In this document: positions 1 through 64,000 of the stretch, piece after piece | Numbering within the stretch: the stretch's first letter is position 1 | Layout: each line of letters opens with the position of its first letter | Source of the DNA: an uncultured Sphingomonadaceae bacterium | GTDB taxonomy: Bacteria > Pseudomonadota > Alphaproteobacteria > Sphingomonadales > Sphingomonadaceae | Assembly (NCBI GenBank): GCA_903871605.1 | Contig: CAIQHF010000036.1 | Coordinates: forward strand, 248,001-312,000 | Reading direction: 5' to 3' | DNA: 64,000 nt | Position numbers and translations under genes: made by a program | Notes under the pieces: generated by a model | The model's input: the letters and a program-made list of their open reading frames with translations, nothing else | The model's database searches: none | Told to the model about the DNA's origin: nothing

Positions 1-57
1 CTCGGTCTTCCAGTCGCGGCGGGCGACCGCAATCTCAGCGCTCGTTGAATCGGTCAT
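1..57 (-). CDS. N-terminal fragment of an unidentified protein (cut by window edge)
   Basis: Only the first 19 codons lie in the window. The leftward ATG at 57-55 is preceded by a strong GGAGGG ribosome-binding site about 6 nt away, and the peptide starts MTDSTSAEIAVARRD. It follows the aldehyde dehydrogenase gene by 45 nt on the same strand, so it is probably the third gene of the ThDP enzyme-aldehyde dehydrogenase unit. The fragment is too short to assign a family. Confidence 0.6.
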   Translation of the reverse strand, partial: MTDSTSAEIAVARRDWKTE

Positions 58-102
58 CGGGCTTCCCTCCGCACGGTCCTCGCCGTCTCGTTCGCGCGTC
101 GC

Positions 103-1518
103 TCAGCCGTAGCCGAGCATGCTCTTGATCTCGACATATTCGTCAAAGCCGAACTCGCCCCATTCGCGACCATTGCCGCTGCGCTTGTAGCCGCCGAACG
201 GCGCATGAAAGTCGAAGCCGCCGTTGATCGATATCCAGCCGGTGCGCATCCGCTTGGCGACCGCACGGCAAAGCTCGGTATCGCGTCCGTTGACGTAACC
301 CGCGAGGCCGAACTCGGTGTCGTTGGCGATCTCGATCGCGTGGTCGATATCGTCATAGCCGATGATCACCAGCACCGGGCCGAAGATTTCTTCGCGTGCG
401 ATGATCGTGTCGTTGGTCGTGACGAACACGGTGGGCTTGACGAACCAGCCCCTGTCCAGGCCTTCGGGACGCCCGAGTCCGCCGGCTACGAGCTCGGCGC
501 CCCCGTCCAGTCCCCTGCCGATATAGTCCTGAATGATGTCGTACTGCGCCATGGAGACGACGGGCCCCATCGCGACATTGCCTGTCGGGTCGCCGACGCT
601 CACCGCGTCTGCGGCCGCCGCGGCGGCGGCGGTCGCCTCGTCGATGCGCGCCGCCGGGACGAGCAGCCGCGAGCCCGCGCTGCAGGTCTGGCCGCTATTG
701 CCCATCATACCGGCGGTGGCACCCGTCACGTTCGCGGTGAGGTCGTCGTCGTCGAGCACGATGAACGGGCTTTTGCCGCCGAGTTCGAGCCCGACGCGCT
801 TGACGGTCTGGGCGGCATCCCTGCTGATCTGCACGCCGACCGGCTCTGAACCGGTAAACGACACCATATCGACGTCAGGGTGCGTCGACAGTGCGGTACC
901 GATCACGCTGCCGGCGCCCTGGATCATGTTGAATACACCCGCGGGCACGCCAGCTGCATCGAGGATTTCGGCCAAGATCTGCGCCGAGTAAGGCGCGAGC
1001 TGCGGAGGCTTGAGGATCATCGTGCAGCCGGTCGCGAGCGCGGGAAAAATCTTCACGCAGGTCTGGTTCATCGGCCAGTTCCACGGTGTGATCAGCGCGC
1101 AGACGCCGATCGGCTCGCGCGCGATCATCGTGGCGCCGCGCTGCTCCTCGAACCTGTAGTCCTTGAGTATCTCGATCGCGGTCTGGAGATGGCCCGCACC
1201 CAGCCCGACGTGGAAGCCGTTGGCGAGCGAGGCGGGCGCCCCCATCTCCTCGGTGATCGCCTCGCCGAGTTCGGGCTGGCGGCGGGCATATTCTGCCTGG
1301 ATTGCGCGCAGCAGGTCGAGCCGTTGCTCGCGCGTGGTCAGCGACCAGCTTGCGAATGCCCTGCGCGCCGCCGCGACCGCCAGTTCGACGTCGGCCGCGG
1401 AGCCCAGCGAGATCGTGCCGCTGACCGCCTCGGTCGCCGGATTGACGACCTCGGCGGTCCTGGGGTGGGCCGGATCGACCCACCGGCCATCGATGTAGAA
1501 TTGCAGATATTCGCGCAT
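103..1518 (-). CDS. NAD(P)-dependent aldehyde dehydrogenase
   Basis: ALDH superfamily enzyme of 471 aa, which oxidises an aldehyde to a carboxylate. Visible motifs are the N-terminal YIDGRW, the cofactor-site PWNWP (about residues 145-149), FTGS (221-224), the general base Glu in LELGGKSP (about 245) and the nucleophile in GQTCSAG (Cys about 279). The reading frame also offers a start five codons upstream, but GAGAGGATGTC sits just before the ATG at 1518, so that start is used. The gene lies 55 nt behind a ThDP-dependent enzyme on the same strand. That suggests a decarboxylase or lyase that releases an aldehyde and a dehydrogenase that removes it, as in benzoylformate-type pathways. The substrate is unknown. 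Confidence 0.93.
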   Translation of the reverse strand: MREYLQFYIDGRWVDPAHPRTAEVVNPATEAVSGTISLGSAADVELAVAAARRAFASWSLTTREQRLDLLRAIQAEYARRQPELGEAITEEMGAPASLANGFHVGLGAGHLQTAIEILKDYRFEEQRGATMIAREPIGVCALITPWNWPMNQTCVKIFPALATGCTMILKPPQLAPYSAQILAEILDAAGVPAGVFNMIQGAGSVIGTALSTHPDVDMVSFTGSEPVGVQISRDAAQTVKRVGLELGGKSPFIVLDDDDLTANVTGATAGMMGNSGQTCSAGSRLLVPAARIDEATAAAAAAADAVSVGDPTGNVAMGPVVSMAQYDIIQDYIGRGLDGGAELVAGGLGRPEGLDRGWFVKPTVFVTTNDTIIAREEIFGPVLVIIGYDDIDHAIEIANDTEFGLAGYVNGRDTELCRAVAKRMRTGWISINGGFDFHAPFGGYKRSGNGREWGEFGFDEYVEIKSMLGYG

Positions 1519-1573
1519 GACATCCTCTCGCAATCGCTAGGCAGGTCGGCTCCCGCAGGTCTCGCGCCCGCGA

Positions 1574-3307
1574 TTATTGCGTGCCTTCGGCATACCAGGT
1601 TCGGAACTCGGCATATTTCGGCATTTCCTCCGAATTCGCCTTCGGATCGATCACGACATGGACGACGCCGACCTTGCCGCTGGCGTAGCAGCGTTCGATC
1701 GCCGGTCCGATGTCCGCCGCCTTGGTGACATATTCGCCGTGACAGCCGAAGCCTTCGCCGATCTTGTCGAAGCGCACGTCCTTGCTCCAGTGCGTGCCGG
1801 TCTCCTCGGTGCCCTGGCCGAAGGTGCGCTTGTAGACGCCGACCTCGAGCCCCCATTGATTGTCGACGCCGACGACGCAGACCAGCGGCAGCCTGGTGCG
1901 CGCCGCGACCTCGAGCTCGGCGATGTGGAACATGAACGAGCTGTCGCTGGAGATCAGCATGCCCGGGCGCTGGACGCCGGTCGCTGCATGGTCGGCGAGC
2001 ATCGCGCCCGTCGCATAGGGCAGGCCCGTGCCGATATGGCCGAAATTTTGGTTCCAGATGACGTGGTGCGGTTTCGATTGCGAATAGGTCCATTGGTAGA
2101 TCACCGTGGCCCCGCCGTCGCGGATCAGGATGCCGTCCGTCGGAAAGGCCTTGCTCGCCTCGACGACGAACCGAGACGGATGCATCGGCACGTCGCCGCT
2201 GCCGTCGGCGCGGGTGCTCGCTTCCTCGGCAAGCTCGTCGAGCTCGGCCTGGCCGTCCTTCATGAACGCCGCGAGGCCGGCGGACGGCGGCAGCGGCGTG
2301 TCCTTGAGCGCGGCGACGAGTTGCGGCACGACGCCGCGCAGATCGCCGACCAGCGGCACGTCGATCGGGCGGTTGACCCCGATCGCGGACGCATCCTGCT
2401 CGACGTAGATCCATTTGCGGATCGCCTCGTTCTTCATCCAGTATCGCCACTTGCCGAAATGCACAGGCTCGCCGAGCTCGGTGCCGAGCGCGAGCACGAG
2501 GTCGCTTTCGGTCACGGCCTCGATCGACGCGTTTGAAAAGACATATTGGAAGGTGCGATCCTCGAGCCCCGCTATGTAGGAAGTGCCGCCCGAGGTCTGG
2601 ATCACCGGGCAGTTCATCAGCAGTGCTAGCTCCTTGACCGACTGTTCGGTGCGCGACGTGTGCACGCCGTGGCCGACCAGCAGGATCGGATTCTTGGCGG
2701 CCCGGATCAGCTCGGCGGCTTCGTGCACGCGGTCGATGTCCGCGCCCTGGTTGACGAGGCGGTAGCGTGCCGGCGGCAGCACCTCGGGAAGATCGAGCTC
2801 CTCGAGGATGATGTGGCTCGGATATTCGATATAGACCGGCCCCGGCGTGCCGCCGAGCGCCTTGCGGATGCCCTCGCGGATGATCTCGTCGGTCTGGTCG
2901 GCATATTCGATCGAGGCGGCGTATTTCACGCTATTCTCGAACAACGGCATCTGCTTGACGAACTGGATGCGGCCGCGGCGGACGCGCTGCTCGGTGACGC
3001 GCGCGCGTTGGCCCGAAAGGAAGATCACCGGCGAATTCTCGACCAGGCAGCATTGGATCGCGGGGGCCGCATTGGCGATGCCCGGCCCGAGCGTGCCGAT
3101 GCACACGGCGGGCTTGCCCGTGATGCGCGAAGCCGCCTCGGCCATGAACCCCGCGGCCGCCTCGTGATGCGGTGCGACGACGGTCCATCCGCGCCGTTCG
3201 GCGGCCAGGAACATATGCACGAAATTCGGATCGGGAATGCCGAACAGCGTATTGATGCCTTCGGCCTCGAACAGGTCCAGAATGCGCTCGTAAACGGGCA
3301 CGGGCAT
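1574..3307 (-). CDS. Thiamine-diphosphate-dependent enzyme, acetolactate synthase-like (paralogue 1)
   Basis: A 577-aa protein with the three-domain ThDP fold: an N-terminal PYR domain with the catalytic Glu in APHHEAAAGFM (Glu49), a central domain, and a C-terminal PP domain. The family includes acetolactate synthases, benzoylformate decarboxylase and 2-hydroxyacyl-CoA lyases. The PP-domain metal motif, normally GDG...N, reads SDS (454-456) and later VDNQWG, with Asp where Asn is usual. The QWG ending recalls sulfoacetaldehyde acetyltransferases, but this is not enough to assign the reaction. It probably forms or splits a C-C bond next to a carbonyl and feeds the aldehyde dehydrogenase downstream. 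A close paralogue lies at 15074-16783. The BVMO gene is divergent. Confidence 0.88.
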   Translation of the reverse strand: MPVPVYERILDLFEAEGINTLFGIPDPNFVHMFLAAERRGWTVVAPHHEAAAGFMAEAASRITGKPAVCIGTLGPGIANAAPAIQCCLVENSPVIFLSGQRARVTEQRVRRGRIQFVKQMPLFENSVKYAASIEYADQTDEIIREGIRKALGGTPGPVYIEYPSHIILEELDLPEVLPPARYRLVNQGADIDRVHEAAELIRAAKNPILLVGHGVHTSRTEQSVKELALLMNCPVIQTSGGTSYIAGLEDRTFQYVFSNASIEAVTESDLVLALGTELGEPVHFGKWRYWMKNEAIRKWIYVEQDASAIGVNRPIDVPLVGDLRGVVPQLVAALKDTPLPPSAGLAAFMKDGQAELDELAEEASTRADGSGDVPMHPSRFVVEASKAFPTDGILIRDGGATVIYQWTYSQSKPHHVIWNQNFGHIGTGLPYATGAMLADHAATGVQRPGMLISSDSSFMFHIAELEVAARTRLPLVCVVGVDNQWGLEVGVYKRTFGQGTEETGTHWSKDVRFDKIGEGFGCHGEYVTKAADIGPAIERCYASGKVGVVHVVIDPKANSEEMPKYAEFRTWYAEGTQ

Positions 3308-3535
3308 GGTCGAATCTCTCCCCTTGGATGGCGCGGCCTACCGGCTTTCGGAAGGCGGTGATCTGCGGTGTCGCTTCGCCTATGACATGGATCGATGCCG
3401 ACGGTCTTGGGGAGGCGCTTCTTATCGCCGTGGCGAATATCGCCATGGCGAAGACGGCCGATCACCAAGACGGTCTCATTTAATGCTAATCGCTTCTCCG
3501 TCAGGTCGAGAACCGCGCCGAGAGGATGCCCGAGC
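3308..3535. promoter_or_regulatory. Divergent control region between the ThDP enzyme and the BVMO
   Basis: A 228-nt gap between head-to-head genes, expected to carry both promoters. Its main visible element is a tandem dyad at 3425-3451, listed separately. No clear -35/-10 pair could be assigned by eye. Confidence 0.5.
3425..3451. promoter_or_regulatory. Tandem 12-bp dyads, probable operator
   Basis: TCGCCGTGGCGA (3425-3436) and TCGCCATGGCGA (3440-3451) are separated by ATA, giving a direct repeat with a 15-bp period. The second copy is a perfect palindrome and the first has one mismatch. The centre also forms TGGCGA-ATA-TCGCCA (3431-3445). The site lies between divergent catabolic genes about 85-120 nt from each start. 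That suits cooperative binding of a dimeric regulator, perhaps one of the IclR proteins in the window. The regulator itself is inferred. Confidence 0.55.
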
Positions 3536-5437
3536 ATGAAGCAGATCGTGAAGTGTGGACCGAGCGATACGCCCCACGATATCGACATCCCCGCGCTGCG
3601 CGAACGCTATCGTCTCGAGCGCGACAAGCGTTTGCGCCCCGAGGGCGGCGACCAATATGTCGAGGCGTCCGCAGGCTTTGCCGATTATGCCGACGTCGAT
3701 CCGCACACGCCGCCCGTCGAGCGCGCGGCGGTCAGCGAGGAGATCGACGTCGCGATCGTCGGCGGCGGCTTCTCCGGGCTGATGGCGGGGGCGCGGCTCA
3801 GCCAGAACGGCGTGACCGATTTCCGGATCCTCGAATCCGGTGGGGATTTCGGCGGTGTCTGGTATTGGAATCGATATCCGGGAATCCAGTGCGACAATGA
3901 ATCCTACTGCTATTTTCCGCTGGTCGAGGAGCTCGGCTACGTGCCCAAGGCGCGGTTCTCCGACGGCACCGAGATCCAGGCGCATTGCAAGCGGATCGGC
4001 GAGCATTTCGGGCTCTACGCGAACGCGATGTTCGGCACGCGCGTCACCTCGATGGCGTGGGACGAGCGGATCAAGCGCTGGCGGATCGCGACGAGCAATG
4101 GCGACGACATTCGCGCGCGTTTCGTCATCATGTGCGTGGGATCGACCAACAAGCCCAAGCTGCCCGGCATCCCCGGTATCAAGGATTTCAAGGGCCACAG
4201 CTTTCACAGCGCTCGCTGGGACTATGACTATACCGGCGGCAGCTGGGAAAATCCCGTGCTCGACAGGCTCGGCGACAAGCGGATCGCGGTCATCGGCACG
4301 GGTGCGAGCGCGATCCAGATCGTGCCGTTCGTCGCGCAATATGCCAAGGAGCTCATCGTCTTCCAGCGGACGCCGTCGTCGGTCGACCGCCGCGGCAACG
4401 TGCCGACCGATCCCGAATGGGCGGCCGGCCTGCAGCCCGGCTGGCAAAAGGAAAGACAGCGCAATTTCCACCAGTGGAGCTTCGAATTCGTGCCGCCCGG
4501 CCCGGTCAGCGACGACGCGATCTGCGACTTCTGGACCGAGATCAACCGCAACATGGCGGCGCGGATGGAGGGGCAGAAACCGCAGGAGTTCGTGCTCGAG
4601 CAGTTCCTCGCGGCGCGCGAGGAAGAGGATTACCGCGTCATGGAGCGGCTGCGGCGCCGCGTCGACTCGATCGTCGAGGACAAGGCGACCGCGGAAGCGC
4701 TAAAGCCCTATTACCGGATGGGCTGCAAGCGCCCCTGTTCGAACGACAACTTCCTCGAGACGTTCAACCTGCCCAATGTGAAGCTGGTCGACGTGTCGGA
4801 CAGCCAGGGGGTGGAGCGGATCACCGAGACGGGCGTGGTCGCGAACGGAATCGAGCATGCGGTCGATTGCATCATCTATGCGAGCGGTTTCGAGGTCACC
4901 ACGAGGCTGGACCGGCGGCTCGGCATCGAACCCTATACCGGGCGTGACGGCCTGTCGCTTTACGACCATTGGGGAGAGGGGCTGAAGACCTTCCACGGCA
5001 TGACGTCGCACGGCTTCCCCAATCATTTCTATACCGGGTTCACCCAAGCCGGGGTGGGGGCCAATATCACGGCGATGTACGACCAGCAGGTCGGGCACAT
5101 CGCCTGGATCATCAAGCAGACGCTCGATCGCGGCGCGGTGGTGATGGAGCCGACGCAGGAGGCGCAGGACGACTGGGTCAGGACGATCCACGAGACCGCG
5201 ATCGACAATACCGAATTCCTGCTCGAATGTACGCCGGGCTATTGGAACGGCGAGGGTGGCGGCGCGGGACCCGATCGCGCCAAGAAGCTCAGGTTCATCT
5301 TCGGCGAGCCCTATGGCCCGGGCTTCTATGCCTTCGATCAATTGCTGCAGGATTGGCGAGATCGCGGGGATATGGCGGGGCTGAGGCTCGAGCCCGCTTC
5401 GGCGGACGCCACCGACGGCGTCGTGCAGCCGGCATGA
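3536..5437 (+). CDS. Flavin-dependent Baeyer-Villiger-type monooxygenase
   Basis: A 633-aa class B flavoprotein monooxygenase. It has an FAD Rossmann motif VGGGFSG (about 75-81), the Baeyer-Villiger fingerprint FKGHSFHSARWD (218-229, matching FxGxxxHxxxWD) and an NADPH Rossmann motif GTGASA (254-259). A roughly 70-residue N-terminal extension precedes the FAD domain, as in the larger BVMOs. The expected reaction inserts one oxygen next to a ketone to give an ester or lactone, using NADPH, O2 and FAD. The ATG at 3536 is chosen because GAGAGGA lies upstream and the longer frame starts with an Arg-rich shadow. A Rieske oxygenase follows on the same strand after 112 nt, so the two probably share a transcript. 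Confidence 0.92.
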   Translation: MKQIVKCGPSDTPHDIDIPALRERYRLERDKRLRPEGGDQYVEASAGFADYADVDPHTPPVERAAVSEEIDVAIVGGGFSGLMAGARLSQNGVTDFRILESGGDFGGVWYWNRYPGIQCDNESYCYFPLVEELGYVPKARFSDGTEIQAHCKRIGEHFGLYANAMFGTRVTSMAWDERIKRWRIATSNGDDIRARFVIMCVGSTNKPKLPGIPGIKDFKGHSFHSARWDYDYTGGSWENPVLDRLGDKRIAVIGTGASAIQIVPFVAQYAKELIVFQRTPSSVDRRGNVPTDPEWAAGLQPGWQKERQRNFHQWSFEFVPPGPVSDDAICDFWTEINRNMAARMEGQKPQEFVLEQFLAAREEEDYRVMERLRRRVDSIVEDKATAEALKPYYRMGCKRPCSNDNFLETFNLPNVKLVDVSDSQGVERITETGVVANGIEHAVDCIIYASGFEVTTRLDRRLGIEPYTGRDGLSLYDHWGEGLKTFHGMTSHGFPNHFYTGFTQAGVGANITAMYDQQVGHIAWIIKQTLDRGAVVMEPTQEAQDDWVRTIHETAIDNTEFLLECTPGYWNGEGGGAGPDRAKKLRFIFGEPYGPGFYAFDQLLQDWRDRGDMAGLRLEPASADATDGVVQPA

Positions 5438-5549
5438 CCGGCGTCGCCGCCATCGAGCGAAAGGAAGCGACGTCCCGATCGGCGCTATGGATCGGTCCGG
5501 GGCACGCCCGTTGCGATATCCAGTCGACAGCGAAGACGAGGAGGATGTC

Positions 5550-6953
5550 ATGAACAAGCCGGTCAACATCAGCCCGGGCGACGTCGCGCTCACCGAAGAC
5601 GATCTGGCCAAGCCGTTGACCTATCCGGTCGATGCCTTCCTCTCGTCGGACTACGCCGCGGCCGAGAAGCGCCTGCTTTGGCCGAAAGTCTGGCAGGTCG
5701 CCGGCCGTGTCGAGGAAATCCCCGAGGTGGGCAATTTCATCACCTACGAGATCGGCGACGATTCGATCATCGTGCTGCGCAGCGCACCCGACCAGATCAG
5801 GGCATTTCACAATGTCTGCCCGCATCGCGGCCGGCGACTGGTCGACACACCGTGCGACAGGAACGGCGCGTGCGGTTCGAAGCGCCGCTTCGTCTGCGGC
5901 TTCCACGGCTGGACCTTCGATCTCGAGGGCAAGAACGTCTATGTGCTCGATCCGCAGGACTGGCAGGGTGCGCTCACCGAGGAGCGCACCGGCCTGTCGC
6001 CCGTGAAGGTCGATCAATGGGGCGGCTGGTTGTTCATCAACATGGATCCGGACAGCGTGTCGCTGCGCGAGTTTCTCGAGCCCGCGGCGGGGATTCTCGA
6101 CGCGTTCGAGCTCGAGAAGATGCGCTTCAAATGGCGCCAATGGGTGATCTATCCGTCCAACTGGAAGACCGCGCTCGAGGCCTTCATGGAGCCCTATCAT
6201 GTCGCGGGCACGCATTCGCAGCTGCTCAAATATGGTCAGTTCTACGCCTACAGCAAATCTTACGGGTTGCACGGCGTCAGCGGCTTCGACGAGCGCGATC
6301 CCGCGCTCAAGATGAGCCAGAGCAGTTCGGTCACGCGTGCGGGCAAGGGCGGCGATCCGCGTGTCTCGACTTACGAGCTGGTCCGCGAAAATTATGAGAC
6401 GGTCAATTTCGCCGCCTCGACCGAAACGCTGGTCAACGCCGCCAAGCGCCTGGTCGACGAGCTACCCGAGGGCACGCCCCCGGGCGAGGTGGTCAAGCAT
6501 TGGCTCGCCTCGGCACGCGCGGACGACGCCGCACGCGGGGTCGAATGGCCGACGATCAGCCCCGAAAATGTCGCCGAGGCGGGGCTCGCCTGGCACGTCT
6601 TCCCCAACATGTCGCTGCTCCAGGGGCAGACCTTCGCGCTCTGCTACCGCGCGCGGCCCTATGGCGACGATCCGGACAAGTGCATCTTCGAATCCTACGC
6701 GATCGAACGCTATCCGGAGGGGGAGGAGCCCAAGACCGAATGGGTCTATGCCGAGCCGACCGCGGAGAAGTGGGGATCGGTGCTGGCACAGGACTTCGCG
6801 AACATGGAGTGGGTGCAGCGCGGCATGAAGTCGCGGGGCTTTCGCGGGCCGCTTCCCAACCCCCACCAGGAGCAGAAGATCACCAACTTCCACCGCAACC
6901 TAGCCAAATATATGGGCATGGGTTCGCCGCGATTGCTCGATCCGCCCGCCTAA
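5550..6953 (+). CDS. Rieske aromatic-ring-hydroxylating oxygenase, alpha subunit (1)
   Basis: A 467-aa oxygenase component with an N-terminal Rieske [2Fe-2S] domain (CPHRG, Cys90/His92; CGFHGW, Cys116/His119). Its C-terminal catalytic domain has the mononuclear-iron motif NWKTALEAFMEPYH...TH (His217, His222). The gap between the two Rieske motifs is 23 residues, longer than the usual 16-18, and holds an extra Cys-containing loop (PCDRNGACGSK). The ATG at 5550 has AGGAGG upstream; an in-frame start 63 nt earlier has no such site. No beta subunit or reductase is adjacent, so electrons must come from elsewhere. Its stop codon overlaps that of the convergent IclR gene by 4 nt. Confidence 0.92.
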   Translation: MNKPVNISPGDVALTEDDLAKPLTYPVDAFLSSDYAAAEKRLLWPKVWQVAGRVEEIPEVGNFITYEIGDDSIIVLRSAPDQIRAFHNVCPHRGRRLVDTPCDRNGACGSKRRFVCGFHGWTFDLEGKNVYVLDPQDWQGALTEERTGLSPVKVDQWGGWLFINMDPDSVSLREFLEPAAGILDAFELEKMRFKWRQWVIYPSNWKTALEAFMEPYHVAGTHSQLLKYGQFYAYSKSYGLHGVSGFDERDPALKMSQSSSVTRAGKGGDPRVSTYELVRENYETVNFAASTETLVNAAKRLVDELPEGTPPGEVVKHWLASARADDAARGVEWPTISPENVAEAGLAWHVFPNMSLLQGQTFALCYRARPYGDDPDKCIFESYAIERYPEGEEPKTEWVYAEPTAEKWGSVLAQDFANMEWVQRGMKSRGFRGPLPNPHQEQKITNFHRNLAKYMGMGSPRLLDPPA

Positions 6954-7759
6954 TCCTCGCTGCACAATTGCCGGGAAAGGGCCCTCGCATCGGCGAGCAG
7001 CGCCTGTTGCAGGCCGGGCAGCCCGGCGCGCCGCAGCGCGCTGCCGATGCCGATCGCGACGAGCGCATGGCTGAGCCTGTCGCGTGTCTTCCATACCGGC
7101 GCGGCGACGACCGTCACGCCCGAGATATAATGGCCTTCGTCGACCGCGAAGCCCTGCGCGCGCGTCTCGGCGATCTGCATCTGCCAGTCCGCGAAACTGG
7201 GCGGCTCGTCCCAACGGAGGCTGCGGAAGCGCGCCGCGATCGTGGCATCGTCATGGTCGCCGAAGGCGGCGATGCAGCGCCCGGTCGCGCTGATCAACGC
7301 GGGAAAGCGGCTGCCTATCTGTGCGCTCAGCTGGAAATCGCCGCCCGACTGCGCGGTGGTGACGACGATGATGTGATCGAGTCCGACGATGTGGACGCCG
7401 AGCATCGTCACGTCGAACGCCTGGCTGATCCGATCGAGCAGGGGCTGGGCGAGGTCGTTGAACCGGTCGCGACGCAGCCAGTGCCGTGCCAGCGTGAGCA
7501 CGCCGGCTTCGAGCGCATAGCGTTTGGTATCGGGATCGAACGATGCCAGCTCCTCGGCGACCAGCGCGCGCAGGACGTACAGGCAGGTGCTCGGCACCAA
7601 TCCGAGTTCGCGTGCGACGGTCTGCAGACCCAGCGGCACATCGCTCTTGCCAAGCAGGCGGAGCACCGCGGCGGCGCGGGCGATCGCGGGTGCCCGGCTT
7701 GCCGCCACCACCTTGGCGAGGTCGCGATCGGGGCGCTGTGTGGCGGGCAATTTCGTCAT
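6950..7759 (-). CDS. IclR-family transcriptional regulator (1)
   Basis: A 269-aa regulator. It has an N-terminal winged helix (about 20-80, with VARELGLVPSTCLYVLRALV as the recognition region) and a C-terminal effector-binding domain with the family's GFAVDEGHYISGVTVVAAPV segment. It probably senses a catabolic intermediate. It is divergent from the acyl-CoA ligase at 7870 and tail-to-tail with the Rieske gene. A dyad at 7795-7815 lies just upstream and is a good candidate for its own operator. A start ten codons further upstream (7789) is possible but would place the initiation region beside the dyad and has no ribosome-binding site. The ATG at 7759 has GAGGGCG upstream. Confidence 0.9.
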   Translation of the reverse strand: MTKLPATQRPDRDLAKVVAASRAPAIARAAAVLRLLGKSDVPLGLQTVARELGLVPSTCLYVLRALVAEELASFDPDTKRYALEAGVLTLARHWLRRDRFNDLAQPLLDRISQAFDVTMLGVHIVGLDHIIVVTTAQSGGDFQLSAQIGSRFPALISATGRCIAAFGDHDDATIAARFRSLRWDEPPSFADWQMQIAETRAQGFAVDEGHYISGVTVVAAPVWKTRDRLSHALVAIGIGSALRRAGLPGLQQALLADARALSRQLCSED

Positions 7760-7794
7760 CAGGCAACGCCCTCGCGATGTTGAACTCATTCATT

Positions 7795-7815
7795 ATAGTG
7801 AACAGCATTCACTAT
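7795..7815. promoter_or_regulatory. Perfect inverted repeat, probable IclR operator
   Basis: ATAGTGAA, a 5-nt spacer CAGCA, then TTCACTAT: two perfect 8-bp arms in a locally AT-rich stretch. It lies 36 nt upstream of the IclR start and 55 nt upstream of the acyl-CoA ligase start. The size and position fit an operator controlling both divergent genes. Assignment to the adjacent IclR protein is inference from position. Confidence 0.65.
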
Positions 7816-7869
7816 TTACAATCGGCTGCCGGAGGTGGGATTCGAGCACGGCAACGGACGACAGGGGCG

Positions 7870-9435
7870 ATGACGAAACTCACCGAATTCACGCGCTATG
7901 CCGACGCGCAACGCCATGCCAATTCGGACGCGCTGTGGGATCTGTTCGATGGCGACCGCGACGCGTTCAACATCGCCAACGAGTGCATCGTCCGTCATGC
8001 CGACGGCTCGGGCCGGACGGCGGTACGGCTCTGCAATGCCGACGGCAGCGACGAGCGGTTGAGCTTCGACGACATCGCCGCGCGCTCGGCATGCTTCGCG
8101 CATTGGCTCGACGCCAACGACGTCCAACCGGGCGACCGCATCGCGTTCATGCTCGAGCCGTCGCTGCCCTTCTACGTCTGCCTGTTCGGTGCGATGCAGA
8201 CCGGCGCGATCAGCGTTCCGCTGTTCACGCTGTTCGGCCCCGATGCGCTGCGGCTCCGCATCGACGACTGCCGCCCCAAGATCCTGATCACCAATTCGGA
8301 AAAGGCCGAGATGGCGCGCACGATCGAGGACGTGCGCGTCGTCGTCGCGGACGCCGGCCTGCTCGACGAGATCGCGCACTATCCGACCAGCTATACGGCC
8401 AGGACCAAGGCGGGCGACATGGCCGTCTTCCAATATACGTCGGGCACCACGCGCGAACTGCCCGAAGCCGTCAAGCATACGCACCGAACGCTTGTGACGC
8501 TGATGTTCGCCGCGCTCTATGGAACCGGCATCCGCCCGGGCGACGAATTCTTCTGCCCCTCCTCGCCGGCATGGGGCCACGGCCTGTGGCACGGCACGCT
8601 GGCGCCGCTTGCGATGGGCGTCACGACGGGCACCTTCGCGGGTCGATTCGATGCGGTGCGGCTGATGAAGGCACTGCAGGATTACAAGATCACCAACATG
8701 TCGGCTGCCGCCACCCATTATCGGATGATGAAGAATTCGGGGCGGGCGGCGGCGTTCAGCTTCTCTATCGCGAAACTCTCCTACACCGGAGAGCCGATCG
8801 ATCCTGCCACGCTCGACTTCATAGAGACGACGTTCCACGTGCCGGCGTGCAGCATGTACGGCACCACCGAGATCGGCGTCGTGCTGGTCAATTATCCGGG
8901 TGCCGACGACTACACGGTCAAGCCGGGCGCACTGGGCAAGCCCGTACCCGGCCTCAGGCTCGAGGTGCAGAATCCCGACGGCACACGGTCCGCGCCGGGC
9001 GTGATCGGCGAATTGATGGTCTGGCGGCGCGATCGCTGGGAAACCACCAAGGATCTCGCGAAGATCGATGACGACGGCTATTTCTATCATTGCGGCCGCG
9101 CCGACGACGTCATCATCTCGGCGGGCTGGACAATGAGCGCGGTCGAGATCGAAAACACGATGCTCAAGCATCCCGATGTCCGCGAATGCGCGGTGATCGG
9201 TGCCCCCGATGCGACCCGCGGGCTGGTGGTCAAGGCGTTCGTCGTCACCGATCGCGCACCGAGCGATGCCTATGTGAAGGAACTCCAGACCTTCACGCGC
9301 GACAGGCTGGCGCAGCATGAATTTCCGCGGATCGTCGAATTCGTCGGCGAACTGCCCAAGACGCCGGCGGGCAAGGTCCACCGCAAGATGCTTCGCGATC
9401 GCGAGGCCGCCAAGGCGCTCGCGCCCGCACACTGA
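7870..9435 (+). CDS. AMP-forming acyl-CoA ligase (1)
   Basis: A 521-aa member of the ANL superfamily, which activates a carboxylic acid to acyl-AMP and then acyl-CoA. It has a phosphate-binding loop at 190-202, MYGTTE (A5), YHCGRADD with the hinge (A7/A8) and the C-terminal catalytic Lys in PAGKVHRK (about Lys502). The phosphate loop departs from consensus: after TSGTT it reads RELPEAVK, without the usual Gly and with Glu where Lys-Gly is common. ATG at 7870 is the start nearest the divergent promoter. The MaoC-like gene follows after 18 nt and an SDR after that, forming an activation, hydration and oxidation unit under the neighbouring IclR. Confidence 0.9.
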   Translation: MTKLTEFTRYADAQRHANSDALWDLFDGDRDAFNIANECIVRHADGSGRTAVRLCNADGSDERLSFDDIAARSACFAHWLDANDVQPGDRIAFMLEPSLPFYVCLFGAMQTGAISVPLFTLFGPDALRLRIDDCRPKILITNSEKAEMARTIEDVRVVVADAGLLDEIAHYPTSYTARTKAGDMAVFQYTSGTTRELPEAVKHTHRTLVTLMFAALYGTGIRPGDEFFCPSSPAWGHGLWHGTLAPLAMGVTTGTFAGRFDAVRLMKALQDYKITNMSAAATHYRMMKNSGRAAAFSFSIAKLSYTGEPIDPATLDFIETTFHVPACSMYGTTEIGVVLVNYPGADDYTVKPGALGKPVPGLRLEVQNPDGTRSAPGVIGELMVWRRDRWETTKDLAKIDDDGYFYHCGRADDVIISAGWTMSAVEIENTMLKHPDVRECAVIGAPDATRGLVVKAFVVTDRAPSDAYVKELQTFTRDRLAQHEFPRIVEFVGELPKTPAGKVHRKMLRDREAAKALAPAH

Positions 9436-9453
9436 CATCCCAGGAGAAGATCA

Positions 9454-10602
9454 ATGGCAACCGTCCTCGAAAAACCCGGCAATCGCTTTCCCAAGATCAC
9501 CGAGGAAGGGCTCGACGATCTGCGCAAGCGGATCGGGATCAGGATCGAGAATACGATCGAACCGTGGAATTACGAGGCGACCCGCGATGCGATCCGCCAT
9601 TATGCGCACGGCATCGGCGACGATAATCCGCTGTGGTGCGACCCGGCCTATGCCGAGAAGACACGATATGGCGCGCTCGTCGCGCTGCCGAGTTTCCTGT
9701 TTACCACCAGCCGCATCATCTCGGGATATTGCGGCGGCCTGTCGGGCGTCCACGCGATGTGGGCGGGCGCGGACTGGACGTGGCACAAGCCGGTGCTGCG
9801 CAACGACACGATCCGCACCGAAGCCTATCTCAAGGATCTCGTCGAGCACCAGACCAGGTTCGCGGGGCGCTCGTTCCAGCAGATCTATCATGTCGATTTC
9901 TTCAATCAGCATGGCGACAAGGTTGCCGAGGCCGAAAGCTGGGTGTTCCGCACCGATCGCGACGAAGCCCGCGAGCGTGGCACCAAATATACCGAGGCGC
10001 GCGGCCGCGTCGAACGCTATACCGAGGAGGAGCTCGCCGAATTCACGCGCCTCTACCAGGCCGAGGAAATTCGCGGGGCGACGCCGCGCTATTGGGACGA
10101 TGTCCGCGAAGGCGAGGCCTTGCCGCGCATGATGAAGGGGCCGATGACCGTCACCGGCTTCATCTGCTACGCGCAGGGCTGGGGCGGGCTCTACATCCGC
10201 GCCAACAAGCTCGCCAACCAGATGCAGCAGGCGCATCCGGGGCTCGGCATCCGCAATCGCTTCAATGTGCCCGATTGTCCCGAGCGCGTCCATTGGGACG
10301 AGGCCTTCGCGCTCGAGGTCGGTGCGCCCGGCGCCTATGATTACGGCCCCGAGCGCTGCTCGTGGCTGACCCACCACGTCACCAACTGGATCGGCGACGC
10401 CGGATTCCTGCGCCAGAGCAAGTGTCAGATCCGCCGGCACAATCCGGATGGCGACGCGATCTACATCGATGGCAGCGTGATCCGCAAATATGAGGAAGGC
10501 GGCAGGAAGCTGGTCGAGATCCAGCAGGTCGCCAAGACGCATCGCGACGAGGTTTCCGCGTTCGGCACGGCGATCGCCGAACTGCCCAGCCGCAGCGCCT
10601 GA
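9454..10602 (+). CDS. MaoC-like acyl dehydratase, double hotdog
   Basis: A 382-aa protein whose N-terminal third resembles the FAS1/MaoC dehydratase N-terminal hotdog (YAHGIGDDNPLWCDP, then YGALVALPSFLF). The second half looks like another hotdog unit (about 205-370). Relatives act on CoA-bound unsaturated acyl groups as hydratases or dehydratases. It sits between an acyl-CoA ligase and a hydroxyacyl-CoA dehydrogenase-like SDR, which supports a beta-oxidation-like hydration role. GGAGAAGATC precedes the ATG. The substrate is unknown. Confidence 0.8.
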   Translation: MATVLEKPGNRFPKITEEGLDDLRKRIGIRIENTIEPWNYEATRDAIRHYAHGIGDDNPLWCDPAYAEKTRYGALVALPSFLFTTSRIISGYCGGLSGVHAMWAGADWTWHKPVLRNDTIRTEAYLKDLVEHQTRFAGRSFQQIYHVDFFNQHGDKVAEAESWVFRTDRDEARERGTKYTEARGRVERYTEEELAEFTRLYQAEEIRGATPRYWDDVREGEALPRMMKGPMTVTGFICYAQGWGGLYIRANKLANQMQQAHPGLGIRNRFNVPDCPERVHWDEAFALEVGAPGAYDYGPERCSWLTHHVTNWIGDAGFLRQSKCQIRRHNPDGDAIYIDGSVIRKYEEGGRKLVEIQQVAKTHRDEVSAFGTAIAELPSRSA

Positions 10603-10705
10603 CGATCTCCTCCGGGAGCGTGGCTCCCGTCGCGTACTGTGGGGGTCGCGCGGCGGGAGCCCTGACCGGCAAGTGCGACGGAACGAGGACATCGGGCGGA
10701 GAGTC

Positions 10706-11623
10706 ATGGCGCGATACAGGTTCGACGGACGCGTGGCGGTCATCACCGGCGGAGGCCGGGGATTAGGGCGCGCCTATGCTCTGCTGCTGGCCGCGCGCGG
10801 CGCGCGGATCGTCGTCAACGATATCGGCGCCGGGATGACCGGCGACGGTCATGACGCCGGCCCGGCGGCCGATGTGGTGCGCGAGATCGAGGCGGCCGGG
10901 GGCGAGGCGATCGCCTCCACCCTCTCGGTCGCGACGCCCGAAGGCGGGGAGGCGATCGTCCGGGCAGCGCTTGATCGCTTCGGCCGCATCGACATCCTGA
11001 TCCACAGCGCGGGCAATGTCCGCCGCGCGCCGCTCAAGACGATGTCACCGGCTGATTTCGAGGCGGTACTCGACGTGCATCTGCGCGGCGCCTTCCATGT
11101 CGTGCGCGCCGCCTTCCCGCTGATGTGCGCCGCGGGCTATGGCCGGATCGTGCTGACCGGGTCGATCAACGGCCTCTACGGCAAGTCGGAGGTCGCCAAT
11201 TACAGCGTCGCCAAGGCCGGGCTGATCGGGCTGTCGCACACGATCGGAATCGAGGGCGCGGCCGAGGGCGTGACCAGCAACGTCATCGTCCCCGCAGCGG
11301 TGACGCGGATGTCCGAGGGTGTCGACACCAGCGCCTTCCCGCCAATGGATCCGGATATGGTGGCGCCCGCTGTCGCCTGGCTCGCGCACGAACGCTGTTC
11401 GCTATCCGGGGAGATACTCGTCGCGATGGGCGGCCGCGTCGCGCGTGCGTTTATCGCCGAGAGCAAGGGTGTCTATCACCCATCATGGACGATCGAGCAG
11501 GTCGCCGCCGACATCGATGCGATCCGAAGCACCGACGACCCGCTCGTCTTCGCGCCTGTCCCCGATGGTCAGCTCGACCATCTGCGACACGGTTTTGCGA
11601 TGGCGCGCAGCGCCAGCGACTGA
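10706..11623 (+). CDS. Short-chain dehydrogenase, (3R)-hydroxyacyl-CoA dehydrogenase-like
   Basis: A 305-aa SDR with the cofactor motif TGGGRGLG (14-21), SAGN (101-104), catalytic Ser153 and YSVAK (Tyr166, Lys170). The NDIGAG segment after beta-2 with an acidic residue favours NAD(H) and resembles the dehydrogenase part of peroxisomal multifunctional enzyme type 2. GGCGGAGAG lies just before the ATG at 10706. It is the third gene of the ligase-dehydratase-SDR unit, 103 nt behind the dehydratase. It probably oxidises the hydroxyacyl-CoA made there. Confidence 0.88.
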   Translation: MARYRFDGRVAVITGGGRGLGRAYALLLAARGARIVVNDIGAGMTGDGHDAGPAADVVREIEAAGGEAIASTLSVATPEGGEAIVRAALDRFGRIDILIHSAGNVRRAPLKTMSPADFEAVLDVHLRGAFHVVRAAFPLMCAAGYGRIVLTGSINGLYGKSEVANYSVAKAGLIGLSHTIGIEGAAEGVTSNVIVPAAVTRMSEGVDTSAFPPMDPDMVAPAVAWLAHERCSLSGEILVAMGGRVARAFIAESKGVYHPSWTIEQVAADIDAIRSTDDPLVFAPVPDGQLDHLRHGFAMARSASD

Positions 11624-11647
11624 TCGGCGGGCAGCGGTCGCGCGCGG

Positions 11648-12541
11648 TCACGTTCGCTGCTTGGCGAGCGCGGCGATCCGCTGGCGCAGCGCCTGTTTGA
11701 GCGCGCGCGCCCAGGGCGATTGCGACCGTCGCTCGAGCGAATACATGATGACGTCGACCCCGCGCGTTTCGGCATCGTCGGGTCGCGGCAGCTCGCATAG
11801 GCGCCCGGCGCGCAGCTCGTCGATCACCGCATAGGTCGACGAGAACCAGATCGCGTCGGATGCCGCGGTGATCGCCGCCAGCGTCCCGAAATCCTCGATG
11901 ATGTTCGCGGTGCCGCGGATCCGCTGCTGGATGTCGGGCGGGAGCGGCAGCCCCGACCAGCTCGACCGCACCACCGGATAGCGCGTGCCAGGGCAATCGC
12001 CGCTGAGCAGGGGATGACCGGCGCGCACGATGAAACTGATCGGGAAATGGCCGAGTATCTCGGCGCGCGGCGCCGGCGAGTCGAACGCGAACCCGGCGTT
12101 GGTGACGAAGAACTCGATCTCGCCGGCGAGCAACAGCGCCCACAGCGCATCGGCATCGCGGACCACCACCTCGTTGGTAACTTCGGGCAGATCGCGCAAC
12201 CGTTCGGACATAACCGCCGGCAGCAGCGCCAGCGCCGGCATCGGCGCCATGCCGAACCGGACATGCCCGGCCTCGGCGCCCACGCTCAGCAACAATTGCC
12301 GCTCGAAATCCTGCGCGTCGGCGAGCAGCACCATCGCGCGCTTCGACGCCATCCGTCCCTGCGGCGTGAGCGTCACGCCGGACCGGTCGCGGTCGAACAG
12401 CCGCATGCCGAGCTGGTTCTCCAGCGAGGCGATCGATCGACTGAGCGCCGACTGCGAGAGGCCGAGTTCCTCGGCAGCCCGCGCAAAGTGCAGTCGATCC
12501 GCAAGCGTGACCAGATGATTCAGGCTGCGGAGACTGAGCAT
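11648..12541 (-). CDS. LysR-family transcriptional regulator
   Basis: A 297-aa LTTR with an N-terminal winged helix (HFARAAEELGLSQSALSRSI, about 18-37) and a periplasmic-binding-protein-like effector domain. It is convergent with the SDR gene and divergent from the UGSC-family pair at 12700, the classic position for an activator of that unit. The 158-nt gap between them would hold the T-N11-A site, but no single candidate stands out. Confidence 0.92.
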   Translation of the reverse strand: MLSLRSLNHLVTLADRLHFARAAEELGLSQSALSRSIASLENQLGMRLFDRDRSGVTLTPQGRMASKRAMVLLADAQDFERQLLLSVGAEAGHVRFGMAPMPALALLPAVMSERLRDLPEVTNEVVVRDADALWALLLAGEIEFFVTNAGFAFDSPAPRAEILGHFPISFIVRAGHPLLSGDCPGTRYPVVRSSWSGLPLPPDIQQRIRGTANIIEDFGTLAAITAASDAIWFSSTYAVIDELRAGRLCELPRPDDAETRGVDVIMYSLERRSQSPWARALKQALRQRIAALAKQRT

Positions 12542-12699
12542 GATGCACCAAACTCATCAAAATCGATCACGAAACACATTGGGCGCAAAGCGCTCAACCT
12601 GCAATAAGCACTGATCGGCTTTGCGGAGCCGCAAGCCCGGCGCATCGACTGGCGCAGCAACAGGCGACGCCGACCGGGATCAGCCAGGAGGAGGCGAAC

Positions 12700-13260
12700 A
12701 TGGCCGTCGGTTTGGTTCTCGATCCTACAGCGAGGCGCGAAGACGACATCGCGCACGCCGGCCCCGACGCCGGCTCTCTGGTCGGCAAGCGCGTCGGCTT
12801 TCGCCTCGACCGGATGTGGCGCGCGTGGGACTGGATCAGCGAATTGTGGGCGGAGAAATTCCGCGAAGCCGGCGCCGAAGTCGTCTTCTGGCGCTCCGCG
12901 GGCCGCACGGGCGACGAAGGCGAGCGGTGCGAACGCGAATATCAGGCGTTCATCGAGTCGATCGACGTCGCCGTCGTCGGTCTCGCCAATTGCGGTTCTT
13001 GCACCGGATGGACGGTTCGCGACGCGATCACGGCCGCCAATGCCGGGCTGCCGACGACCGCGATCGCGACGGCCAATTTCGAGACGTTCGCGCACGAGAT
13101 CGCCGCGCGTGGCGGCCGTTCCGGCTTGCGCGTCCATGTCCTGCCCTATCCGCTCAACGAGCAGCTCAAGCAGGACGTGCTGCCGATCGGCGAGGCGCAT
13201 TTCGAGGGCGTGCTGCGGACGATGGGCGCGAGCCTGGCCGCGCGGGAGAAGGCGGCATGA
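12700..13260 (+). CDS. UGSC-family protein, Cys form
   Basis: A 186-aa protein with ANCGSCTGW (Cys98-x-x-Cys101) after a hydrophobic strand and an N-terminal GKRVGFRLD segment. This matches the UGSC family, named for a selenocysteine-Gly-Ser-Cys motif; here the first position is Cys, encoded by tgc. A redox or thiol role is plausible for the CGSC pair, but the family's function is not established to my knowledge. GGAGGCGAAC precedes the ATG. The stop codon overlaps the start of the next gene as ATGA, so the two are translationally coupled and probably work as one complex. The LysR gene is divergent. Confidence 0.75.
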   Translation: MAVGLVLDPTARREDDIAHAGPDAGSLVGKRVGFRLDRMWRAWDWISELWAEKFREAGAEVVFWRSAGRTGDEGERCEREYQAFIESIDVAVVGLANCGSCTGWTVRDAITAANAGLPTTAIATANFETFAHEIAARGGRSGLRVHVLPYPLNEQLKQDVLPIGEAHFEGVLRTMGASLAAREKAA

Positions 13261-14420
13261 CGATCGAACTGATCCGGCCCGGCGCGCACCGCGCGGCGCC
13301 GGTGCTCAAGCCGCTGGTCAGCCGCGATTGCGGGCCCGAGGGTTGCGAGATCGACTGGCTGGCGAGCCGTCGCCACGAGGCCGAGCTCGACATCGAATCC
13401 TTTGGGCGCTTCGCGATGGCGCAGGGATGGGGCGACGGTCTTCCGCTGGTCCCGCCCACCGACGCGCGCGTGCGCACCTTCCTTTCGAGCAATGATCGCT
13501 ACCCCGACGAGGTCGTCGGCACGCTGCCGGGCAACGTGCCGTGCACGGTCGAGAAGATCGTCATCAACGCGGTGATGGCGGGCGCGCCCGCGGAATCGCT
13601 CGAGCTGTTGATCGCGATGATCGCCTCGATCGCCGATCCCGATTTCGAGCTCTACGGCGTCAATGCGACCACCGCGCCCGTCTATCCGGCGTTCGTCGTC
13701 AACGGCCCCGTCCGTCACGCGCTCGATATCCCGATGAGCTACGGATGTCTTGGCGGCGTCCCCGGGATCTCGGCCGCGGTCGGCCGCGCCGTCCGCCTGA
13801 TCATGCGCAATGTCGCGGGGCAGACCGCAGGCGGCACGTCGCAGACCACCTTCGGATCGCCGGGGCGCATTGCCGGGATCGTGACGGGCGAATGGGAGGA
13901 GAAATCGCCCTGGGCGCCTTTGGCCGAGCGGCGAGGCGTCGCGGGCGATGCCGTCACCTCGTTCGGAACGATGGGCACGATGAACGTGCTCGATACCACG
14001 TCGCACAGTGCGAGCGATTTTCTCGAGATGGTCGGCAAGTCCTACGCCTATGTCGGCTGCAACAATTTTTCGGGGGCGGTGCCGTTCGGCGAAGCGCTGA
14101 TCGCGCTCAATCCGATCTGCGCCGAGATCGTCGGTCGCGAAATGCCCGACATCGAGGCGGTGCAAGAAACGCTCTGGAAATATGCCAGCGTCGATGCCCG
14201 CTATCTCAACCGGCATCATCGCGACCAGCTCGATGGGCAGGGCCGCATCCGTTCCGATGGTCGCGTCTATGCCGCGCCGGAGCCCAAGGACGTGCTGGTC
14301 TTCGTGGCCGGCGGCCTGGGCGGACTCCACGCCGCCTGTTTCCACACGTTCGGGACGTCGCTGTCGCAGACCAAGCCAGTCGCGAGCGTGCAATCGGCCG
14401 CGCATTCGGCCGCCGCCTAG
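13257..14420 (+). CDS. Conserved partner of the UGSC protein, function unknown
   Basis: A 387-aa protein coupled to the UGSC gene by a 4-nt overlap. Its N-terminus holds a Cys pair (RDCGPEGCE, about 22-30). The body is rich in Gly-Ala segments, with conserved-looking WGDGLPLVPPT, GTLPGNVPCTVEKI and YGCLGGVPGIS. No known catalytic signature was recognised and no transmembrane run is obvious. UGSC-family domains tend to occur with this kind of partner, so a shared redox or ligase-like job is possible, but I cannot name it. The CMD-like gene follows after 76 nt. Confidence 0.7.
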   Translation: MTIELIRPGAHRAAPVLKPLVSRDCGPEGCEIDWLASRRHEAELDIESFGRFAMAQGWGDGLPLVPPTDARVRTFLSSNDRYPDEVVGTLPGNVPCTVEKIVINAVMAGAPAESLELLIAMIASIADPDFELYGVNATTAPVYPAFVVNGPVRHALDIPMSYGCLGGVPGISAAVGRAVRLIMRNVAGQTAGGTSQTTFGSPGRIAGIVTGEWEEKSPWAPLAERRGVAGDAVTSFGTMGTMNVLDTTSHSASDFLEMVGKSYAYVGCNNFSGAVPFGEALIALNPICAEIVGREMPDIEAVQETLWKYASVDARYLNRHHRDQLDGQGRIRSDGRVYAAPEPKDVLVFVAGGLGGLHAACFHTFGTSLSQTKPVASVQSAAHSAAA

Positions 14421-14496
14421 CCCGGATCCGATCGGCAAGGCACTCGGCCTTGCGCCGTGCGCCTGGCGAGAGTCTGTTGGTCCGGGGGAGTCGACG

Positions 14497-15057
14497 ATGC
14501 GCGTCACCGGGGTGTTCCGGCCGGACGACTATCCCGGCGAACCCGACGACCAGACCCGCGCCGAACTGGCCACGCTGTTCGCCAAGCTGTTTCCGGGCGC
14601 GTACGATCCCGCATTCGACGCCGACCATGCCGGCATGGCGGTGGCTGCGCTCAGTCCGCGGCTCGCGCTCGGGCTGGCCGGGCTGAGCCGTCAGATTGCG
14701 CTCGACCTGCCCTGGTGCGCCCGTGCCGATCTGCGCGAACTCGCGATACAGGTGGTCAATCGCCACTTCGGTGCCCGCTATGCCTTTCGCGCGCGGGTCG
14801 CCGGCGCGAAGGCGGCGGGGCTGAGCGCCGCGCAGCTCGCCGCGCTGAGCCACTGGCGGACCAGCGCCCTGTTCGACGACGAGCAGCGACTGGTGATCGA
14901 ATATGCACTCGCCACCGTATCGGGCACGGTTCCGGGGCCGCTCTTCGCGCGCGTCGCGGCGCGCTATGGCGAGCGCGGCACGGTCGAACTCACCGCGCTA
15001 GCCGCCTTCTTCGGCTTCTGGGTGATGTTGCTCAACGCGACCGCGCCGGACCTGTGA
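14497..15057 (+). CDS. Carboxymuconolactone decarboxylase-like protein (1)
   Basis: A 186-aa all-helical protein resembling the AhpD/CMD fold (WRTSALFDDEQRLVIEYALA is the typical helix turn before the C-terminal helices). The redox CxxC of AhpD is absent; only one Cys (in DLPWCARAD) is present. A lyase or binding role is therefore more likely than peroxidase support. GGGGGAG sits 6 nt before the ATG at 14497. It follows the UGSC pair on the same strand and is convergent with the second ThDP enzyme. Another CMD-like protein lies at 19544-20176. Confidence 0.65.
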   Translation: MRVTGVFRPDDYPGEPDDQTRAELATLFAKLFPGAYDPAFDADHAGMAVAALSPRLALGLAGLSRQIALDLPWCARADLRELAIQVVNRHFGARYAFRARVAGAKAAGLSAAQLAALSHWRTSALFDDEQRLVIEYALATVSGTVPGPLFARVAARYGERGTVELTALAAFFGFWVMLLNATAPDL

Positions 15058-15073
15058 CGCGCTGATCGGGCGC

Positions 15074-16783
15074 TCAACTGCCTGGCGAATAATGCCCCCA
15101 CGTCGAATATTCCTGATAATTGGGCGCCTCGGTCGCGTTGGCGTCCGGATCGACGGGCACCTGGATCACCGCCGGCCCGCCCTTCGCCAGCGCACGCCGG
15201 ATCGCGGGACCGATCTCCTCGTCGCGATCGACATATTCGCCGTAAGCGCCGAAGCCCTCGGCGATCTTGTCGAAGCGCACGCCGCTGCTCCAATGCGCCT
15301 CGGTCTCCGGCGAGTCGGCGCCGAGCATCCGGCGATAGACGCCGACCTCGAGGCCCCATGAATAGTCGCAGCTCACCACGCAGATCACCGGCAGCTTCTT
15401 GCGCACCGCGGTCTCGAGCTCGGAGATGTGGAACATGAAGCTGCTGTCGCCGGTCAGCAGCATCGCGGGGCGCGTACCGCCGGTCGCGAGGCAGGCGCCG
15501 ATCGCATAGGGTAGGCCGGTGCCGAGATGGCCAAGATTCTGGTTCCACATCACATCGTGGGGGCGTGCCTGCGAATAGGTCCAGGTGAAGATCGTGATCG
15601 ATCCGCCGTCGCGGACCATGATGCCGTCTTGCGGGAATGCCTTGGTCGCCTCGATCACCAGCCGCGCCGTGTTGATCAGCGGCTGGCCGCGCGGCGCCTC
15701 GTCGTCGAGCGTGATCTTGAGATCCGCCTCGGCCTTCACCCAGCGATCGAGGTCGACGGACGGCGCGCGCGGCTTGTCGGTCAGCGCGGCGACGAGTTGC
15801 GGCACCGCGTCGCGCAGATCGGCGACCATTGGCACGTCGATCCGGCGATTGACGCCAAACGCGAGCGGATCGCGCTCGATGTAGATCCACGCGCGCGCGG
15901 CGTCTCCCTCCGCCCAATGGTGGGTAAGGCCGAGATGGACGGGCTCGCCGAGCTCGGTGCCGATCGCGATCACGCAGTCCGACGCCTCGACCGCCTCGAC
16001 CGCCGAGGGCGAGAAGCCGTAGGAGAAGGTGCGATCCTCGAGCCCGGGAATGAAGCTGGTGCCCCCCGACGTCTGCACGATCGGGCAGCCGAGCAGCCTG
16101 GCGAGTTCGCCCACCCGCGCCTGCGCACGGGCGGTGTGCACGCCTTGGCCGACGAGCAACACGGGCGCATTGGCGGCGCCGATCAGTGCCACCGCCTTGT
16201 CGACATGCGGCGCGGCGGCGGGGATGTGGACGAGGCGATAGTCTTCGGGCGCGAGCAAAGGCCCCCATTCGGGGGTCTGATGCAGGACATGGCTGGGGAT
16301 CTCGACATAGACCGGGCCCGGCTTGCCGGACTGCGCGACGCGCAGCGCCTCGCGGAGGATGTCGTCGGTGCGCTCGGCATATTCGATCACGCCGACATAT
16401 TTCATCGAGGGTTCGAAATATCTGGTCTGGCTGATATATTGAATGCGGCCGCGCCTGACGCGATGCTCCTCCGAGCGCGCGCGGTTGCCCGCCAGGAAGA
16501 TCGTCGGCGAATTCTCCTTCGCGGCGACGATCGCGGCCGCCGCGAGATTGGCGACGCCGGGTCCCATCGTCCCGAAGCAGACGCCGGGCTTTCCCGTCAT
16601 CCGGCTCCAGGCGTCGGCCATGAACGCGCCGGATTGCTCGTGATGCGGTGCGACGACCTGCCAGCCCCGCGCTTCTGCGGTCACGGCCATGTGGACGAAG
16701 CCCGGATCGGGGATGCCGAACAGCGCATCGATCCCCTCCGCCTCGAGCAAATGGAGAATGCGTTCATATACGGCGACGGCCAT
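15074..16783 (-). CDS. Thiamine-diphosphate-dependent enzyme, acetolactate synthase-like (paralogue 2)
   Basis: A 569-aa protein plainly related to the ThDP enzyme at 1574-3307 along its whole length, with shared LFGIPDP, VVAPHHE (catalytic Glu49) and RRGRIQ segments. The metal motif is GDS (445-447) rather than GDG, with Asp at the usual Asn position in SCDYSWG. Unlike paralogue 1 it has no aldehyde dehydrogenase behind it, being convergent with a CMD-like gene and divergent from a SnoaL-like gene. Two copies in one catabolic region suggest successive or alternative C-C lyase steps. Specificity is unknown. Confidence 0.87.
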   Translation of the reverse strand: MAVAVYERILHLLEAEGIDALFGIPDPGFVHMAVTAEARGWQVVAPHHEQSGAFMADAWSRMTGKPGVCFGTMGPGVANLAAAAIVAAKENSPTIFLAGNRARSEEHRVRRGRIQYISQTRYFEPSMKYVGVIEYAERTDDILREALRVAQSGKPGPVYVEIPSHVLHQTPEWGPLLAPEDYRLVHIPAAAPHVDKAVALIGAANAPVLLVGQGVHTARAQARVGELARLLGCPIVQTSGGTSFIPGLEDRTFSYGFSPSAVEAVEASDCVIAIGTELGEPVHLGLTHHWAEGDAARAWIYIERDPLAFGVNRRIDVPMVADLRDAVPQLVAALTDKPRAPSVDLDRWVKAEADLKITLDDEAPRGQPLINTARLVIEATKAFPQDGIMVRDGGSITIFTWTYSQARPHDVMWNQNLGHLGTGLPYAIGACLATGGTRPAMLLTGDSSFMFHISELETAVRKKLPVICVVSCDYSWGLEVGVYRRMLGADSPETEAHWSSGVRFDKIAEGFGAYGEYVDRDEEIGPAIRRALAKGGPAVIQVPVDPDANATEAPNYQEYSTWGHYSPGS

Positions 16784-16969
16784 CTTCGATCCTCTTCACC
16801 TTCGTCGCGCCGAGCATAGGGCGAAGCACATCCGACACCTCCTGCTGCGTCGACGCGCGCGCGGCTGATCGCACGTGCGATGCGTCGTGCAGCGGGAGTT
16901 GCGGCCGCCCCCTCGGGCACGCCACAACAAGCCGGGCAGCGATGACCTGCATGCGCGACAGGAGAGACT
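16784..16969. promoter_or_regulatory. Divergent promoter region, ThDP paralogue 2 / SnoaL-like gene
   Basis: A 186-nt gap between head-to-head genes, so both promoters should lie here. No convincing operator dyad or -35/-10 pair was found by eye. Confidence 0.35.
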
Positions 16970-17476
16970 ATGCCGAGGTTCACCCCGGGAACGGCGGAAT
17001 CCGTTGTCGAGATTCAGCAACTGATCGCGGAATGGTGCCGCGAGCTCGACATCAACGGCGGCACCGATATCGCCAGCCTGTGCACGGAGGACTGCACCTA
17101 CATTCTGGCGGGCAAGCCTCATATCGGCCACGCTGCGATTCGCGCCTTCTATGCCGCGCGCAACGAGCGCGTCCGCGCGCAGCAGCGCGACGGGGTGCGC
17201 ACCCAGCGCCATGCCATCTCCAATTTCCTGACGACGTTCGATGCGCCGGACTCGGCCAGCGTCGCGTTCACGCTGGTCAATTATTCGGGCGAGGGTAAAC
17301 CACCGATCGTCAATCTCGTCGGGCCGACGATCGTCGCCGATTGCCGCATGGCGTTCCAGCATGGCAGCGATGGCGCGTGGCGGATCTCGCTGTTCGACAG
17401 CACGCCGATCTTCATCGGCAACGATCCTTTCCTCAATGCGTCGGTCGTGCCCAAAGCGGCCGCATCGGGAGATTGA
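16970..17476 (+). CDS. SnoaL-like / NTF2-fold protein
   Basis: A 168-aa single-domain protein with the NTF2-like layout: an N-terminal helix (SVVEIQQLIAEWCRELD), an acidic turn (LCTEDCTYIL), a GHAAIRAFYAARNER helix, then a beta-sheet ending in WRISLFDSTPIF. This fold includes dehydratases, isomerases and small hydroxylase subunits in catabolic clusters. GGAGAG precedes the ATG. An ABM-like protein follows after 1 nt, and the pair probably acts on one intermediate. The activity cannot be told from sequence. Confidence 0.75.
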   Translation: MPRFTPGTAESVVEIQQLIAEWCRELDINGGTDIASLCTEDCTYILAGKPHIGHAAIRAFYAARNERVRAQQRDGVRTQRHAISNFLTTFDAPDSASVAFTLVNYSGEGKPPIVNLVGPTIVADCRMAFQHGSDGAWRISLFDSTPIFIGNDPFLNASVVPKAAASGD

Positions 17477-17477
17477 C

Positions 17478-17777
17478 ATGCTGCTCGAACGCACCGAACT
17501 GCTGGCAAGGGAAGGCGCAGGCGCCGAGATGATGGCGGTGATGACCGAGCGCGGCGTGCCGCTGCTCGCCCAGCTGCCCGGGGTACGCTGGGTGCGTTTC
17601 GGTCGGGGCGTAGAGAATCCCGAGAAATTCCTGTTGTTGATCGAATGGGCCGACATGGCGGCGCACACCGCGTTCAACGAAGCGCCGGCAAGTGCGGCGT
17701 TTCGCGCGCTGGTGATGCCAGTCTCGCGCGGCGGCGCGATGGAGCATTTCGTGATCGACGGCCCGGCGGTCGCGTAA
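17478..17777 (+). CDS. Small ABM/ferredoxin-like-fold protein
   Basis: A 99-aa protein matching the antibiotic-biosynthesis-monooxygenase-like dimeric alpha-beta barrel: LLERTELLAREG, PGVRWVRFGRGVENPEKFLLLIEW, then a helix and an HF strand. Members include cofactor-free monooxygenases and isomerases. The ATG lies one base past the SnoaL-like stop, so it is read from the same transcript. A strong hairpin overlaps the stop codon. Confidence 0.7.
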   Translation: MLLERTELLAREGAGAEMMAVMTERGVPLLAQLPGVRWVRFGRGVENPEKFLLLIEWADMAAHTAFNEAPASAAFRALVMPVSRGGAMEHFVIDGPAVA

Positions 17778-17793
17778 GACCGCCGCCGGGCCG
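17759..17793. terminator. Hairpin between convergent genes
   Basis: Inner stem GGCGGTC/GACCGCC around a GCGTAA loop that contains the stop codon, continued by an outer CGGCCC/GGGCCG stem with a 3-nt bulge. It lies between the converging ABM-like and amidohydrolase genes. There is no U-tract, so it is a terminator-like or mRNA-end structure. Confidence 0.5.
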
Positions 17794-17796
17794 CAA

Positions 17797-19059
17797 TCAG
17801 AACGGCAGATTGTAGAGCTTGACCGCGTTGGTCTCGAGCACCTTCTTGCGGATACCATAGTCATAGCCGCCGAGCGTGTTCATGATGTGCGCCTGCACGC
17901 CCGGATAGAGCGAGGTCGGATGGGGGAAGTCGGTCTCGAACAGCACATTCTCGACGCCGATCGTCTCGAGCAGCAGCTTCGGCCCGATCGTTTCGAACCA
18001 GAAGGTGCAATGGAAATGGTCGCGGAAATATTGCCACGGCCGGCGCGTCAGCACGTTCGACATCGTGGGCAGCATCTCGTCGAACTGATGCTCGAGCGCC
18101 TCGAGCGCGAAAGGCACCCATCCCATGCCGCTCTCGATCAAGCCGATCTTGAGCTTGGGATATTGATCGAGCCTGCCGCTGACCATCCAGTTGCCGAGCG
18201 TTGCCGCGTTGCCGATCGAGAACATCGTCGCGACCACGGACAGCGTCTGCTCGAACTGGAAACCTTCCCAGGTCAGCGTATTGGGATCGATCGCTGCGTT
18301 CAGATGGAAGTTCAGCGGCATGCCCGTGTCGTTGCATAGCTGCAGGAATTCATCCCAATAGTCGTGCGTGAACGAGGGCACGCCGATGCGCTCGGGCGTA
18401 TCGGGCAGGACGAAGCCCTTGATGCCCATGTCGACGCAGCGCCGCGCCTCTTTTTCCATCTCGGCCTTGTCCCAGATCGGCAGATGGCCGAGCGTGAACA
18501 GCCGCTCGCCCGAGGCTTTCTGGCGTTCGATCGCAGCGTCGTTATAGGTTTTGATCACCGCGACCGCGAGCGCGTTGTCGCCGAGCGACATCAGCGATCC
18601 GGCCTGGGTGACGCCTGAATTATGATAGCAGATCTGCGCATAGACGCCCATGTCGTCCATCGCCTGCAGCCTCGGGGCGATCTCGTGGCCGCCGGGATGC
18701 GCCTCGTCGAGCGTCGGAAAGGCGAGCCGACCGAGCAGCTTGTGATTGTCGTTGCGGATCACGTTGCCACCGAGCGTGCCGAAGTCCCGATCGCCGACGA
18801 ACCAGCGATCGGTGCCGTTGACCCGTTTTACGTGCGGCATCCGATCCTTGAACTTTGCCGGCGCACGCGAGGTGAAGAGATCGGGTGCCTCGGTGATGTG
18901 CGTGTCGCAATCGACGATCTTGATCCCGGCCAGCGCGGGATCGAGACCCGTTGACTGGGAGGCATAATCGACCTCGCGCAAGACGCCGCCGGGCTTGTAG
19001 CCGTCCGCCGACCAATATTTGCGCGCGGCGCTCGCGACTTCGACGTCATCATCGGCCAT
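17797..19059 (-). CDS. Amidohydrolase-family protein, ACMSD-like
   Basis: A 420-aa TIM-barrel metal hydrolase or decarboxylase of the amidohydrolase-2 group. The metal ligands DCDTH (about 51-54) lie on strand 1, then NFHLN, IESGMGW and the terminal ETDFPHP with its Asp. Relatives such as ACMSD and gamma-resorcylate decarboxylase perform nonoxidative decarboxylation, and others hydrolyse rings. The second of two adjacent ATGs is used because GGAGGG would be only 2 nt from the first. It is divergent from a small gene of unknown function and convergent with the SnoaL/ABM pair. Confidence 0.88.
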   Translation of the reverse strand: MADDDVEVASAARKYWSADGYKPGGVLREVDYASQSTGLDPALAGIKIVDCDTHITEAPDLFTSRAPAKFKDRMPHVKRVNGTDRWFVGDRDFGTLGGNVIRNDNHKLLGRLAFPTLDEAHPGGHEIAPRLQAMDDMGVYAQICYHNSGVTQAGSLMSLGDNALAVAVIKTYNDAAIERQKASGERLFTLGHLPIWDKAEMEKEARRCVDMGIKGFVLPDTPERIGVPSFTHDYWDEFLQLCNDTGMPLNFHLNAAIDPNTLTWEGFQFEQTLSVVATMFSIGNAATLGNWMVSGRLDQYPKLKIGLIESGMGWVPFALEALEHQFDEMLPTMSNVLTRRPWQYFRDHFHCTFWFETIGPKLLLETIGVENVLFETDFPHPTSLYPGVQAHIMNTLGGYDYGIRKKVLETNAVKLYNLPF

Positions 19060-19232
19060 CATGCCCTCCAGCGATCAGCATGTGATTATCGCAGGGTCCG
19101 TCGCCGCCTCCAATCGCCCGCCGCACACATCGCCCGTGCGGTGTCGAATGCGGATTGCGGAGCCGCTGGCGATATCGATCGCTTTGTCGCAGCATTGGCC
19201 GCAACCGCGACGGATCGGGGTGGGAGAGCAGG

Positions 19233-19538
19233 ATGGATCGCGACCAGCAGGACCCGGGCATCGCGGCGAGCGGCGTCGACGCGATCGCCGAGCGCGTGCT
19301 CAAGCTGGCGGGCGAGCTCGAGGCGTCCGGCGACGTCAAGGCGCAAGGCGGCGAGCTCGAACGCGCGCGCGCCGCGCTGCACCGATGGATCGACGACGCC
19401 ACGGGCTTCGTCACGACGCCCGCATTCGGTCGCGTGACGGTCATCCATGGCGACGGTCGGCAGTCGAGCATCCAGTCGCCCGACCTGTCATACCGGATGA
19501 GCCTGCCGGACCAGGCTCCGCCGCACGCAGACGGTTGA
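19233..19538 (+). CDS. Small hypothetical protein
   Basis: A 101-aa protein that I do not recognise. It has a GGGAGAG ribosome-binding site before the ATG at 19233, an amphipathic helical N-terminal half (VDAIAERVLKLAGELEASGD...LERARAALHRWIDD) and a polar C-terminal half (FGRVTVIHGDGRQSS). No signal peptide or membrane helix is seen. It lies between a divergent amidohydrolase and a convergent CMD-family gene, 5 nt from the latter's end. The spaced start and sensible composition favour a real gene. Confidence 0.5.
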   Translation: MDRDQQDPGIAASGVDAIAERVLKLAGELEASGDVKAQGGELERARAALHRWIDDATGFVTTPAFGRVTVIHGDGRQSSIQSPDLSYRMSLPDQAPPHADG

Positions 19539-19543
19539 TGCGG

Positions 19544-20176
19544 TCAGCGGGCCGCCAGGCCGATATTGCCCTCCATCAGCCGAACCCGGAGCGAATTCTG
19601 TACGAAGGCGACGCCCATATATTGCGCGACGAGGATTGGCAGCTCGATCAGCTGCTGATGGTCCAGCCGCTCGGCCAGCCTGTCCCACGTCGGTTGGGAG
19701 ATCATCGCGTCGTCGCGTAGTTCCTCGACGGCGCGCAAGATGGCGCGATCGTGATCGCTCCAGCCGGGTGCCGCCGAGCCGACGATGACCCATTCGATCT
19801 CCTCGTCGGTCACGCCGGCGACGCGCTTGCCCATCGCCACATGCTCGCCCCATTCGAACGGCGCTTCGCACAGCCAGCCCGTCCGCAACACCGCCAGTTC
19901 GCGATCGCGGGCTGAAAGCGCGCCCTGGCTCATCAACAGGATCGCTAGCGCGGTGTGCGCGCGGTAGAGCGTGGGGTGACGCAGCGCCGTGGCGACATAT
20001 TCGGGGATCGGGGCGTCGGGCGGCAGCCCCGCCGCACGCCGCAGCGCGCGCGTCGATTCGTGCATCTCGTCGGTGAATTCCTCGGGATCCATCGGTGGGA
20101 TACGGGGAGGGTGACCGGTGATCGCCGCCTCCCGCGCCTGCAGGCGCTCGGCCTCGGAATTAACAATGTCGGACAT
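19544..20176 (-). CDS. Carboxymuconolactone decarboxylase-family protein (2)
   Basis: A 210-aa CMD/AhpD-fold protein with the characteristic LSARDRELAVLRTGWLCEAP helix, EWGEH (His112) and MGKRVAGVTDEEIEWV. It has one Cys (Cys103) and no CxxC pair, so it is unlikely to be an AhpD-type reductase. AGGAG lies 5 nt before the ATG. It is divergent from the second Rieske oxygenase, which links it to that gene's regulation. Family members act as lactone decarboxylases or stay uncharacterised. Confidence 0.85.
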   Translation of the reverse strand: MSDIVNSEAERLQAREAAITGHPPRIPPMDPEEFTDEMHESTRALRRAAGLPPDAPIPEYVATALRHPTLYRAHTALAILLMSQGALSARDRELAVLRTGWLCEAPFEWGEHVAMGKRVAGVTDEEIEWVIVGSAAPGWSDHDRAILRAVEELRDDAMISQPTWDRLAERLDHQQLIELPILVAQYMGVAFVQNSLRVRLMEGNIGLAAR

Positions 20177-20328
20177 CCTGGCTCCTCATCGCTGCCAGTC
20201 GTGGACTATGGGCCGTCGGGCGCAGGCCTGCACTGCCCGGCAGGCGCAAGGCGGAAGCCATCGCCGCGGCGATCAGGCCCGATCGACGCGTGTGGCTCTG
20301 GACGCGATGTCGCGGCGGTATCCTATTG

Positions 20329-20379
20329 GCGATATATTCGCGCGATCGCCGATCGGCGTTGCGGTGCCGCGCGGCACCG
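20329..20379. promoter_or_regulatory. Cluster of palindromes upstream of Rieske oxygenase 2
   Basis: Three dyads lie in 51 nt of the divergent CMD/Rieske gap: GCGATATATTCGC (20329-20341), CGCCGATCGGCG (20347-20358) and the 18-nt perfect palindrome CGGTGCCGCGCGGCACCG (20362-20379). The last ends 37 nt before the Rieske ATG and could be an operator or an mRNA hairpin. Which regulator binds is unknown; the IclR gene at 21885-22691 is a candidate. Confidence 0.55.
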
Positions 20380-20416
20380 ATAGGCTGCGCGCATATTCAG
20401 AATCGAGAGGTGTCCG

Positions 20417-21814
20417 ATGGCAGAGGCTGATCCATCGCTGGGGCGGGTGCCATATCCGGTGATCGACCCCGAGCGCATTCCGACCAAGCGCTATTATGAC
20501 GAGCAATTCTACAAGCTCGAGACCGAGCGACTCTGGCCGCATGTCTGGCAGATGGCGTGCCGGCTCGAACAGATTCCCGAGATCGGCGACTGGATCGAAT
20601 ATGCCAATCTCGGTAAGTCGGTCATCGTCGTACGCACCAAGGATGGCGTGCGCGCCTATCACAACGCCTGCCGGCACCGCGGCGTGCAGCTCGCCGAGGG
20701 TCATGGCAATTGCAAGGTCAAGGGCTTCATCTGCCCGTTCCATGGATGGCGATGGAACGCCGAGGGAAAGAGCACCTTCGTCTATGGCCGCCACATGTTT
20801 TCCGAGACCCAGCTCGACCCGGACGATCTCGCGCTCAAGCCGTGTCGGGTGGAGGAATTCATCGGATGCGCCTTCATCACCTTCGACGACGAGGCGGTGT
20901 CGCTGCGCGAGTCGGTGGGGTCGCTCGCCGCCGGGCTGGACGCCTATAATGCCGACACGATGCGCGCCGAATGGTGTTTCGCGACGGTGCTTCCGGCCAA
21001 TTGGAAGACCGCGATGGAAGCCTTCATGGAAGGCTATCACGTGATGCGCACGCACCCACAGCTCCAGAACATGGTGCCGATCCTCTACAACAGCATGTAC
21101 GGGCAGGATACCGGCGGCATCGGCCAGCCGATCAATCCGAACCTGAGCATCCGCGACAATATCGAGGCGCAGGTCAAGCATATGGAGCTGCTCAGCGAGG
21201 GCATGGCCGGCATGTGCCACCGGAAGGACGTCGCGATTGCTCAGACGATGCTCGACGTCGATCTGCCCGAGGATCCCTATCAAGCAATCATGACCTGGTT
21301 CGGCATGCTCAATCATCAGGTCACCGAGCAGGGACGCGCGCGCGGCGAGGCGACGCCGGACCTCAACGCCATCGCGGTCAACACGCCGGTCAAGGCGGTC
21401 GAGTTCCTCTTCCCCAATTATTTCCTGTTGCCGTTTCTTTCGAGCATGGCCGCCTACCGAATTCGCCCGCTCGGGCCCGAAAGCTGCATGTTCGAGCTAT
21501 GGTCGCTGGCGCATTTTCCGGAAGGGCAGGAGCCGGAGGTACCGATGACCCCGGTGATGCTCCCCTATGACAGCGACAAATTCCCGACGATCCCGCAGCA
21601 GGACTATTCCAACATCCCACGGCAACAGATCGGTCTCCATGCCGAAGGGTTCGATTTCATGCGGCTGTCGAAGGCGGTCGAGGGATTGATCAGCAATTAT
21701 CAGCAGCTGATCGACGGCTATCTCAAGGGCGCCACGCCCGCGCAACTCGCCGAGGGCATGGCGAAGCTGAGTGGCGGGTTCGACGGGCCGATCCTGAACA
21801 TGCAGATGAGCTGA
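20417..21814 (+). CDS. Rieske aromatic-ring-hydroxylating oxygenase, alpha subunit (2)
   Basis: A 465-aa Rieske non-haem iron oxygenase: CRHRG (Cys85, His87) and CPFHGW (Cys106, His109) with an 18-residue spacing, then NWKTAMEAFMEGYH...TH (His208, His213) for the mononuclear iron. It differs from the first Rieske protein by having a normal Rieske spacing and a longer C-terminal tail. The ATG has GAGAGGTG upstream. It stands alone on its strand. A convergent IclR gene follows, and a hairpin lies between the two stops. Confidence 0.92.
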   Translation: MAEADPSLGRVPYPVIDPERIPTKRYYDEQFYKLETERLWPHVWQMACRLEQIPEIGDWIEYANLGKSVIVVRTKDGVRAYHNACRHRGVQLAEGHGNCKVKGFICPFHGWRWNAEGKSTFVYGRHMFSETQLDPDDLALKPCRVEEFIGCAFITFDDEAVSLRESVGSLAAGLDAYNADTMRAEWCFATVLPANWKTAMEAFMEGYHVMRTHPQLQNMVPILYNSMYGQDTGGIGQPINPNLSIRDNIEAQVKHMELLSEGMAGMCHRKDVAIAQTMLDVDLPEDPYQAIMTWFGMLNHQVTEQGRARGEATPDLNAIAVNTPVKAVEFLFPNYFLLPFLSSMAAYRIRPLGPESCMFELWSLAHFPEGQEPEVPMTPVMLPYDSDKFPTIPQQDYSNIPRQQIGLHAEGFDFMRLSKAVEGLISNYQQLIDGYLKGATPAQLAEGMAKLSGGFDGPILNMQMS

Positions 21815-21822
21815 GCAAAACG

Positions 21823-21851
21823 GGGCAGAAACGGGTTGTCCGTCTCTGCCC
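21823..21851. terminator. Hairpin between Rieske oxygenase 2 and IclR 2
   Basis: GGGCAGAAACGG pairs with CCGTCTCTGCCC (one A-C mismatch) around a GTTGT loop. A T6 run follows 17 nt later (about 21868-21873), so the second arm is not directly U-tailed. It sits between convergent genes and probably serves both strands. Confidence 0.6.
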
Positions 21852-21884
21852 TGAAGCTTCGCTCGGCTTTTTTGCGTCGATGGT

Positions 21885-22691
21885 TCAGGCGGCGTTGGCG
21901 ATCGGCGACAGCCTATCGATCCCGCCGGACGGAGCCAGGCATTGATGTACCGAGCGCTCGAGCACCGCGATCAGCGAGGTCGGATCGACATCGTCCGCCT
22001 TGTTATAGACAAAGCCCAAAGCCATCGGCCGTTCATTGGGTTCGCTCGGCAACAGGACGGCGGCGAGCGACGCCGAAATATCGAACCCCATCGGGCCGAT
22101 CGCATAACCCTCGCGGTCGCATTCCTGGATGCGCCCGCTCATCTCGCCATGCGCGAATTTGCGGTCGTCCGCTGCTTCCGCATTAAGCCGTCGGAGCAGT
22201 CCCTCGCGCCGTTGGGTCGGCAGCGTCGAGAGCAACAGCCAGCCCGCTGCGGTGTCGCAGAGCCGATCCTGCACACCGCTGAAGAGGCCTTGGCCGGCGA
22301 TCGATTCGAGCGGCCGCACGCCGGGCTTCCAGCGGAAGATCTGGGCGTTGGGCCCGACCATTCCGACGAGCACGACGCCGTGCCCGGTCTGGCTGCGAAG
22401 ATCGTCGACAAGCGTGGAAAGCACGCCGTCCCGCACGACGCGGGGTTGGGACAGCGAGCCGAGGATCGCGGCCCGCGGGGTGAGCGTGTAGGAACGCGAT
22501 GCGGCGTCCTTGTAGAGCAGGCCGAGGTCGACCAGGCTAGCAAGCAACTCCGACGTGCTCGATTGGGGGCGATTATAGCGTCGGGCAATGTCCATCACGG
22601 ATGCTTGGCGATGCTGCTCGTCGAAAAAGTCGAGAACTTCGATCACGCGTTGCGCGGCCTTGGCTTTCGCCGGCTTCAGAACCGTAGCCAT
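21885..22691 (-). CDS. IclR-family transcriptional regulator (2)
   Basis: A 268-aa IclR protein. The N-terminal winged helix spans about 12-70 (RYNRPQSSTSELLASLVDLGLL) and the effector domain contains ECDREGYAIGPMGFDISASLAAVLL. It is divergent from the enoyl-CoA hydratase-like gene at 22893 and convergent with Rieske oxygenase 2, so it may control either. The Lys/Ala-rich start MATVLKPAKAKAAQ follows GGAGAGAGAG. The effector is unknown. Confidence 0.9.
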   Translation of the reverse strand: MATVLKPAKAKAAQRVIEVLDFFDEQHRQASVMDIARRYNRPQSSTSELLASLVDLGLLYKDAASRSYTLTPRAAILGSLSQPRVVRDGVLSTLVDDLRSQTGHGVVLVGMVGPNAQIFRWKPGVRPLESIAGQGLFSGVQDRLCDTAAGWLLLSTLPTQRREGLLRRLNAEAADDRKFAHGEMSGRIQECDREGYAIGPMGFDISASLAAVLLPSEPNERPMALGFVYNKADDVDPTSLIAVLERSVHQCLAPSGGIDRLSPIANAA

Positions 22692-22892
22692 CTCTCTCTC
22701 TCCTTGTTTTGCAGCATGTTCCGTCAGGCGCCGAGCAGAGTCAACAATAAATGAGATGGTCTCGGTTGCGTTGCGGCAGGATATCAGGCCGGCTGTCGCC
22801 GATCGTCGAACGAACCGTTATCGGTATACTGGACGATTATCGCCACGCGCGGGCATGAAGAGATGGGTGGTAGGGAAAGAAGTGAAGCGGCG

Positions 22893-23873
22893 ATGAGCAG
22901 CCAGACAGCAGAGCATTTGGCGGGCGCCACCGACACGCATGGCGACGCGGCTCGCTGCGTCGCACTGATCCGGCTCGACAAGTACGTGACCGATGCAGGC
23001 TTTGCCGCGCTGCCGCCCGTTCCGCTTGTCGGGATCGGCAGGGGCGAACACCCATCTGTGCCATGGCTCGACGCCATCATCGAACCGCCTGTGTCCGCCG
23101 GTCGCCTGGTCGCGAATATCGAGCGCGCACCACGTGCTGCGGCGGCTGTCGTTCAGATGCTGCGCCGCATCGAAACATGCGATCCGGAGACGGCATTGAC
23201 GCTTGAATCGATGTGTCTGGCGATGCTGCAGGGAAGTGCGGAGCACGCCAACTGGCTCTCCACCCGAATCGCCAAGCCGCCGATCGCCCCGGGGCGTGTG
23301 CATCTCGATCGGACGGGGGACTGGCTGTTCGTCACGCTCGATCGTCCATCGGCACGCAATGCGATCGATCGCGCGATGCGCGACGATCTGCATGCCGCGT
23401 TCAGCGTTGCAGCGCTCGATCCCGATATCCGCAGGCTGAGCCTGCGCAGCATCGGCCCTGCGTTCAGCGTCGGCGCGGATCTCGCCGAATTCGGCACGAC
23501 GCGCGATCCCGCAACCGCGCATGGTATCCGGATGCGCACGCTTCCCGCCCGCGCGCTTGTCGGTTTTAGCGGCAGCTTCGACGTCCATGTGCAAGGCGCC
23601 TGCGTCGGCGCCGGCCTCGAGATCGCAGCGTTCGCCACGCGGCTGACCGCGACCCGCTCGGCCTGGTTTCAGCTGCCCGAGTTGGCGATGGGGATCATTC
23701 CCGGGGCGGGCGGCTGCGTCTCGGTGACACGCCGTATCGGACGCCAGCGAGCGGCGCTTATGATCCTGTCCGGTCGGCGCATCAACGCGGAGACGGCACT
23801 ACGCTGGGGGCTGATCGATGCGATCATCGATCCGCCGACCGTCGACGAAGACCGCGCGAACGTCGCGGGATGA
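22893..23873 (+). CDS. Enoyl-CoA hydratase/isomerase-family protein with N-terminal extension
   Basis: A 326-aa protein. Residues about 140-320 form a crotonase-fold domain: GPAFSVGADLAEFG, GACVGAGLEIAAFA (oxyanion hole), QLPELAMGIIPGAGG. The first 130 residues are not part of a usual crotonase and are of unknown type. A start ten codons earlier (22863) is also possible; neither has a strong ribosome-binding site. The 3' end overlaps the 3' end of the opposing amidohydrolase gene by 75 nt. It is divergent from IclR 2, which may regulate it. Confidence 0.82.
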   Translation: MSSQTAEHLAGATDTHGDAARCVALIRLDKYVTDAGFAALPPVPLVGIGRGEHPSVPWLDAIIEPPVSAGRLVANIERAPRAAAAVVQMLRRIETCDPETALTLESMCLAMLQGSAEHANWLSTRIAKPPIAPGRVHLDRTGDWLFVTLDRPSARNAIDRAMRDDLHAAFSVAALDPDIRRLSLRSIGPAFSVGADLAEFGTTRDPATAHGIRMRTLPARALVGFSGSFDVHVQGACVGAGLEIAAFATRLTATRSAWFQLPELAMGIIPGAGGCVSVTRRIGRQRAALMILSGRRINAETALRWGLIDAIIDPPTVDEDRANVAG

Positions 23874-25196
23874 GAGCGAGGTGCGCGCTTCGCGCCAGGG
23901 CCGATGCAACAGGCAAAGGTCGGCGACCGCGCCGACGCCGACCTCGCGCCGCCGGTCGAGCGCGACCGGATCGCACAGATAGAGGTCGAGCGCCTGCTCC
24001 GGCGTCAGCGCCTCGTCGGCACCGATGACCGCACCGCCACGTGTCGTGCGCGATACCGCGGCGGCCATCGCGGCCCAGGGGTCGGCGTTCCCGAAAGGCG
24101 CGTCGCTCCCGCCCGCGAGCGTGACGCCGGCGGCGGTGAAGGCGCGCAGGCGGTAGAGAAGCGGTTGAACGTCGGTCTCGACGTCTCGGCGATAGGAATC
24201 GCCGCGTTCGGCGATGAAATGCGGCTGGGTCACCACCGCGAGGCCTCGCCGCGCGATCTCGTCGAGCGCGAAGTCGGGCGTCACCGAGGCATGTTCGATC
24301 CGGTCGCCCGCTGCAATACCCGCCTCGTCGAACAGCGCCAGCGTATAGAGGAGCTCGACCTCGGTCGCACAGTGCACCGCAACGACACGGCCCTGGGCAT
24401 GGGCGGCGGCGACGAAACGGGCCGCCTCGTCCAGTGCCGCGAGCCTGGCCTCGTGGAGGTGCAGCTTGGCGGGGCCGAGCGTCAGGCGGGGGGCGACGTC
24501 GGCAATCTTGAGACCGAGGCTTCCGGCAAGCAGCACGCGCTGCGGCAACGCGCCGCGTGCCATCTCGCGGGCGAAATGCCGCGCGATCACCGCGTCGTTG
24601 GCTGGCGAGATCTCGGTCACGCCGGTTACCCCCAACCTGGCGAGCATCGCGCCCACGGCGGCGAAGGAGGGCGGGCTGGCGGCAAGCACGGTCCTGAGCC
24701 AGGCGTCGCCTTCGAACAAACGTCCGGTAAAACGGCCATGTTCGCGTTCCAGCCCGGGCGGCGCATCGCGTCCCTCGAGGATACGCGCCAGGCCCTCAGA
24801 ATTGAGGAACCACATCCGGCCCGAGCGATGCTGGATCCGGATCGGCCGATCGGCGACGAAGTCGTCGATCATGCGTGCGTCGAGCAGCCCCGCGACGCTT
24901 TCGTGATAGCCCGTGCCGCGCAGCCACTCCGTTCCCGGGGCGGCGCGCAACGTCTCTTCGAGCCCGCTGGCATCGACAATGTCGGGCGGACCGCAGCGGA
25001 CCGACGAGAGCGAGGCGGCAAGCGCAGCGACGTGGATGTGGTGATCGTGCAAACCGGGCAGCAAGAGACCGCCGGCGGCGTCGAGCAAGGCTTCGCCGGG
25101 GTGCGCAGCGAGCGCGCCCATCGCCACGATCATGCCTTCTTCGAGCCGCACGTCGACGACGCGTCCGTCGAGAAGCTCGGCGCGCCGGATCAACAT
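23799..25196 (-). CDS. Amidohydrolase, YtcJ-like (amidohydro_3)
   Basis: A 465-aa metal-dependent hydrolase with an N-terminal small beta domain, then PGLHDHHIHVA (metal His pair about 53 and 55), VAVHCATE and DRIEHAS with metal-site His, GGSDAPFG with the catalytic Asp, and a C-terminal VRAVFVDGRRI strand returning to the beta domain. Such enzymes hydrolyse amides, ureas or cyclic imides; the substrate is unknown. The ATG overlaps the stop of the upstream CoA-transferase gene by 7 nt, so they are coupled. The 3' end overlaps the opposing hydratase gene. Confidence 0.85.
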   Translation of the reverse strand: MLIRRAELLDGRVVDVRLEEGMIVAMGALAAHPGEALLDAAGGLLLPGLHDHHIHVAALAASLSSVRCGPPDIVDASGLEETLRAAPGTEWLRGTGYHESVAGLLDARMIDDFVADRPIRIQHRSGRMWFLNSEGLARILEGRDAPPGLEREHGRFTGRLFEGDAWLRTVLAASPPSFAAVGAMLARLGVTGVTEISPANDAVIARHFAREMARGALPQRVLLAGSLGLKIADVAPRLTLGPAKLHLHEARLAALDEAARFVAAAHAQGRVVAVHCATEVELLYTLALFDEAGIAAGDRIEHASVTPDFALDEIARRGLAVVTQPHFIAERGDSYRRDVETDVQPLLYRLRAFTAAGVTLAGGSDAPFGNADPWAAMAAAVSRTTRGGAVIGADEALTPEQALDLYLCDPVALDRRREVGVGAVADLCLLHRPWREARTSLSSRDVRAVFVDGRRIDDRIDQPPA

Positions 25197-26389
25197 CGCG
25201 CGGCGATCGCAGTCCATCTCCCCGGGCCCGAACCGAGCGTCGCGGCCGGCACGGAGCTTCGGGGGCGATGGTGCGGAAAGCATCCGCCTTCGCCGGCGGT
25301 CCAGTAGACGAGCGTTCGTCGCCAGGCAAGCGGGTCGCGCTCGCGCTCGTACGCGGCGCAGATCGCGGCGACGTCGCGCATGGCGATGCCGAACCGGCCA
25401 CCGCTGCCGCCTCGCCACATCTGCCAGCCGACCTCCGCTGCACGGATGCCTGTCAGGGGATCGGCAATCGCGTCGCCGACAAACCCGACACCACCGGTCG
25501 CGTCATACAATTCGGCGCTTAGCCCGGCGGCCACGCCGACATCGTCGCCGAAGCCCACCCAGTTGGCGGCCTCGCCAGTGGTGCCGTGCGCGGTGATCGT
25601 GAGCCAGACGAGACCGGGCGTCGCTGCCACGATCGCCGCGGCGTCGATCCCCAATTGCGCAAGTGCGCGGGGGCGCGCGGCCTCGATGACGATGTCGGCA
25701 TCCATGATCAGCGCCAACAGCGCCTGCCGGTCTGCCACGTCGCGAAGATCGAGCGCGACGCTCTGCTTGCCCTGGTTGAGCAGCGCGTGGAACGCTGGCT
25801 GTCCGTCGCGCATCGCGTCGGGCCGCTGCGTGCTTTCGACCTTGATGACCTCGGCACCGGCCAGCCATAGAAGATGCGCCGCGAGCGGGCCTGCCCACAA
25901 GGCCGACAGATCGAGCACGCGCGGCCGGCCGCGGCGTGTTCCGACGAACGCCAGACCCGGGCAGAGCAGCGAATGGGATTGGGGGCGAGCGGGGCGGCAT
26001 TCGCGCATCGTCGCGATCGGCAGCCCCATCGTCCGCCCGCGCGCGACCAGAGCGGCCGCCTCCCGATTGCCCACGCGGTGTGCGATCGCCGCGTCGTCGT
26101 CGGGATCGAGCGCGGCATCCTCGAACAACGCCGGCATGAGTTCGCGATCGGAAGGCCGCGCGAGATTGAGCGCGACGAAATCGTCTCGCGCGGCGATCAG
26201 CCGGCACGCACCACCCGCCGAAATGCGCCCGGGTATCGACGCACCGATCAGGATCGCACGCTCGCCGAGCAGCGTCCCGCCATCGAGCGCCGCGATCGCG
26301 GCGCTTGCGGTTGCGCGGGCAAGCCGTGCCAGCATCGCGTCGGCCGCGCGGGACAGCGGGATGACCGGCCCGGCTGCGACGATCTTCAC
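25190..26389 (-). CDS. Family III CoA-transferase with extra N-terminal segment
   Basis: A 399-aa CaiB/BaiF-type protein. The motif that usually opens the family, RVLDLSALWAGPLAAHLL...AEVIKVE, starts only at residue 157. It is followed by GKQSVALDL, WVGFGDDVGVAAG (candidate catalytic Asp about 282) and GDAIADPLTGIRAA. The first 156 residues are an additional segment. The family moves CoA between carboxylic acids. It starts with GTG and its start overlaps the ligase stop (GTGA), so it is translated with the acyl-CoA ligase; the amidohydrolase follows with a 7-nt overlap. Confidence 0.82.
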   Translation of the reverse strand: MKIVAAGPVIPLSRAADAMLARLARATASAAIAALDGGTLLGERAILIGASIPGRISAGGACRLIAARDDFVALNLARPSDRELMPALFEDAALDPDDDAAIAHRVGNREAAALVARGRTMGLPIATMRECRPARPQSHSLLCPGLAFVGTRRGRPRVLDLSALWAGPLAAHLLWLAGAEVIKVESTQRPDAMRDGQPAFHALLNQGKQSVALDLRDVADRQALLALIMDADIVIEAARPRALAQLGIDAAAIVAATPGLVWLTITAHGTTGEAANWVGFGDDVGVAAGLSAELYDATGGVGFVGDAIADPLTGIRAAEVGWQMWRGGSGGRFGIAMRDVAAICAAYERERDPLAWRRTLVYWTAGEGGCFPHHRPRSSVPAATLGSGPGRWTAIAARC

Positions 26390-27888
26390 GCCTGGAATAA
26401 TTTGCGGACCTCGCGCCGTAGCAGCTTGCCCATCTCGTTATAGGGCAGCGCATCGCGCACCACGATCCGCTCGGGCACGCGCGACGACCGCAGCCGGTCG
26501 CGCACCAGCGTACGAAGCTCCGTTTCGCTGGGCGCCGCGCATCCCGGCTTCACGACCAGGGCGACGCCCACGGCCTCGCCCCATTCGACCGAAGGCACGC
26601 CGACCGCGGCGACCTCCGCGACGGCGGGATGGGTCAGCAGGACATCCTCGATCTCTCCCGGGGAAATATTCTCGCCGCCGCGCACGATCACGTCGTCGGC
26701 GCGACCGGTGAGGAAGAGATAGCCCTCCGCGTCGAGCCATCCTGCATCACGCGTCGGGAACCAGCCCTCGGCATCGAGCGCGCTGCGTTCCTTATATTCT
26801 CCGGATACCTGGTCGCCGCGGACGTAGATTTCGCCACGTTCGCCGGCGGGGAGGGGGCGGCCCTCGTCGTCGCGGATCTCCAGCTCGATCGTCGGCAGCG
26901 GCCTGCCCACCGAACCCAGGCGCGCGCGCACCGCGGGATCGCCGGCACGATGCGCGACGCGATGCTCGTCGGGGCCGAGCAGCGCGATCGTCGAGCTGGT
27001 CTCGGTCAGTCCATAGGCGTTGGTGAAGCCCGTGTCCGGAAAGAGCGAGAGCGCTCGGTCGATCATCTCGGCGGGCATCCGGCCACCGCCATAGGCGATA
27101 GCGCGTAGCGACCCGAGATCTGGCTTGGCCCCCTCGTCGATCCGCGCGATGATCCGCGAAAGCATCGTCGGGACGACGAAGGCGTTGGTCGCGTGTTCGG
27201 CGGCAGCCAACGCGAGCCAGGCATCGGGATCGAACGCGGGCAGTAGCAGGATGCGTCGCATCGCGTAGATCGAGCTGAGCAGCGCGGCGATACCCGCGAT
27301 ATGATAGGGCGGCACGCTGACCAGCGCGGCCTCGTCCTCACCCGCGGACATGAACTCGACGGTGCCGAGGATATAGGAAAGCAGGTTGGCGTGACGCAAC
27401 ACCGCCGCCTTCGGCGCCGCCGTCGTCCCGCTGGTGAAGAGCTGGACGGCGATCGGCTCGTCTGCCTCGGGCGGCTCCGCCGCGGCCTCGCCGAGCGTCT
27501 CCGCCTCGGCGACGAACGTCGGGCGCGTCAGAACCACATGTTCCGCATGGTGGCCGAGCCGCTGGACGCGATCTGCGTCGCCCACGATGTAGGCGGGAGC
27601 GATCCGCGCCACCAGCGACGCCAGGTCGGCGTCGGCCAGCCTGTAGTTGAGCGGGACATAGGGAATGCCGGCGAGCGCCGCGCCGAACAGCGCAATTGCC
27701 GCCGCCTCGCTATTCTCGTCGAGCAGCGCGACGTGGCCGCAACCGCTTTGGGTGATCATCTCCGCCGCGCCGATCGCCGCGCGCCACAGCTCGCCATACG
27801 TCCAGCGCCGACCGTCGCAGACCAGCCCGATCATATCGGGGCCCGCCTCGGCGGCCATTTGGAGGATCAACGACAGGTTCATCGGCAC
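26386..27888 (-). CDS. AMP-forming acyl-CoA ligase (2)
   Basis: A 500-aa ANL-superfamily ligase with a phosphate-binding loop (LFTSGTTAAPKAAVLRH, about 150-166), NAYGLTETSS (A5), FLTGRADDVIVRGGENI (A7/A8) and a C-terminal catalytic Lys in NEMGKLLRR. It activates an unknown carboxylate to its CoA ester. It is the second member of a leftward, nearly gap-free run: small Cys protein, ligase, CoA-transferase, amidohydrolase. The 3-nt gap upstream and 4-nt overlap downstream point to one transcript. Confidence 0.92.
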   Translation of the reverse strand: MPMNLSLILQMAAEAGPDMIGLVCDGRRWTYGELWRAAIGAAEMITQSGCGHVALLDENSEAAAIALFGAALAGIPYVPLNYRLADADLASLVARIAPAYIVGDADRVQRLGHHAEHVVLTRPTFVAEAETLGEAAAEPPEADEPIAVQLFTSGTTAAPKAAVLRHANLLSYILGTVEFMSAGEDEAALVSVPPYHIAGIAALLSSIYAMRRILLLPAFDPDAWLALAAAEHATNAFVVPTMLSRIIARIDEGAKPDLGSLRAIAYGGGRMPAEMIDRALSLFPDTGFTNAYGLTETSSTIALLGPDEHRVAHRAGDPAVRARLGSVGRPLPTIELEIRDDEGRPLPAGERGEIYVRGDQVSGEYKERSALDAEGWFPTRDAGWLDAEGYLFLTGRADDVIVRGGENISPGEIEDVLLTHPAVAEVAAVGVPSVEWGEAVGVALVVKPGCAAPSETELRTLVRDRLRSSRVPERIVVRDALPYNEMGKLLRREVRKLFQA

Positions 27889-27891
27889 ATA

Positions 27892-28182
27892 TCAGTCGGA
27901 GGAGGGAAGCGGCTTTGCATCCTTGGTCGAAAGCGCGACGCCGTCGAGCGACAGCGAACCCCTGCCAGGCTTGACGCAGAGCAGCTCGACGGTGCCCGCG
28001 GCGTCGACATAGCGTTTGCCGATCTTGCTGCCGGCCGCGAAGGCCGGGTCGATCGCGAGCAGTTCGGCAGGCCTGGTATCGACCATCGGCGCGCCGCCGC
28101 ACGACACCATGGCGGCGCCCCCCTTGATCACCATCACTTCGGTGTCGCACACCGCACTTTTGAGCTTGGTTCCCGGCTTCAT
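27892..28182 (-). CDS. Small conserved Cys-containing protein
   Basis: A 96-aa protein with three cysteines (SAVCDTEV, MVSCGGAP, ELLCVKP), beta-rich and without a signal peptide. The CDTEVMVIKG...CGGAPM pattern looks like a small metal- or thiol-binding domain, but I do not recognise a named family. GAGGA precedes the ATG. It lies 28 nt behind a family III CoA-transferase and 3 nt before an acyl-CoA ligase. It is probably an accessory to the CoA chemistry of this unit. Confidence 0.7.
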   Translation of the reverse strand: MKPGTKLKSAVCDTEVMVIKGGAAMVSCGGAPMVDTRPAELLAIDPAFAAGSKIGKRYVDAAGTVELLCVKPGRGSLSLDGVALSTKDAKPLPSSD

Positions 28183-28210
28183 GCGGTCCTCGATTGTTGG
28201 ACGGAACGGA

Positions 28211-29434
28211 TCAGGCGATCGCCCCGGCAGCCTTAAGGCTCTCTATCCTATCCCATTCGAGGCCGATCTCCATCAGGAAGGTCTCGGTATGCTCCGAGGC
28301 CTGCGGCGAGCGCGTCGTCTCGACGGGCTCGTGATCGAACTGCACGGGGTTGCGGACCAGCTTCAGCGGCTTGCCTTCGTCCATCTCGACCTCGACGACC
28401 ATGTCGTTGGCGAGCGCCTGCTCGTCGCTGAGCAGGTCCTTGAGGCTCTGGATCGGCGCCCATTGGCCCTTGAGCGTCTTGAGGTGCGTGCGCCAATAGG
28501 CGAACGGCTGCTTGGCGAATGCGGCGACGAGGATGTCGCTTGCGGCGCCTGCATTCTCGATCAGCTTATGAACATCGGCGAAGCGCGGATCGTCGGCGGC
28601 CTCGGGGACGCCGACATGCTCGAACGTGTCGCGGATCAGACCCGTCGGGCTCACCATGCAAAGATTGATCGTGCCGCCATCCGACGTGCGGAAATTGCCC
28701 ATCAGCGGGTTCCGCGCCGATCCGCCCGAGACGGGCATCCCGTTGCGCGTCATGATCCCCGTCTCGGCAACCTGTGCGATCAGCGCGCCCGACGCCCACC
28801 ACGCCGCGCTGAGCAGCGACATATCCATCTCGACCGCCTCGCCGGTCCGCTCCCGGTGGAACAGCGCGCCGGAAATGCCTCCGGCGATGAACATGCCGCC
28901 GATCGAATCGCCAAATGCCGGAATGCCCTGCGTCAGCGGCCCCTCGAGCGCCTCGGGGGTCATCGAATAGGCGATCCCGCTGCGCGACCAGAAGGCGGTG
29001 CCGTCGAAGCCGCCGGTCTCGCGCTCGGCGCCCTTGTCGCCATAGGCCGAGCCGCGTGCATAGATGATCTTGGGGTTGACCGCGCGGATATGCTCGATGT
29101 CGAACTTGTTCTTCTGGCGGACCTGGGGAAGATAGTTGGTCAGGAACACGTCCGCCGTCGCGGCGATCTCGTAGAGCAGTTCCTGACCCTCGGGGGTGGA
29201 CAGGTCGATGCCGACGCTGCGCTTGCCGCGGTTGGGATGTTCGAACAGCGTGTGCCGGGCGGGGTCGAGCGTGACGCCGCCCATGTTGAGAAAGCCGCGC
29301 TGCGTGTCGCCGCGCACCGGGTGCTCGATCTTGATCACGTCGGCCCCCCAATCCGCGAGCACCGCGCCGGCGGCGGGCACGAACGTGAACTGCGCCACCT
29401 CCAATACCCGCACTCCCTTCATCACCTGCGTCAT
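28211..29434 (-). CDS. Family III CoA-transferase (CaiB/BaiF)
   Basis: A 407-aa CoA-transferase with the usual order: [27 protein letters not shown] at the N-terminus, [14 protein letters not shown], the nucleophilic Asp in TGGFDGTAF (about Asp144), and [13 protein letters not shown]. It should form a CoA ester from an acid and a donor acyl-CoA. The start at 29434 has GGAGAG upstream; a start six codons earlier is less likely. It heads the leftward unit with the small Cys protein, ligase, second CoA-transferase and amidohydrolase. An SDR is divergent. Confidence 0.9.
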
Positions 29435-29715
29435 AACTCTCCACACCCCCAATCTGTCGGCCGCGGCGACGGACGACAGCGCTTGCGCCTGCTCGGCGCT
29501 GCGATTGGGAGAAGATTAGCCGCCGCCTTCCTAAAAGGCATTACCGCAAAGGCCCGGCCGGTGGTTCTGCGCCACGGCGATATTCCACCGCGCCCCCGCG
29601 ATATGGCGGCCGCCGATGCCGCATCGCCTTGCCGCGCCGGGCCCGGCCTGCGAACATTGCCCGGCACATGGAAGGGCACCGGTCACCGGCGCCGCGGGGA
29701 GCGGGAAGGCACAGC

Positions 29716-30498
29716 ATGAAGATCGATTTCTCCACGTCGGCGGTCGTCACCGGTGGGGCTTCGGGGCTCGGCAAGGCCAGCGTCCAGGCGCTCGCGGCGG
29801 CGGGCATCAAGGTCGCCATCTTCGATCTCAACGAAGCGGCGGGTGAGGCGATCGCGGCGGAGGTCGGCGGCGTTTACTGCAAGGTCAACATCCTCGAGGA
29901 GGATAGCGTGCTCGCCGGGTTCGAGAAAGCGCGCGCTGCGAACGGGCAGGAGCGGGTACTCGTCCACTGTGCGCAGGTCTGCAAGGGTGCCAAGACCGTC
30001 AGCCGCAAGAAGGACAGCGGCGAGCTCCGCCGGATGACGACCGAGGATTATGTCTTTTCGGCGCAGGGCGTGCTCATCGCCAGCTACCGCGTCGCCTCGA
30101 TCTCGGCCTTGGGGATGGCGGCGCTCGAACCGCTGGAGGATGGCGAGCGTGGTGTCGTCACGCTGACGTCGAGCGCGGCTGCGCAGGACGGTCAGGTCGG
30201 CCAGGTCGCCTATGGATCGCTCAAGGCGGGCGTCAACGGGATGGTCCTGCCAATGGCGCGTGACCTCATGGATTTCGGCATCCGCGTCAATTCTATCATG
30301 CCGGGCATTTTTGCGACGCCGCCGATGCTGGGGGTGCCCGCACCGATACTCGAGTCGCTCGCCGCCTCGGTGCCGTTTCCCAAGCGGTTGGGGAAGCCGG
30401 AGGAATTCGGCTCGCTGGTGCTCGAGCTCGTGCGCAACAGCTATTTCAACGGTCAGGCGCTCCGCCTCGACGGCGCGATCCGGATGGCGCCACGCTGA
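29716..30498 (+). CDS. SDR, hydroxyacyl-CoA dehydrogenase type II-like, variant active-site loop
   Basis: A 260-aa SDR close in layout to 17beta-HSD10-type 3-hydroxyacyl-CoA dehydrogenases: TGGASGLG at the N-terminus, Ser in TLTSSAA, YGSLKAG as the Tyr-x-x-x-Lys pair, and C-terminal LDGAIRMAPR. The NCAG motif seen in the paralogue at 38803-39564 is here HCAQ (in VLVHCAQVCKG), changing the Asn and Gly that shape the cofactor and proton-relay site. GGGAAGG precedes the ATG. The MFS gene follows after 50 nt. Confidence 0.85.
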   Translation: MKIDFSTSAVVTGGASGLGKASVQALAAAGIKVAIFDLNEAAGEAIAAEVGGVYCKVNILEEDSVLAGFEKARAANGQERVLVHCAQVCKGAKTVSRKKDSGELRRMTTEDYVFSAQGVLIASYRVASISALGMAALEPLEDGERGVVTLTSSAAAQDGQVGQVAYGSLKAGVNGMVLPMARDLMDFGIRVNSIMPGIFATPPMLGVPAPILESLAASVPFPKRLGKPEEFGSLVLELVRNSYFNGQALRLDGAIRMAPR

Positions 30499-30548
30499 TT
30501 TGCCGGTAGAGAAGGACGGGACGGCTGGTCCCGCATATTGGGGGATGC

Positions 30549-32222
30549 ATGGCCGAGACGTCGCAGGCGCAAGGCAAGCCGCGCTGGAAGGCGCTCGAAC
30601 CGCTTCGCGACGCGACCTTCCGCAACATCTGGACGGCGAGCCTGCTGTCGAATTTCGGCCAGCTCGTGCTCGGCGTCGCCGCCGCGTGGGAGATGACCCG
30701 GCTGGCGTCCGCCGGGATGGTCGCGCTGGTCCAGACCGCGCTGATGCTGCCGCTGATGCTGGTCGCGGTCCCTGCGGGCGCGATCGCCGACATGTTCGAT
30801 CGCCGCAAGATCGCGATGACGGGGCTCGCCTTCTCGACGCTCGCGGCCACAACGCTCACATTGCTGTCGACCGCGGGGCTGGCGGGCCCCCGGGTGCTGC
30901 TCGCCTTCTGCTTCCTGATCGGCGGCGGCGTCGCGCTCTATAGCCCGGCGTGGCAGGCATCGATCAGCGAGCAGGTGCCCCCCGCGCAACTGCCCGCCGC
31001 CGTGTCGCTGGGTTCGGTCAGCTACAATATCGCGCGCAGTTTCGGTCCCGCGCTCGGTGGCATGATCGTGCTCGCTTTGGGAGCCAAGGCGGCGTTCGCG
31101 ACCAACGCCTTGCTCTACCTGCCGCTGCTCGGCGCCTTCTTCCTGTGGCGTCGCCGTCACACGCCGCCGCGGCTCCCGCCGGAGCGCCTGCCGCGCGCGA
31201 TCGTGTCCGGGCTGCGCTATGCCATCCACGCCCCGGCGGTCCGCACCGTGATGCTTCGCGCCGTCGCGTTCGGACTGATGGGTGCCGCAACCGCGGCGCT
31301 GACCCCGCTCGTCGCGCGCGACGTGCTGCACGGCAATGCGGCCACCTACGGCCTGCTGCTCGGCGCGACCGGCGTCGGCGCGGTGATCGGCGCGTTGCTG
31401 GTGAGCGACCTGCGCGATCGGCTGTCCCCCGAGATTTCGGTCCGGATCGCGACCATCGCGGTCGGGTTGATGGTGCTGACGATCGGCCTCAGCCACCATC
31501 TGCTGCTGACGATGGCGGCGATGGCGGTGGCGGGCGCGGCCAATATGATCACGATCTCGATGCTCAACGTGGCGATCCAGCTCTCTGTGCCGCGCTGGGT
31601 GACCGCTCGCTCGCTCGCCTGGTATCAATCGTCGCTGACCGGGGGGCTGGCGGTCGGATCATGGTTCTGGGGGCAGGTGACGACGGATCACGGCATCGCA
31701 ACGGCGCTGATCGCCTCCGCCGTCGGCCTGCTGCTGCTCCCCCTGCTCGGGCTCTTGTTGCCGCTGCCGGCGGCAATGGACGCCGACGTCGGTCTCGTCG
31801 AGCTCACCAACGAGCCCGATATCCGGCTGGCGATCACGCATCGCAGTGGGCCGATCGTGGTCGAGATCGACTATCGCGTCGAGCCGGCAGAGGCGCGCAA
31901 TTTCTACGATGCGATGCTCGCGCTGCAGGGGGTGCGGCTACGCAACGGTGCGTTCGACTGGTCGATCGCACGCGATCTCGGCGACGTCGCGTTGTGGACC
32001 GAGCGCTTTCACTTCCCGACATGGCAGGATTATCTGCGACAGCGCACCCGTTTCACCCAGGCCGATCTCGCGGTGCAGGCGGCCGCCGACACCTATAACG
32101 GACTTGCAGCCGGCGAGCGCATATTGAGGCGGCGGCTCGAACGGCCGCTGGGCTCGGTGCGCTGGCGCGCCGAGACGCCCGATCCGCAGGGCGCGCCGAC
32201 GCTCGGCATATACGCGCCATAA
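30549..32222 (+). CDS. MFS transporter with C-terminal cytoplasmic domain (MFS_3/EntS-like)
   Basis: A 557-aa membrane protein. Residues about 15-410 hold roughly 10-12 hydrophobic helices with the MFS signature loop FDRRKIAM. The last about 145 residues (from about 412) are soluble, with FYDAMLALQGVRLRNGAFDW and FHFPTWQDYLRQRTRF, resembling the ABM-like tail found on MFS_3 proteins. The group exports siderophores and other metabolites, so efflux of a catabolic intermediate or xenobiotic is likely here. It sits behind the SDR and converges, almost without a gap, on the GMC oxidoreductase gene. Confidence 0.87.
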   Translation: MAETSQAQGKPRWKALEPLRDATFRNIWTASLLSNFGQLVLGVAAAWEMTRLASAGMVALVQTALMLPLMLVAVPAGAIADMFDRRKIAMTGLAFSTLAATTLTLLSTAGLAGPRVLLAFCFLIGGGVALYSPAWQASISEQVPPAQLPAAVSLGSVSYNIARSFGPALGGMIVLALGAKAAFATNALLYLPLLGAFFLWRRRHTPPRLPPERLPRAIVSGLRYAIHAPAVRTVMLRAVAFGLMGAATAALTPLVARDVLHGNAATYGLLLGATGVGAVIGALLVSDLRDRLSPEISVRIATIAVGLMVLTIGLSHHLLLTMAAMAVAGAANMITISMLNVAIQLSVPRWVTARSLAWYQSSLTGGLAVGSWFWGQVTTDHGIATALIASAVGLLLLPLLGLLLPLPAAMDADVGLVELTNEPDIRLAITHRSGPIVVEIDYRVEPAEARNFYDAMLALQGVRLRNGAFDWSIARDLGDVALWTERFHFPTWQDYLRQRTRFTQADLAVQAAADTYNGLAAGERILRRRLERPLGSVRWRAETPDPQGAPTLGIYAP

Positions 32223-32225
32223 CGC

Positions 32226-33830
32226 CTAACGTCGCGCGGCAAGGATCATCGCGGCGCCCTTCTCGGCGATCATCACCGTCGGCGCGTGCGTGTTGCCCGA
32301 CGTGATCGTCGGCATCACCGACGCGTCGACGACGCGCAGCCCGGTTACCCCGCGGACACGAAGCTGGTGATCGACGACCGCGCCCATCGCGGCGGTGCCG
32401 ACCGGATGGAAGATGGTGGTCGCGATCCGGCCGATCGCCCGTTCGATCTCGGCATCGCTCTCGGTATCGGGCCCGGGACGAAACTCCTCGGAGTGATAGC
32501 GTGCCATCGCCGGTTGCGCGACGATCCGCCGGGTGAGGCGCACCGCCGCGATCGCCGTACGACGATCGCTTTCGGTCGCGAGATAATTGGGCCGGATCGC
32601 GGGCGCCGCCGCCGGATCTGCGGACGAGATATGCACGCTGCCGCGGCTTTCGGGGCGCAGGTGGGCAACGCTCGCCGTGAAGGCAGCGAAGGCATCGAGC
32701 GCGCCGCCGAATGTCGCGAGGCTGAGCGGCTGGAGGTGAAATTGAAGGTCGGGGGTCGCGCAAAGGGGATCGGAGCGCGCGAAGATGCCGAGTTGAGAGG
32801 GTGCCATCGCCATCGGCCCCGATCGGCTCAGCAGATATTCGAGCGCGATCCGCGTCTTGCCCAGCCACGATCCGGCCCGGATGTTGAGCGTGTCGGCGCC
32901 TTCGACGCGATAGGCGCAGCGGATCTGGAGATGATCCTGAAGATTTTCGCCGACCCCGGCGAGATGATGGACCGGCGTCACACCAAGGGCCTGGAGTCGG
33001 GCGCCGTCGCCGATCCCCGACCGCTCGAGCAATGCGGGCGATCCGATCGCTCCGGCCGACAGGATCACGTCGCCTCGTGCCAGCGCGACCCGGCGTCGTC
33101 CGCCGGCGTCGTAGAGAAGCCCCATCGCGCGGCCCTCGTCGAACAGCAGGTGATGCGCCGTGGCGCCGGTCTGGACCCGCAGGTTGGGACGGTGCAGCGC
33201 CGGACGCAGGAAGGCGCGCGCCGCGCTCCAGCGCACCCCGCGCCTCTGCGTCACCTGAAAATAGGACGAGCCGAAATTGTCGCCGGTGTTGAAGTCCGTC
33301 GTCCGCGGGATGCCGGCCTGCTCCGCCGCGTCACGGAAGGCGTCGAGCAGATCCCAGCGCAGCCGCTGCGTCTCGACGCGCAGTTCGCCGCCGGACGCAT
33401 GGAACGGCGTCGAGCCCGCATAATGATCCTCCGACTTCAGGAACCAGGGGAGCACGTCGTCCCAGCCCCAGCCGACATGGCCGGCCTGGCGCCAGCCGTC
33501 ATAGTCCGCGCTCTGGCCGCGCATGTAAATCATGCCGTTGATCGCGGACGAGCCGCCGAGCACGCGTCCGCGCGGATAGTTGAGCGCCCGCCCGTCAAGC
33601 CGCGCCTCGGGATCGGTCCGGTAGAGCCAGTCCGCGCGCGGATTGCCCATGGCATAGAGATAGCCGACGGGGATGTGCAGCCAGATCCAATTGTCGCGCC
33701 CGCCAGCTTCGAGCAGCAAAACGCGGTTCGCGGGATCGGCGCTCAGCCGATTGGCGAGGACGCAGCCGGCGCTCCCCGCACCGACGACGATATAGTCATA
33801 TTCGCCATCGTCCTCCGCGGTTGGAAGCAT
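32226..33830 (-). CDS. GMC-family FAD-dependent oxidoreductase (choline dehydrogenase-like)
   Basis: A 534-aa flavoprotein with the FAD-binding GAGSAG (17-22), the GMC signature GRVLGGSSAINGMIYMRG, a second signature LSAGAIGSPALLERSG, and a C-terminal active site with FHPVGTAAMG and GNTHAPTVM (His and Asn/His). It oxidises a primary or secondary alcohol to a carbonyl. Its start overlaps the stop of the upstream MDR gene by one base (TGATG), so the pair is co-translated. Confidence 0.93.
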   Translation of the reverse strand: MLPTAEDDGEYDYIVVGAGSAGCVLANRLSADPANRVLLLEAGGRDNWIWLHIPVGYLYAMGNPRADWLYRTDPEARLDGRALNYPRGRVLGGSSAINGMIYMRGQSADYDGWRQAGHVGWGWDDVLPWFLKSEDHYAGSTPFHASGGELRVETQRLRWDLLDAFRDAAEQAGIPRTTDFNTGDNFGSSYFQVTQRRGVRWSAARAFLRPALHRPNLRVQTGATAHHLLFDEGRAMGLLYDAGGRRRVALARGDVILSAGAIGSPALLERSGIGDGARLQALGVTPVHHLAGVGENLQDHLQIRCAYRVEGADTLNIRAGSWLGKTRIALEYLLSRSGPMAMAPSQLGIFARSDPLCATPDLQFHLQPLSLATFGGALDAFAAFTASVAHLRPESRGSVHISSADPAAAPAIRPNYLATESDRRTAIAAVRLTRRIVAQPAMARYHSEEFRPGPDTESDAEIERAIGRIATTIFHPVGTAAMGAVVDHQLRVRGVTGLRVVDASVMPTITSGNTHAPTVMIAEKGAAMILAARR

Positions 33831-34840
33831 CAGGCGAAATCGATGACGATCTTGCCGAAATGCCGGCCGGTCTGGAGATGGCGCAATGCGTCGGGGAGTT
33901 GCTCGAAGGGGTAGTGACGGTCGATCACCGGATGCAGGTGGTGGAAGGCGATCGCGCGGTTCATGTCCTCGAAGTCCGCGCGGCTGCCGACGCGGACCAT
34001 GGCGAGATCGACGCTGCTCGAGAAGATCGCGCCCGATCCCTGCGGCCGCCCGGTCAGCAGGCCGACCACCGCCAGTCGCCCGCCGACGCGCGTCGCCCGC
34101 ATCGCGCGGTCGATCGTCTCGGCGCCGCCGACGTCGACGGTGAGGTCGACGCCGGTTCCGCCGGTCAGCGCGCGCACCGCCTCATGCCAGTCGGGATCGG
34201 CGCGATAGTCGATCGTCTCGTCGGCGCCGAGCGCGCGAAGCCGGGTGCAGCGCGCCGGGCTCGACGAGGTCATGATCACCCGCGCACCGAACAGCTTCGC
34301 GAACTGGAGCGCGAAGACCGAGACGCCGCCGGCCCCCTGGAGCAGCACCGTCATGCCCGGCAGAAGCGGCGCGGCACCGCACAGCGCATGCCATGCCGTG
34401 ACGGCCGCGCAGGGCAGGGTGGCACCCTCGGCGAAACTGAGGTGCGCGGGCAGCACCACCGCTTCGGACTGATCGACGACGATCTCGTCGCGCATCACGC
34501 CCTGGATCGCGCCGCCACGTCCCACGGCGCCGGGCGTCGGCCTGAACGCGCCGCCCTGCCAATCTGGGTTGAATGTCAGGGCGACACGGTCGCCGAGCTT
34601 CACCCGCCAAACGTCGGGTGCGACCTCGGTCACTTCGCCCGCGCCATCGGAACATGGCACCAGATCGGGTCGCGTGATCGCGCGCAGTTCGCCCGTCACG
34701 GTCAGCAGGTCGCGATAGTTGATCGACGCGGCGCGCATCGCGACGCGGACCTGCCCCGCTCCCAGAAGCCCCGGCCGCGGAACGTCCTCGATCGTCAACG
34801 TGTCGATGCCGTCGAGCCGGTGCGAGAGGAAGCTGCGCAT
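33830..34840 (-). CDS. MDR-family oxidoreductase, quinone reductase/enoyl reductase-like
   Basis: A 336-aa zinc-independent medium-chain dehydrogenase. It has an N-terminal GroES-like fold (ASINYRDLLTVTGEL...LVPCSDGAGEV) and a Rossmann domain with LLQGAGGVSVFALQFAKLFGA. No structural-zinc Cys cluster is seen. The frame extends upstream, but the first sensible start is the ATG at 34840; earlier residues are Arg-rich shadow sequence. Members reduce activated double bonds or quinones with NADPH. It is coupled to the GMC oxidoreductase gene downstream. Confidence 0.88.
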   Translation of the reverse strand: MRSFLSHRLDGIDTLTIEDVPRPGLLGAGQVRVAMRAASINYRDLLTVTGELRAITRPDLVPCSDGAGEVTEVAPDVWRVKLGDRVALTFNPDWQGGAFRPTPGAVGRGGAIQGVMRDEIVVDQSEAVVLPAHLSFAEGATLPCAAVTAWHALCGAAPLLPGMTVLLQGAGGVSVFALQFAKLFGARVIMTSSSPARCTRLRALGADETIDYRADPDWHEAVRALTGGTGVDLTVDVGGAETIDRAMRATRVGGRLAVVGLLTGRPQGSGAIFSSSVDLAMVRVGSRADFEDMNRAIAFHHLHPVIDRHYPFEQLPDALRHLQTGRHFGKIVIDFA

Positions 34841-35058
34841 GATCGTCCCGCTGCTGTTTCCCGACCCTATCCGCCCACATTTATGACGGCAACCGCGCGC
34901 GGTCCGAGTCATGCGATCATCGCGGCCGCGAATTCGGCGGGCACCGACCCTCTCGCCGATGCCGCGGCGCACCAACGTCCTTGACAACCGCATGGCCGAA
35001 TACCAACCTAGCTTATCATTGTCGTGGTCGACATCGGCCCATATCGCGGAGACTATGC

Positions 35059-35346
35059 GTGCTCAAAATCGCTGTCGGCCTGGCCCTCTCGCTGGCATCG
35101 ATCGCCGGCCCCGCGCTCGCCGAGGATCCCGCCACCCCCGCCGCATCGGCGCTGACCAGCGCGAAAGGGAAGATGCTCGTCGCGGCGGATGGCGCCCGCC
35201 TCGCGCCGGTCTATCGGGTCGTCGACGAGGGCGCGCAGATCATCCTCGATGGACGCATGGTCACGGTGCCGGCCAACACGGTGTCGCTGGCGGGTGGCAA
35301 GCTGACCACCTCGTTGACCAAGGGTCAGGTGATCGCGCTGCCCTGA
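35059..35346 (+). CDS. Small secreted protein of unknown function
   Basis: A 95-aa protein starting at GTG 35059 with GCGGAGA 6 nt upstream. Residues 1-21 form a clear Sec signal peptide (LKIAVGLALSLASIAGPALA, cleaved after AxA). The mature part is about 74 residues, beta-rich, with repeated turns (GKMLVAADGARLAPVYRVV...ILDGRMVTVPANTVSLAGG) like small sphingomonad periplasmic proteins. An ATG at 34981 in frame would bury the signal peptide and is rejected. Function unknown. Confidence 0.75.
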   Translation: MLKIAVGLALSLASIAGPALAEDPATPAASALTSAKGKMLVAADGARLAPVYRVVDEGAQIILDGRMVTVPANTVSLAGGKLTTSLTKGQVIALP

Positions 35347-35389
35347 TCGCCGATCCACGCTCGGGTGATGTGCCGCGTCCCCGAGGCGC

Positions 35390-35926
35390 TCAGGACATGC
35401 CCCGGCCGCCGGCCAGCGGGATATCGTGAAATGCCTTGCGGTCGCCCGTCTCGCGGCGGGTGTTGCCGAGATGCAGCGACAGCTTGTCGAGCAGCGCGTT
35501 CATCGTCGCCAGCTCGGACTCGTCCATGCATGCGAACATTTCGCGCTCATAGGCCTCGGCGGCAGTGGCCAGCTTGGCCATCACGGGCTGCGCGGCAGGG
35601 GTCAGGAAGATCCGATAGGCGCGGCGATCATGCGGGTTCTCGCGGCGCTCGATGAGACCGTCGGCGCTGACGCGATCGATCATCCTTCCAGCCGTGACGT
35701 CGGACACTTCGAGCTTCGCGGCGATCTCACGCTGGGTGGTGCCCGGGTCGCCGGCGACCGCTGCGATCAGCACCCATTTGGCCCGCGTCACGCCCATCTG
35801 CTCGACGCGTTCGTCGAAGCGCTGGCGCATCTGCCGCGCAAGCACCGCCATCTTGAGGCCGATCTCGCGACGCGGATTGGACGGCTCCTCGATCACCATC
35901 CCTTGGGTCGCAACGACGTGGCTCAT
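35390..35926 (-). CDS. MarR-family transcriptional regulator
   Basis: A 178-aa MarR protein with the family winged helix: TRAKWVLIAAVAGDPGTTQREIAAKLEVSD followed by GLIERRENPHDRRAYRIFLT (wing with DxR). The ATG at 35926 overlaps the stop of the thiolase gene (ATGA). Regulator and thiolase are therefore coupled and probably respond to the same acyl-CoA or phenolic signal. Confidence 0.9.
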   Translation of the reverse strand: MSHVVATQGMVIEEPSNPRREIGLKMAVLARQMRQRFDERVEQMGVTRAKWVLIAAVAGDPGTTQREIAAKLEVSDVTAGRMIDRVSADGLIERRENPHDRRAYRIFLTPAAQPVMAKLATAAEAYEREMFACMDESELATMNALLDKLSLHLGNTRRETGDRKAFHDIPLAGGRGMS

Positions 35927-37173
35927 ATGCGCTCGATGATCATGGCCGGAGCCATACCGCCCGCCGCGCACATTGTCACGAGCCCGCGCTTGAGGCCGCG
36001 CCGCTCGAGCTCGTCGAGCAGCGTGCCGATCAGCATCGCGCCGGTCGCGCCGATCGGATGGCCGAGCGCGATCGCGCCGCCATTGACGTTGACCTTGTCG
36101 CGATCGAGATTGAGATCGCGGATCAGCTTCTCGATCACCACCGCGAACGCCTCGTTGACCTCCCACAGATCGATGTCCGCGACGGTGAGCCCGGCGCGTT
36201 TGAGCGCCTTCAGCGCGGCGGGGCCGGGCCCGTTGAGCATCAGCGTCGGATCGACGCCGACATTGGCGGTGGCGACGATGCGCGCACGCGGCTTGAGCCC
36301 GTGCGCTGCGGCATATTCGCCCGATGCGAGCAGGACCGCCGCCGCACCGTCGACGACGCCAGACGAGCTGCCGGCGTGGTGGACGGGCTTGATGTCGACA
36401 TCGGGATAGCGGCGGTTGATCAGTTGCCGATAGGTGCTGCCGTCCTTGTCGGCGGGCATGTCGGCAATCTTCTCGAAACTCGGCTTGAGCGTCGCCAGCG
36501 TCTCGGCGGTGGTCTCCGGCCGCGGGAATTCCTCGTGATCGAGGATGACGTTGCCATCATCGTCCCTGACCACGATCGTCGACCTGTCGAAGCGCCCCTC
36601 GGCAATCGCGGTCGCGGCGCGTTTCTGGCTCTCGGCCGAATAGGCATCGAGCGTCGCCCGATCGATCCCCTCGATCGCCGCGATGGCGTCTGCGGCGACT
36701 CCTTGATGCGATTGCGGATGCTTCGCCTGGAGACGCGGATTGCTCGCGCCCATGCCGCCGCCGTGAAGCCCCGCCGCGATCTGCTCCTGCACGGTCTGGT
36801 TGACATAGGACATCATCTCGGTGCCCCCTGCGAGCACGAGATCTTCCATGCCGGCCATGATCTGCGCCGCGCCAAGCGCGGTCGCGCTGAGCCCGCTGCC
36901 GCAGAAGCGCGACACGCCGATGCCGGGCACCGAGACGTCAAAATCGGCGTCGAGCGCGGACATGCGCGCGAGCGAACCCTGCTTGCCCATCGGCGCCCCC
37001 ACGCCCCAGATCACGTCGTCGATGTCGGCGGTGTCGAGGTTGTTGCGCTGCACGATCGCCTTCATCACGGTGGCGGTGAGATGTTCGGGGTGCATCGCCG
37101 AAAGCGCGCCCTTGCCGACCTTCCCGATGCTGCGGGGCGTGCGGACGGCGTCGATGATATAGGCCTCTGGCAT
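35923..37173 (-). CDS. Acetyl-CoA acyltransferase / thiolase (1)
   Basis: A 416-aa thiolase with the nucleophile in SRFCGSGLSA (Cys91), [15 protein letters not shown] (His) and VTMCAAGGMA (second Cys). It performs the CoA-dependent cleavage that ends a beta-oxidation-like spiral. The start MPEAYIIDAVRTP at 37173 is the family's usual N-terminus and has GGGAA upstream; a start 11 codons earlier is not favoured. It is followed by the coupled MarR gene. Confidence 0.92.
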   Translation of the reverse strand: MPEAYIIDAVRTPRSIGKVGKGALSAMHPEHLTATVMKAIVQRNNLDTADIDDVIWGVGAPMGKQGSLARMSALDADFDVSVPGIGVSRFCGSGLSATALGAAQIMAGMEDLVLAGGTEMMSYVNQTVQEQIAAGLHGGGMGASNPRLQAKHPQSHQGVAADAIAAIEGIDRATLDAYSAESQKRAATAIAEGRFDRSTIVVRDDDGNVILDHEEFPRPETTAETLATLKPSFEKIADMPADKDGSTYRQLINRRYPDVDIKPVHHAGSSSGVVDGAAAVLLASGEYAAAHGLKPRARIVATANVGVDPTLMLNGPGPAALKALKRAGLTVADIDLWEVNEAFAVVIEKLIRDLNLDRDKVNVNGGAIALGHPIGATGAMLIGTLLDELERRGLKRGLVTMCAAGGMAPAMIIERI

Positions 37174-37552
37174 CGTCGTTCCCGTGTAGGTCGCGGCCGC
37201 CGACATTGCGGGGCCGGCGAGCGGCGGACATCTCGCACGTCAGGTTACCGGGGTTTTTGAAGGCGAAGCAGCCCCCATGGGGGACATAACGCACCGGCGA
37301 TGTCGGCCCGCCCGAACTGCCTGCGCCTGGCAAAGCCGGCTCGTGACCACGCCGTTTTCGCCAGGAGCGCCGTGCAGCATGGCGCGCCCCCGAGCGACCG
37401 ATCGCCATACTCCCCGACCGTCCGGATGGACCGACAAGTCAAGCGCGCGCCGCGACTGCACGGGATGCAGCACCGGGGCGATATCGGGCGTGTTCCGGCA
37501 TCCCCAAGCTTGACGAGCGCTGCCGCTATTGTCGATGCCTGCGGCACGATCG
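37174..37552. promoter_or_regulatory. Gene-free divergent region with a CCCCCATGGGGG palindrome
   Basis: A 379-nt stretch between thiolase 1 (leftward) and the ferredoxin (rightward), where both promoters must lie. The one clear element is the 12-bp perfect palindrome CCCCCATGGGGG at 37272-37283, about 100 nt upstream of the thiolase start, a possible MarR or other operator. No gene-like frame with a ribosome-binding site was found. Confidence 0.4.
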
Positions 37553-37885
37553 ATGACCCAATTTCCGCAAGCCCCCGCCAGCGCAGAGGACGCGACGAAG
37601 CCCGAGCCGTGCGAGAGATTGACCGTCATCCTGCGCGGCGAACGCCATGTGCTGACGCCGGCGGGCGACGAGACGATCGTCGAGACGGCCTATCACGCCG
37701 GCCTGCGGCCGCCCGTCTCGTGCCTGATGGGATCATGCGCGACCTGCGCCGCACGCGTCACGCAGGGCAGCGTCGCGATGCGCTGGAACGACGTTTTGAC
37801 GCCGGATGAGATCGCGATGGGATTCGTGCTCACCTGCCAGGGCCGGCCGAGCGCGCGCGCGGTGACGATTGTCTATGATGACTGA
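37553..37885 (+). CDS. [2Fe-2S] ferredoxin, plant type
   Basis: A 110-aa ferredoxin with SCLMGSCATC (Cys57, Cys62, Cys65) and TCQG (Cys95), the C-x4-C-x2-C...C set of plant-type [2Fe-2S] clusters. In-frame starts lie 18 and 24 nt upstream, and the true one is uncertain. It has no reductase domain and is not fused. It is the only free electron carrier in the window, so it may serve one or both Rieske oxygenases. It is followed by the SDR at 37967. Confidence 0.85.
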   Translation: MTQFPQAPASAEDATKPEPCERLTVILRGERHVLTPAGDETIVETAYHAGLRPPVSCLMGSCATCAARVTQGSVAMRWNDVLTPDEIAMGFVLTCQGRPSARAVTIVYDD

Positions 37886-37966
37886 GACGTTCGCGCGCCG
37901 CGATGAGCGGCGCCGCAAAACCGAGGCGGGAGCCCAGGCCCCGTCTCCAGCACGAGGGATGAAGCA

Positions 37967-38716
37967 ATGACACAGAAAACGGCTCTGGTGACCGGTGCTG
38001 CGGCGGGCATCGGGCGGGCGATCAGCCTGCGGCTGGCGCGAGAGGGCATCGCGGTCGGCGTGCTCGACCTCGATCTCGACGGCTGCAAGGCCGTGGTCGC
38101 AGAGATCGAAGCGGCAGGCGGCAAGGCGGTGGCGCTGCAGGCGAGCATCGCCGATCGCGCGCAGGTGACGGCCGCGGTCGAGACGCTGCGCGCCGCGCTC
38201 GGGCCGGTGACGATCCTGGTCAATAATGCCGGCATATCCAACTTCATCGCGTTCGAGGACCTGACCGAGGCGGACTGGGAAAAGATGCTCGAGATCAACG
38301 TGATCGGCACGTTCATCTGCACGCAGGTGGTGCTACCCGACATGAAGGCGGCGCATTGGGGCCGGGTCGTCAATATCTCGTCGTCGAGCGCACAGAGCGG
38401 CAGCCTGGAACAGGTCCATTATTCGGCGTCGAAGGGCGCGGTGGTGTCGATGACGCGCTCGCTGGCGCAGGCGCTCGGCCCGATGGGCGTCACGGTCAAC
38501 AATATCCCGCCCGGATCGGTGATGAACACGATCATGTCCGAGGCCAATCGTCACCGCTTCCAGATCCCGCCCGAGACGCTCGCCAGGTCGCTCCCCGTCG
38601 GCCGGCTCGGCGAACCGGAGGACATCGCCAACGCCGTATCCTGGCTGGTCTCGGACGATACCAGCTATGTCACCGGCCAGACGATCGGCGTCAACGGCGG
38701 ACGCGTCGTGTCCTAA
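37967..38716 (+). CDS. SDR-family oxidoreductase (FabG-like)
   Basis: A 249-aa SDR with TGAAAGIG (9-16), NNAG (86-89), catalytic Ser near 139-140, and YSASK (Tyr152, Lys156), plus the C-terminal GQTIGVNGGRVVS. It resembles 3-oxoacyl-ACP reductases and catabolic alcohol dehydrogenases. It heads the rightward chain of SDR, hydratase, thiolase and NMO-like genes; the next SDR starts 86 nt later. Confidence 0.9.
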   Translation: MTQKTALVTGAAAGIGRAISLRLAREGIAVGVLDLDLDGCKAVVAEIEAAGGKAVALQASIADRAQVTAAVETLRAALGPVTILVNNAGISNFIAFEDLTEADWEKMLEINVIGTFICTQVVLPDMKAAHWGRVVNISSSSAQSGSLEQVHYSASKGAVVSMTRSLAQALGPMGVTVNNIPPGSVMNTIMSEANRHRFQIPPETLARSLPVGRLGEPEDIANAVSWLVSDDTSYVTGQTIGVNGGRVVS

Positions 38717-38802
38717 GTCCTCGGCCGCCGACATTTGGGGTTGTCGGCCGGTCTCCGGTGTGCCTATCGCAGCGCAACGAAAAGGGACGGGAGGATGACG
38801 GC

Positions 38803-39564
38803 GTGAACATCGAAGCGATGGCGGCGATCGTGACGGGGGGCGCATCGGGGCTCGGCAATGCGACCGCGCGGATGCTGGCGGCAGCGGGTGCCAAGGTCAC
38901 GATCTTCGACATGAACGCAGAGGCCGGTCATGCTGCCGCAGCCGAGATCGGCGGCCTGTTCGTGCGTGTCGACGTCGCCGACGATGCCAGCGTCGCGGCC
39001 GGGCTCGACGCTGCTGAGGCCGCGCACGGCACCGCGCGCATCCTCGTCAATTGCGCCGGGATCGCGCCCGCGGTGAAGACGGTGGGCAAGGAGAATGCAC
39101 CGCATCCGCTCGACAGCTTCGCCAAGACAGTCACGGTCAACCTGATCGGGACATTCAACGTCATCTCGAAATTCGCGGCGCGGTGCGCTGCGGCCGACGA
39201 GATTGGGGGCGAGCGGGGGGTAATCGTCAACACCGCCTCGGTCGCCGCCTATGACGGGCAGATCGGCCAGGCCGCCTATGCCGCGTCGAAGGGCGGGGTC
39301 GTCGGCATGACGCTGCCGATCGCGCGCGATCTGGCGCAGCACAAGATCCGCGTGATGACGATCGCGCCGGGGATCTTCCTGACGCCGATGCTCGAGGCCT
39401 TCCCCCAAAATGTCCAGGATGCGCTCGGCGCGCAGGTTCCGCATCCCAGCCGGCTCGGCAAACCCGCCGAATATGCCCAGCTGGTCGAAGCGATCCTGCG
39501 CAATCCGATGCTCAACGGCGAGGTGATCCGCCTCGATGGCGCGATCCGCATGGCGCCGCGGTGA
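38803..39564 (+). CDS. SDR, 3-hydroxyacyl-CoA dehydrogenase type II-like
   Basis: A 253-aa SDR close to 17beta-HSD10-type 3-hydroxyacyl-CoA dehydrogenases: TGGASGLG, NCAGIAPAVKT, catalytic Ser in NTASVAA, YAASK and the C-terminal LDGAIRMAPR. It is a paralogue of 29716-30498 but keeps the normal NCAG motif. A GTG start at 38803 is chosen because GGGAGG lies 8 nt upstream. Its stop overlaps the GTG start of the next gene (GTGA), coupling dehydrogenase to hydratase. Confidence 0.88.
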   Translation: MNIEAMAAIVTGGASGLGNATARMLAAAGAKVTIFDMNAEAGHAAAAEIGGLFVRVDVADDASVAAGLDAAEAAHGTARILVNCAGIAPAVKTVGKENAPHPLDSFAKTVTVNLIGTFNVISKFAARCAAADEIGGERGVIVNTASVAAYDGQIGQAAYAASKGGVVGMTLPIARDLAQHKIRVMTIAPGIFLTPMLEAFPQNVQDALGAQVPHPSRLGKPAEYAQLVEAILRNPMLNGEVIRLDGAIRMAPR

Positions 39565-40349
39565 ACGCCCAGCCCTCGCTGATCGTCGAGGTCGCGGATG
39601 GGGTTGCGCAGCTGACGCTCAACCGCCCCGACGTCGGCAATGCGATCGACCTGCCGCTTGCACGCGCCTTGCTCGAGGCGGCGACGCGCTGTGCCGCCGA
39701 TGCGTCGATCCGCTGCGTCGTGCTCACCGGGGCCGGCCGGTTGTTCTGCGCGGGTGGGGACGTCGCCATGATGCGGGCGGCAGGCGGCGATCTGCCGGCG
39801 GTGCTGAACGAACTGATCGGGACGCTGCACGCGGCAGTCGTCGGTCTTGCGCACAGCGCCAAGCCGCTGGTGACGCTGGTCAACGGCCCCGCCGCCGGTG
39901 CGGGTCTTAGCCTTGCGATCCTCGGCGACATCGTCTTGTCGGCGCGCTCGGCGCACTACACGCCGGCCTATGGCGCGATCGGGCTGACCGCGGACGGTGG
40001 GCTCAGCTGGCTGTTGCCGCGGCTCGTGGGCATGCGCCGCGCGCAGGACATCCTGCTCACCAACCGCCGCGTCAAGGCCGAGGAGGCCGAGGCCATCGGC
40101 CTCGTCACCCGCGTCGTCGATGACGCGGCGCTTGCCGACGAAGGGCGCGCGCTGGCCAGCCGTATGGCCGATGGCCCAGTGGCGGCGCTCGGGGCCGTTC
40201 GTGAACTTCTGTACGAAAGCTTCGAGAGTGATTTCCATGGGCAACTCGATCGCGAGCAGCGATCGATGACCATCGCTGCCGACGCCGAAGCGAAAGAGGG
40301 GCTCGCCGCCTTCTTCGGCAAACGCCCGCCGAATTTCAGAGGAGAGTGA
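39561..40349 (+). CDS. Enoyl-CoA hydratase/isomerase
   Basis: A 262-aa crotonase-family enzyme: ltLNRPDVGNAID, GRLFCAGGDVAMM and GPAAGAGLSLAILGD (oxyanion-hole residues). The usual Glu position in the next motif reads TPAYGAIGLTADGG, without an obvious Glu, so isomerase or lyase chemistry is possible. It has a GTG start coupled to the SDR upstream, and the thiolase begins 4 nt after it ends. It fits the hydration step before dehydrogenase and thiolase. Confidence 0.9.
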   Translation: MNAQPSLIVEVADGVAQLTLNRPDVGNAIDLPLARALLEAATRCAADASIRCVVLTGAGRLFCAGGDVAMMRAAGGDLPAVLNELIGTLHAAVVGLAHSAKPLVTLVNGPAAGAGLSLAILGDIVLSARSAHYTPAYGAIGLTADGGLSWLLPRLVGMRRAQDILLTNRRVKAEEAEAIGLVTRVVDDAALADEGRALASRMADGPVAALGAVRELLYESFESDFHGQLDREQRSMTIAADAEAKEGLAAFFGKRPPNFRGE

Positions 40350-42512
<2,163 letters not shown>

Positions 42513-42555
42513 GCGCCGGCTGGCGGCATCGCGCCGATCCGCCTAAGGCGCTGCG

Positions 42556-44184
42556 ATGATCCGGATAACCGACCTCAGACTTCCCCTCGGCCATGAGGAC
42601 GGCGATCTCGCAGCGGCGATATGCCGGCGGCTGGCGGTCCCTGCCGGCGCGGTGCGGGAGATGCGGATCGCGCGACGCGCCAATGACGCGCGCCGCAAGT
42701 CGGCGATCGTGATGGTTTATTCGGTCGATGTCGCCATCGATGACGAGGCGGCGGTCTTGGACCGGTTCGCAACCGATCCACATGTCCGGGCCACGCCGGA
42801 TACCGACTATCGCTTTGCGGTGCCGATCCCGATGGCGCCCCCGCCGGTCCGGCCCGTGGTCGTCGGCACGGGACCGTGCGGCCTGTTCGCCGCGCTGATC
42901 CTCGCGCAAATGGGCTTGCGGCCGATCATCCTTGATCGCGGCAAGGTGGTGCGCGAGCGCACCCGCGACACGTGGGGCCTGTGGCGCCGCGGCGTTCTCG
43001 ATCCCGAATCCAACGTCCAGTTCGGCGAGGGGGGCGCTGGCACCTTCTCGGACGGCAAATTGTGGAGCCAGGTCAAGGATCCGCGGCATCTCGGCCGCAA
43101 GGTGCTGACCGAGTTCGTAACGGCGGGCGCGCCCGAGGAGATACTCACCGAGGCGCATCCGCATATCGGCACCTTTCGGCTGGTGACGATGGTCGAGCAT
43201 CTGCGCCGAACGATCGAGGGGCTCGGCGGCGAATATCGCTGGGGCCACCGCGTCGACGATCTCGAGATTGAGGCCGACGCCGACGGGACGCGCGTGCTGC
43301 GGGGCCTGCGCCTGTCGACCGGCGAATATCTCGCCGCGGATCATGTCGTGCTGGCGATCGGACACAGCGCGCGCGACACCTTCGCGATGCTGCACGAGCG
43401 CGGCGTCCATATCGAGGCGAAGCCGTTCTCGATCGGCGTGCGGATCGAGCACCCGCAATCGTGGATCGACCAGGCCCGCTTCGGCGCGTGCGCCAAGCAT
43501 CCCGATCTCGGCGCGGCCGCCTATACGCTGTCGCACCACTGCGCCAATGACCGCACGGTCTATAGCTTCTGCATGTGTCCCGGCGGTCGCGTCGTTGCCG
43601 CCACGTCCGAGCCGGGCCGCGTCGTGACCAACGGCATGAGCCAATATTCGCGCGCCGAATTCAACGCCAATTCGGGGCTCGTCGTCGGGATCGATCCCGA
43701 ACGCGACTTTCCCGGCCATCCGCTCGCCGGGATCGACCTGCAACGCCGGCTCGAGGAGCAGGCATTCGTCGCGGGCGGATCGAGCTATGCCGCGCCGGGC
43801 CAGCGATTGGGCGACTTCATGGCCGGGCGCCCCTCGGTTGCGCTCGGCGACGTCACGCCCTCCTACAAGCCCGGGGTGACGCTGACCGATCTCGCAACCT
43901 GCCTGCCCACCTTCGCGGTCGAGGCGATCCGCGAGGCGCTGCCCGTTTTCGGGCGGCAGATCGCGGGCTATGATCATCCCGATGCGATGCTGACCGGCGT
44001 CGAGACGCGCACCTCCTCGCCGATCCGGATCACCCGCGGGCGCGACTTCCAAAGCCTCAACACGCGGCGGCTTTTCCCGGCGGGCGAAGGCGCGGGCTAT
44101 GCCGGTGGCATTCTCTCGGCGGCGATCGACGGGATCAAGGTGGCCGAGGCCGTCGCACTCAGCATCGCTGCGAACGCGGGATAG
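42556..44184 (+). CDS. FAD-dependent oxidoreductase, COG2509-like
   Basis: A 542-aa flavoprotein with VVVGTGPCGLFAALILAQMG as the FAD Rossmann motif (about 100-119), NVQFGEGGAGTFSDGKL, SFCMCPGGRV, and a C-terminal FPAGEGAGYAGGILSAAIDG. About 90 residues precede the Rossmann fold, as in the uncharacterised COG2509 dehydrogenases. It lies 43 nt after the NMO-like gene on the same strand, but it is common in genomes outside such clusters and may be a housekeeping gene. Physiological role unknown. Confidence 0.85.
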   Translation: MIRITDLRLPLGHEDGDLAAAICRRLAVPAGAVREMRIARRANDARRKSAIVMVYSVDVAIDDEAAVLDRFATDPHVRATPDTDYRFAVPIPMAPPPVRPVVVGTGPCGLFAALILAQMGLRPIILDRGKVVRERTRDTWGLWRRGVLDPESNVQFGEGGAGTFSDGKLWSQVKDPRHLGRKVLTEFVTAGAPEEILTEAHPHIGTFRLVTMVEHLRRTIEGLGGEYRWGHRVDDLEIEADADGTRVLRGLRLSTGEYLAADHVVLAIGHSARDTFAMLHERGVHIEAKPFSIGVRIEHPQSWIDQARFGACAKHPDLGAAAYTLSHHCANDRTVYSFCMCPGGRVVAATSEPGRVVTNGMSQYSRAEFNANSGLVVGIDPERDFPGHPLAGIDLQRRLEEQAFVAGGSSYAAPGQRLGDFMAGRPSVALGDVTPSYKPGVTLTDLATCLPTFAVEAIREALPVFGRQIAGYDHPDAMLTGVETRTSSPIRITRGRDFQSLNTRRLFPAGEGAGYAGGILSAAIDGIKVAEAVALSIAANAG

Positions 44185-44403
44185 GGCGCGGCACTCGCCG
44201 ATGCGTCGACATGCCTCTGAAAATGTTCGGCTTTTCGTCCCGCCGCCGTTGACCGGATCGCGGTCGATCGGCGCGCAGCAGGATATCGCGCGCAGCTCCT
44301 GTCGCCCACGCGCGTGCATGCCCTCAGGCTCAAGGCCCCTGGCTTCATCGGCCTAAAGCAAAACTCCTCTCGCATATCCCTAGCTGTGGACTAGGAATAA
44401 GCC

Positions 44404-45207
44404 ATGGCCAGTTTCGCTGCTCCCTTCCGCCGCACGGACCGTTTCGCGCCAGAGCAGCGAAAGCCGGTGATCGGCGTCTTGTGCAGCAATCGCTCGCTCG
44501 ACGGGCGCGCCGCGCAAGCGGTGGCGACGCGGTTCGTCGAGCCGCTCGTGGGGTTGGGCGGGATGGCGGTGCTGCTCGTTCCCGCCGTGCCCGACGCGGT
44601 CGATGCGATCGGCTTTGCGCATCGCCTCGATGGATTGCTGCTGACCGGCGCCTGCTCCAATCTCGACCCCTCGCGCTACGGCGGGGACGGGCAACCCAGC
44701 CGATGCGACCAAGGGCGCGATGAGGTCGCGCTGCATCTCGCCGGGCGGATGATAGAGGCGGGGCGGCCGGTATTCGGCATCTGCCGCGGCCTTCAGGAAC
44801 TCAACGTGCTGTTCGGCGGCTCGCTCGCGACCGACGTCGGCGCCGCCGGTCATCACCGCGAGGGCGACGGTGGACACGGCGACGTACTCGACGTCGACGA
44901 CCTGTTCGATCACCATCACGACGTGGAGGTCGATCCGGACGGATTGCTTGCCGCCGCGATCGGACACGGCGCACACCGTGTCAATTCGGTCCATCACCAG
45001 GGGATCGCGCGCGTCGGCGCCGGGCTCGTCGTCGAGGCGCGGGCGTCCGACGGGCTGGTCGAGGCAGTTTCGGCCGTTCCGTGCGGTGCACCGGTGATCG
45101 GCGTTCAATGGCATCCGGAATGGGATGCCGGATCGAACCCGGCAAGCCGGGCATTTTTCCGCATGATGGGCGCGATGGTGAGCGGTTCCGCCGCAGATCG
45201 GGCATGA
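44404..45207 (+). CDS. Class I glutamine-amidotransferase-like hydrolase (gamma-glutamyl-GABA hydrolase type)
   Basis: A 267-aa peptidase C26-type protein with the triad Cys in FGICRGLQELN (Cys127) and His/Glu in GVQWHPEWD (His237, Glu239), plus VNSVHHQG. It probably hydrolyses a gamma-glutamyl amide, as PuuD does in putrescine breakdown. GGAATAA precedes the ATG. No other putrescine genes are next to it, so the exact substrate is open. Confidence 0.87.
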   Translation: MASFAAPFRRTDRFAPEQRKPVIGVLCSNRSLDGRAAQAVATRFVEPLVGLGGMAVLLVPAVPDAVDAIGFAHRLDGLLLTGACSNLDPSRYGGDGQPSRCDQGRDEVALHLAGRMIEAGRPVFGICRGLQELNVLFGGSLATDVGAAGHHREGDGGHGDVLDVDDLFDHHHDVEVDPDGLLAAAIGHGAHRVNSVHHQGIARVGAGLVVEARASDGLVEAVSAVPCGAPVIGVQWHPEWDAGSNPASRAFFRMMGAMVSGSAADRA

Positions 45208-45314
45208 CGCGGCGAAGAGACTGGCCGTGCGCTTTGCCGGCGGCGGCATCGTCGGCGTGATCATGGATGGGGGCCGGCATTGACCGCCGCCGAGCACTAC
45301 CGGGAGACGGCACG

Positions 45315-46295
45315 ATGACCGAAGAGGAGGATATCGTTCTGGTCGATGGCCAATATTGGGATATCGACGCGCTCGCCAGCGATCTGCGCGCGGCGCGTGA
45401 CGATTGGCGGACGGCGCACCGCAGCCATGCCGAACATGGCGACGTCGGCTTCCCCTCGCGGCTCAGGCTGGAGAAGATCGTCGCCGCGCTCTGTGGCGCG
45501 CTGTTCCCGCTACGCTTGGGGCCGAGCTTTGTCCGCACGCACAATGAGGAGGCGTTCGTCGCCGAGACGCTGCAGACCGCGCTCAGCCGGCTCTACGGGC
45601 AAATCCGGCTGGAACTCGGCTATTCGTTGCAGGAGACGGCGTCGGATGCACGCGAGACGCAGGCCGCGCGGATCATCGGCGGCTTCGCGGCGGCGCTGCC
45701 GGGGCTCCGGCGCCTGCTCGATCGTGACGTCGAGGCCGCCTATGCGGGCGATCCCGCCGCTCAGAGCGTCGACGAGGTGCTGCTTTGCTATCCGGGTGTG
45801 CTGGCGATCATCCACCACCGGCTCGCGCACCGGCTCTATGCGCTGGGTGCGCCGCTGGTCGCGCGGATCATCGCCGAGATCGCGCATGCCGAAACCGGGA
45901 TCGACATCCATCCGGGCGCCACGATCGGCGCGAGCTTCTTCATCGATCATGGCAGCGGCGTGGTGATCGGCGAGACCGCGGTCATCGGCGATCGCGTCCG
46001 GCTCTATCAGGCGGTGACGCTCGGCGCGCGCAGCTTCCCCTCGGATGCGACAGGGGTCCTCACCAAGGGGCTCGAGCGGCACCCCATCGTCGAGGACGAC
46101 GTCGTCATCTATTCGGGCGCGACGATCCTCGGCCGCGTGACGATCGGCCGGGGCGCGGTGATCGGCGGCAATGTTTGGCTGACCGAAAGCGTTCCCGCCG
46201 GTAGCGTGATCCACCAGGCGTTCGCAGAACGCGAGCAGAGCACGGGCGGCGGTGTCCCGCTCGGACACGTCAATCTCGAGGCGGCGGCGATCTGA
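45315..46295 (+). CDS. Serine O-acetyltransferase-like (CysE/EpsC type)
   Basis: A 326-aa protein with an N-terminal helical domain and a C-terminal left-handed beta-helix: IHPGATIGASFFIDHGSGVV, GETAVIGDRVRLYQAVTLGA, and hexapeptide repeats with G-x-(V/I) spacing up to GNVWLTESVPAGS. This is the acetyl-CoA:L-serine O-acetyltransferase fold, the first step of cysteine synthesis. The N-terminal domain is longer than in E. coli CysE, as in EpsC-type enzymes. GGGAGACG precedes the ATG. No cysK lies nearby. Confidence 0.88.
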   Translation: MTEEEDIVLVDGQYWDIDALASDLRAARDDWRTAHRSHAEHGDVGFPSRLRLEKIVAALCGALFPLRLGPSFVRTHNEEAFVAETLQTALSRLYGQIRLELGYSLQETASDARETQAARIIGGFAAALPGLRRLLDRDVEAAYAGDPAAQSVDEVLLCYPGVLAIIHHRLAHRLYALGAPLVARIIAEIAHAETGIDIHPGATIGASFFIDHGSGVVIGETAVIGDRVRLYQAVTLGARSFPSDATGVLTKGLERHPIVEDDVVIYSGATILGRVTIGRGAVIGGNVWLTESVPAGSVIHQAFAEREQSTGGGVPLGHVNLEAAAI

Positions 46296-46413
46296 GGACC
46301 GGCTTCGCTTGCTCCCGCGGGGCGATCCTTACCAATGCCGGAACGCCTTGACGTATAGGACAGCAGCGGCCCACAGTCGGGCAAAAGACGCGATGTTCAG
46401 GGGAGAGTCGGTG

Positions 46414-48381
46414 ATGGCGAAGCGTATCGTAGGGGCGTGCGCGTTGATGGCGGCGGCCGCGCTTCCGGCGACGGCGCAGGCAGCGGCGCCGAGCCCGTTC
46501 ACCGGCATCACCGTGTTCGGCGACAGCCTGAGCGACGGCGGCAATTTCGCGCTGCTGACGGGTCTTCCTGCGGGGCAGCGGTTCACCACCAATCCCGGCC
46601 TGACCACGATCGAGAACGTCGCTGCCTATTATGGGCTGCCGCTCGGCGCGTCGCTCGCCGGCGGCACCAACTATGCGTTCGGATCGGCGGGCGTCACCAC
46701 CAATTCGCCGGGCGCGCCGGCCGGCATCCCGACCGAAACGCAGCAGATCACCGCCTATCTCGCCGCCCACCCGCTGCTCGATTCCAACCGGCTCTATTCG
46801 GTCTGGGGTGGCGCCAACGACATCTTCTATCATGGCACCGCGGCGGCGGCAGGCCAGGTCGCCGCGCAGATCACCGCGGCCGCAACAGCCGGGCTGCCGC
46901 CGGAGCAGGCGGCAGCCCTCACCGCATCGATCGACGCCGCGATCGCGCGGCTCGAGGGGGTCGCGGCGCTCGAGACGCCACAGCAGGCGACGAGCGCGAT
47001 CGCCAGCGCCGCAACGCAGGAAGGGATGCTGATCGGCAGCCTCAATCATGCCGGTGCGCGCTACGTCCTTGTCTTCAACCTTCCCGATATCGGCCGCACG
47101 CCCGAGGCGACCGCAAATGACGCAAGCGTCCCGGGTGTCGCGGCCTCGCTCACCGGACTGTCGAAGACGTTCAATGCGACGCTCGACGGCACGCTGCTCG
47201 GCAGGACGGGGGTCATCCCGGTCAACACCTTCGCCTTCCTCGACGAGGTGCTGGACGATCCCGCGCTGTTCGGCATCGTCAACACCACGGTGCCGGCCTG
47301 CACGACGTCGAGCTCGATCCTCTGCACGCCGCAGACGCTCGTCGCCGCCAATGCGGCCAGTTCCTATCTCTTCGCCGACGGTGTTCATCCCACGACATAT
47401 GCGCACGCCATCCTGGCGCAGCTGGTCGAAAGCGAGATCACCGCGGGGCAGCAGGCCAGCCTGCTTGCCGAGGCGCCTCTGGTGACGCTCGAGTCCGAGC
47501 GCAACGCGGTCGGCCGGCAATTGCTGCAGGAACAGATGAGCGACCAGACCGGCATCCGCCTGTTCACGACGGGCGGGTTCGCGCGAGAAACCTTCTCGGA
47601 TCAGGCGATCCGGCCGGCCGATCATGACGACTGGCTGATCACCGCGGGGCTGATCGATCGGATCACACCCGAGCTGACGATCGGCATCGCCGGCACCGGG
47701 GGTACGCAGCATCAGACCATGAACGCCCAGCTGCGTCATTTCCACACCATCAGCTATATGGGTTCGCTGTTCGCGCAATATGCGCGCGGTCCCGCCTATA
47801 TGAGCGCGTCGGCGGGCGGGGGCGGGCTCTCCTATCGCGACATCCAGCGCAGCTTCGCGCTCGGCCCCGCCACGCGCATCGAGCAGGGCTCGACCAAGGG
47901 CTCGACGGTCTCGGCGAACGTCACCGCAGGATTCTGGTTCGGCGACCGGTCGTTGCGCGCCGGGCCGTTCGTCAGCGGCATTTACGAGCGCGTCCATGTC
48001 GACGGCTATGGCGAGGTCAGCGGCGACAGCAGCGCGATGCGCTTTGCCGGCCAAACCCGCAAGGCGATGATCGGCGAGGCGGGAGTCCGTCTGCAGGCGT
48101 CGCTGCCGGCGGGGAGCGTCGAGCTCCGCCCCTATGCCGAGGCGGCCTATGCGCATGACGACGCCGCGCATGCGCGCGGGGTGCTCACCGGGCTGACGAC
48201 AATGAACGGAGAATTCGCCATTCCCGGTTACGCGCCCGATCGCAATTGGGGCGAGGCCCAGATCGGGGTCGATGCCGTGTTCGGGCCGCGCGTCACCGCG
48301 TCGCTTGGCTATCAGGGCCGGTTTGCAGGCAAGTCGAGCGCCTATAATGGCGCCAATGTCGGGCTGCGCTTCAGCTTCTGA
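46414..48381 (+). CDS. Autotransporter GDSL esterase/lipase
   Basis: A 655-aa surface enzyme. Residues 1-24 are a Sec signal peptide (MAKRIVGACALMAAAALPATAQA). The passenger is a GDSL hydrolase with FGDSLSDGGN (nucleophile Ser38), GGANDIF (Asn135) and FADGVHPTTYAH (Asp322, His325). From about residue 390 to the terminal Phe (VGLRFSF) is an autotransporter beta-barrel. It is exported by type V secretion and should hydrolyse esters at the cell surface. The ATG at 46414 has GGGAGAG upstream. The substrate is not evident. Confidence 0.92.
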   Translation: MAKRIVGACALMAAAALPATAQAAAPSPFTGITVFGDSLSDGGNFALLTGLPAGQRFTTNPGLTTIENVAAYYGLPLGASLAGGTNYAFGSAGVTTNSPGAPAGIPTETQQITAYLAAHPLLDSNRLYSVWGGANDIFYHGTAAAAGQVAAQITAAATAGLPPEQAAALTASIDAAIARLEGVAALETPQQATSAIASAATQEGMLIGSLNHAGARYVLVFNLPDIGRTPEATANDASVPGVAASLTGLSKTFNATLDGTLLGRTGVIPVNTFAFLDEVLDDPALFGIVNTTVPACTTSSSILCTPQTLVAANAASSYLFADGVHPTTYAHAILAQLVESEITAGQQASLLAEAPLVTLESERNAVGRQLLQEQMSDQTGIRLFTTGGFARETFSDQAIRPADHDDWLITAGLIDRITPELTIGIAGTGGTQHQTMNAQLRHFHTISYMGSLFAQYARGPAYMSASAGGGGLSYRDIQRSFALGPATRIEQGSTKGSTVSANVTAGFWFGDRSLRAGPFVSGIYERVHVDGYGEVSGDSSAMRFAGQTRKAMIGEAGVRLQASLPAGSVELRPYAEAAYAHDDAAHARGVLTGLTTMNGEFAIPGYAPDRNWGEAQIGVDAVFGPRVTASLGYQGRFAGKSSAYNGANVGLRFSF

Positions 48382-48413
48382 TCGGCATGTCGCGCGGTGC
48401 TGCGGCACACGGT

Positions 48414-48438
48414 CGGGCGCGTCGATCCGCGGCGCCCG
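48414..48438. terminator. GC hairpin between convergent genes
   Basis: CGGGCGC and GCGCCCG pair around an 11-nt loop, 33 nt past the autotransporter stop and just before the end of the convergent secreted-protein gene. It has no U-tract. Confidence 0.4.
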
Positions 48439-48447
48439 GGGCTGGCG

Positions 48448-48858
48448 CTACTTCGCGACGGGCGACTTGGCATAAGGAACGAACGGTCCCAGAAATACGA
48501 AGCCGCTCGGGATGCGCGACGTGCGATCGAACAGCTTGACCGTATCGATGCTGCACAGTTCCGGGGTCGTGTTCTCGGTGACGAGGATATCGTCGCTGTT
48601 GAGTGACGCGAGCCCCGAACGCGGCCGATTGACATAGAGCGCTCCGCCGATCGTCCGGTACAGTATGGCGGTGTTGTCGAATATCTCGGTCGAATCGATG
48701 TCGTGCAATGCGATGCAATCCTGCGGCTTGCCCGCGACGCGTCCGGCGAGCGCCTTTTCAAGGCTTGCTTCGGCACGCGCATTCGTCGTCGTGGCAGCCG
48801 TCGCCGGTCCCGTCGAAGCAAGGAGCAGGCCGGCGAGAAGGATCGAGTTGGACCGCAT
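48448..48858 (-). CDS. Small secreted/periplasmic protein of unknown function
   Basis: A 136-aa protein starting at the ATG 48858 with GGAGAG upstream. Residues 1-22 are a signal peptide (MRSNSILLAGLLLASTGPATAA). The mature part has Cys pairs (KPQDCIALHD, ELCSID) and ends LGPFVPYAKSP. I do not recognise the family, though such proteins are common in sphingomonads. It is convergent with the autotransporter gene and divergent from the lactonase-like gene. Confidence 0.75.
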   Translation of the reverse strand: MRSNSILLAGLLLASTGPATAATTTNARAEASLEKALAGRVAGKPQDCIALHDIDSTEIFDNTAILYRTIGGALYVNRPRSGLASLNSDDILVTENTTPELCSIDTVKLFDRTSRIPSGFVFLGPFVPYAKSPVAK

Positions 48859-49040
48859 GGCGCTCTCCTGGCCCGTTTGAACATTCGTTATCGCCGAAAC
48901 CGTCTGAATGGCAGCTGAGCGGCCGGCAATATCGCCCCGCGGATCGCACGCGGGCCGCGCTTGCCGCGCGCCGCGCTGCGCGCCACAGTGTCGCTTAGAT
49001 CTCGGGCGGATGTGCCATTCCGATGCCGGGGAGAGGATGC

Positions 49041-49907
49041 ATGATAGGCACGAAAGCCGGATTCGAGCCGCTGGCACGGGGGTTCTACCTCGAAGGGCTG
49101 CTCGTCGACGGTGACGATATCTGGTATACCGACGTGGTCGTCGGCGGCGTGCAGCGGGTCGGCAGCGACGAGGTGCTGCTCCGTGATCGCACGCTGATCG
49201 GCGGGTTGCTGGGCAATGAGGATGACAGCCTGCTGGTCGCCGGCGCCGGCGGCATCGCCTGGGCGAATCCCGTCACCGGCGCCTCCGGCACGCTCGTCGA
49301 TGGTTTTGCCGGCACCAACGAAATGGCGGCCGACCGCGATGGCGGGATCGTCTTCGGTACCATCGACCTGCCGGCGATCATGCGCGGCGAGCGCCCCGGG
49401 CCCTCGTCCATCTATCGCCTGGCGAGGGATGGACGTCGCACCGAGCTCCATGCCGGCTTGGCTTTCGCCAATGGCCTCGCGATCGACTCGGCAGATACCA
49501 CGCTGTTTTTCAACGAGAGTTTCGCAGCGAGCCGGGCCTTCCCGATCGGCGAGGATGGCGCGCTCGGCGAGCCGCGGCTGCTAGCCGACAAGCCCGATTG
49601 CGACGGCATGGCGCTCGACAGCGAAGGGCATGTCTGGATCACGGGCTTCGCATCGAGCGCGCTGCTCTGCCTCCGCCCGGACGGCACCGAGGTTCGCCGG
49701 GTCGCGCTGCCGGGCAAGGCGGCGACCAGCTTGCGCTTCGGTGGGGCGGACATGCGCGATCTCTACGTCAATGTCGTCGATCCGGCAGCGGCTCAGGCGC
49801 TCGCCGACGGAACGCCGATCGCCGAGCAGTCCTCGGTCCTGTATCGGACGCGAAGCCCGGTGGCAGGCGCGCCTGTGCCCCGTGCGCGCTTCAGGCTCGA
49901 TCGGTGA
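49041..49907 (+). CDS. SMP-30/gluconolactonase-like beta-propeller
   Basis: A 288-aa protein with repeated beta-blades and the family's metal-site residues: Glu in YLEGLLVDGDDIWYTD, Asn in GTNEMAADRDG, Asn in FANGLAIDS, and Asp in DCDGMALDSEGHVW. The family contains calcium- or zinc-dependent lactonases. GGGGAGAGG lies 5 nt before the ATG at 49041. It is 10 nt from the next SDR gene, so the two are probably one unit. With a BVMO in the window, lactone opening is a tempting but unproven role. Confidence 0.88.
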   Translation: MIGTKAGFEPLARGFYLEGLLVDGDDIWYTDVVVGGVQRVGSDEVLLRDRTLIGGLLGNEDDSLLVAGAGGIAWANPVTGASGTLVDGFAGTNEMAADRDGGIVFGTIDLPAIMRGERPGPSSIYRLARDGRRTELHAGLAFANGLAIDSADTTLFFNESFAASRAFPIGEDGALGEPRLLADKPDCDGMALDSEGHVWITGFASSALLCLRPDGTEVRRVALPGKAATSLRFGGADMRDLYVNVVDPAAAQALADGTPIAEQSSVLYRTRSPVAGAPVPRARFRLDR

Positions 49908-49917
49908 GGATCGTTCG

Positions 49918-50787
49918 GTGATCGAGTCGCGGCCCGTCGCGGTCGTCACCGGCGCCAGCCGCGGCGCCGGCAGGGGGATTGCAGTCGCGCTCGGTTCGCA
50001 TGGCTGTACCGTGTACGTCACCGGCCGCTCGCAGCATGAAGGCGACGCCTCGATGCCGGGGACGATACATGCCACGGCGGATGCGGTGACCGCCGCCGGC
50101 GGCAAGGGCATCGCGGTGCGCTGCGACCATGCCGACGACGCGCAGGTGAAGGCGATGTTCGAGCAGGTCGAGCGCGAGCAGGGTCGGCTCGACATCCTGG
50201 TCAACAATGCCTGCGCGATCCACGACATGCTGCCGGCACCCGGCAATTTCTGGGAAAAGCCGATCGAGATCGGTGACATGATCACCGTCGGCGTTCGGAG
50301 CGGCTTTGCCGCGAGCTGGCATGCGGCGCCGCTCATGGTCCGCCAGGGCAGGGGGTTGATCCTGTTCACCTCGGCGCCGGGCGCGGTGCATTACTGCTTC
50401 GGCCCTGCCTATGGCGCGCACAAGGCCGGCGTCGACAAGATGGCGGCCGACATGGCGGTCGATTTCGCCGACGCGGGAGTCGACGTTGCCGCCGTGTCGA
50501 TCTGGATGGGCTCGCTCGCATCTGAACGGCTGCTCGAGATGATGGCGGCGGCACCGGAGACCTACCGCCACCTCGAGGGCACCCTCGAATCGACCGAATA
50601 TACCGGCCATGTCGCCTGGGCGTTGTTCAACGATCCGCACATGATGGCGCTGAGCGGACGCACGCTGATCGGGGCGGAAATGGGCGTGCGCTATGGCATC
50701 GTCGATCGCGGCGGCAACTATCCGCCATCGGTTCGCGACCTCCATCGCTGCGCGCCGCGCGAACAATATGGCTATAAGGTGAAATAA
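49918..50787 (+). CDS. SDR-family oxidoreductase, DHRS1-like
   Basis: A 289-aa SDR starting at GTG 49918 with TGAGGATCG upstream. It has VVTGASRGAGRGIA, VNNACAIHDML, Ser in LFTSAPG and YGAHK (Tyr-x-x-x-Lys). The longer C-terminal part (EYTGHVAWALFNDP, YGIVDRGGNYPPS) is the pattern of DHRS1-type SDRs. It follows the lactonase-like gene closely and precedes a cupin region. Substrate unknown. Confidence 0.88.
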   Translation: MIESRPVAVVTGASRGAGRGIAVALGSHGCTVYVTGRSQHEGDASMPGTIHATADAVTAAGGKGIAVRCDHADDAQVKAMFEQVEREQGRLDILVNNACAIHDMLPAPGNFWEKPIEIGDMITVGVRSGFAASWHAAPLMVRQGRGLILFTSAPGAVHYCFGPAYGAHKAGVDKMAADMAVDFADAGVDVAAVSIWMGSLASERLLEMMAAAPETYRHLEGTLESTEYTGHVAWALFNDPHMMALSGRTLIGAEMGVRYGIVDRGGNYPPSVRDLHRCAPREQYGYKVK

Positions 50788-50813
50788 ACGCGCATCATCG
50801 ACGAGGTCAGCGC

Positions 50814-50940
50814 ATGATGATCGATTCCACGCAGGACGAACCCGCCGCCTTCGCGGTCTTCCGGATGGAGGATGCACGCCCCGAGGCAGGCATTCCGATC
50901 ATGCGGTACGAGCCGCTCACCGACGATGGCCGAGGGTGGC
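50814..50940 (+). pseudogene. Out-of-frame 5' fragment of the cupin gene
   Basis: From the ATG at 50814 (GAGGT upstream) a sensible peptide runs: MMIDSTQDEPAAFAVFRMED, then a segment ending in RYEPLTDDG. The frame then turns into Arg-rich shadow translation. The cupin core lies in the +1 frame beginning near 50926. The fragment reads like the natural N-terminus of that cupin, so one base has probably been gained or lost between about 50910 and 50950. Confidence 0.5.
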
Positions 50941-51339
50941 AGACGACTGACCGAGGCGGGCGTCGCGGACGGTTCGGAGAACCGCCTGCTCTTCTCCGGC
51001 GGCGGCTACAGCCTGTCCTACGCCTGGTTCAAAAGCGGCTTCCCCTTGCCCCGCCATTCGCACGATACCGACTGTCTCTATTACATCATTGCTGGATCGC
51101 TTCGGCTCGGGCGCGAGGATCTGGGGGCCGGGGACGGCTTCCTGCTGCCCGGCGGCACCCCCTATACCTATACGCCGGGGCCCGACGGCGTCGAGATCCT
51201 CGAATTCCGCAGCGGCGGTCCGTTCAACATCAAGCTGCTCGCCAACAATCCCGCATTCTGGGACAAGGCGCTGACCATCGTCGGCGCACAGCGCGAGCGC
51301 TGGAAGGATCAGCCAAGGCCCTCGGCCGCGACACGGTAG
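50926..51339 (+). CDS. Cupin-domain protein, probably 3' part of a frameshifted gene
   Basis: A 137-aa single cupin with PRHSHDTDCLYYIIAGSLRLG (metal-binding His and acidic residues), GDGFLLPGGTPYTYTPGPDG and EILEF. Cupins of this sort are dioxygenases, isomerases or sensors in catabolic clusters. The ATG at 50926 has no clear ribosome-binding site. A better start and plausible N-terminus lie upstream in another frame (50814-50940). The domain itself is complete, so a short functional protein cannot be excluded. Confidence 0.6.
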   Translation: MAEGGRRLTEAGVADGSENRLLFSGGGYSLSYAWFKSGFPLPRHSHDTDCLYYIIAGSLRLGREDLGAGDGFLLPGGTPYTYTPGPDGVEILEFRSGGPFNIKLLANNPAFWDKALTIVGAQRERWKDQPRPSAATR

Positions 51340-51484
51340 CGTCCGCGCGCGCGGCCGTACCGCGAAGCGAGCCAAGCGGCGCGGTCGCCGCGCCGGACCA
51401 TGCGCGTCCGATGCGTGCCGGGCGCACCACGGCGTCAATCAACCTCGGTCTCGGCAAGACATCGCACGGGCGTTTGCGGACCCG

Positions 51485-51511
51485 TTGTGATCGAACAGCT
51501 GCCATTATACT
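51485..51511 (+). promoter_or_regulatory. Candidate sigma-70 promoter of the TonB-dependent receptor
   Basis: TTGTGA (51485-51490) and TATACT (51506-51511) with a 15-nt spacer, in a locally AT-rich stretch, 68 nt before the receptor ATG. The -10 is good and the -35 spacing is short. Confidence 0.3.
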
Positions 51512-51578
51512 CAAGAAAAAAACCCGGCGCTTCGCGTGAACTGGCAGCGGACGGGCACATGACATGGGGAGGCTCGCG

Positions 51579-53918
51579 ATGAACATCGTTCATTTGGATC
51601 GGCGCGTGCTTGCGGGCAGCGCGGCAGCACTTGCGATCATCATTCCGTCTGCCTCTCTCGCGGCGCAGACCGTGGCGCCGGCTACGCCCGCCGATACCGG
51701 CACCGCCCAAACCACTCCCGCCCCGGCGCCATCGGCGCCGGACCTGGCCAATGGCGAGATCGTCGTCACCGCCCAGCGCCGATCCGAGCGCCAGGTCGAC
51801 GTGCCGATCTCGATCGCGGCGATCGGCCCGCAGCAACTCGCCACCGCCAACGTCCAGAATCTGGCCGACATCAGCAAGGTCGCGACCGCGGTGCGCTTCG
51901 ACAACCAGGCCGCGTTCGTCCAGCCCTCGATCCGCGGCATCGGCACCGGCATCACCACCTCGGGCGGCGGCGCCAATGTCGGTATCTACATCGACGGCTT
52001 CTATTCGCCCAACCCGCTCGCCGCCGACTTCCAACTGCTCAACGTCGCCAGCATCCAGGTGCTCAAGGGTCCGCAGGGAACGCTGTTCGGCCGCAACACG
52101 ACCGGCGGCGCGATCCTCGTCTCGACCGCCGATCCCAGCGAGACCGCGGCGTTTCAGGCGAAGGCCACCTATGGCAGCTACAACGCACAGCGCTATCAGG
52201 GATACGCCACCTTCGGAATCGCCAAGGGGATCGCGCTCGATGTCGAGGGTATCTATGCCAAGGGCAACGGTTTCCTCACCAATATCGTCGACAACGACCA
52301 TCATATCGGCGCCTACGAGAACTGGACGGTCCGTACCGGGCTCAAGATCGAGGTCTCGCCCGCCGTCTCGATCCTCGCGCGCTACATCCACTCGCGGATG
52401 GACGACCCGTCGACCCAGCTCACCAATTCCAACACCGACACGACCATCGACCTGACCACCGGCCAGCCCTGGGGCGTGCAGACACAGACCGTGCCGGGCC
52501 TCTACACCACCGATCCGGACAAGGTCGCGGCCAACCTGCCGCGCTATACGCGCGTCGACAGCGACATCGGGCAGCTCACGATCCGCGCCGATCTCGGCTT
52601 CGCCAACCTCGCATCCTATACGCAATATCGTCGCGAGAATTCAGATCAGTCCGAGGATCTCGACCAGACCGGGCTTGCGATCTTCCAACTCGGCCTGCCG
52701 ATCAAGGACACGACCGTGACGCAGGAGTTCCTGCTGACGTCGAAGCCGGGGCCGCGGTTGCAGTGGACAGCCGGCGCCTTCTACTACAGCAACAAGGATG
52801 CGTGGTTCACCTATATCGACAATTACGTCGGCACGCCGGTCGGCCGGATCCGCCTCGGCGGCTCCGGAACGACGACCGAGAGCATCGCCGGGTTCGTCGA
52901 CGCGACCTATCGGTTGACCGATCGGCTGTTCCTGACCGGCGGCGTCCGTTACTCGCACGATGTCGTCAAGGACGATTATTACAACGCGCAGTTCGCGACC
53001 GCAAAGACCGCCGTGCCCGGGATCAGCGGCAACAAGGCGACGCCGCGCGCGGTCATCCGCTTCAAGCCCGACGAACACAGCAGCGTCTATGCCTCCTATA
53101 CCAAGGGCTATAAGGCGGCGATCGTCGACGTCGGGGGATCGTGCCAGGATCCGCCCGCCTTCACCTGCAATCGGATCAAGCCCGAGAGCGTCGACGCCTT
53201 CGAGGTCGGCTACAAATATGCCGGGCACGGATTTTCGTTCGAGACCGCGGCCTATTATTACGACTATAAGAATCTGCAGGTCTCTGAATATCTCGGGGCG
53301 GCGCTCGCCTACATCATCAACGCCGCGAAATCGCAGATCTATGGGCTCGAGGGCTCGGTTCACTATGATTTCGACCGCCATATCTCGGTCGATCTCGGCG
53401 GATCGTGGAATCATGCTCGCTACAAGACCTTCGGCACCACGGCGGCCGACGGCACCGTCATCGGCGCGCCCATCTATGCCAGCTGCCCGACCGGCGGCGT
53501 GACGCTACCCGCCAAATATGCCGGTTCGTGCGGCCCCGGCGCATTCGACTACGTCAACACCGATACGATCCTGCACAATAGCCACATGCAGCACACGCCC
53601 GATTTCACCGCCAATGCCAACGCGCGCTACACGACCGGGATGACGCGATCGGGCGAATATTCGCTGTCTGGCAACCTATATTATACGTCGGCGATCTATT
53701 TCAGCCCGTCCGGAACGCAATTCCGTCAGCCCGGCTACGCGACGCTGGCTTTGCGCGCGCAGTGGGAGGACAGGTCGCGCCGCTTCACCTTCGCGGTGTT
53801 CGGCGAGAATGTCACCGACGTGCGCTACCGTACCCAGGTGCAATTCAACGGCTTCGGGATCGGCGCCGAGTGGAACCAGCCTGCGACGATCGGCGTGGAG
53901 GCCGGCGTCAAATTCTGA
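51579..53918 (+). CDS. TonB-dependent outer-membrane receptor
   Basis: A 779-aa receptor. It has a signal peptide (ending LAAQ, about residue 30), a Pro/Ala/Thr-rich linker, and the plug domain from EIVVTAQRRSERQVDVPISI through SIRGIG and LKGPQGTLFGRNTTGGAI. A 22-strand-type barrel rich in alternating Tyr/aromatic segments ends in VEAGVKF. The start at 51579 has GGGAGG upstream, better than the ATG at 51564. Sphingomonads carry many such receptors for sugars, siderophores and aromatic or xenobiotic substrates. Its position suggests uptake of the pathway substrate, which is inference. Confidence 0.93.
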   Translation: MNIVHLDRRVLAGSAAALAIIIPSASLAAQTVAPATPADTGTAQTTPAPAPSAPDLANGEIVVTAQRRSERQVDVPISIAAIGPQQLATANVQNLADISKVATAVRFDNQAAFVQPSIRGIGTGITTSGGGANVGIYIDGFYSPNPLAADFQLLNVASIQVLKGPQGTLFGRNTTGGAILVSTADPSETAAFQAKATYGSYNAQRYQGYATFGIAKGIALDVEGIYAKGNGFLTNIVDNDHHIGAYENWTVRTGLKIEVSPAVSILARYIHSRMDDPSTQLTNSNTDTTIDLTTGQPWGVQTQTVPGLYTTDPDKVAANLPRYTRVDSDIGQLTIRADLGFANLASYTQYRRENSDQSEDLDQTGLAIFQLGLPIKDTTVTQEFLLTSKPGPRLQWTAGAFYYSNKDAWFTYIDNYVGTPVGRIRLGGSGTTTESIAGFVDATYRLTDRLFLTGGVRYSHDVVKDDYYNAQFATAKTAVPGISGNKATPRAVIRFKPDEHSSVYASYTKGYKAAIVDVGGSCQDPPAFTCNRIKPESVDAFEVGYKYAGHGFSFETAAYYYDYKNLQVSEYLGAALAYIINAAKSQIYGLEGSVHYDFDRHISVDLGGSWNHARYKTFGTTAADGTVIGAPIYASCPTGGVTLPAKYAGSCGPGAFDYVNTDTILHNSHMQHTPDFTANANARYTTGMTRSGEYSLSGNLYYTSAIYFSPSGTQFRQPGYATLALRAQWEDRSRRFTFAVFGENVTDVRYRTQVQFNGFGIGAEWNQPATIGVEAGVKF

Positions 53919-53951
53919 TCGCGTCGCGGCACGCGACCAGATCGGAACGAC

Positions 53952-53988
53952 GGCGTCGACCGCAGCTTGGCGTGCTGCCGCCGACGCC
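53952..53988. terminator. Large hairpin between TonB receptor and hydrolase genes
   Basis: The 15-nt arms 53952-53966 and 53974-53988 pair at 13 of 15 positions around a TTGGCGT loop. The site lies between the converging stop codons. It lacks a U-tract, so it may work as a factor-assisted or mRNA-stabilising end. Confidence 0.5.
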
Positions 53989-53998
53989 GGGGCGTGAA

Positions 53999-54829
53999 TC
54001 AGGATTTGAAGAAGGCAAGCAGGTCCGCGTTGATGACGTCGGCATGCGTTGTCGGCATGCCGTGCGGATAATCCTTGTAAACCTTGAGGGTGGCATTCGG
54101 CAGCAGCTTGGCGGATAGCGGCCCTGAGTCGGCGAACGGCACGATCTGGTCGTCCTCGCTGTGCATCACCAGCACCGGTACCGTGATCGCCTTGAGATCC
54201 TCGGTGTGATCGGTCTCCGAGAAGACCTTGATGCAGTCGTAATGCGCCTTGGTGCCGCCCATCATGCCCTGTCGCCACCAATTGTCGATCACGCCCTGAT
54301 CGATCTTGGCGCCCGGCCGGTTATAGCCGTAGAACGGCCCTTCGGGCACGTCGCGGTAAAATTGGGCGCGATTGGCCATGCCGGCGCGGAAGCCGTCGAA
54401 CACCTCGATCGGGGTGCCGCCAGGATTGGTCTCCGACTTGACCATCACCGGCGGGATCGCGCTGATGATCGCCGCCTTGGCGACGCGACCTTCGCCGCCA
54501 TAGCGGGCGACATAGCGGACCACCTCGCCGCCGCCGGTCGAATGGCCGACATGGATCGCGTCCTCGAGCCCGAGATGCGCGACGAGCGCGGCGCTGTCGG
54601 CGGCATAGGTGTCCATGTCGTTGCCGAGATCGGTCTGTGTCGACCGGCCGTGGCCGCGACGGTCATGCGCGATCACCCGGTAGCCCTGGGCGAGGAAGAA
54701 CAGCATCTGGCTGTCCCAATCGTCGGCGCTCAGCGGCCAGCCATGGTGGAAGCAGATCGGCTGGCCCGCGCCCCAGTCCTTATAGAAAATCTCGGTGCCG
54801 TCGTCTGTCGTGAACTAGCCGCTCGCCAT
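53999..54829 (-). pseudogene. Alpha/beta hydrolase (non-haem chloroperoxidase-like) with an early amber codon
   Basis: Read from the ATG at 54829 (AGGAG 8 nt upstream), the frame encodes a full 276-residue alpha/beta hydrolase except that codon 5 is TAG (54817-54815): MASG[19 protein letters not shown]. The rest is intact: oxyanion-loop HHGWPLS, nucleophile in GHSTGGG (Ser about 97), SEDDQIVP (Asp) and YPHGMPTTH (His). The next ATG (54706) would lose the HHGW oxyanion loop and first strands. The family length of about 276 fits the ATG at 54829. The sense codon was probably lost by one substitution, so the gene is inactive unless the base is a sequencing error or is read through. Confidence 0.8.
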
Positions 54830-54995
54830 GATATGCGCTCCTGGTCGACGTGATTGCGTGGAATGACAGCCCTGCCATCCGGGCAAATTAGCGCGATCCG
54901 CATGCCGCCGCCAGCCCGATGTCCGCGGGCTCGCGGGGGCGGCCTAAAGCGCCGCTGTGTCCAGTCGTAATAAGGTCGCGTTTCTGGAGCCGTAC

Positions 54996-55619
54996 GTGAC
55001 CGTCCCCAACATTAGCACGAGCAAGCCGCTTCTGACGCGCCTCGAGGCCAACGGGCTGTCGGCCGACAAGGCGAAGCTTGTCGGCAGCGACCTTGCCGCC
55101 GCGGTCAAGTCGGCCGCGCTCGAGATGGGATCGACGGCGACGACGTCGGCCTCGGTCCGCGCGGCGCTCGATGCAAAGATCGCTGCCGACGTCGCGTCGG
55201 GCAAGCTCACGCAAGGCGATGCAGCGGTGGTCAAGAAGACGCTGGACGGCATCGACGGCCAATCCGGCGGATCGGGGATTACAAGCCAGGCCGCACCCGC
55301 CGCAGCCGCATCGGCGGACGCGGCTGGCTCGGCCGCCGCCGCGGGCGGACAAGGGCGGGGCGATGGCGACGGCGGCGGCGGCGGCGGGGGCGGCGGCTCG
55401 AGCAAGACCGAGCGATCGGAGACGGTGACGGTCGTCGGGTCGACCAAGACGACGGTGATAACCTACACCGATGATACGACATCGACGTCGACGACGACCG
55501 CGACCGACGCGGACATCGCGAAATATGCAAAGGCCTCCGTTGCCGCCGCGATGCCGGATGTCGCGGGCAGCTATCTGTCGACGATCGAAGCCGGAACATT
55601 GTTCAGCCAAACGGCGTAG
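54996..55619 (+). CDS. Hypothetical protein with Gly-rich linker
   Basis: A 207-aa protein that I do not recognise. It starts at GTG 54996 with TGGAG 6 nt upstream; a GTG at 54957 in frame has no such site. The first about 90 residues are helical and Lys/Ala-rich (LEANGLSADKAKLVGSDLAAAV). A run of Gly with Ser and Asp follows (about 130-140), then a Thr-rich stretch (VTVVGSTKTTVITYTDDTTST) and a helical tail. No signal peptide or catalytic motif is seen. The domain-linker-domain layout suggests a structural or secreted protein. Confidence 0.55.
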   Translation: MTVPNISTSKPLLTRLEANGLSADKAKLVGSDLAAAVKSAALEMGSTATTSASVRAALDAKIAADVASGKLTQGDAAVVKKTLDGIDGQSGGSGITSQAAPAAAASADAAGSAAAAGGQGRGDGDGGGGGGGGGSSKTERSETVTVVGSTKTTVITYTDDTTSTSTTTATDADIAKYAKASVAAAMPDVAGSYLSTIEAGTLFSQTA

Positions 55620-55797
55620 CGACGGACGGCTCATGCCCGCCGGGCAGGCCGACGGCTGCCGCTCGCCCGTGCGTGTGTCCAACACGGTCCGCCGAGATAG
55701 TGTCGCACGTCCTCCCCAAGCGCGGTTCCCTGCGGTTCCGGGCGCAGCTCTCGCCCGTCTTCCCGACGTTGCGCGCCCGCACGGAACGACTGCGCCC

Positions 55798-55824
55798 GGA
55801 ACCGACTGGAAGCGGGGGCGTATT
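55798..55824 (+). promoter_or_regulatory. EcfG-type general-stress promoter upstream of the kai operon
   Basis: GGAAC (55798-55802), 16 nt, then CGTATT (55819-55824). The alphaproteobacterial EcfG (general stress response sigma factor) consensus is GGAAC-N16/17-CGTT, so the -35 is perfect and the -10 matches 3 of 4. It ends 24 nt before the first ATG of the operon, the right distance for a short leader. The match is by eye only. Confidence 0.55.
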
Positions 55825-55848
55825 GCTATCGTACATACGGATGGCGCA

Positions 55849-56010
55849 ATGAAGAAACCGGTTACTTTCAGAATGGATGCCGATCTGCTCGAGCGCGCGC
55901 GGCGCTTGGCTGATGCGGACAACCGATCGCTGACCAACTATATCGAAACCGCTTTGCGGCGGGCGATCGAGCCCGCTGCAGCCGACAGAAACCGGAAAGG
56001 TGATGCGTGA
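55849..56010 (+). CDS. Ribbon-helix-helix (CopG/Arc-like) protein, first gene of the kai operon
   Basis: A 53-aa protein with the RHH layout: a short strand KPVTFRMD, helix 1 ADLLERARRLADADN, and helix 2 SLTNYIETALRRAIE. These proteins are DNA-binding repressors or antitoxins. It has no adjacent toxin; its TGA stop overlaps the GTG start of kaiC (GTGA), which makes it part of the kai unit. It may autoregulate the operon or carry the output to DNA. GGATGG lies upstream of the ATG. Confidence 0.72.
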   Translation: MKKPVTFRMDADLLERARRLADADNRSLTNYIETALRRAIEPAAADRNRKGDA

Positions 56011-57710
56011 ACGGACCTGACATGCGTGCATCGTCGGCGGGCGGGGCTTTGCCCAAGTGCCTGACCGGCATAAGCGGCCTGGATGACGTGACGCTGGGCG
56101 GTCTCCCCGCGGGCCGCCCGACGCTCCTGTGCGGCGCTGCCGGATGCGGCAAGACGCTGTTCGCCATGACGTTCCTCGTCAACGGCGCGACACTGTACGG
56201 CGAGACCGGCGTCTTCATGAGCTTCGAGGAGCGTTCGCATGATCTGATCGAGAACGTCGCGTCGCTTGGCTATGATGTCGAGGCGCTGGTTTCGGACGGC
56301 CGGCTCGCGATCGATCATGTTCGCGTCGAATCCGCCGAAATCGAGGAGAGCGGCGAATATGATCTCGAGGCGCTGTTCGTTCGGCTCGGCTATGCGATCG
56401 ACCGGATCGGCGCCAAGCGCGTCGTGCTCGATACGATCGAGGCGCTCTTCTCGGGTTTCACCGACCAGGCGGTGTTGCGCGCCGAGCTACGCCGGCTGTT
56501 CGGCTGGCTGAAGGACAAGGGCGTCACCGCGATCATCACCGGCGAGCGTGGCGACGGCCAACTGACCCGCTACGGCATCGAGGAATATGTCTCCGACTGC
56601 GTGATCCTGCTCGACAATCGCGTACTCGACCAGGTGACGACGCGCCGTTTGAGGATCGTCAAATATCGCGGCTCGGCGCACGGCACCAACGAATATCCCT
56701 TCCTGATCGACGACCAGGGCATCAGCGTGATGCCGATCACCTCGGCGGGGCTCGAGCACCGCACTTCGTCCGCCGTAGTGCCCACAGGGGTCGCCGGGCT
56801 GGATGCGATGTTCGGCATCGGCGGCTTCTACCGCGGCTCGAGCGTACTGCTCTCCGGGCTTGCGGGCACCGGCAAATCGACGTTCAGCGCAAGCTTCGCC
56901 GATGCGGTCTGCAAGCGCGGCGAGAAATGCCTCTATTTCGCGTTCGAGGAATCGCCCGACCAAATCATCCGCAACATGCGCTCCGCGGGGATCGACCTGC
57001 AGCAACACCGCGACAGCGGACTGCTCCACTTCGAAGCGGCGCGACCGAGCCTCTACGGGCTCGAAATGCACCTCGCGCGGATGAACCGCGACATCGAGGA
57101 TTATGGCCCGGATGCAGTGGTGGTCGATCCGATCTCGGCATTCCGCGGCGTCCAATCCGAAATCCACGCGACGCTGTTGCGACTTGCCGACATTTGCAAG
57201 GCGCGTGGAATCACCGGCATCTTCACGAGCCTGTCGCTGGCGGCAGATCATGTCACCGAATCCGATCGCGGGGTCTCCTCGCTGATGGATAGCTGGATCT
57301 CGCTCACCGACGTCGAGGCGAGCGGCGAACGCAATCGCGTGCTTTACGTGCTCAAGTCGCGCGGAATGAAGCACAGCAACCAGATGCGCGAATATCTGCT
57401 GACCGACCACGGCATCGAACTGATCGAGCCCTATGTCGGGGTGCAGGGCGTGCTGACCGGCGCGGCGCGGCTCGCGCAGGAGGCGGCGGAGCGCGATGCC
57501 GCACTCGAGCGGGCGCAGGCGCGCGAGCGCCGCCGTCGCGATCTGCTGCGCAAGCGCGTCGCGATCGAACGACAGATCGCCGAGATGCAGGCATTGCTGC
57601 AGGCGGAGGAAGAAGAGGCGGCGTTGGTGCGCGCGCATGAGGCCGAACATGAGGGGGTGCTCACCGAGGATCGGGCGGCGATGGCCATCAAGCGTGGAGC
57701 GCCCGCATGA
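56007..57710 (+). CDS. kaiC: KaiC-family ATPase, double RecA domain
   Basis: A 567-aa protein with two RecA/KaiC repeats. Repeat 1 has Walker A GAAGCGKT (43-50), the catalytic Glu pair FEER (Glu74-75) and Walker B RVVLDT. Repeat 2 has GLAGTGKS (284-291), FEES (Glu314-315) and VVVDPIS. A Ser-Ser pair (424-425) sits where cyanobacterial KaiC has its Ser/Thr autophosphorylation sites. The last 85 residues are a charged helix (coiled-coil type). It has a GTG start coupled to the RHH gene and ATGA coupling to kaiB. No kaiA is present. It is expected to be an ATPase and autokinase in stress or timing control. Confidence 0.93.
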
Positions 57711-58033
57711 CCGAGACACGGATCGCCGAGGATCCCGCCATTCCGGGCCACTATAATCTGCGGCTCTATGTTGCCGGCCAGACCCCCAAGTCGCTCACCG
57801 CGATCGCCAATCTGAAGGCGATCTGCGAAGACCATCTCGCCGGCCGCTATACGATCGAGGTCATCGATCTGATCCAGAATCCGCAGCTCGCCGAAGGTGA
57901 TCAGATCCTCGCCGTACCGACGCTGGTCCGCCGCCTGCCGCCGCCGATCAAGCGCGTGATCGGCAATCTGTCGAATACACACCGCGTGCTCGTCGGGTTG
58001 GATATCCGCCCGCTCGACGACGTGCCTTCATGA
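57707..58033 (+). CDS. kaiB: KaiB-like protein (1)
   Basis: A 108-aa thioredoxin-like KaiB-fold protein: [41 protein letters not shown], and [22 protein letters not shown]. It should bind KaiC's ring and modulate its ATPase and phosphorylation. The start overlaps the kaiC stop (ATGA) and its stop overlaps the next gene (ATGA). Confidence 0.92.
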
Positions 58034-58344
58034 CGCAATCGGACGGCCCGCTTTATGTGCTTCGGCTTTTCGTCTCCGGCACCACCAGCCGATCTCAGCG
58101 CGCGATCGCCAACGTGCAGCACGTCTGCGAGGAGAGGCTGGCGGGCCGTTACGACCTCCAGGTCGTCGACGTCTATCAAGATCCCGAGGCGACGAGAGAC
58201 CTCCAGGTCGTCGCCACGCCGACGCTCGTGAAGCTCGAACCCGGGCCGATGCGCCGGATCGTCGGCGATCTTTCCAATCGCTCGAAGTTGCTTGTCGGGC
58301 TCGAACTACCGGAAAACGCCGGCAAGCGCGGAGCGGCATCGTGA
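58030..58344 (+). CDS. kaiB: KaiB-like protein (2)
   Basis: A second, divergent KaiB-fold protein of 104 aa: [43 protein letters not shown], and [23 protein letters not shown]. It is shorter than the first copy and differs in the loop before the KaiC-facing segment. Two KaiB-fold proteins in tandem suggest different partners, for example one for KaiC and one for the histidine kinase, as SasA carries a KaiB-like domain. Both ends overlap neighbours by 4 nt. Confidence 0.9.
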
Positions 58345-60374
58345 CCGCGCCGATCGACGCCATGCGCGCGCGGATAGAGCAGCTCGAGCAGCAGCTTCGC
58401 GAGGCCAACGAGACGCTTGACGCGATCCGCAACGGCGAGGTCGATGCGGTCGTCGTCGGCGGCCCCGAGGGTCAGATCGTCTATACGCTCGAAAATGCGG
58501 ACCGGCTCTATCGGGTGCTCGTCGAGCAGATGAAGGAGGGCGCGGTCACGCTCGGCGGCGACGGCATGATCCTCTATTGCAACAACAGCTTCGCGACGCT
58601 GATCGGTCGTCGTTTCGAGGATGTCGTCGGCTCGAGCCTGTTGGATCATGTCGCCGATCAGGCGATGGTCGAGCGGATGCTCGCCGCGCCGGATGCGATC
58701 GATGCGGCGGAGGTGACGCTCAAGGGTGTCGCTGCGCGCACGATTCCGGTCAACATGTCGATCGTCGAGCTGAACGTCGAAGCCGGAGCGCCGCGGATGC
58801 TCTGCGCGATCGCGACCGATCTGAGCCACAATTATGCGCGTGCGAGAGAGGTCGCCGAGGCGAATGCGCGGCTGGCAAGCGAGGTACAGCAACGCTCTCG
58901 TGCGGAGGAGAGCCTCGCGATCGCGCTCGATGCCGCCGACATGGCCAGCTGGGAGCTTTCCGGGGGCACCGAGATGACGACGTCGTGGGGCTTCGCGGTC
59001 GGCGTCGAGCAATTTGTCGAGGACGACCGGGCCGCGGTCGCATCGGCACTCGATCGGGCGCGGCACAGCGGCGCGCTCGAGTTTGAAAAGCGCATCGTGC
59101 GACCGACCGACGGTGCGCTGCGCTGGATCTACGTCAAAGGCCGGGGGCTGGCCGGACCCACGGGGCGCGACCGTCTCGCAGGCATCATGCTCGATGTCAC
59201 CGAGCGGCGGCTCGTCGACGAACAGCTCCGCCAGGCCCAGAAAATGGAGGCGGTGGGCCAGCTGACCGGTGGCATCGCACATGATTTCAACAATCTGCTG
59301 ATGATCATCGGCGGAAGCCTCGAAATCGTCGCGCGGCGCACGACGCTCGACGAACGCGGCCGCAAGCTGATCGACGCGGCGCAGATCGGCGTCGCGCGCG
59401 GCGCCAAGCTCAACCAGCAACTACTCGCCTTTGCGCGCCGCCAGGATATGCGCGTCGAGACGGTATGCATCAACAATCTGCTCCCGGACTTCGAGACGCT
59501 GCTCGACCGTGCTCTGGGGGAAGCCGTTCGCGTCCGGATCGAGCGCGGCCAGGATCTATGGCATTGCAGCACCGATCCGCATCAGCTCGAGACCGCGATC
59601 CTCAATCTCGCCATCAACGCGCGCGACGCGATGGAGAATGGAGGCGCGCTGACCTTGGTTACGGGCAATGTCGTCGTTGCGGGCGAATTCGCCCGGCGCT
59701 GGGATGCGACGCCGGGCGATTATGTCGTGACGTCGGTCACCGACACCGGATCCGGCATTGCGCCCGAGATCGTCGCCCGCGTGTTCGAGCCGTTTTTCAC
59801 CACCAAGGGTGTCGGGCGCGGTACCGGCCTGGGATTGAGCCAGGTCTACGGATTCGCCAGGCAATCGAGCGGGTTCGTTTCCATCGAGAGCAAGGCCGGG
59901 GTCGGCACGACGGTGAGCATTCACCTGCCGCGCGTCGTCGCGCCGGCCGCGGCCCCGCCCGCCGCTCGCATAGCGCCCGAGATCGAGCGTGCGCATGGTA
60001 AGATACTCGTCGTCGAGGACGACGGCGAGGTTCGCGCGGCAACCAGCGCGATGATCGAGGAACTGGGCTATACCGTCACCCCGGCCGCACAGGGTGCGCG
60101 CGCGCTCGAACTGTTGGTGGACGACGACACGATCGACATCGTCTTCACCGACGTGATCATGGCGACGGGCATGTCGGGGATCGAACTCGCGCGCGAGGTC
60201 CGCCGCCGCCGGCCCGATCTGCCCGTGCTGCTGACCTCGGGCTACACCGCGCAGCATCTGCTGCCCTCGACGGCCGGCGAGGATTTTCCGCTGCTGCGCA
60301 AGCCCTATACGATGGCCGACCTAGCGAAAGCGCTGCGTGCAGCGATGGAAGGGGTCGGCGAAACGCATCTCTGA
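58341..60374 (+). CDS. PAS-type hybrid histidine kinase with receiver domain
   Basis: A 677-aa soluble hybrid kinase: an N-terminal coiled coil (1-60), two PAS-type modules (about 60-165 and 190-290), HisKA with GGIAHDFNN (phospho-His314), a HATPase with NLAINARDAM, DTGSGI, FEPFFTTK and GTGLGLS, and a C-terminal receiver (ED at 559-560, phospho-Asp604 in FTDVIM, Lys654 in LRKPY). No transmembrane helix is seen, so it senses an internal signal. It has a GTG start overlapping the stop of the second kaiB. It is probably the output kinase of the KaiC system; its cognate response partner is not in the window. Confidence 0.93.
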   Translation: MTAPIDAMRARIEQLEQQLREANETLDAIRNGEVDAVVVGGPEGQIVYTLENADRLYRVLVEQMKEGAVTLGGDGMILYCNNSFATLIGRRFEDVVGSSLLDHVADQAMVERMLAAPDAIDAAEVTLKGVAARTIPVNMSIVELNVEAGAPRMLCAIATDLSHNYARAREVAEANARLASEVQQRSRAEESLAIALDAADMASWELSGGTEMTTSWGFAVGVEQFVEDDRAAVASALDRARHSGALEFEKRIVRPTDGALRWIYVKGRGLAGPTGRDRLAGIMLDVTERRLVDEQLRQAQKMEAVGQLTGGIAHDFNNLLMIIGGSLEIVARRTTLDERGRKLIDAAQIGVARGAKLNQQLLAFARRQDMRVETVCINNLLPDFETLLDRALGEAVRVRIERGQDLWHCSTDPHQLETAILNLAINARDAMENGGALTLVTGNVVVAGEFARRWDATPGDYVVTSVTDTGSGIAPEIVARVFEPFFTTKGVGRGTGLGLSQVYGFARQSSGFVSIESKAGVGTTVSIHLPRVVAPAAAPPAARIAPEIERAHGKILVVEDDGEVRAATSAMIEELGYTVTPAAQGARALELLVDDDTIDIVFTDVIMATGMSGIELAREVRRRRPDLPVLLTSGYTAQHLLPSTAGEDFPLLRKPYTMADLAKALRAAMEGVGETHL

Positions 60375-60451
60375 CGGTATCGGCAAGCCGCTGACCCTCC
60401 GTGCGATCCGCGACCGCGACGCCGTGACGCTCGATATGCTACGCTGCCGCT

Positions 60452-62071
60452 ATGTCGCCGCTTCGCCCGATCGCCGATCTCGACACGCACGAGGTCATCA
60501 ACCAACCGCCGCCCTTCGAGGACGTCGACCTCTTCGCCACCGATCGCGCCTTGGCGGACGGTGTCGCCAAGGCGGGCGGCGCCGGGCACGCCGCGCGGCT
60601 CGGCATGATCGGCCGGCGTTCCGGCTCGGCCGAGGTGATCGGCTGGGGCGTGGAGGCCAATCTCCACCCGCCCGAACTCGACACGCACGACCGCTGGGGG
60701 CGGCGGATCGACGAGGTCCGCTTCCACCCGGCGTATCACCGGCTGATGGCGCTGGGGCTCGAGGCGGGGTTCGCGAGCGTTGCCTGGGACGGCACCGCCG
60801 CAGGTCAGGTCGCCCACGCGGCGACGCTGTTCCTCACCGGCCAGCCCGACGCGGGCACGAGCTGCCCGATGACGATGACCTATGCCGCGGTTCCGGCGCT
60901 CGCGACAGAGCCGGCGGTGCGCGATGCATGGGTCCCGCGGATCCTCGCTGCGCGCTACGATCCCGCGGTGCGGCCGGCGACCGAGAAGACGGGCGTGACG
61001 ATCGGCATGGCGATGACCGAGAAGCAGGGCGGCTCCGACGTCCGCGCCAATGCGACCCGCGCCGAGCCGGTCGCCGACGCGGCGGGCTGGTATCGGCTGA
61101 CGGGGCATAAATGGTTTTGCTCGGCGCCGATGTGCGACGCCTTCCTGACACTGGCCTATGCGCCGGGTGGCCTGACCTGCTTCCTGCTGCCGCGCTGGCT
61201 GCCCGACGGCGCGCGCAATGCGGGCTTTCGTGTCGTCCGCCTGAAGGACAAGCTCGGCGATCGCTCCAACGCGTCCTCCGAGGTCGAATATCATGGTGCG
61301 CTCGCGCAGCGGATCGGGGAGGAGGGGCGCGGCGTCGCGACGATCATCCGGATGGTCCAGCATACCCGGCTCGATTGCGTCGTCGGATCGGCTAGCCAGA
61401 TGCGCGCCGCCCTAGCACAGGCGCTGTGGCATGCGGCCCACCGCTCGGCCTTCCAGAAGCGGTTGATCGATCAGCCCGCCATGGCGGCGGTGCTCGCCGA
61501 TCTCGCGATCGAAAGCGCGGCGGCGACCGCGCTTTCGCTGCGGATCGCGCAGGCGTTCGACGACGACGATCCGCTGACCCGCCTGCTCACGCCGATCGCC
61601 AAATATTGGGTGTGCAAGCGCGCGCCCGGAATGGTCGGCGAGGCGATGGAGTGCCATGGCGGCGCGGGCTATGTCGAAAGCGGGCCGATGCCGCGGCTGT
61701 TCCGCCAGTCGCCGCTCAACGCGATCTGGGAGGGATCGGGCAACGTCATCGCGCTCGATCTCCTGCGTGGGATCGCGCGCGAGCCCGAGGGCGTCGCTGC
61801 GCTGCGCGATTGGCTCGCGGCAGCACGCGGACGCGACACGCGCTACGACAGGTGGGAGGAGACGATCGACTTCTCAGTCGGCGAGGCGGGGGCGCGGCTA
61901 TTGGCCGAGCGCCTTGCGCTGGCGTGCCAGGCGGCGGTGCTGCTGAGGTGGGACGATCCGCTGGCCGAGGCCTTCTGTGCGCTGCGCCTGGCGCCGCGCG
62001 GATCGGCTTATGGCGCGTTTGATGGAGACGTGTATACGCGGGCGATCATCGCACGCGCCACGCCGGCCTGA
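60452..62071 (+). CDS. aidB: AidB-like acyl-CoA dehydrogenase
   Basis: A 539-aa protein of the AidB branch of acyl-CoA dehydrogenases: VINQPPPFEDVDLF at the start, AMTEKQGGSDVRANATRAE, GHKWFCSAPMCDAFL, MVQHTRLDCVVGSAS, ECHGGAGYVESGPMPRLFRQSPLNAIWEGSGNV. E. coli AidB (541 aa) belongs to the adaptive response to alkylation and binds DNA. The length and all diagnostic segments match. Stands alone behind the kai operon. Function in this organism (alkylation defence or acyl-CoA oxidation) is inferred. Confidence 0.87.
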   Translation: MSPLRPIADLDTHEVINQPPPFEDVDLFATDRALADGVAKAGGAGHAARLGMIGRRSGSAEVIGWGVEANLHPPELDTHDRWGRRIDEVRFHPAYHRLMALGLEAGFASVAWDGTAAGQVAHAATLFLTGQPDAGTSCPMTMTYAAVPALATEPAVRDAWVPRILAARYDPAVRPATEKTGVTIGMAMTEKQGGSDVRANATRAEPVADAAGWYRLTGHKWFCSAPMCDAFLTLAYAPGGLTCFLLPRWLPDGARNAGFRVVRLKDKLGDRSNASSEVEYHGALAQRIGEEGRGVATIIRMVQHTRLDCVVGSASQMRAALAQALWHAAHRSAFQKRLIDQPAMAAVLADLAIESAAATALSLRIAQAFDDDDPLTRLLTPIAKYWVCKRAPGMVGEAMECHGGAGYVESGPMPRLFRQSPLNAIWEGSGNVIALDLLRGIAREPEGVAALRDWLAAARGRDTRYDRWEETIDFSVGEAGARLLAERLALACQAAVLLRWDDPLAEAFCALRLAPRGSAYGAFDGDVYTRAIIARATPA

Positions 62072-62090
62072 CCGGAAAACCCCGGCAGGC
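62066..62090. terminator. Hairpin at the AidB-like gene end
   Basis: GCCTG-A-CCGG pairs with CCGGCAGGC around an AAAACC loop (one bulged A). It overlaps the stop codon and lies between convergent genes. No U-tract follows. Confidence 0.4.
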
Positions 62091-62103
62091 AGGCATGGTC
62101 TGC

Positions 62104-62725
62104 TCAATGCGCGCTGATCGTCATCACGCCGTCTTCGATCACGATCCGGCCGAGACGTGAGATTTCGGTCTGGCCGAGCAGCGTGTAGGGGATGCCCGCC
62201 TGACCGATCACAGCGCGAAATCCGCCCAGTTGCTGGCCGCCGACGTTCATCGATCGGACGCGGGTGACGTTGAGCTGCGTGTAGCCGCCGATCCCCGCCA
62301 TCGTTTCGGAGTGCGTGATGTCACGGTCTGCGCCCGTCTGGCGGGCGTCCTCCACCGACAGGATCGTGCATTGCGCACCCGTATCGATGATCGCCCGCAC
62401 GACCACGCCGTTCATCAGCACGTTCGCGACGAACGAGCCATTCTGGTCGCGACGGATGTGCATCGTCTGTGACGCATCTTCGGGTAAGCCTTCCACAGCC
62501 AGGCTCGCGGCGACCTGCTGCCGCTGCGCGGCGGATGTCCGGCCGAACGTGCGATCGGACAGACTCGGGGGGGGTAGGGACGAACGCCTCCAGCGGGACA
62601 TAGGCATTGCTGCCGACGAACAATAAGGCCAGCAGCGAGATACGCGCGGCACGCCCCAACTTGCCGACGGGCAACCGGTCGCCGATCCGCACTTGCGGAG
62701 ACTCGCCCGGCTTGGCGATATTCAT
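62104..62725 (-). pseudogene. Retropepsin-like membrane-anchored aspartic protease, frameshifted in a G8/C8 run
   Basis: Two overlapping frames make one gene. From the ATG at 62725 (GGAAG upstream): MNIAKPGESPQVRIGD, then a membrane anchor ARISLLALLFVGSNAYV and PLEAFVPTPP. The frame then fails in an eight-base C run (G8 on the plus strand, 62567-62574). After a one-base shift the other frame continues SLSDRTFGRTSAAQRQQ... with the protease core MNGVVVRAIIDTGAQCTILS (catalytic DTG) and LLGQTEISRLGRI. With seven bases in the run the product would be 206 aa, a usual length for the clan AA (TIGR02281) family. An alternative start at 62767 adds 14 residues. Confidence 0.78.
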
Positions 62726-62767
62726 GGTTCTACTTCCGGCAATTGCCGTATAGTGGCGCTCATTCAT

Positions 62768-63200
62768 CGACGTTATCCTTGGTTTTTGTCGAATAAAGGG
62801 CACTACCATCTCTGCTGAATGGCCGGGTTACCGATATGCGAGCGAAGCAAATGCTTCAAAAAACACAACATATCTTTAGTAAAAACGTTCCTCATTAATG
62901 AACGGGATTCGGTAAACTTGCTCCATGTTATCTAGATAACTGGAATTGCGTAGAATTTTTCGATCGCTATAATTTGACAGTATATGGCAAATAAAGCGCT
63001 TTTTCAGCTAGAAGCGAGGTAATTCTGCGCCGACTGGGATCGCAACGTAGAAGGCCCGGCCCACGGTTACGGCCGACGACAACCTAGATCGCGACGACGC
63101 GCTGCTCGCCCGTGGCGGGAGGCCCGGCAGGCGCCGGCGGACCGAAACGGATCCGGCTCTCACACATCGCGATCGGACGGATCGGTTGGGACGCGACCGC
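62768..63200. other. Gene-free, partly AT-rich stretch
   Basis: A 433-nt gap between the protease gene and the permease gene. About 62750-63010 is much richer in A+T than anything else in the window, with repeated TTTAGTAAAA and TTATCTAGATAAC-like elements; 63011-63200 returns to high GC. TTATCTAGATAA (62927-62938) is a 12-bp palindrome. No gene-like frame with a ribosome-binding site was found. Confidence 0.5.
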
Positions 63201-64000
63201 TCAGCGCGCGGTCGTCGCCGCTTTTCCCCGCATCGTCGCGTAATAGAGCGGGCCGACCACGACCAGGCCCGCAATCCACGAGAGGTCGGCGCCGCCTAGC
63301 AGGCCGACCATCGGCCCCGAATAGAGCCCGTTCGATACAAACGGCAGTTGCACGAGAATTCCGATCGCGTAGCAGATCAGCGCCGGGAGATTGAAATGTC
63401 CATAGATCCCGCCGTCGGATCTGAAGAAGGACGGGACGTCGTAATAGCCGTGCCGGATAAGATAATAGTCGACCAGGTTGATCGCGGTCCACGGCACCAT
63501 GACGTAGAGCAGCAGCAGCAGGAAGTTCGCGTAGCTTTCCATGAAATGTGGCCCGGCGAACAATGCCATCACGACCGCGACCAGCGCGAGCGCGATGGAA
63601 AGCGACGCGCGCGCGCGCGACCGCGGCTGCCAGGCCGGCACGAAGGTCTGGACGATCGCGATCGTCGACAGCACCGCGCAATACAGGCTGATCGCGCTCG
63701 CCGCGGCGATGCTCAGTGTCAGAGCCGGGATCGCGAAATCGGCGAACCAGCCGGTCGCCGCAACGAGGCTCTCCGATATGTCGAGATGCGGAAACCGGCT
63801 CCCTAGCAGCGCGCCGAGCGCCATCGGAGCGATCGAACCGAGCGCGCATCCCCAATAGCTCGCCCAGAACGCCGATCGCGTGCCCGTCTCGCGGGGCAGA
63901 TAGCGGGAATAGTCGGAGACATAAGGCGCATAGGCGACCTGCCACAGCACCGAGGTCGAGATCGCACCGAGAAGCGCCCCCCACGCGAGCGGTGGTGCCG
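63201..64000 (-). CDS. NCS1-family purine/cytosine permease-like transporter (N-terminus cut by window edge)
   Basis: The C-terminal about 266 residues of a multi-pass permease, open to the window end. QVAYAPYVSDYSRYLP matches the NCS1 signature of the cytosine/purine/hydantoin transporters. After it come about seven to eight hydrophobic helices, a charged loop (AWQPRSRARASL) and VDYYLIRHGYYDVPSFF. It should import a nucleobase-like compound with Na+ or H+. The start lies beyond 64000. Confidence 0.88.
   Translation of the reverse strand, partial: APPLAWGALLGAISTSVLWQVAYAPYVSDYSRYLPRETGTRSAFWASYWGCALGSIAPMALGALLGSRFPHLDISESLVAATGWFADFAIPALTLSIAAASAISLYCAVLSTIAIVQTFVPAWQPRSRARASLSIALALVAVVMALFAGPHFMESYANFLLLLLYVMVPWTAINLVDYYLIRHGYYDVPSFFRSDGGIYGHFNLPALICYAIGILVQLPFVSNGLYSGPMVGLLGGADLSWIAGLVVVGPLYYATMRGKAATTAR

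Follow-up and report, generated by a model that had tools for sequence, protein, structure and literature searches.

KaiA-less KaiBC modules are studied as simple timers, and the factors central to the output of the cyanobacterial clock are for the most part absent from non-cyanobacteria (available part of PMC5520375). The stretch of 64,000 nucleotides analysed here (the window), from an uncultured Sphingomonadaceae bacterium, encodes a KaiBC module in an operon that is headed by a small ribbon-helix-helix (RHH) gene (Table 1). The question raised by this locus is what such a protein does directly in front of kaiC. Sequence comparisons suggest, with moderate confidence on our part, that the RHH protein is best read as an autorepressor of the kai operon that derives from an antitoxin. 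It is encoded in the very operon whose promoter carries a candidate site for it, and may provide a direct DNA-level link for a KaiA-less timer.

Table 1 Features of the kai operon and of the region upstream of it (positions in the window).
Feature	Position	Strand	Remarks
Putative ECF-type promoter GGAAC-N16-CGTAT (= GGAAC-N17-GTA)	55798-55823	+	Spacing common to the window, L023 and L022
Inverted repeat CGTATTGC-N5-TACATACG, putative RHH operator	55819-55839	.	Covers the putative -10
RHH gene, 53 aa	55849-56010	+	ATG start; ribbon-helix-helix, putative autorepressor
kaiC, double-domain, C-terminal extension aligning with that of R. sphaeroides KaiC	56007-57710	+	GTG start
kaiB, first copy	57707-58033	+	Outside the second-copy set in the KaiB tree
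kaiB, second copy	58030-58344	+	Separate, more variable group; weak SasA N-domain similarity
Hybrid histidine kinase, PAS-HisKA (HDFNN)-HATPase-REC	58341-60374	+	GTG start; Pfam lists no KaiB domain

The operon and its KaiC

The coordinates confirm that the five genes overlap by 4 nt at all four junctions; the fixed stoichiometry that the original prediction read from this coupling does not follow from it. In the related group of 34 loci described below, an overlap of 4 nt is found at 28 of 34 kaiC-kaiB junctions, at 28 of 32 kaiB-kaiB junctions and at six of 13 RHH-kaiC junctions, with four more of the latter at 11 nt; the tally covers these three junctions and, among several in-frame starts, prefers one giving a 4- or 1-nt overlap.

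Pfam and NCBIfam assign the products of the operon to KaiC, KaiB (twice) and PAS-HisKA-HATPase-REC, with a second PAS domain of the kinase scoring just below its Pfam cut-off. The matches of the RHH protein to the Pfam families DUF6364 and RHH_1 do not reach the curated cut-offs, and its fold is the sole one of DNA-binding type among the families listed for the operon. The KaiB matches in the genome are solely the two operon copies. As predicted, the module is without kaiA: no KaiA match was found in the genome, in a search that, among 14 control genomes, gave a match in Synechococcus elongatus only. The window thus has KaiB and KaiC in common with the cyanobacterial KaiABC system with SasA and RpaA, and differs from it in the missing KaiA and in a kinase without a listed KaiB domain.

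The window KaiC has the double domain, the two catalytic Glu pairs (residues 74-75 and 314-315) and the Ser-Ser site (Ser424-Ser425) that were originally ascribed to it. Its best PDB match is the KaiC of Rhodobacter (Cereibacter) sphaeroides (8DBA, 568 aa), which aligns over residues 15-564, tail included, with 58.6% identity over residues 17-485. Ser424 and Ser425 align with the Ser pair of the R. sphaeroides protein, in which, according to the available part of PMC10076222, Ser413 and Ser414 are the phosphosites and the tail is a coiled coil joining two hexamers. The window KaiC would be an autokinase and its C-terminal extension would form a coiled coil. With the KaiA-less R. sphaeroides-type module the window shares a double-domain KaiC with both Walker/Glu sets, the Ser/Ser site and the extension, as well as a linked KaiB and the absence of KaiA; autophosphorylation and hourglass behaviour would also be expected of a module of this type. 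The R. sphaeroides locus has the order kaiC-kaiB-HWE kinase, with a single KaiB and no RHH found in it, whereas the window has two KaiBs and an RHH gene.

Two KaiBs and a kinase among relatives

To find relatives, an alignment of eight KaiCs was reduced to two short patterns, with which 84,980 species genomes were scanned; the named loci are the best 80 of at least 586 confirmed relatives. Two or more kaiB genes lie behind kaiC in 73 of these 80; the other seven have a single kaiB (L022, L026, L055, L059, L061, L081 and L093), the sequences of L022 and L093 ending within 25 bases behind it. When the window, 16 loci from other genomes and five from plasmids are included (102 loci), kaiC has two or more kaiB genes behind it in 79; in six others no kaiB lies behind kaiC, although five of these have one in front. 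The loci are distributed over Bacteroidota, Planctomycetota, Cyanobacteriota and the archaeal Methanoperedens, besides others. The KaiC sequences of L010 and L052 are identical.

Two KaiBs with a kinase, which the original prediction stressed among other features, are the wrong place for the emphasis: this layout is the norm for the relatives fetched, and it has been published. The available text of PMC8069551 gives the order kaiC1-kaiB2-kaiB1-kaiR1 for a cluster of Methylobacterium extorquens AM1, which the window matches (kaiC, two kaiB, then a regulator), and reports that a kaiC1 mutant is UV-sensitive; kaiC-kaiB clusters adjoining kinases were described in 2011 (available part of PMC3164672). 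Two KaiBs and a kinase were thus already known, and their novelty was ruled out. An RHH protein is not mentioned for the AM1 cluster in the available text of PMC8069551, the comparison being one by description.

The five-gene arrangement is rare in the Sphingomonadales. KaiC matches were found in four of 199 genomes of the family at 1e-60 (one of them distant, 38%), in two of 396 of the order at 1e-120 and in 13 of 385 of the class at 1e-60, the window's own genome included in each case. The order of five genes looked for in sphingomonads recurs in a Novosphingobium MAG (L023), where all five are present, and does not in the three other close sphingomonad kaiC loci (G084, G182 and G866), which have one KaiB and no RHH.

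A KaiB tree was built from 169 sequences, leaving out L011, L014 and the loci with three and four KaiBs (L060 and L058). In it, the label of the 76 second copies changes twice, compared with a mean of 55.7 for shuffled labels, and these copies together with four single KaiBs make up a starred set of 80; the sequences are short and 92 of the 164 forks are open. The mean column identity is 53% for second and 68% for first KaiBs in 23 loci chosen from the related group. A profile of the second copies matches the N-domain of SasA (E 4.9e-7), and the first-copy profile gave no match to that domain at 0.001. As a speculation, the second KaiB and a kinase without a KaiB domain could be a split SasA.

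A short motif, read in open frames, was used to type the kinases; some loci stayed untyped or end too early. On this basis, 27 of the 29 loci with an HDFNN kinase have two KaiBs downstream (the exceptions are L026 and L021). The rule that an HWE kinase always accompanies a single KaiB was rejected: it is true in seven of the 11 loci with an HWE-type motif (L007, L055, L059 and L104-L107), with L052, L062, L070 and L074 as exceptions.

The RHH gene upstream of kaiC

The new part of the observation is apparently the RHH gene, which encodes an autorepressor candidate that seems to be undescribed: in the open-licence literature, which is without most subscription papers, a kai-linked RHH is apparently not in print. 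In six-frame scans of 96 loci (1,049,530 bases), the window protein as query gave 10 matches at E<1, all directly upstream of kaiC, and a profile built from such matches placed RHH on the same strand directly upstream of kaiC in 12 loci and nowhere else. With six loci added, an RHH homologue lies 5' of kaiC in 13 of 102. All 13 belong to a mainly alphaproteobacterial group of 34 loci, and none was found in the 68 loci outside this group. The group was drawn from the KaiC tree as a starred 30-row set, which holds 10 of the 13 RHH loci, plus L051, L035, L038 and L102, which have no settled place in that tree; its non-alphaproteobacterial members (L025, L027, L033 and L037) are beta- and gammaproteobacteria. 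The RHH gene, regarded in the original prediction as foreign to the known kai arrangements, is thus conserved upstream of kaiC outside its own genome, so it is not a gene that all relatives lack. It is absent from 21 of the 34 group loci, and the module can thus operate in its absence.

The RHH copies of L028 and L034 look decayed and that of L029 has no usual start codon. The RHH label changes seven times on the KaiC tree, and its history may be either one gain with losses or transfer. In Pararhizobium, the operon is on a plasmid typed as conjugative, and the RHH protein is annotated as a member of the YlcI/YnfO family.

Profile searches that started from RHH led back to kaiC. In 20 chosen genomes, the matches above 60 bits were the known ones and a single new one (L150), with no further strong copy; the new gene precedes a second complete RHH-kaiC-kaiB-kaiB-kinase operon of the same Methylobacterium genome. 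The family to which this Methylobacterium belongs was covered by 248 genomes, with up to 25 candidates scored in each, and at least nine matches reached 1e-6; four of these exceed 60 bits and precede kaiC, and a fifth (48 bits) does not. The new RHH-kaiC pairs from these searches are L150, L153 and L154. Intact kai-linked copies score at least 64 bits and matches away from kai less than 49, the decayed-looking copy of L028 scoring 27.

The weaker matches are antitoxin-like. All four that were tested for their neighbours (L157, L159, L141 and L143) precede genes for PIN domains, L136 and L140 have no PIN-type gene directly behind, and the neighbours of the remainder were read as open frames only. 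An AlphaFold model of the window protein (pLDDT 82, pTM 0.55) has helices at residues 11-23 and 28-49, preceded by an N-terminal stretch. The top PDB matches of this model in Foldseek are the CopASO antitoxin, Rv0298 and Arc, followed lower down by CopG with DNA, at a TM of up to 0.81 and a weak best E of 0.018, none being below 0.001. As modelled, the protein has the RHH fold, and an origin from an antitoxin appears plausible. VapB-like RHH antitoxins share with it the fold, the size, the overlap and the place before a partner gene; their partner is a toxin gene, whereas in the window the next gene is kaiC and no toxin gene lies directly downstream.

The two parts of the protein evolve differently. 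In three Methylobacterium pairs, dN is 0.01-0.04 against a dS of 0.35-1.08 in codons 2-41, the DNA-binding core, compared with 0.17-0.42 against 0.18-0.66 in the tail (dN/dS about 0.6-0.9). Over six pairs the dN/dS of the core is about 0.03-0.14, with 0.09-0.14 in the three farther pairs, where dS is near saturation. The DNA-binding core is under purifying selection. The C-terminal tail is variable in length and sequence and appears little constrained, which bears on the possibility that RHH acts on KaiC at the protein level, as an antitoxin does on its toxin. Antitoxins bind toxins through the C-terminal tail; the lack of constraint on this part makes such an action scarcely probable, even with antitoxin-like weaker relatives in front of PIN-domain genes and with a position and overlap that are those of an antitoxin gene.

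The inverted repeat and its possible reader

The window repeat ends nine bases before the RHH start codon. The motif, of the type GTATTGC-N5-GCAATAC, was first picked by eye in upstream stretches of loci many of which are related. With a threshold of at least 11 of 14 matches, the spacer-5 repeat is present in the 200 bases before RHH in nine of 13 RHH loci compared with 0.15 expected from shuffles, and no other spacer in the range 0-25 is shown by more than two of these loci. Of the 21 group loci that lack RHH, none has it in the 300 bases preceding kaiC; outside the group it was found in one of 67 loci (L067, without RHH). When no motif was preset, GTATTGC again ranked first among the 7-mers of the 100 bases before RHH, occurring in 11 of 16 loci, ahead of an overlapping 7-mer that occurs in six. 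In a leave-one-out analysis with near kin excluded from training, 12 of 16 loci score at no more than two of 1000 shuffles, and the window at none of 1000; the test fails in L029, L030, L034 and L153, which have no clear repeat. Three loci were added once the motif had been fixed; the repeat is present in two of them, L150 and L154, and absent from L153. The symmetry of the arms, scored against each locus's own left arm at spacer 5, averages 4.83 of 7 in the 12 RHH loci other than these four, and the associated p of 0.0002 is too good since the rows are related. In the window itself the arms score 4 of 7 at spacer 5, and 5 is reached by chance at spacer 19.

The repeat may overlie a promoter, as its left arm covers the CGTAT of the ECF-type pattern, whose GGAAC lies at 55798, the start originally given for the operon and 51 nt before the RHH ATG. 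The window, L023 and L022 form a starred set in the tree and all carry GGAAC-N16-CGTAT; the RHH-less L022 has kept this pattern and has no intact repeat. The EcfG motif of S. melonis is GGAAC-N17-20-GTT, with one listed site ending in GTA (available part of PMC6599016). By itself the pattern is not significant, with one occurrence in the window against 0.37 expected and one in 32 of 100 shuffles. A similar promoter in L153 was rejected: GGAAC is present, but its spacing to CGTATT is 14 and not 16.

Taken as an autorepressor, RHH would be part of a KaiBC module that lacks KaiA, serves in timing or stress and is of the same kind as that of R. sphaeroides or of Methylobacterium kaiC1. Derived from an antitoxin-like repressor, it would form dimers that bind the repeat over the putative -10 and limit the expression of all five coupled genes. 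KaiC, with the first KaiB, would cycle between phosphorylation states, whose read-out would fall to the second KaiB and the kinase, and the chain from sensing to output proposed originally would then be complete. The RHH binding, the repression, the promoter and any effect on timing are putative.

Both an autoregulator and a DNA-level output were originally suggested for RHH, and the former fits best. As the output of the module, RHH would regulate other genes according to the state of KaiC; the overlap of its gene with kaiC and the only DNA-binding-type fold among the listed families of the operon would suit this role. The genomic distribution of sites argues against it. Window-type sites with at most one mismatch number three in the genome, as do those of a control pattern, and the exact site is unique and lies at its own operon. 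With at most two mismatches, the consensus finds no site in this genome, compared with one for the control (the window site has three mismatches). Over ten genomes or records with RHH it finds 11 sites, compared with nine for the control, and the kai sites themselves account for at least two of these 11. Counts near those of the controls and a unique exact site favour autoregulation over a large regulon; a genome-wide output was rejected for want of any excess of sites, and we regard the output role as very unlikely.

The main difficulty for the autorepressor reading is presented by RHH-less Methylobacterium. Eight such loci have the same arms inverted at spacer 15, seven of them reaching the threshold (7 of the 21 RHH-less loci), with an own-arm symmetry of 1.88 of 7 at spacer 5 and 5.0 of 7 at spacer 15. 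Their genomes contain no strong kai-type RHH in trans, weak matches being all that was found, so these arms could have another reader or be promoter elements. TTGC followed after 19 bases by TA occurs in 14 of 19 sites, which suggests that the left arm of the repeat may be a -35 element; if so, the spacer-15 arm may reflect conservation of the -10 or the site of another protein. The repeat would on this account belong to another regulator or to the promoter, and RHH would be a relic antitoxin-type gene with little or no regulatory role, as the decayed-looking copies of L028 and L034 and the patchy presence in 13 of 34 loci would also suggest. We consider this unlikely, if worth keeping in view, given the purifying selection on the RHH core, the limitation of the spacer-5 repeat to RHH loci within the group and the three new RHH-kaiC pairs recovered from RHH alone.

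A more elaborate form of the autorepressor reading, is rather improbable. In it, RHH would close a transcription loop in which the activity of the repressor depends on the state of KaiC or on how much RHH is present, and the second, SasA-like KaiB would pass the state to the kinase, the two acting as a split SasA. If true, the module would reset itself and would not be a passive hourglass.

Elsewhere in the genome, contig C5 has one match to the NYN-domain family, which includes LabA. Contig C48 carries another kaiC, of 504 aa, with the gene for a kinase of 657 aa behind it, an arrangement that resembles the kaiC2-kaiR2 pair of M. extorquens AM1 as given in the available text of PMC8069551.

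Inverted repeat at Methylobacterium loci

Eight Methylobacterium loci without the RHH gene (L036, L039, L045, L047, L048, L049, L053 and L054) carry the same inverted-repeat arms with a spacer of 15, approximately 55-290 bases 5' of kaiC. Compared with the spacer of 5 at the RHH loci, the arms are one helical turn further apart.

Kai gene copies and neighbours

The RHH-kaiC-kaiB-kaiB-kinase operon is present twice in one Methylobacterium genome (loci L150, on G883 contig C135, and L042). Four consecutive kaiB genes follow kaiC in a Planctomycetota MAG (L058) and three in an archaeal genome (L060). The window's own genome (G000) encodes a second kaiC with a kinase gene behind it and no KaiB, an arrangement similar to kaiC2-kaiR2 of Methylobacterium extorquens AM1.

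Genes outside the kai operon in G000
Feature	Location	Strand	Position
AidB-like acyl-CoA dehydrogenase gene	window 60452-62071	+ (as operon)	immediately 3' of kai operon
Second kaiC and kinase	contig C48 80640-84127 (L152 2641-6128)	-
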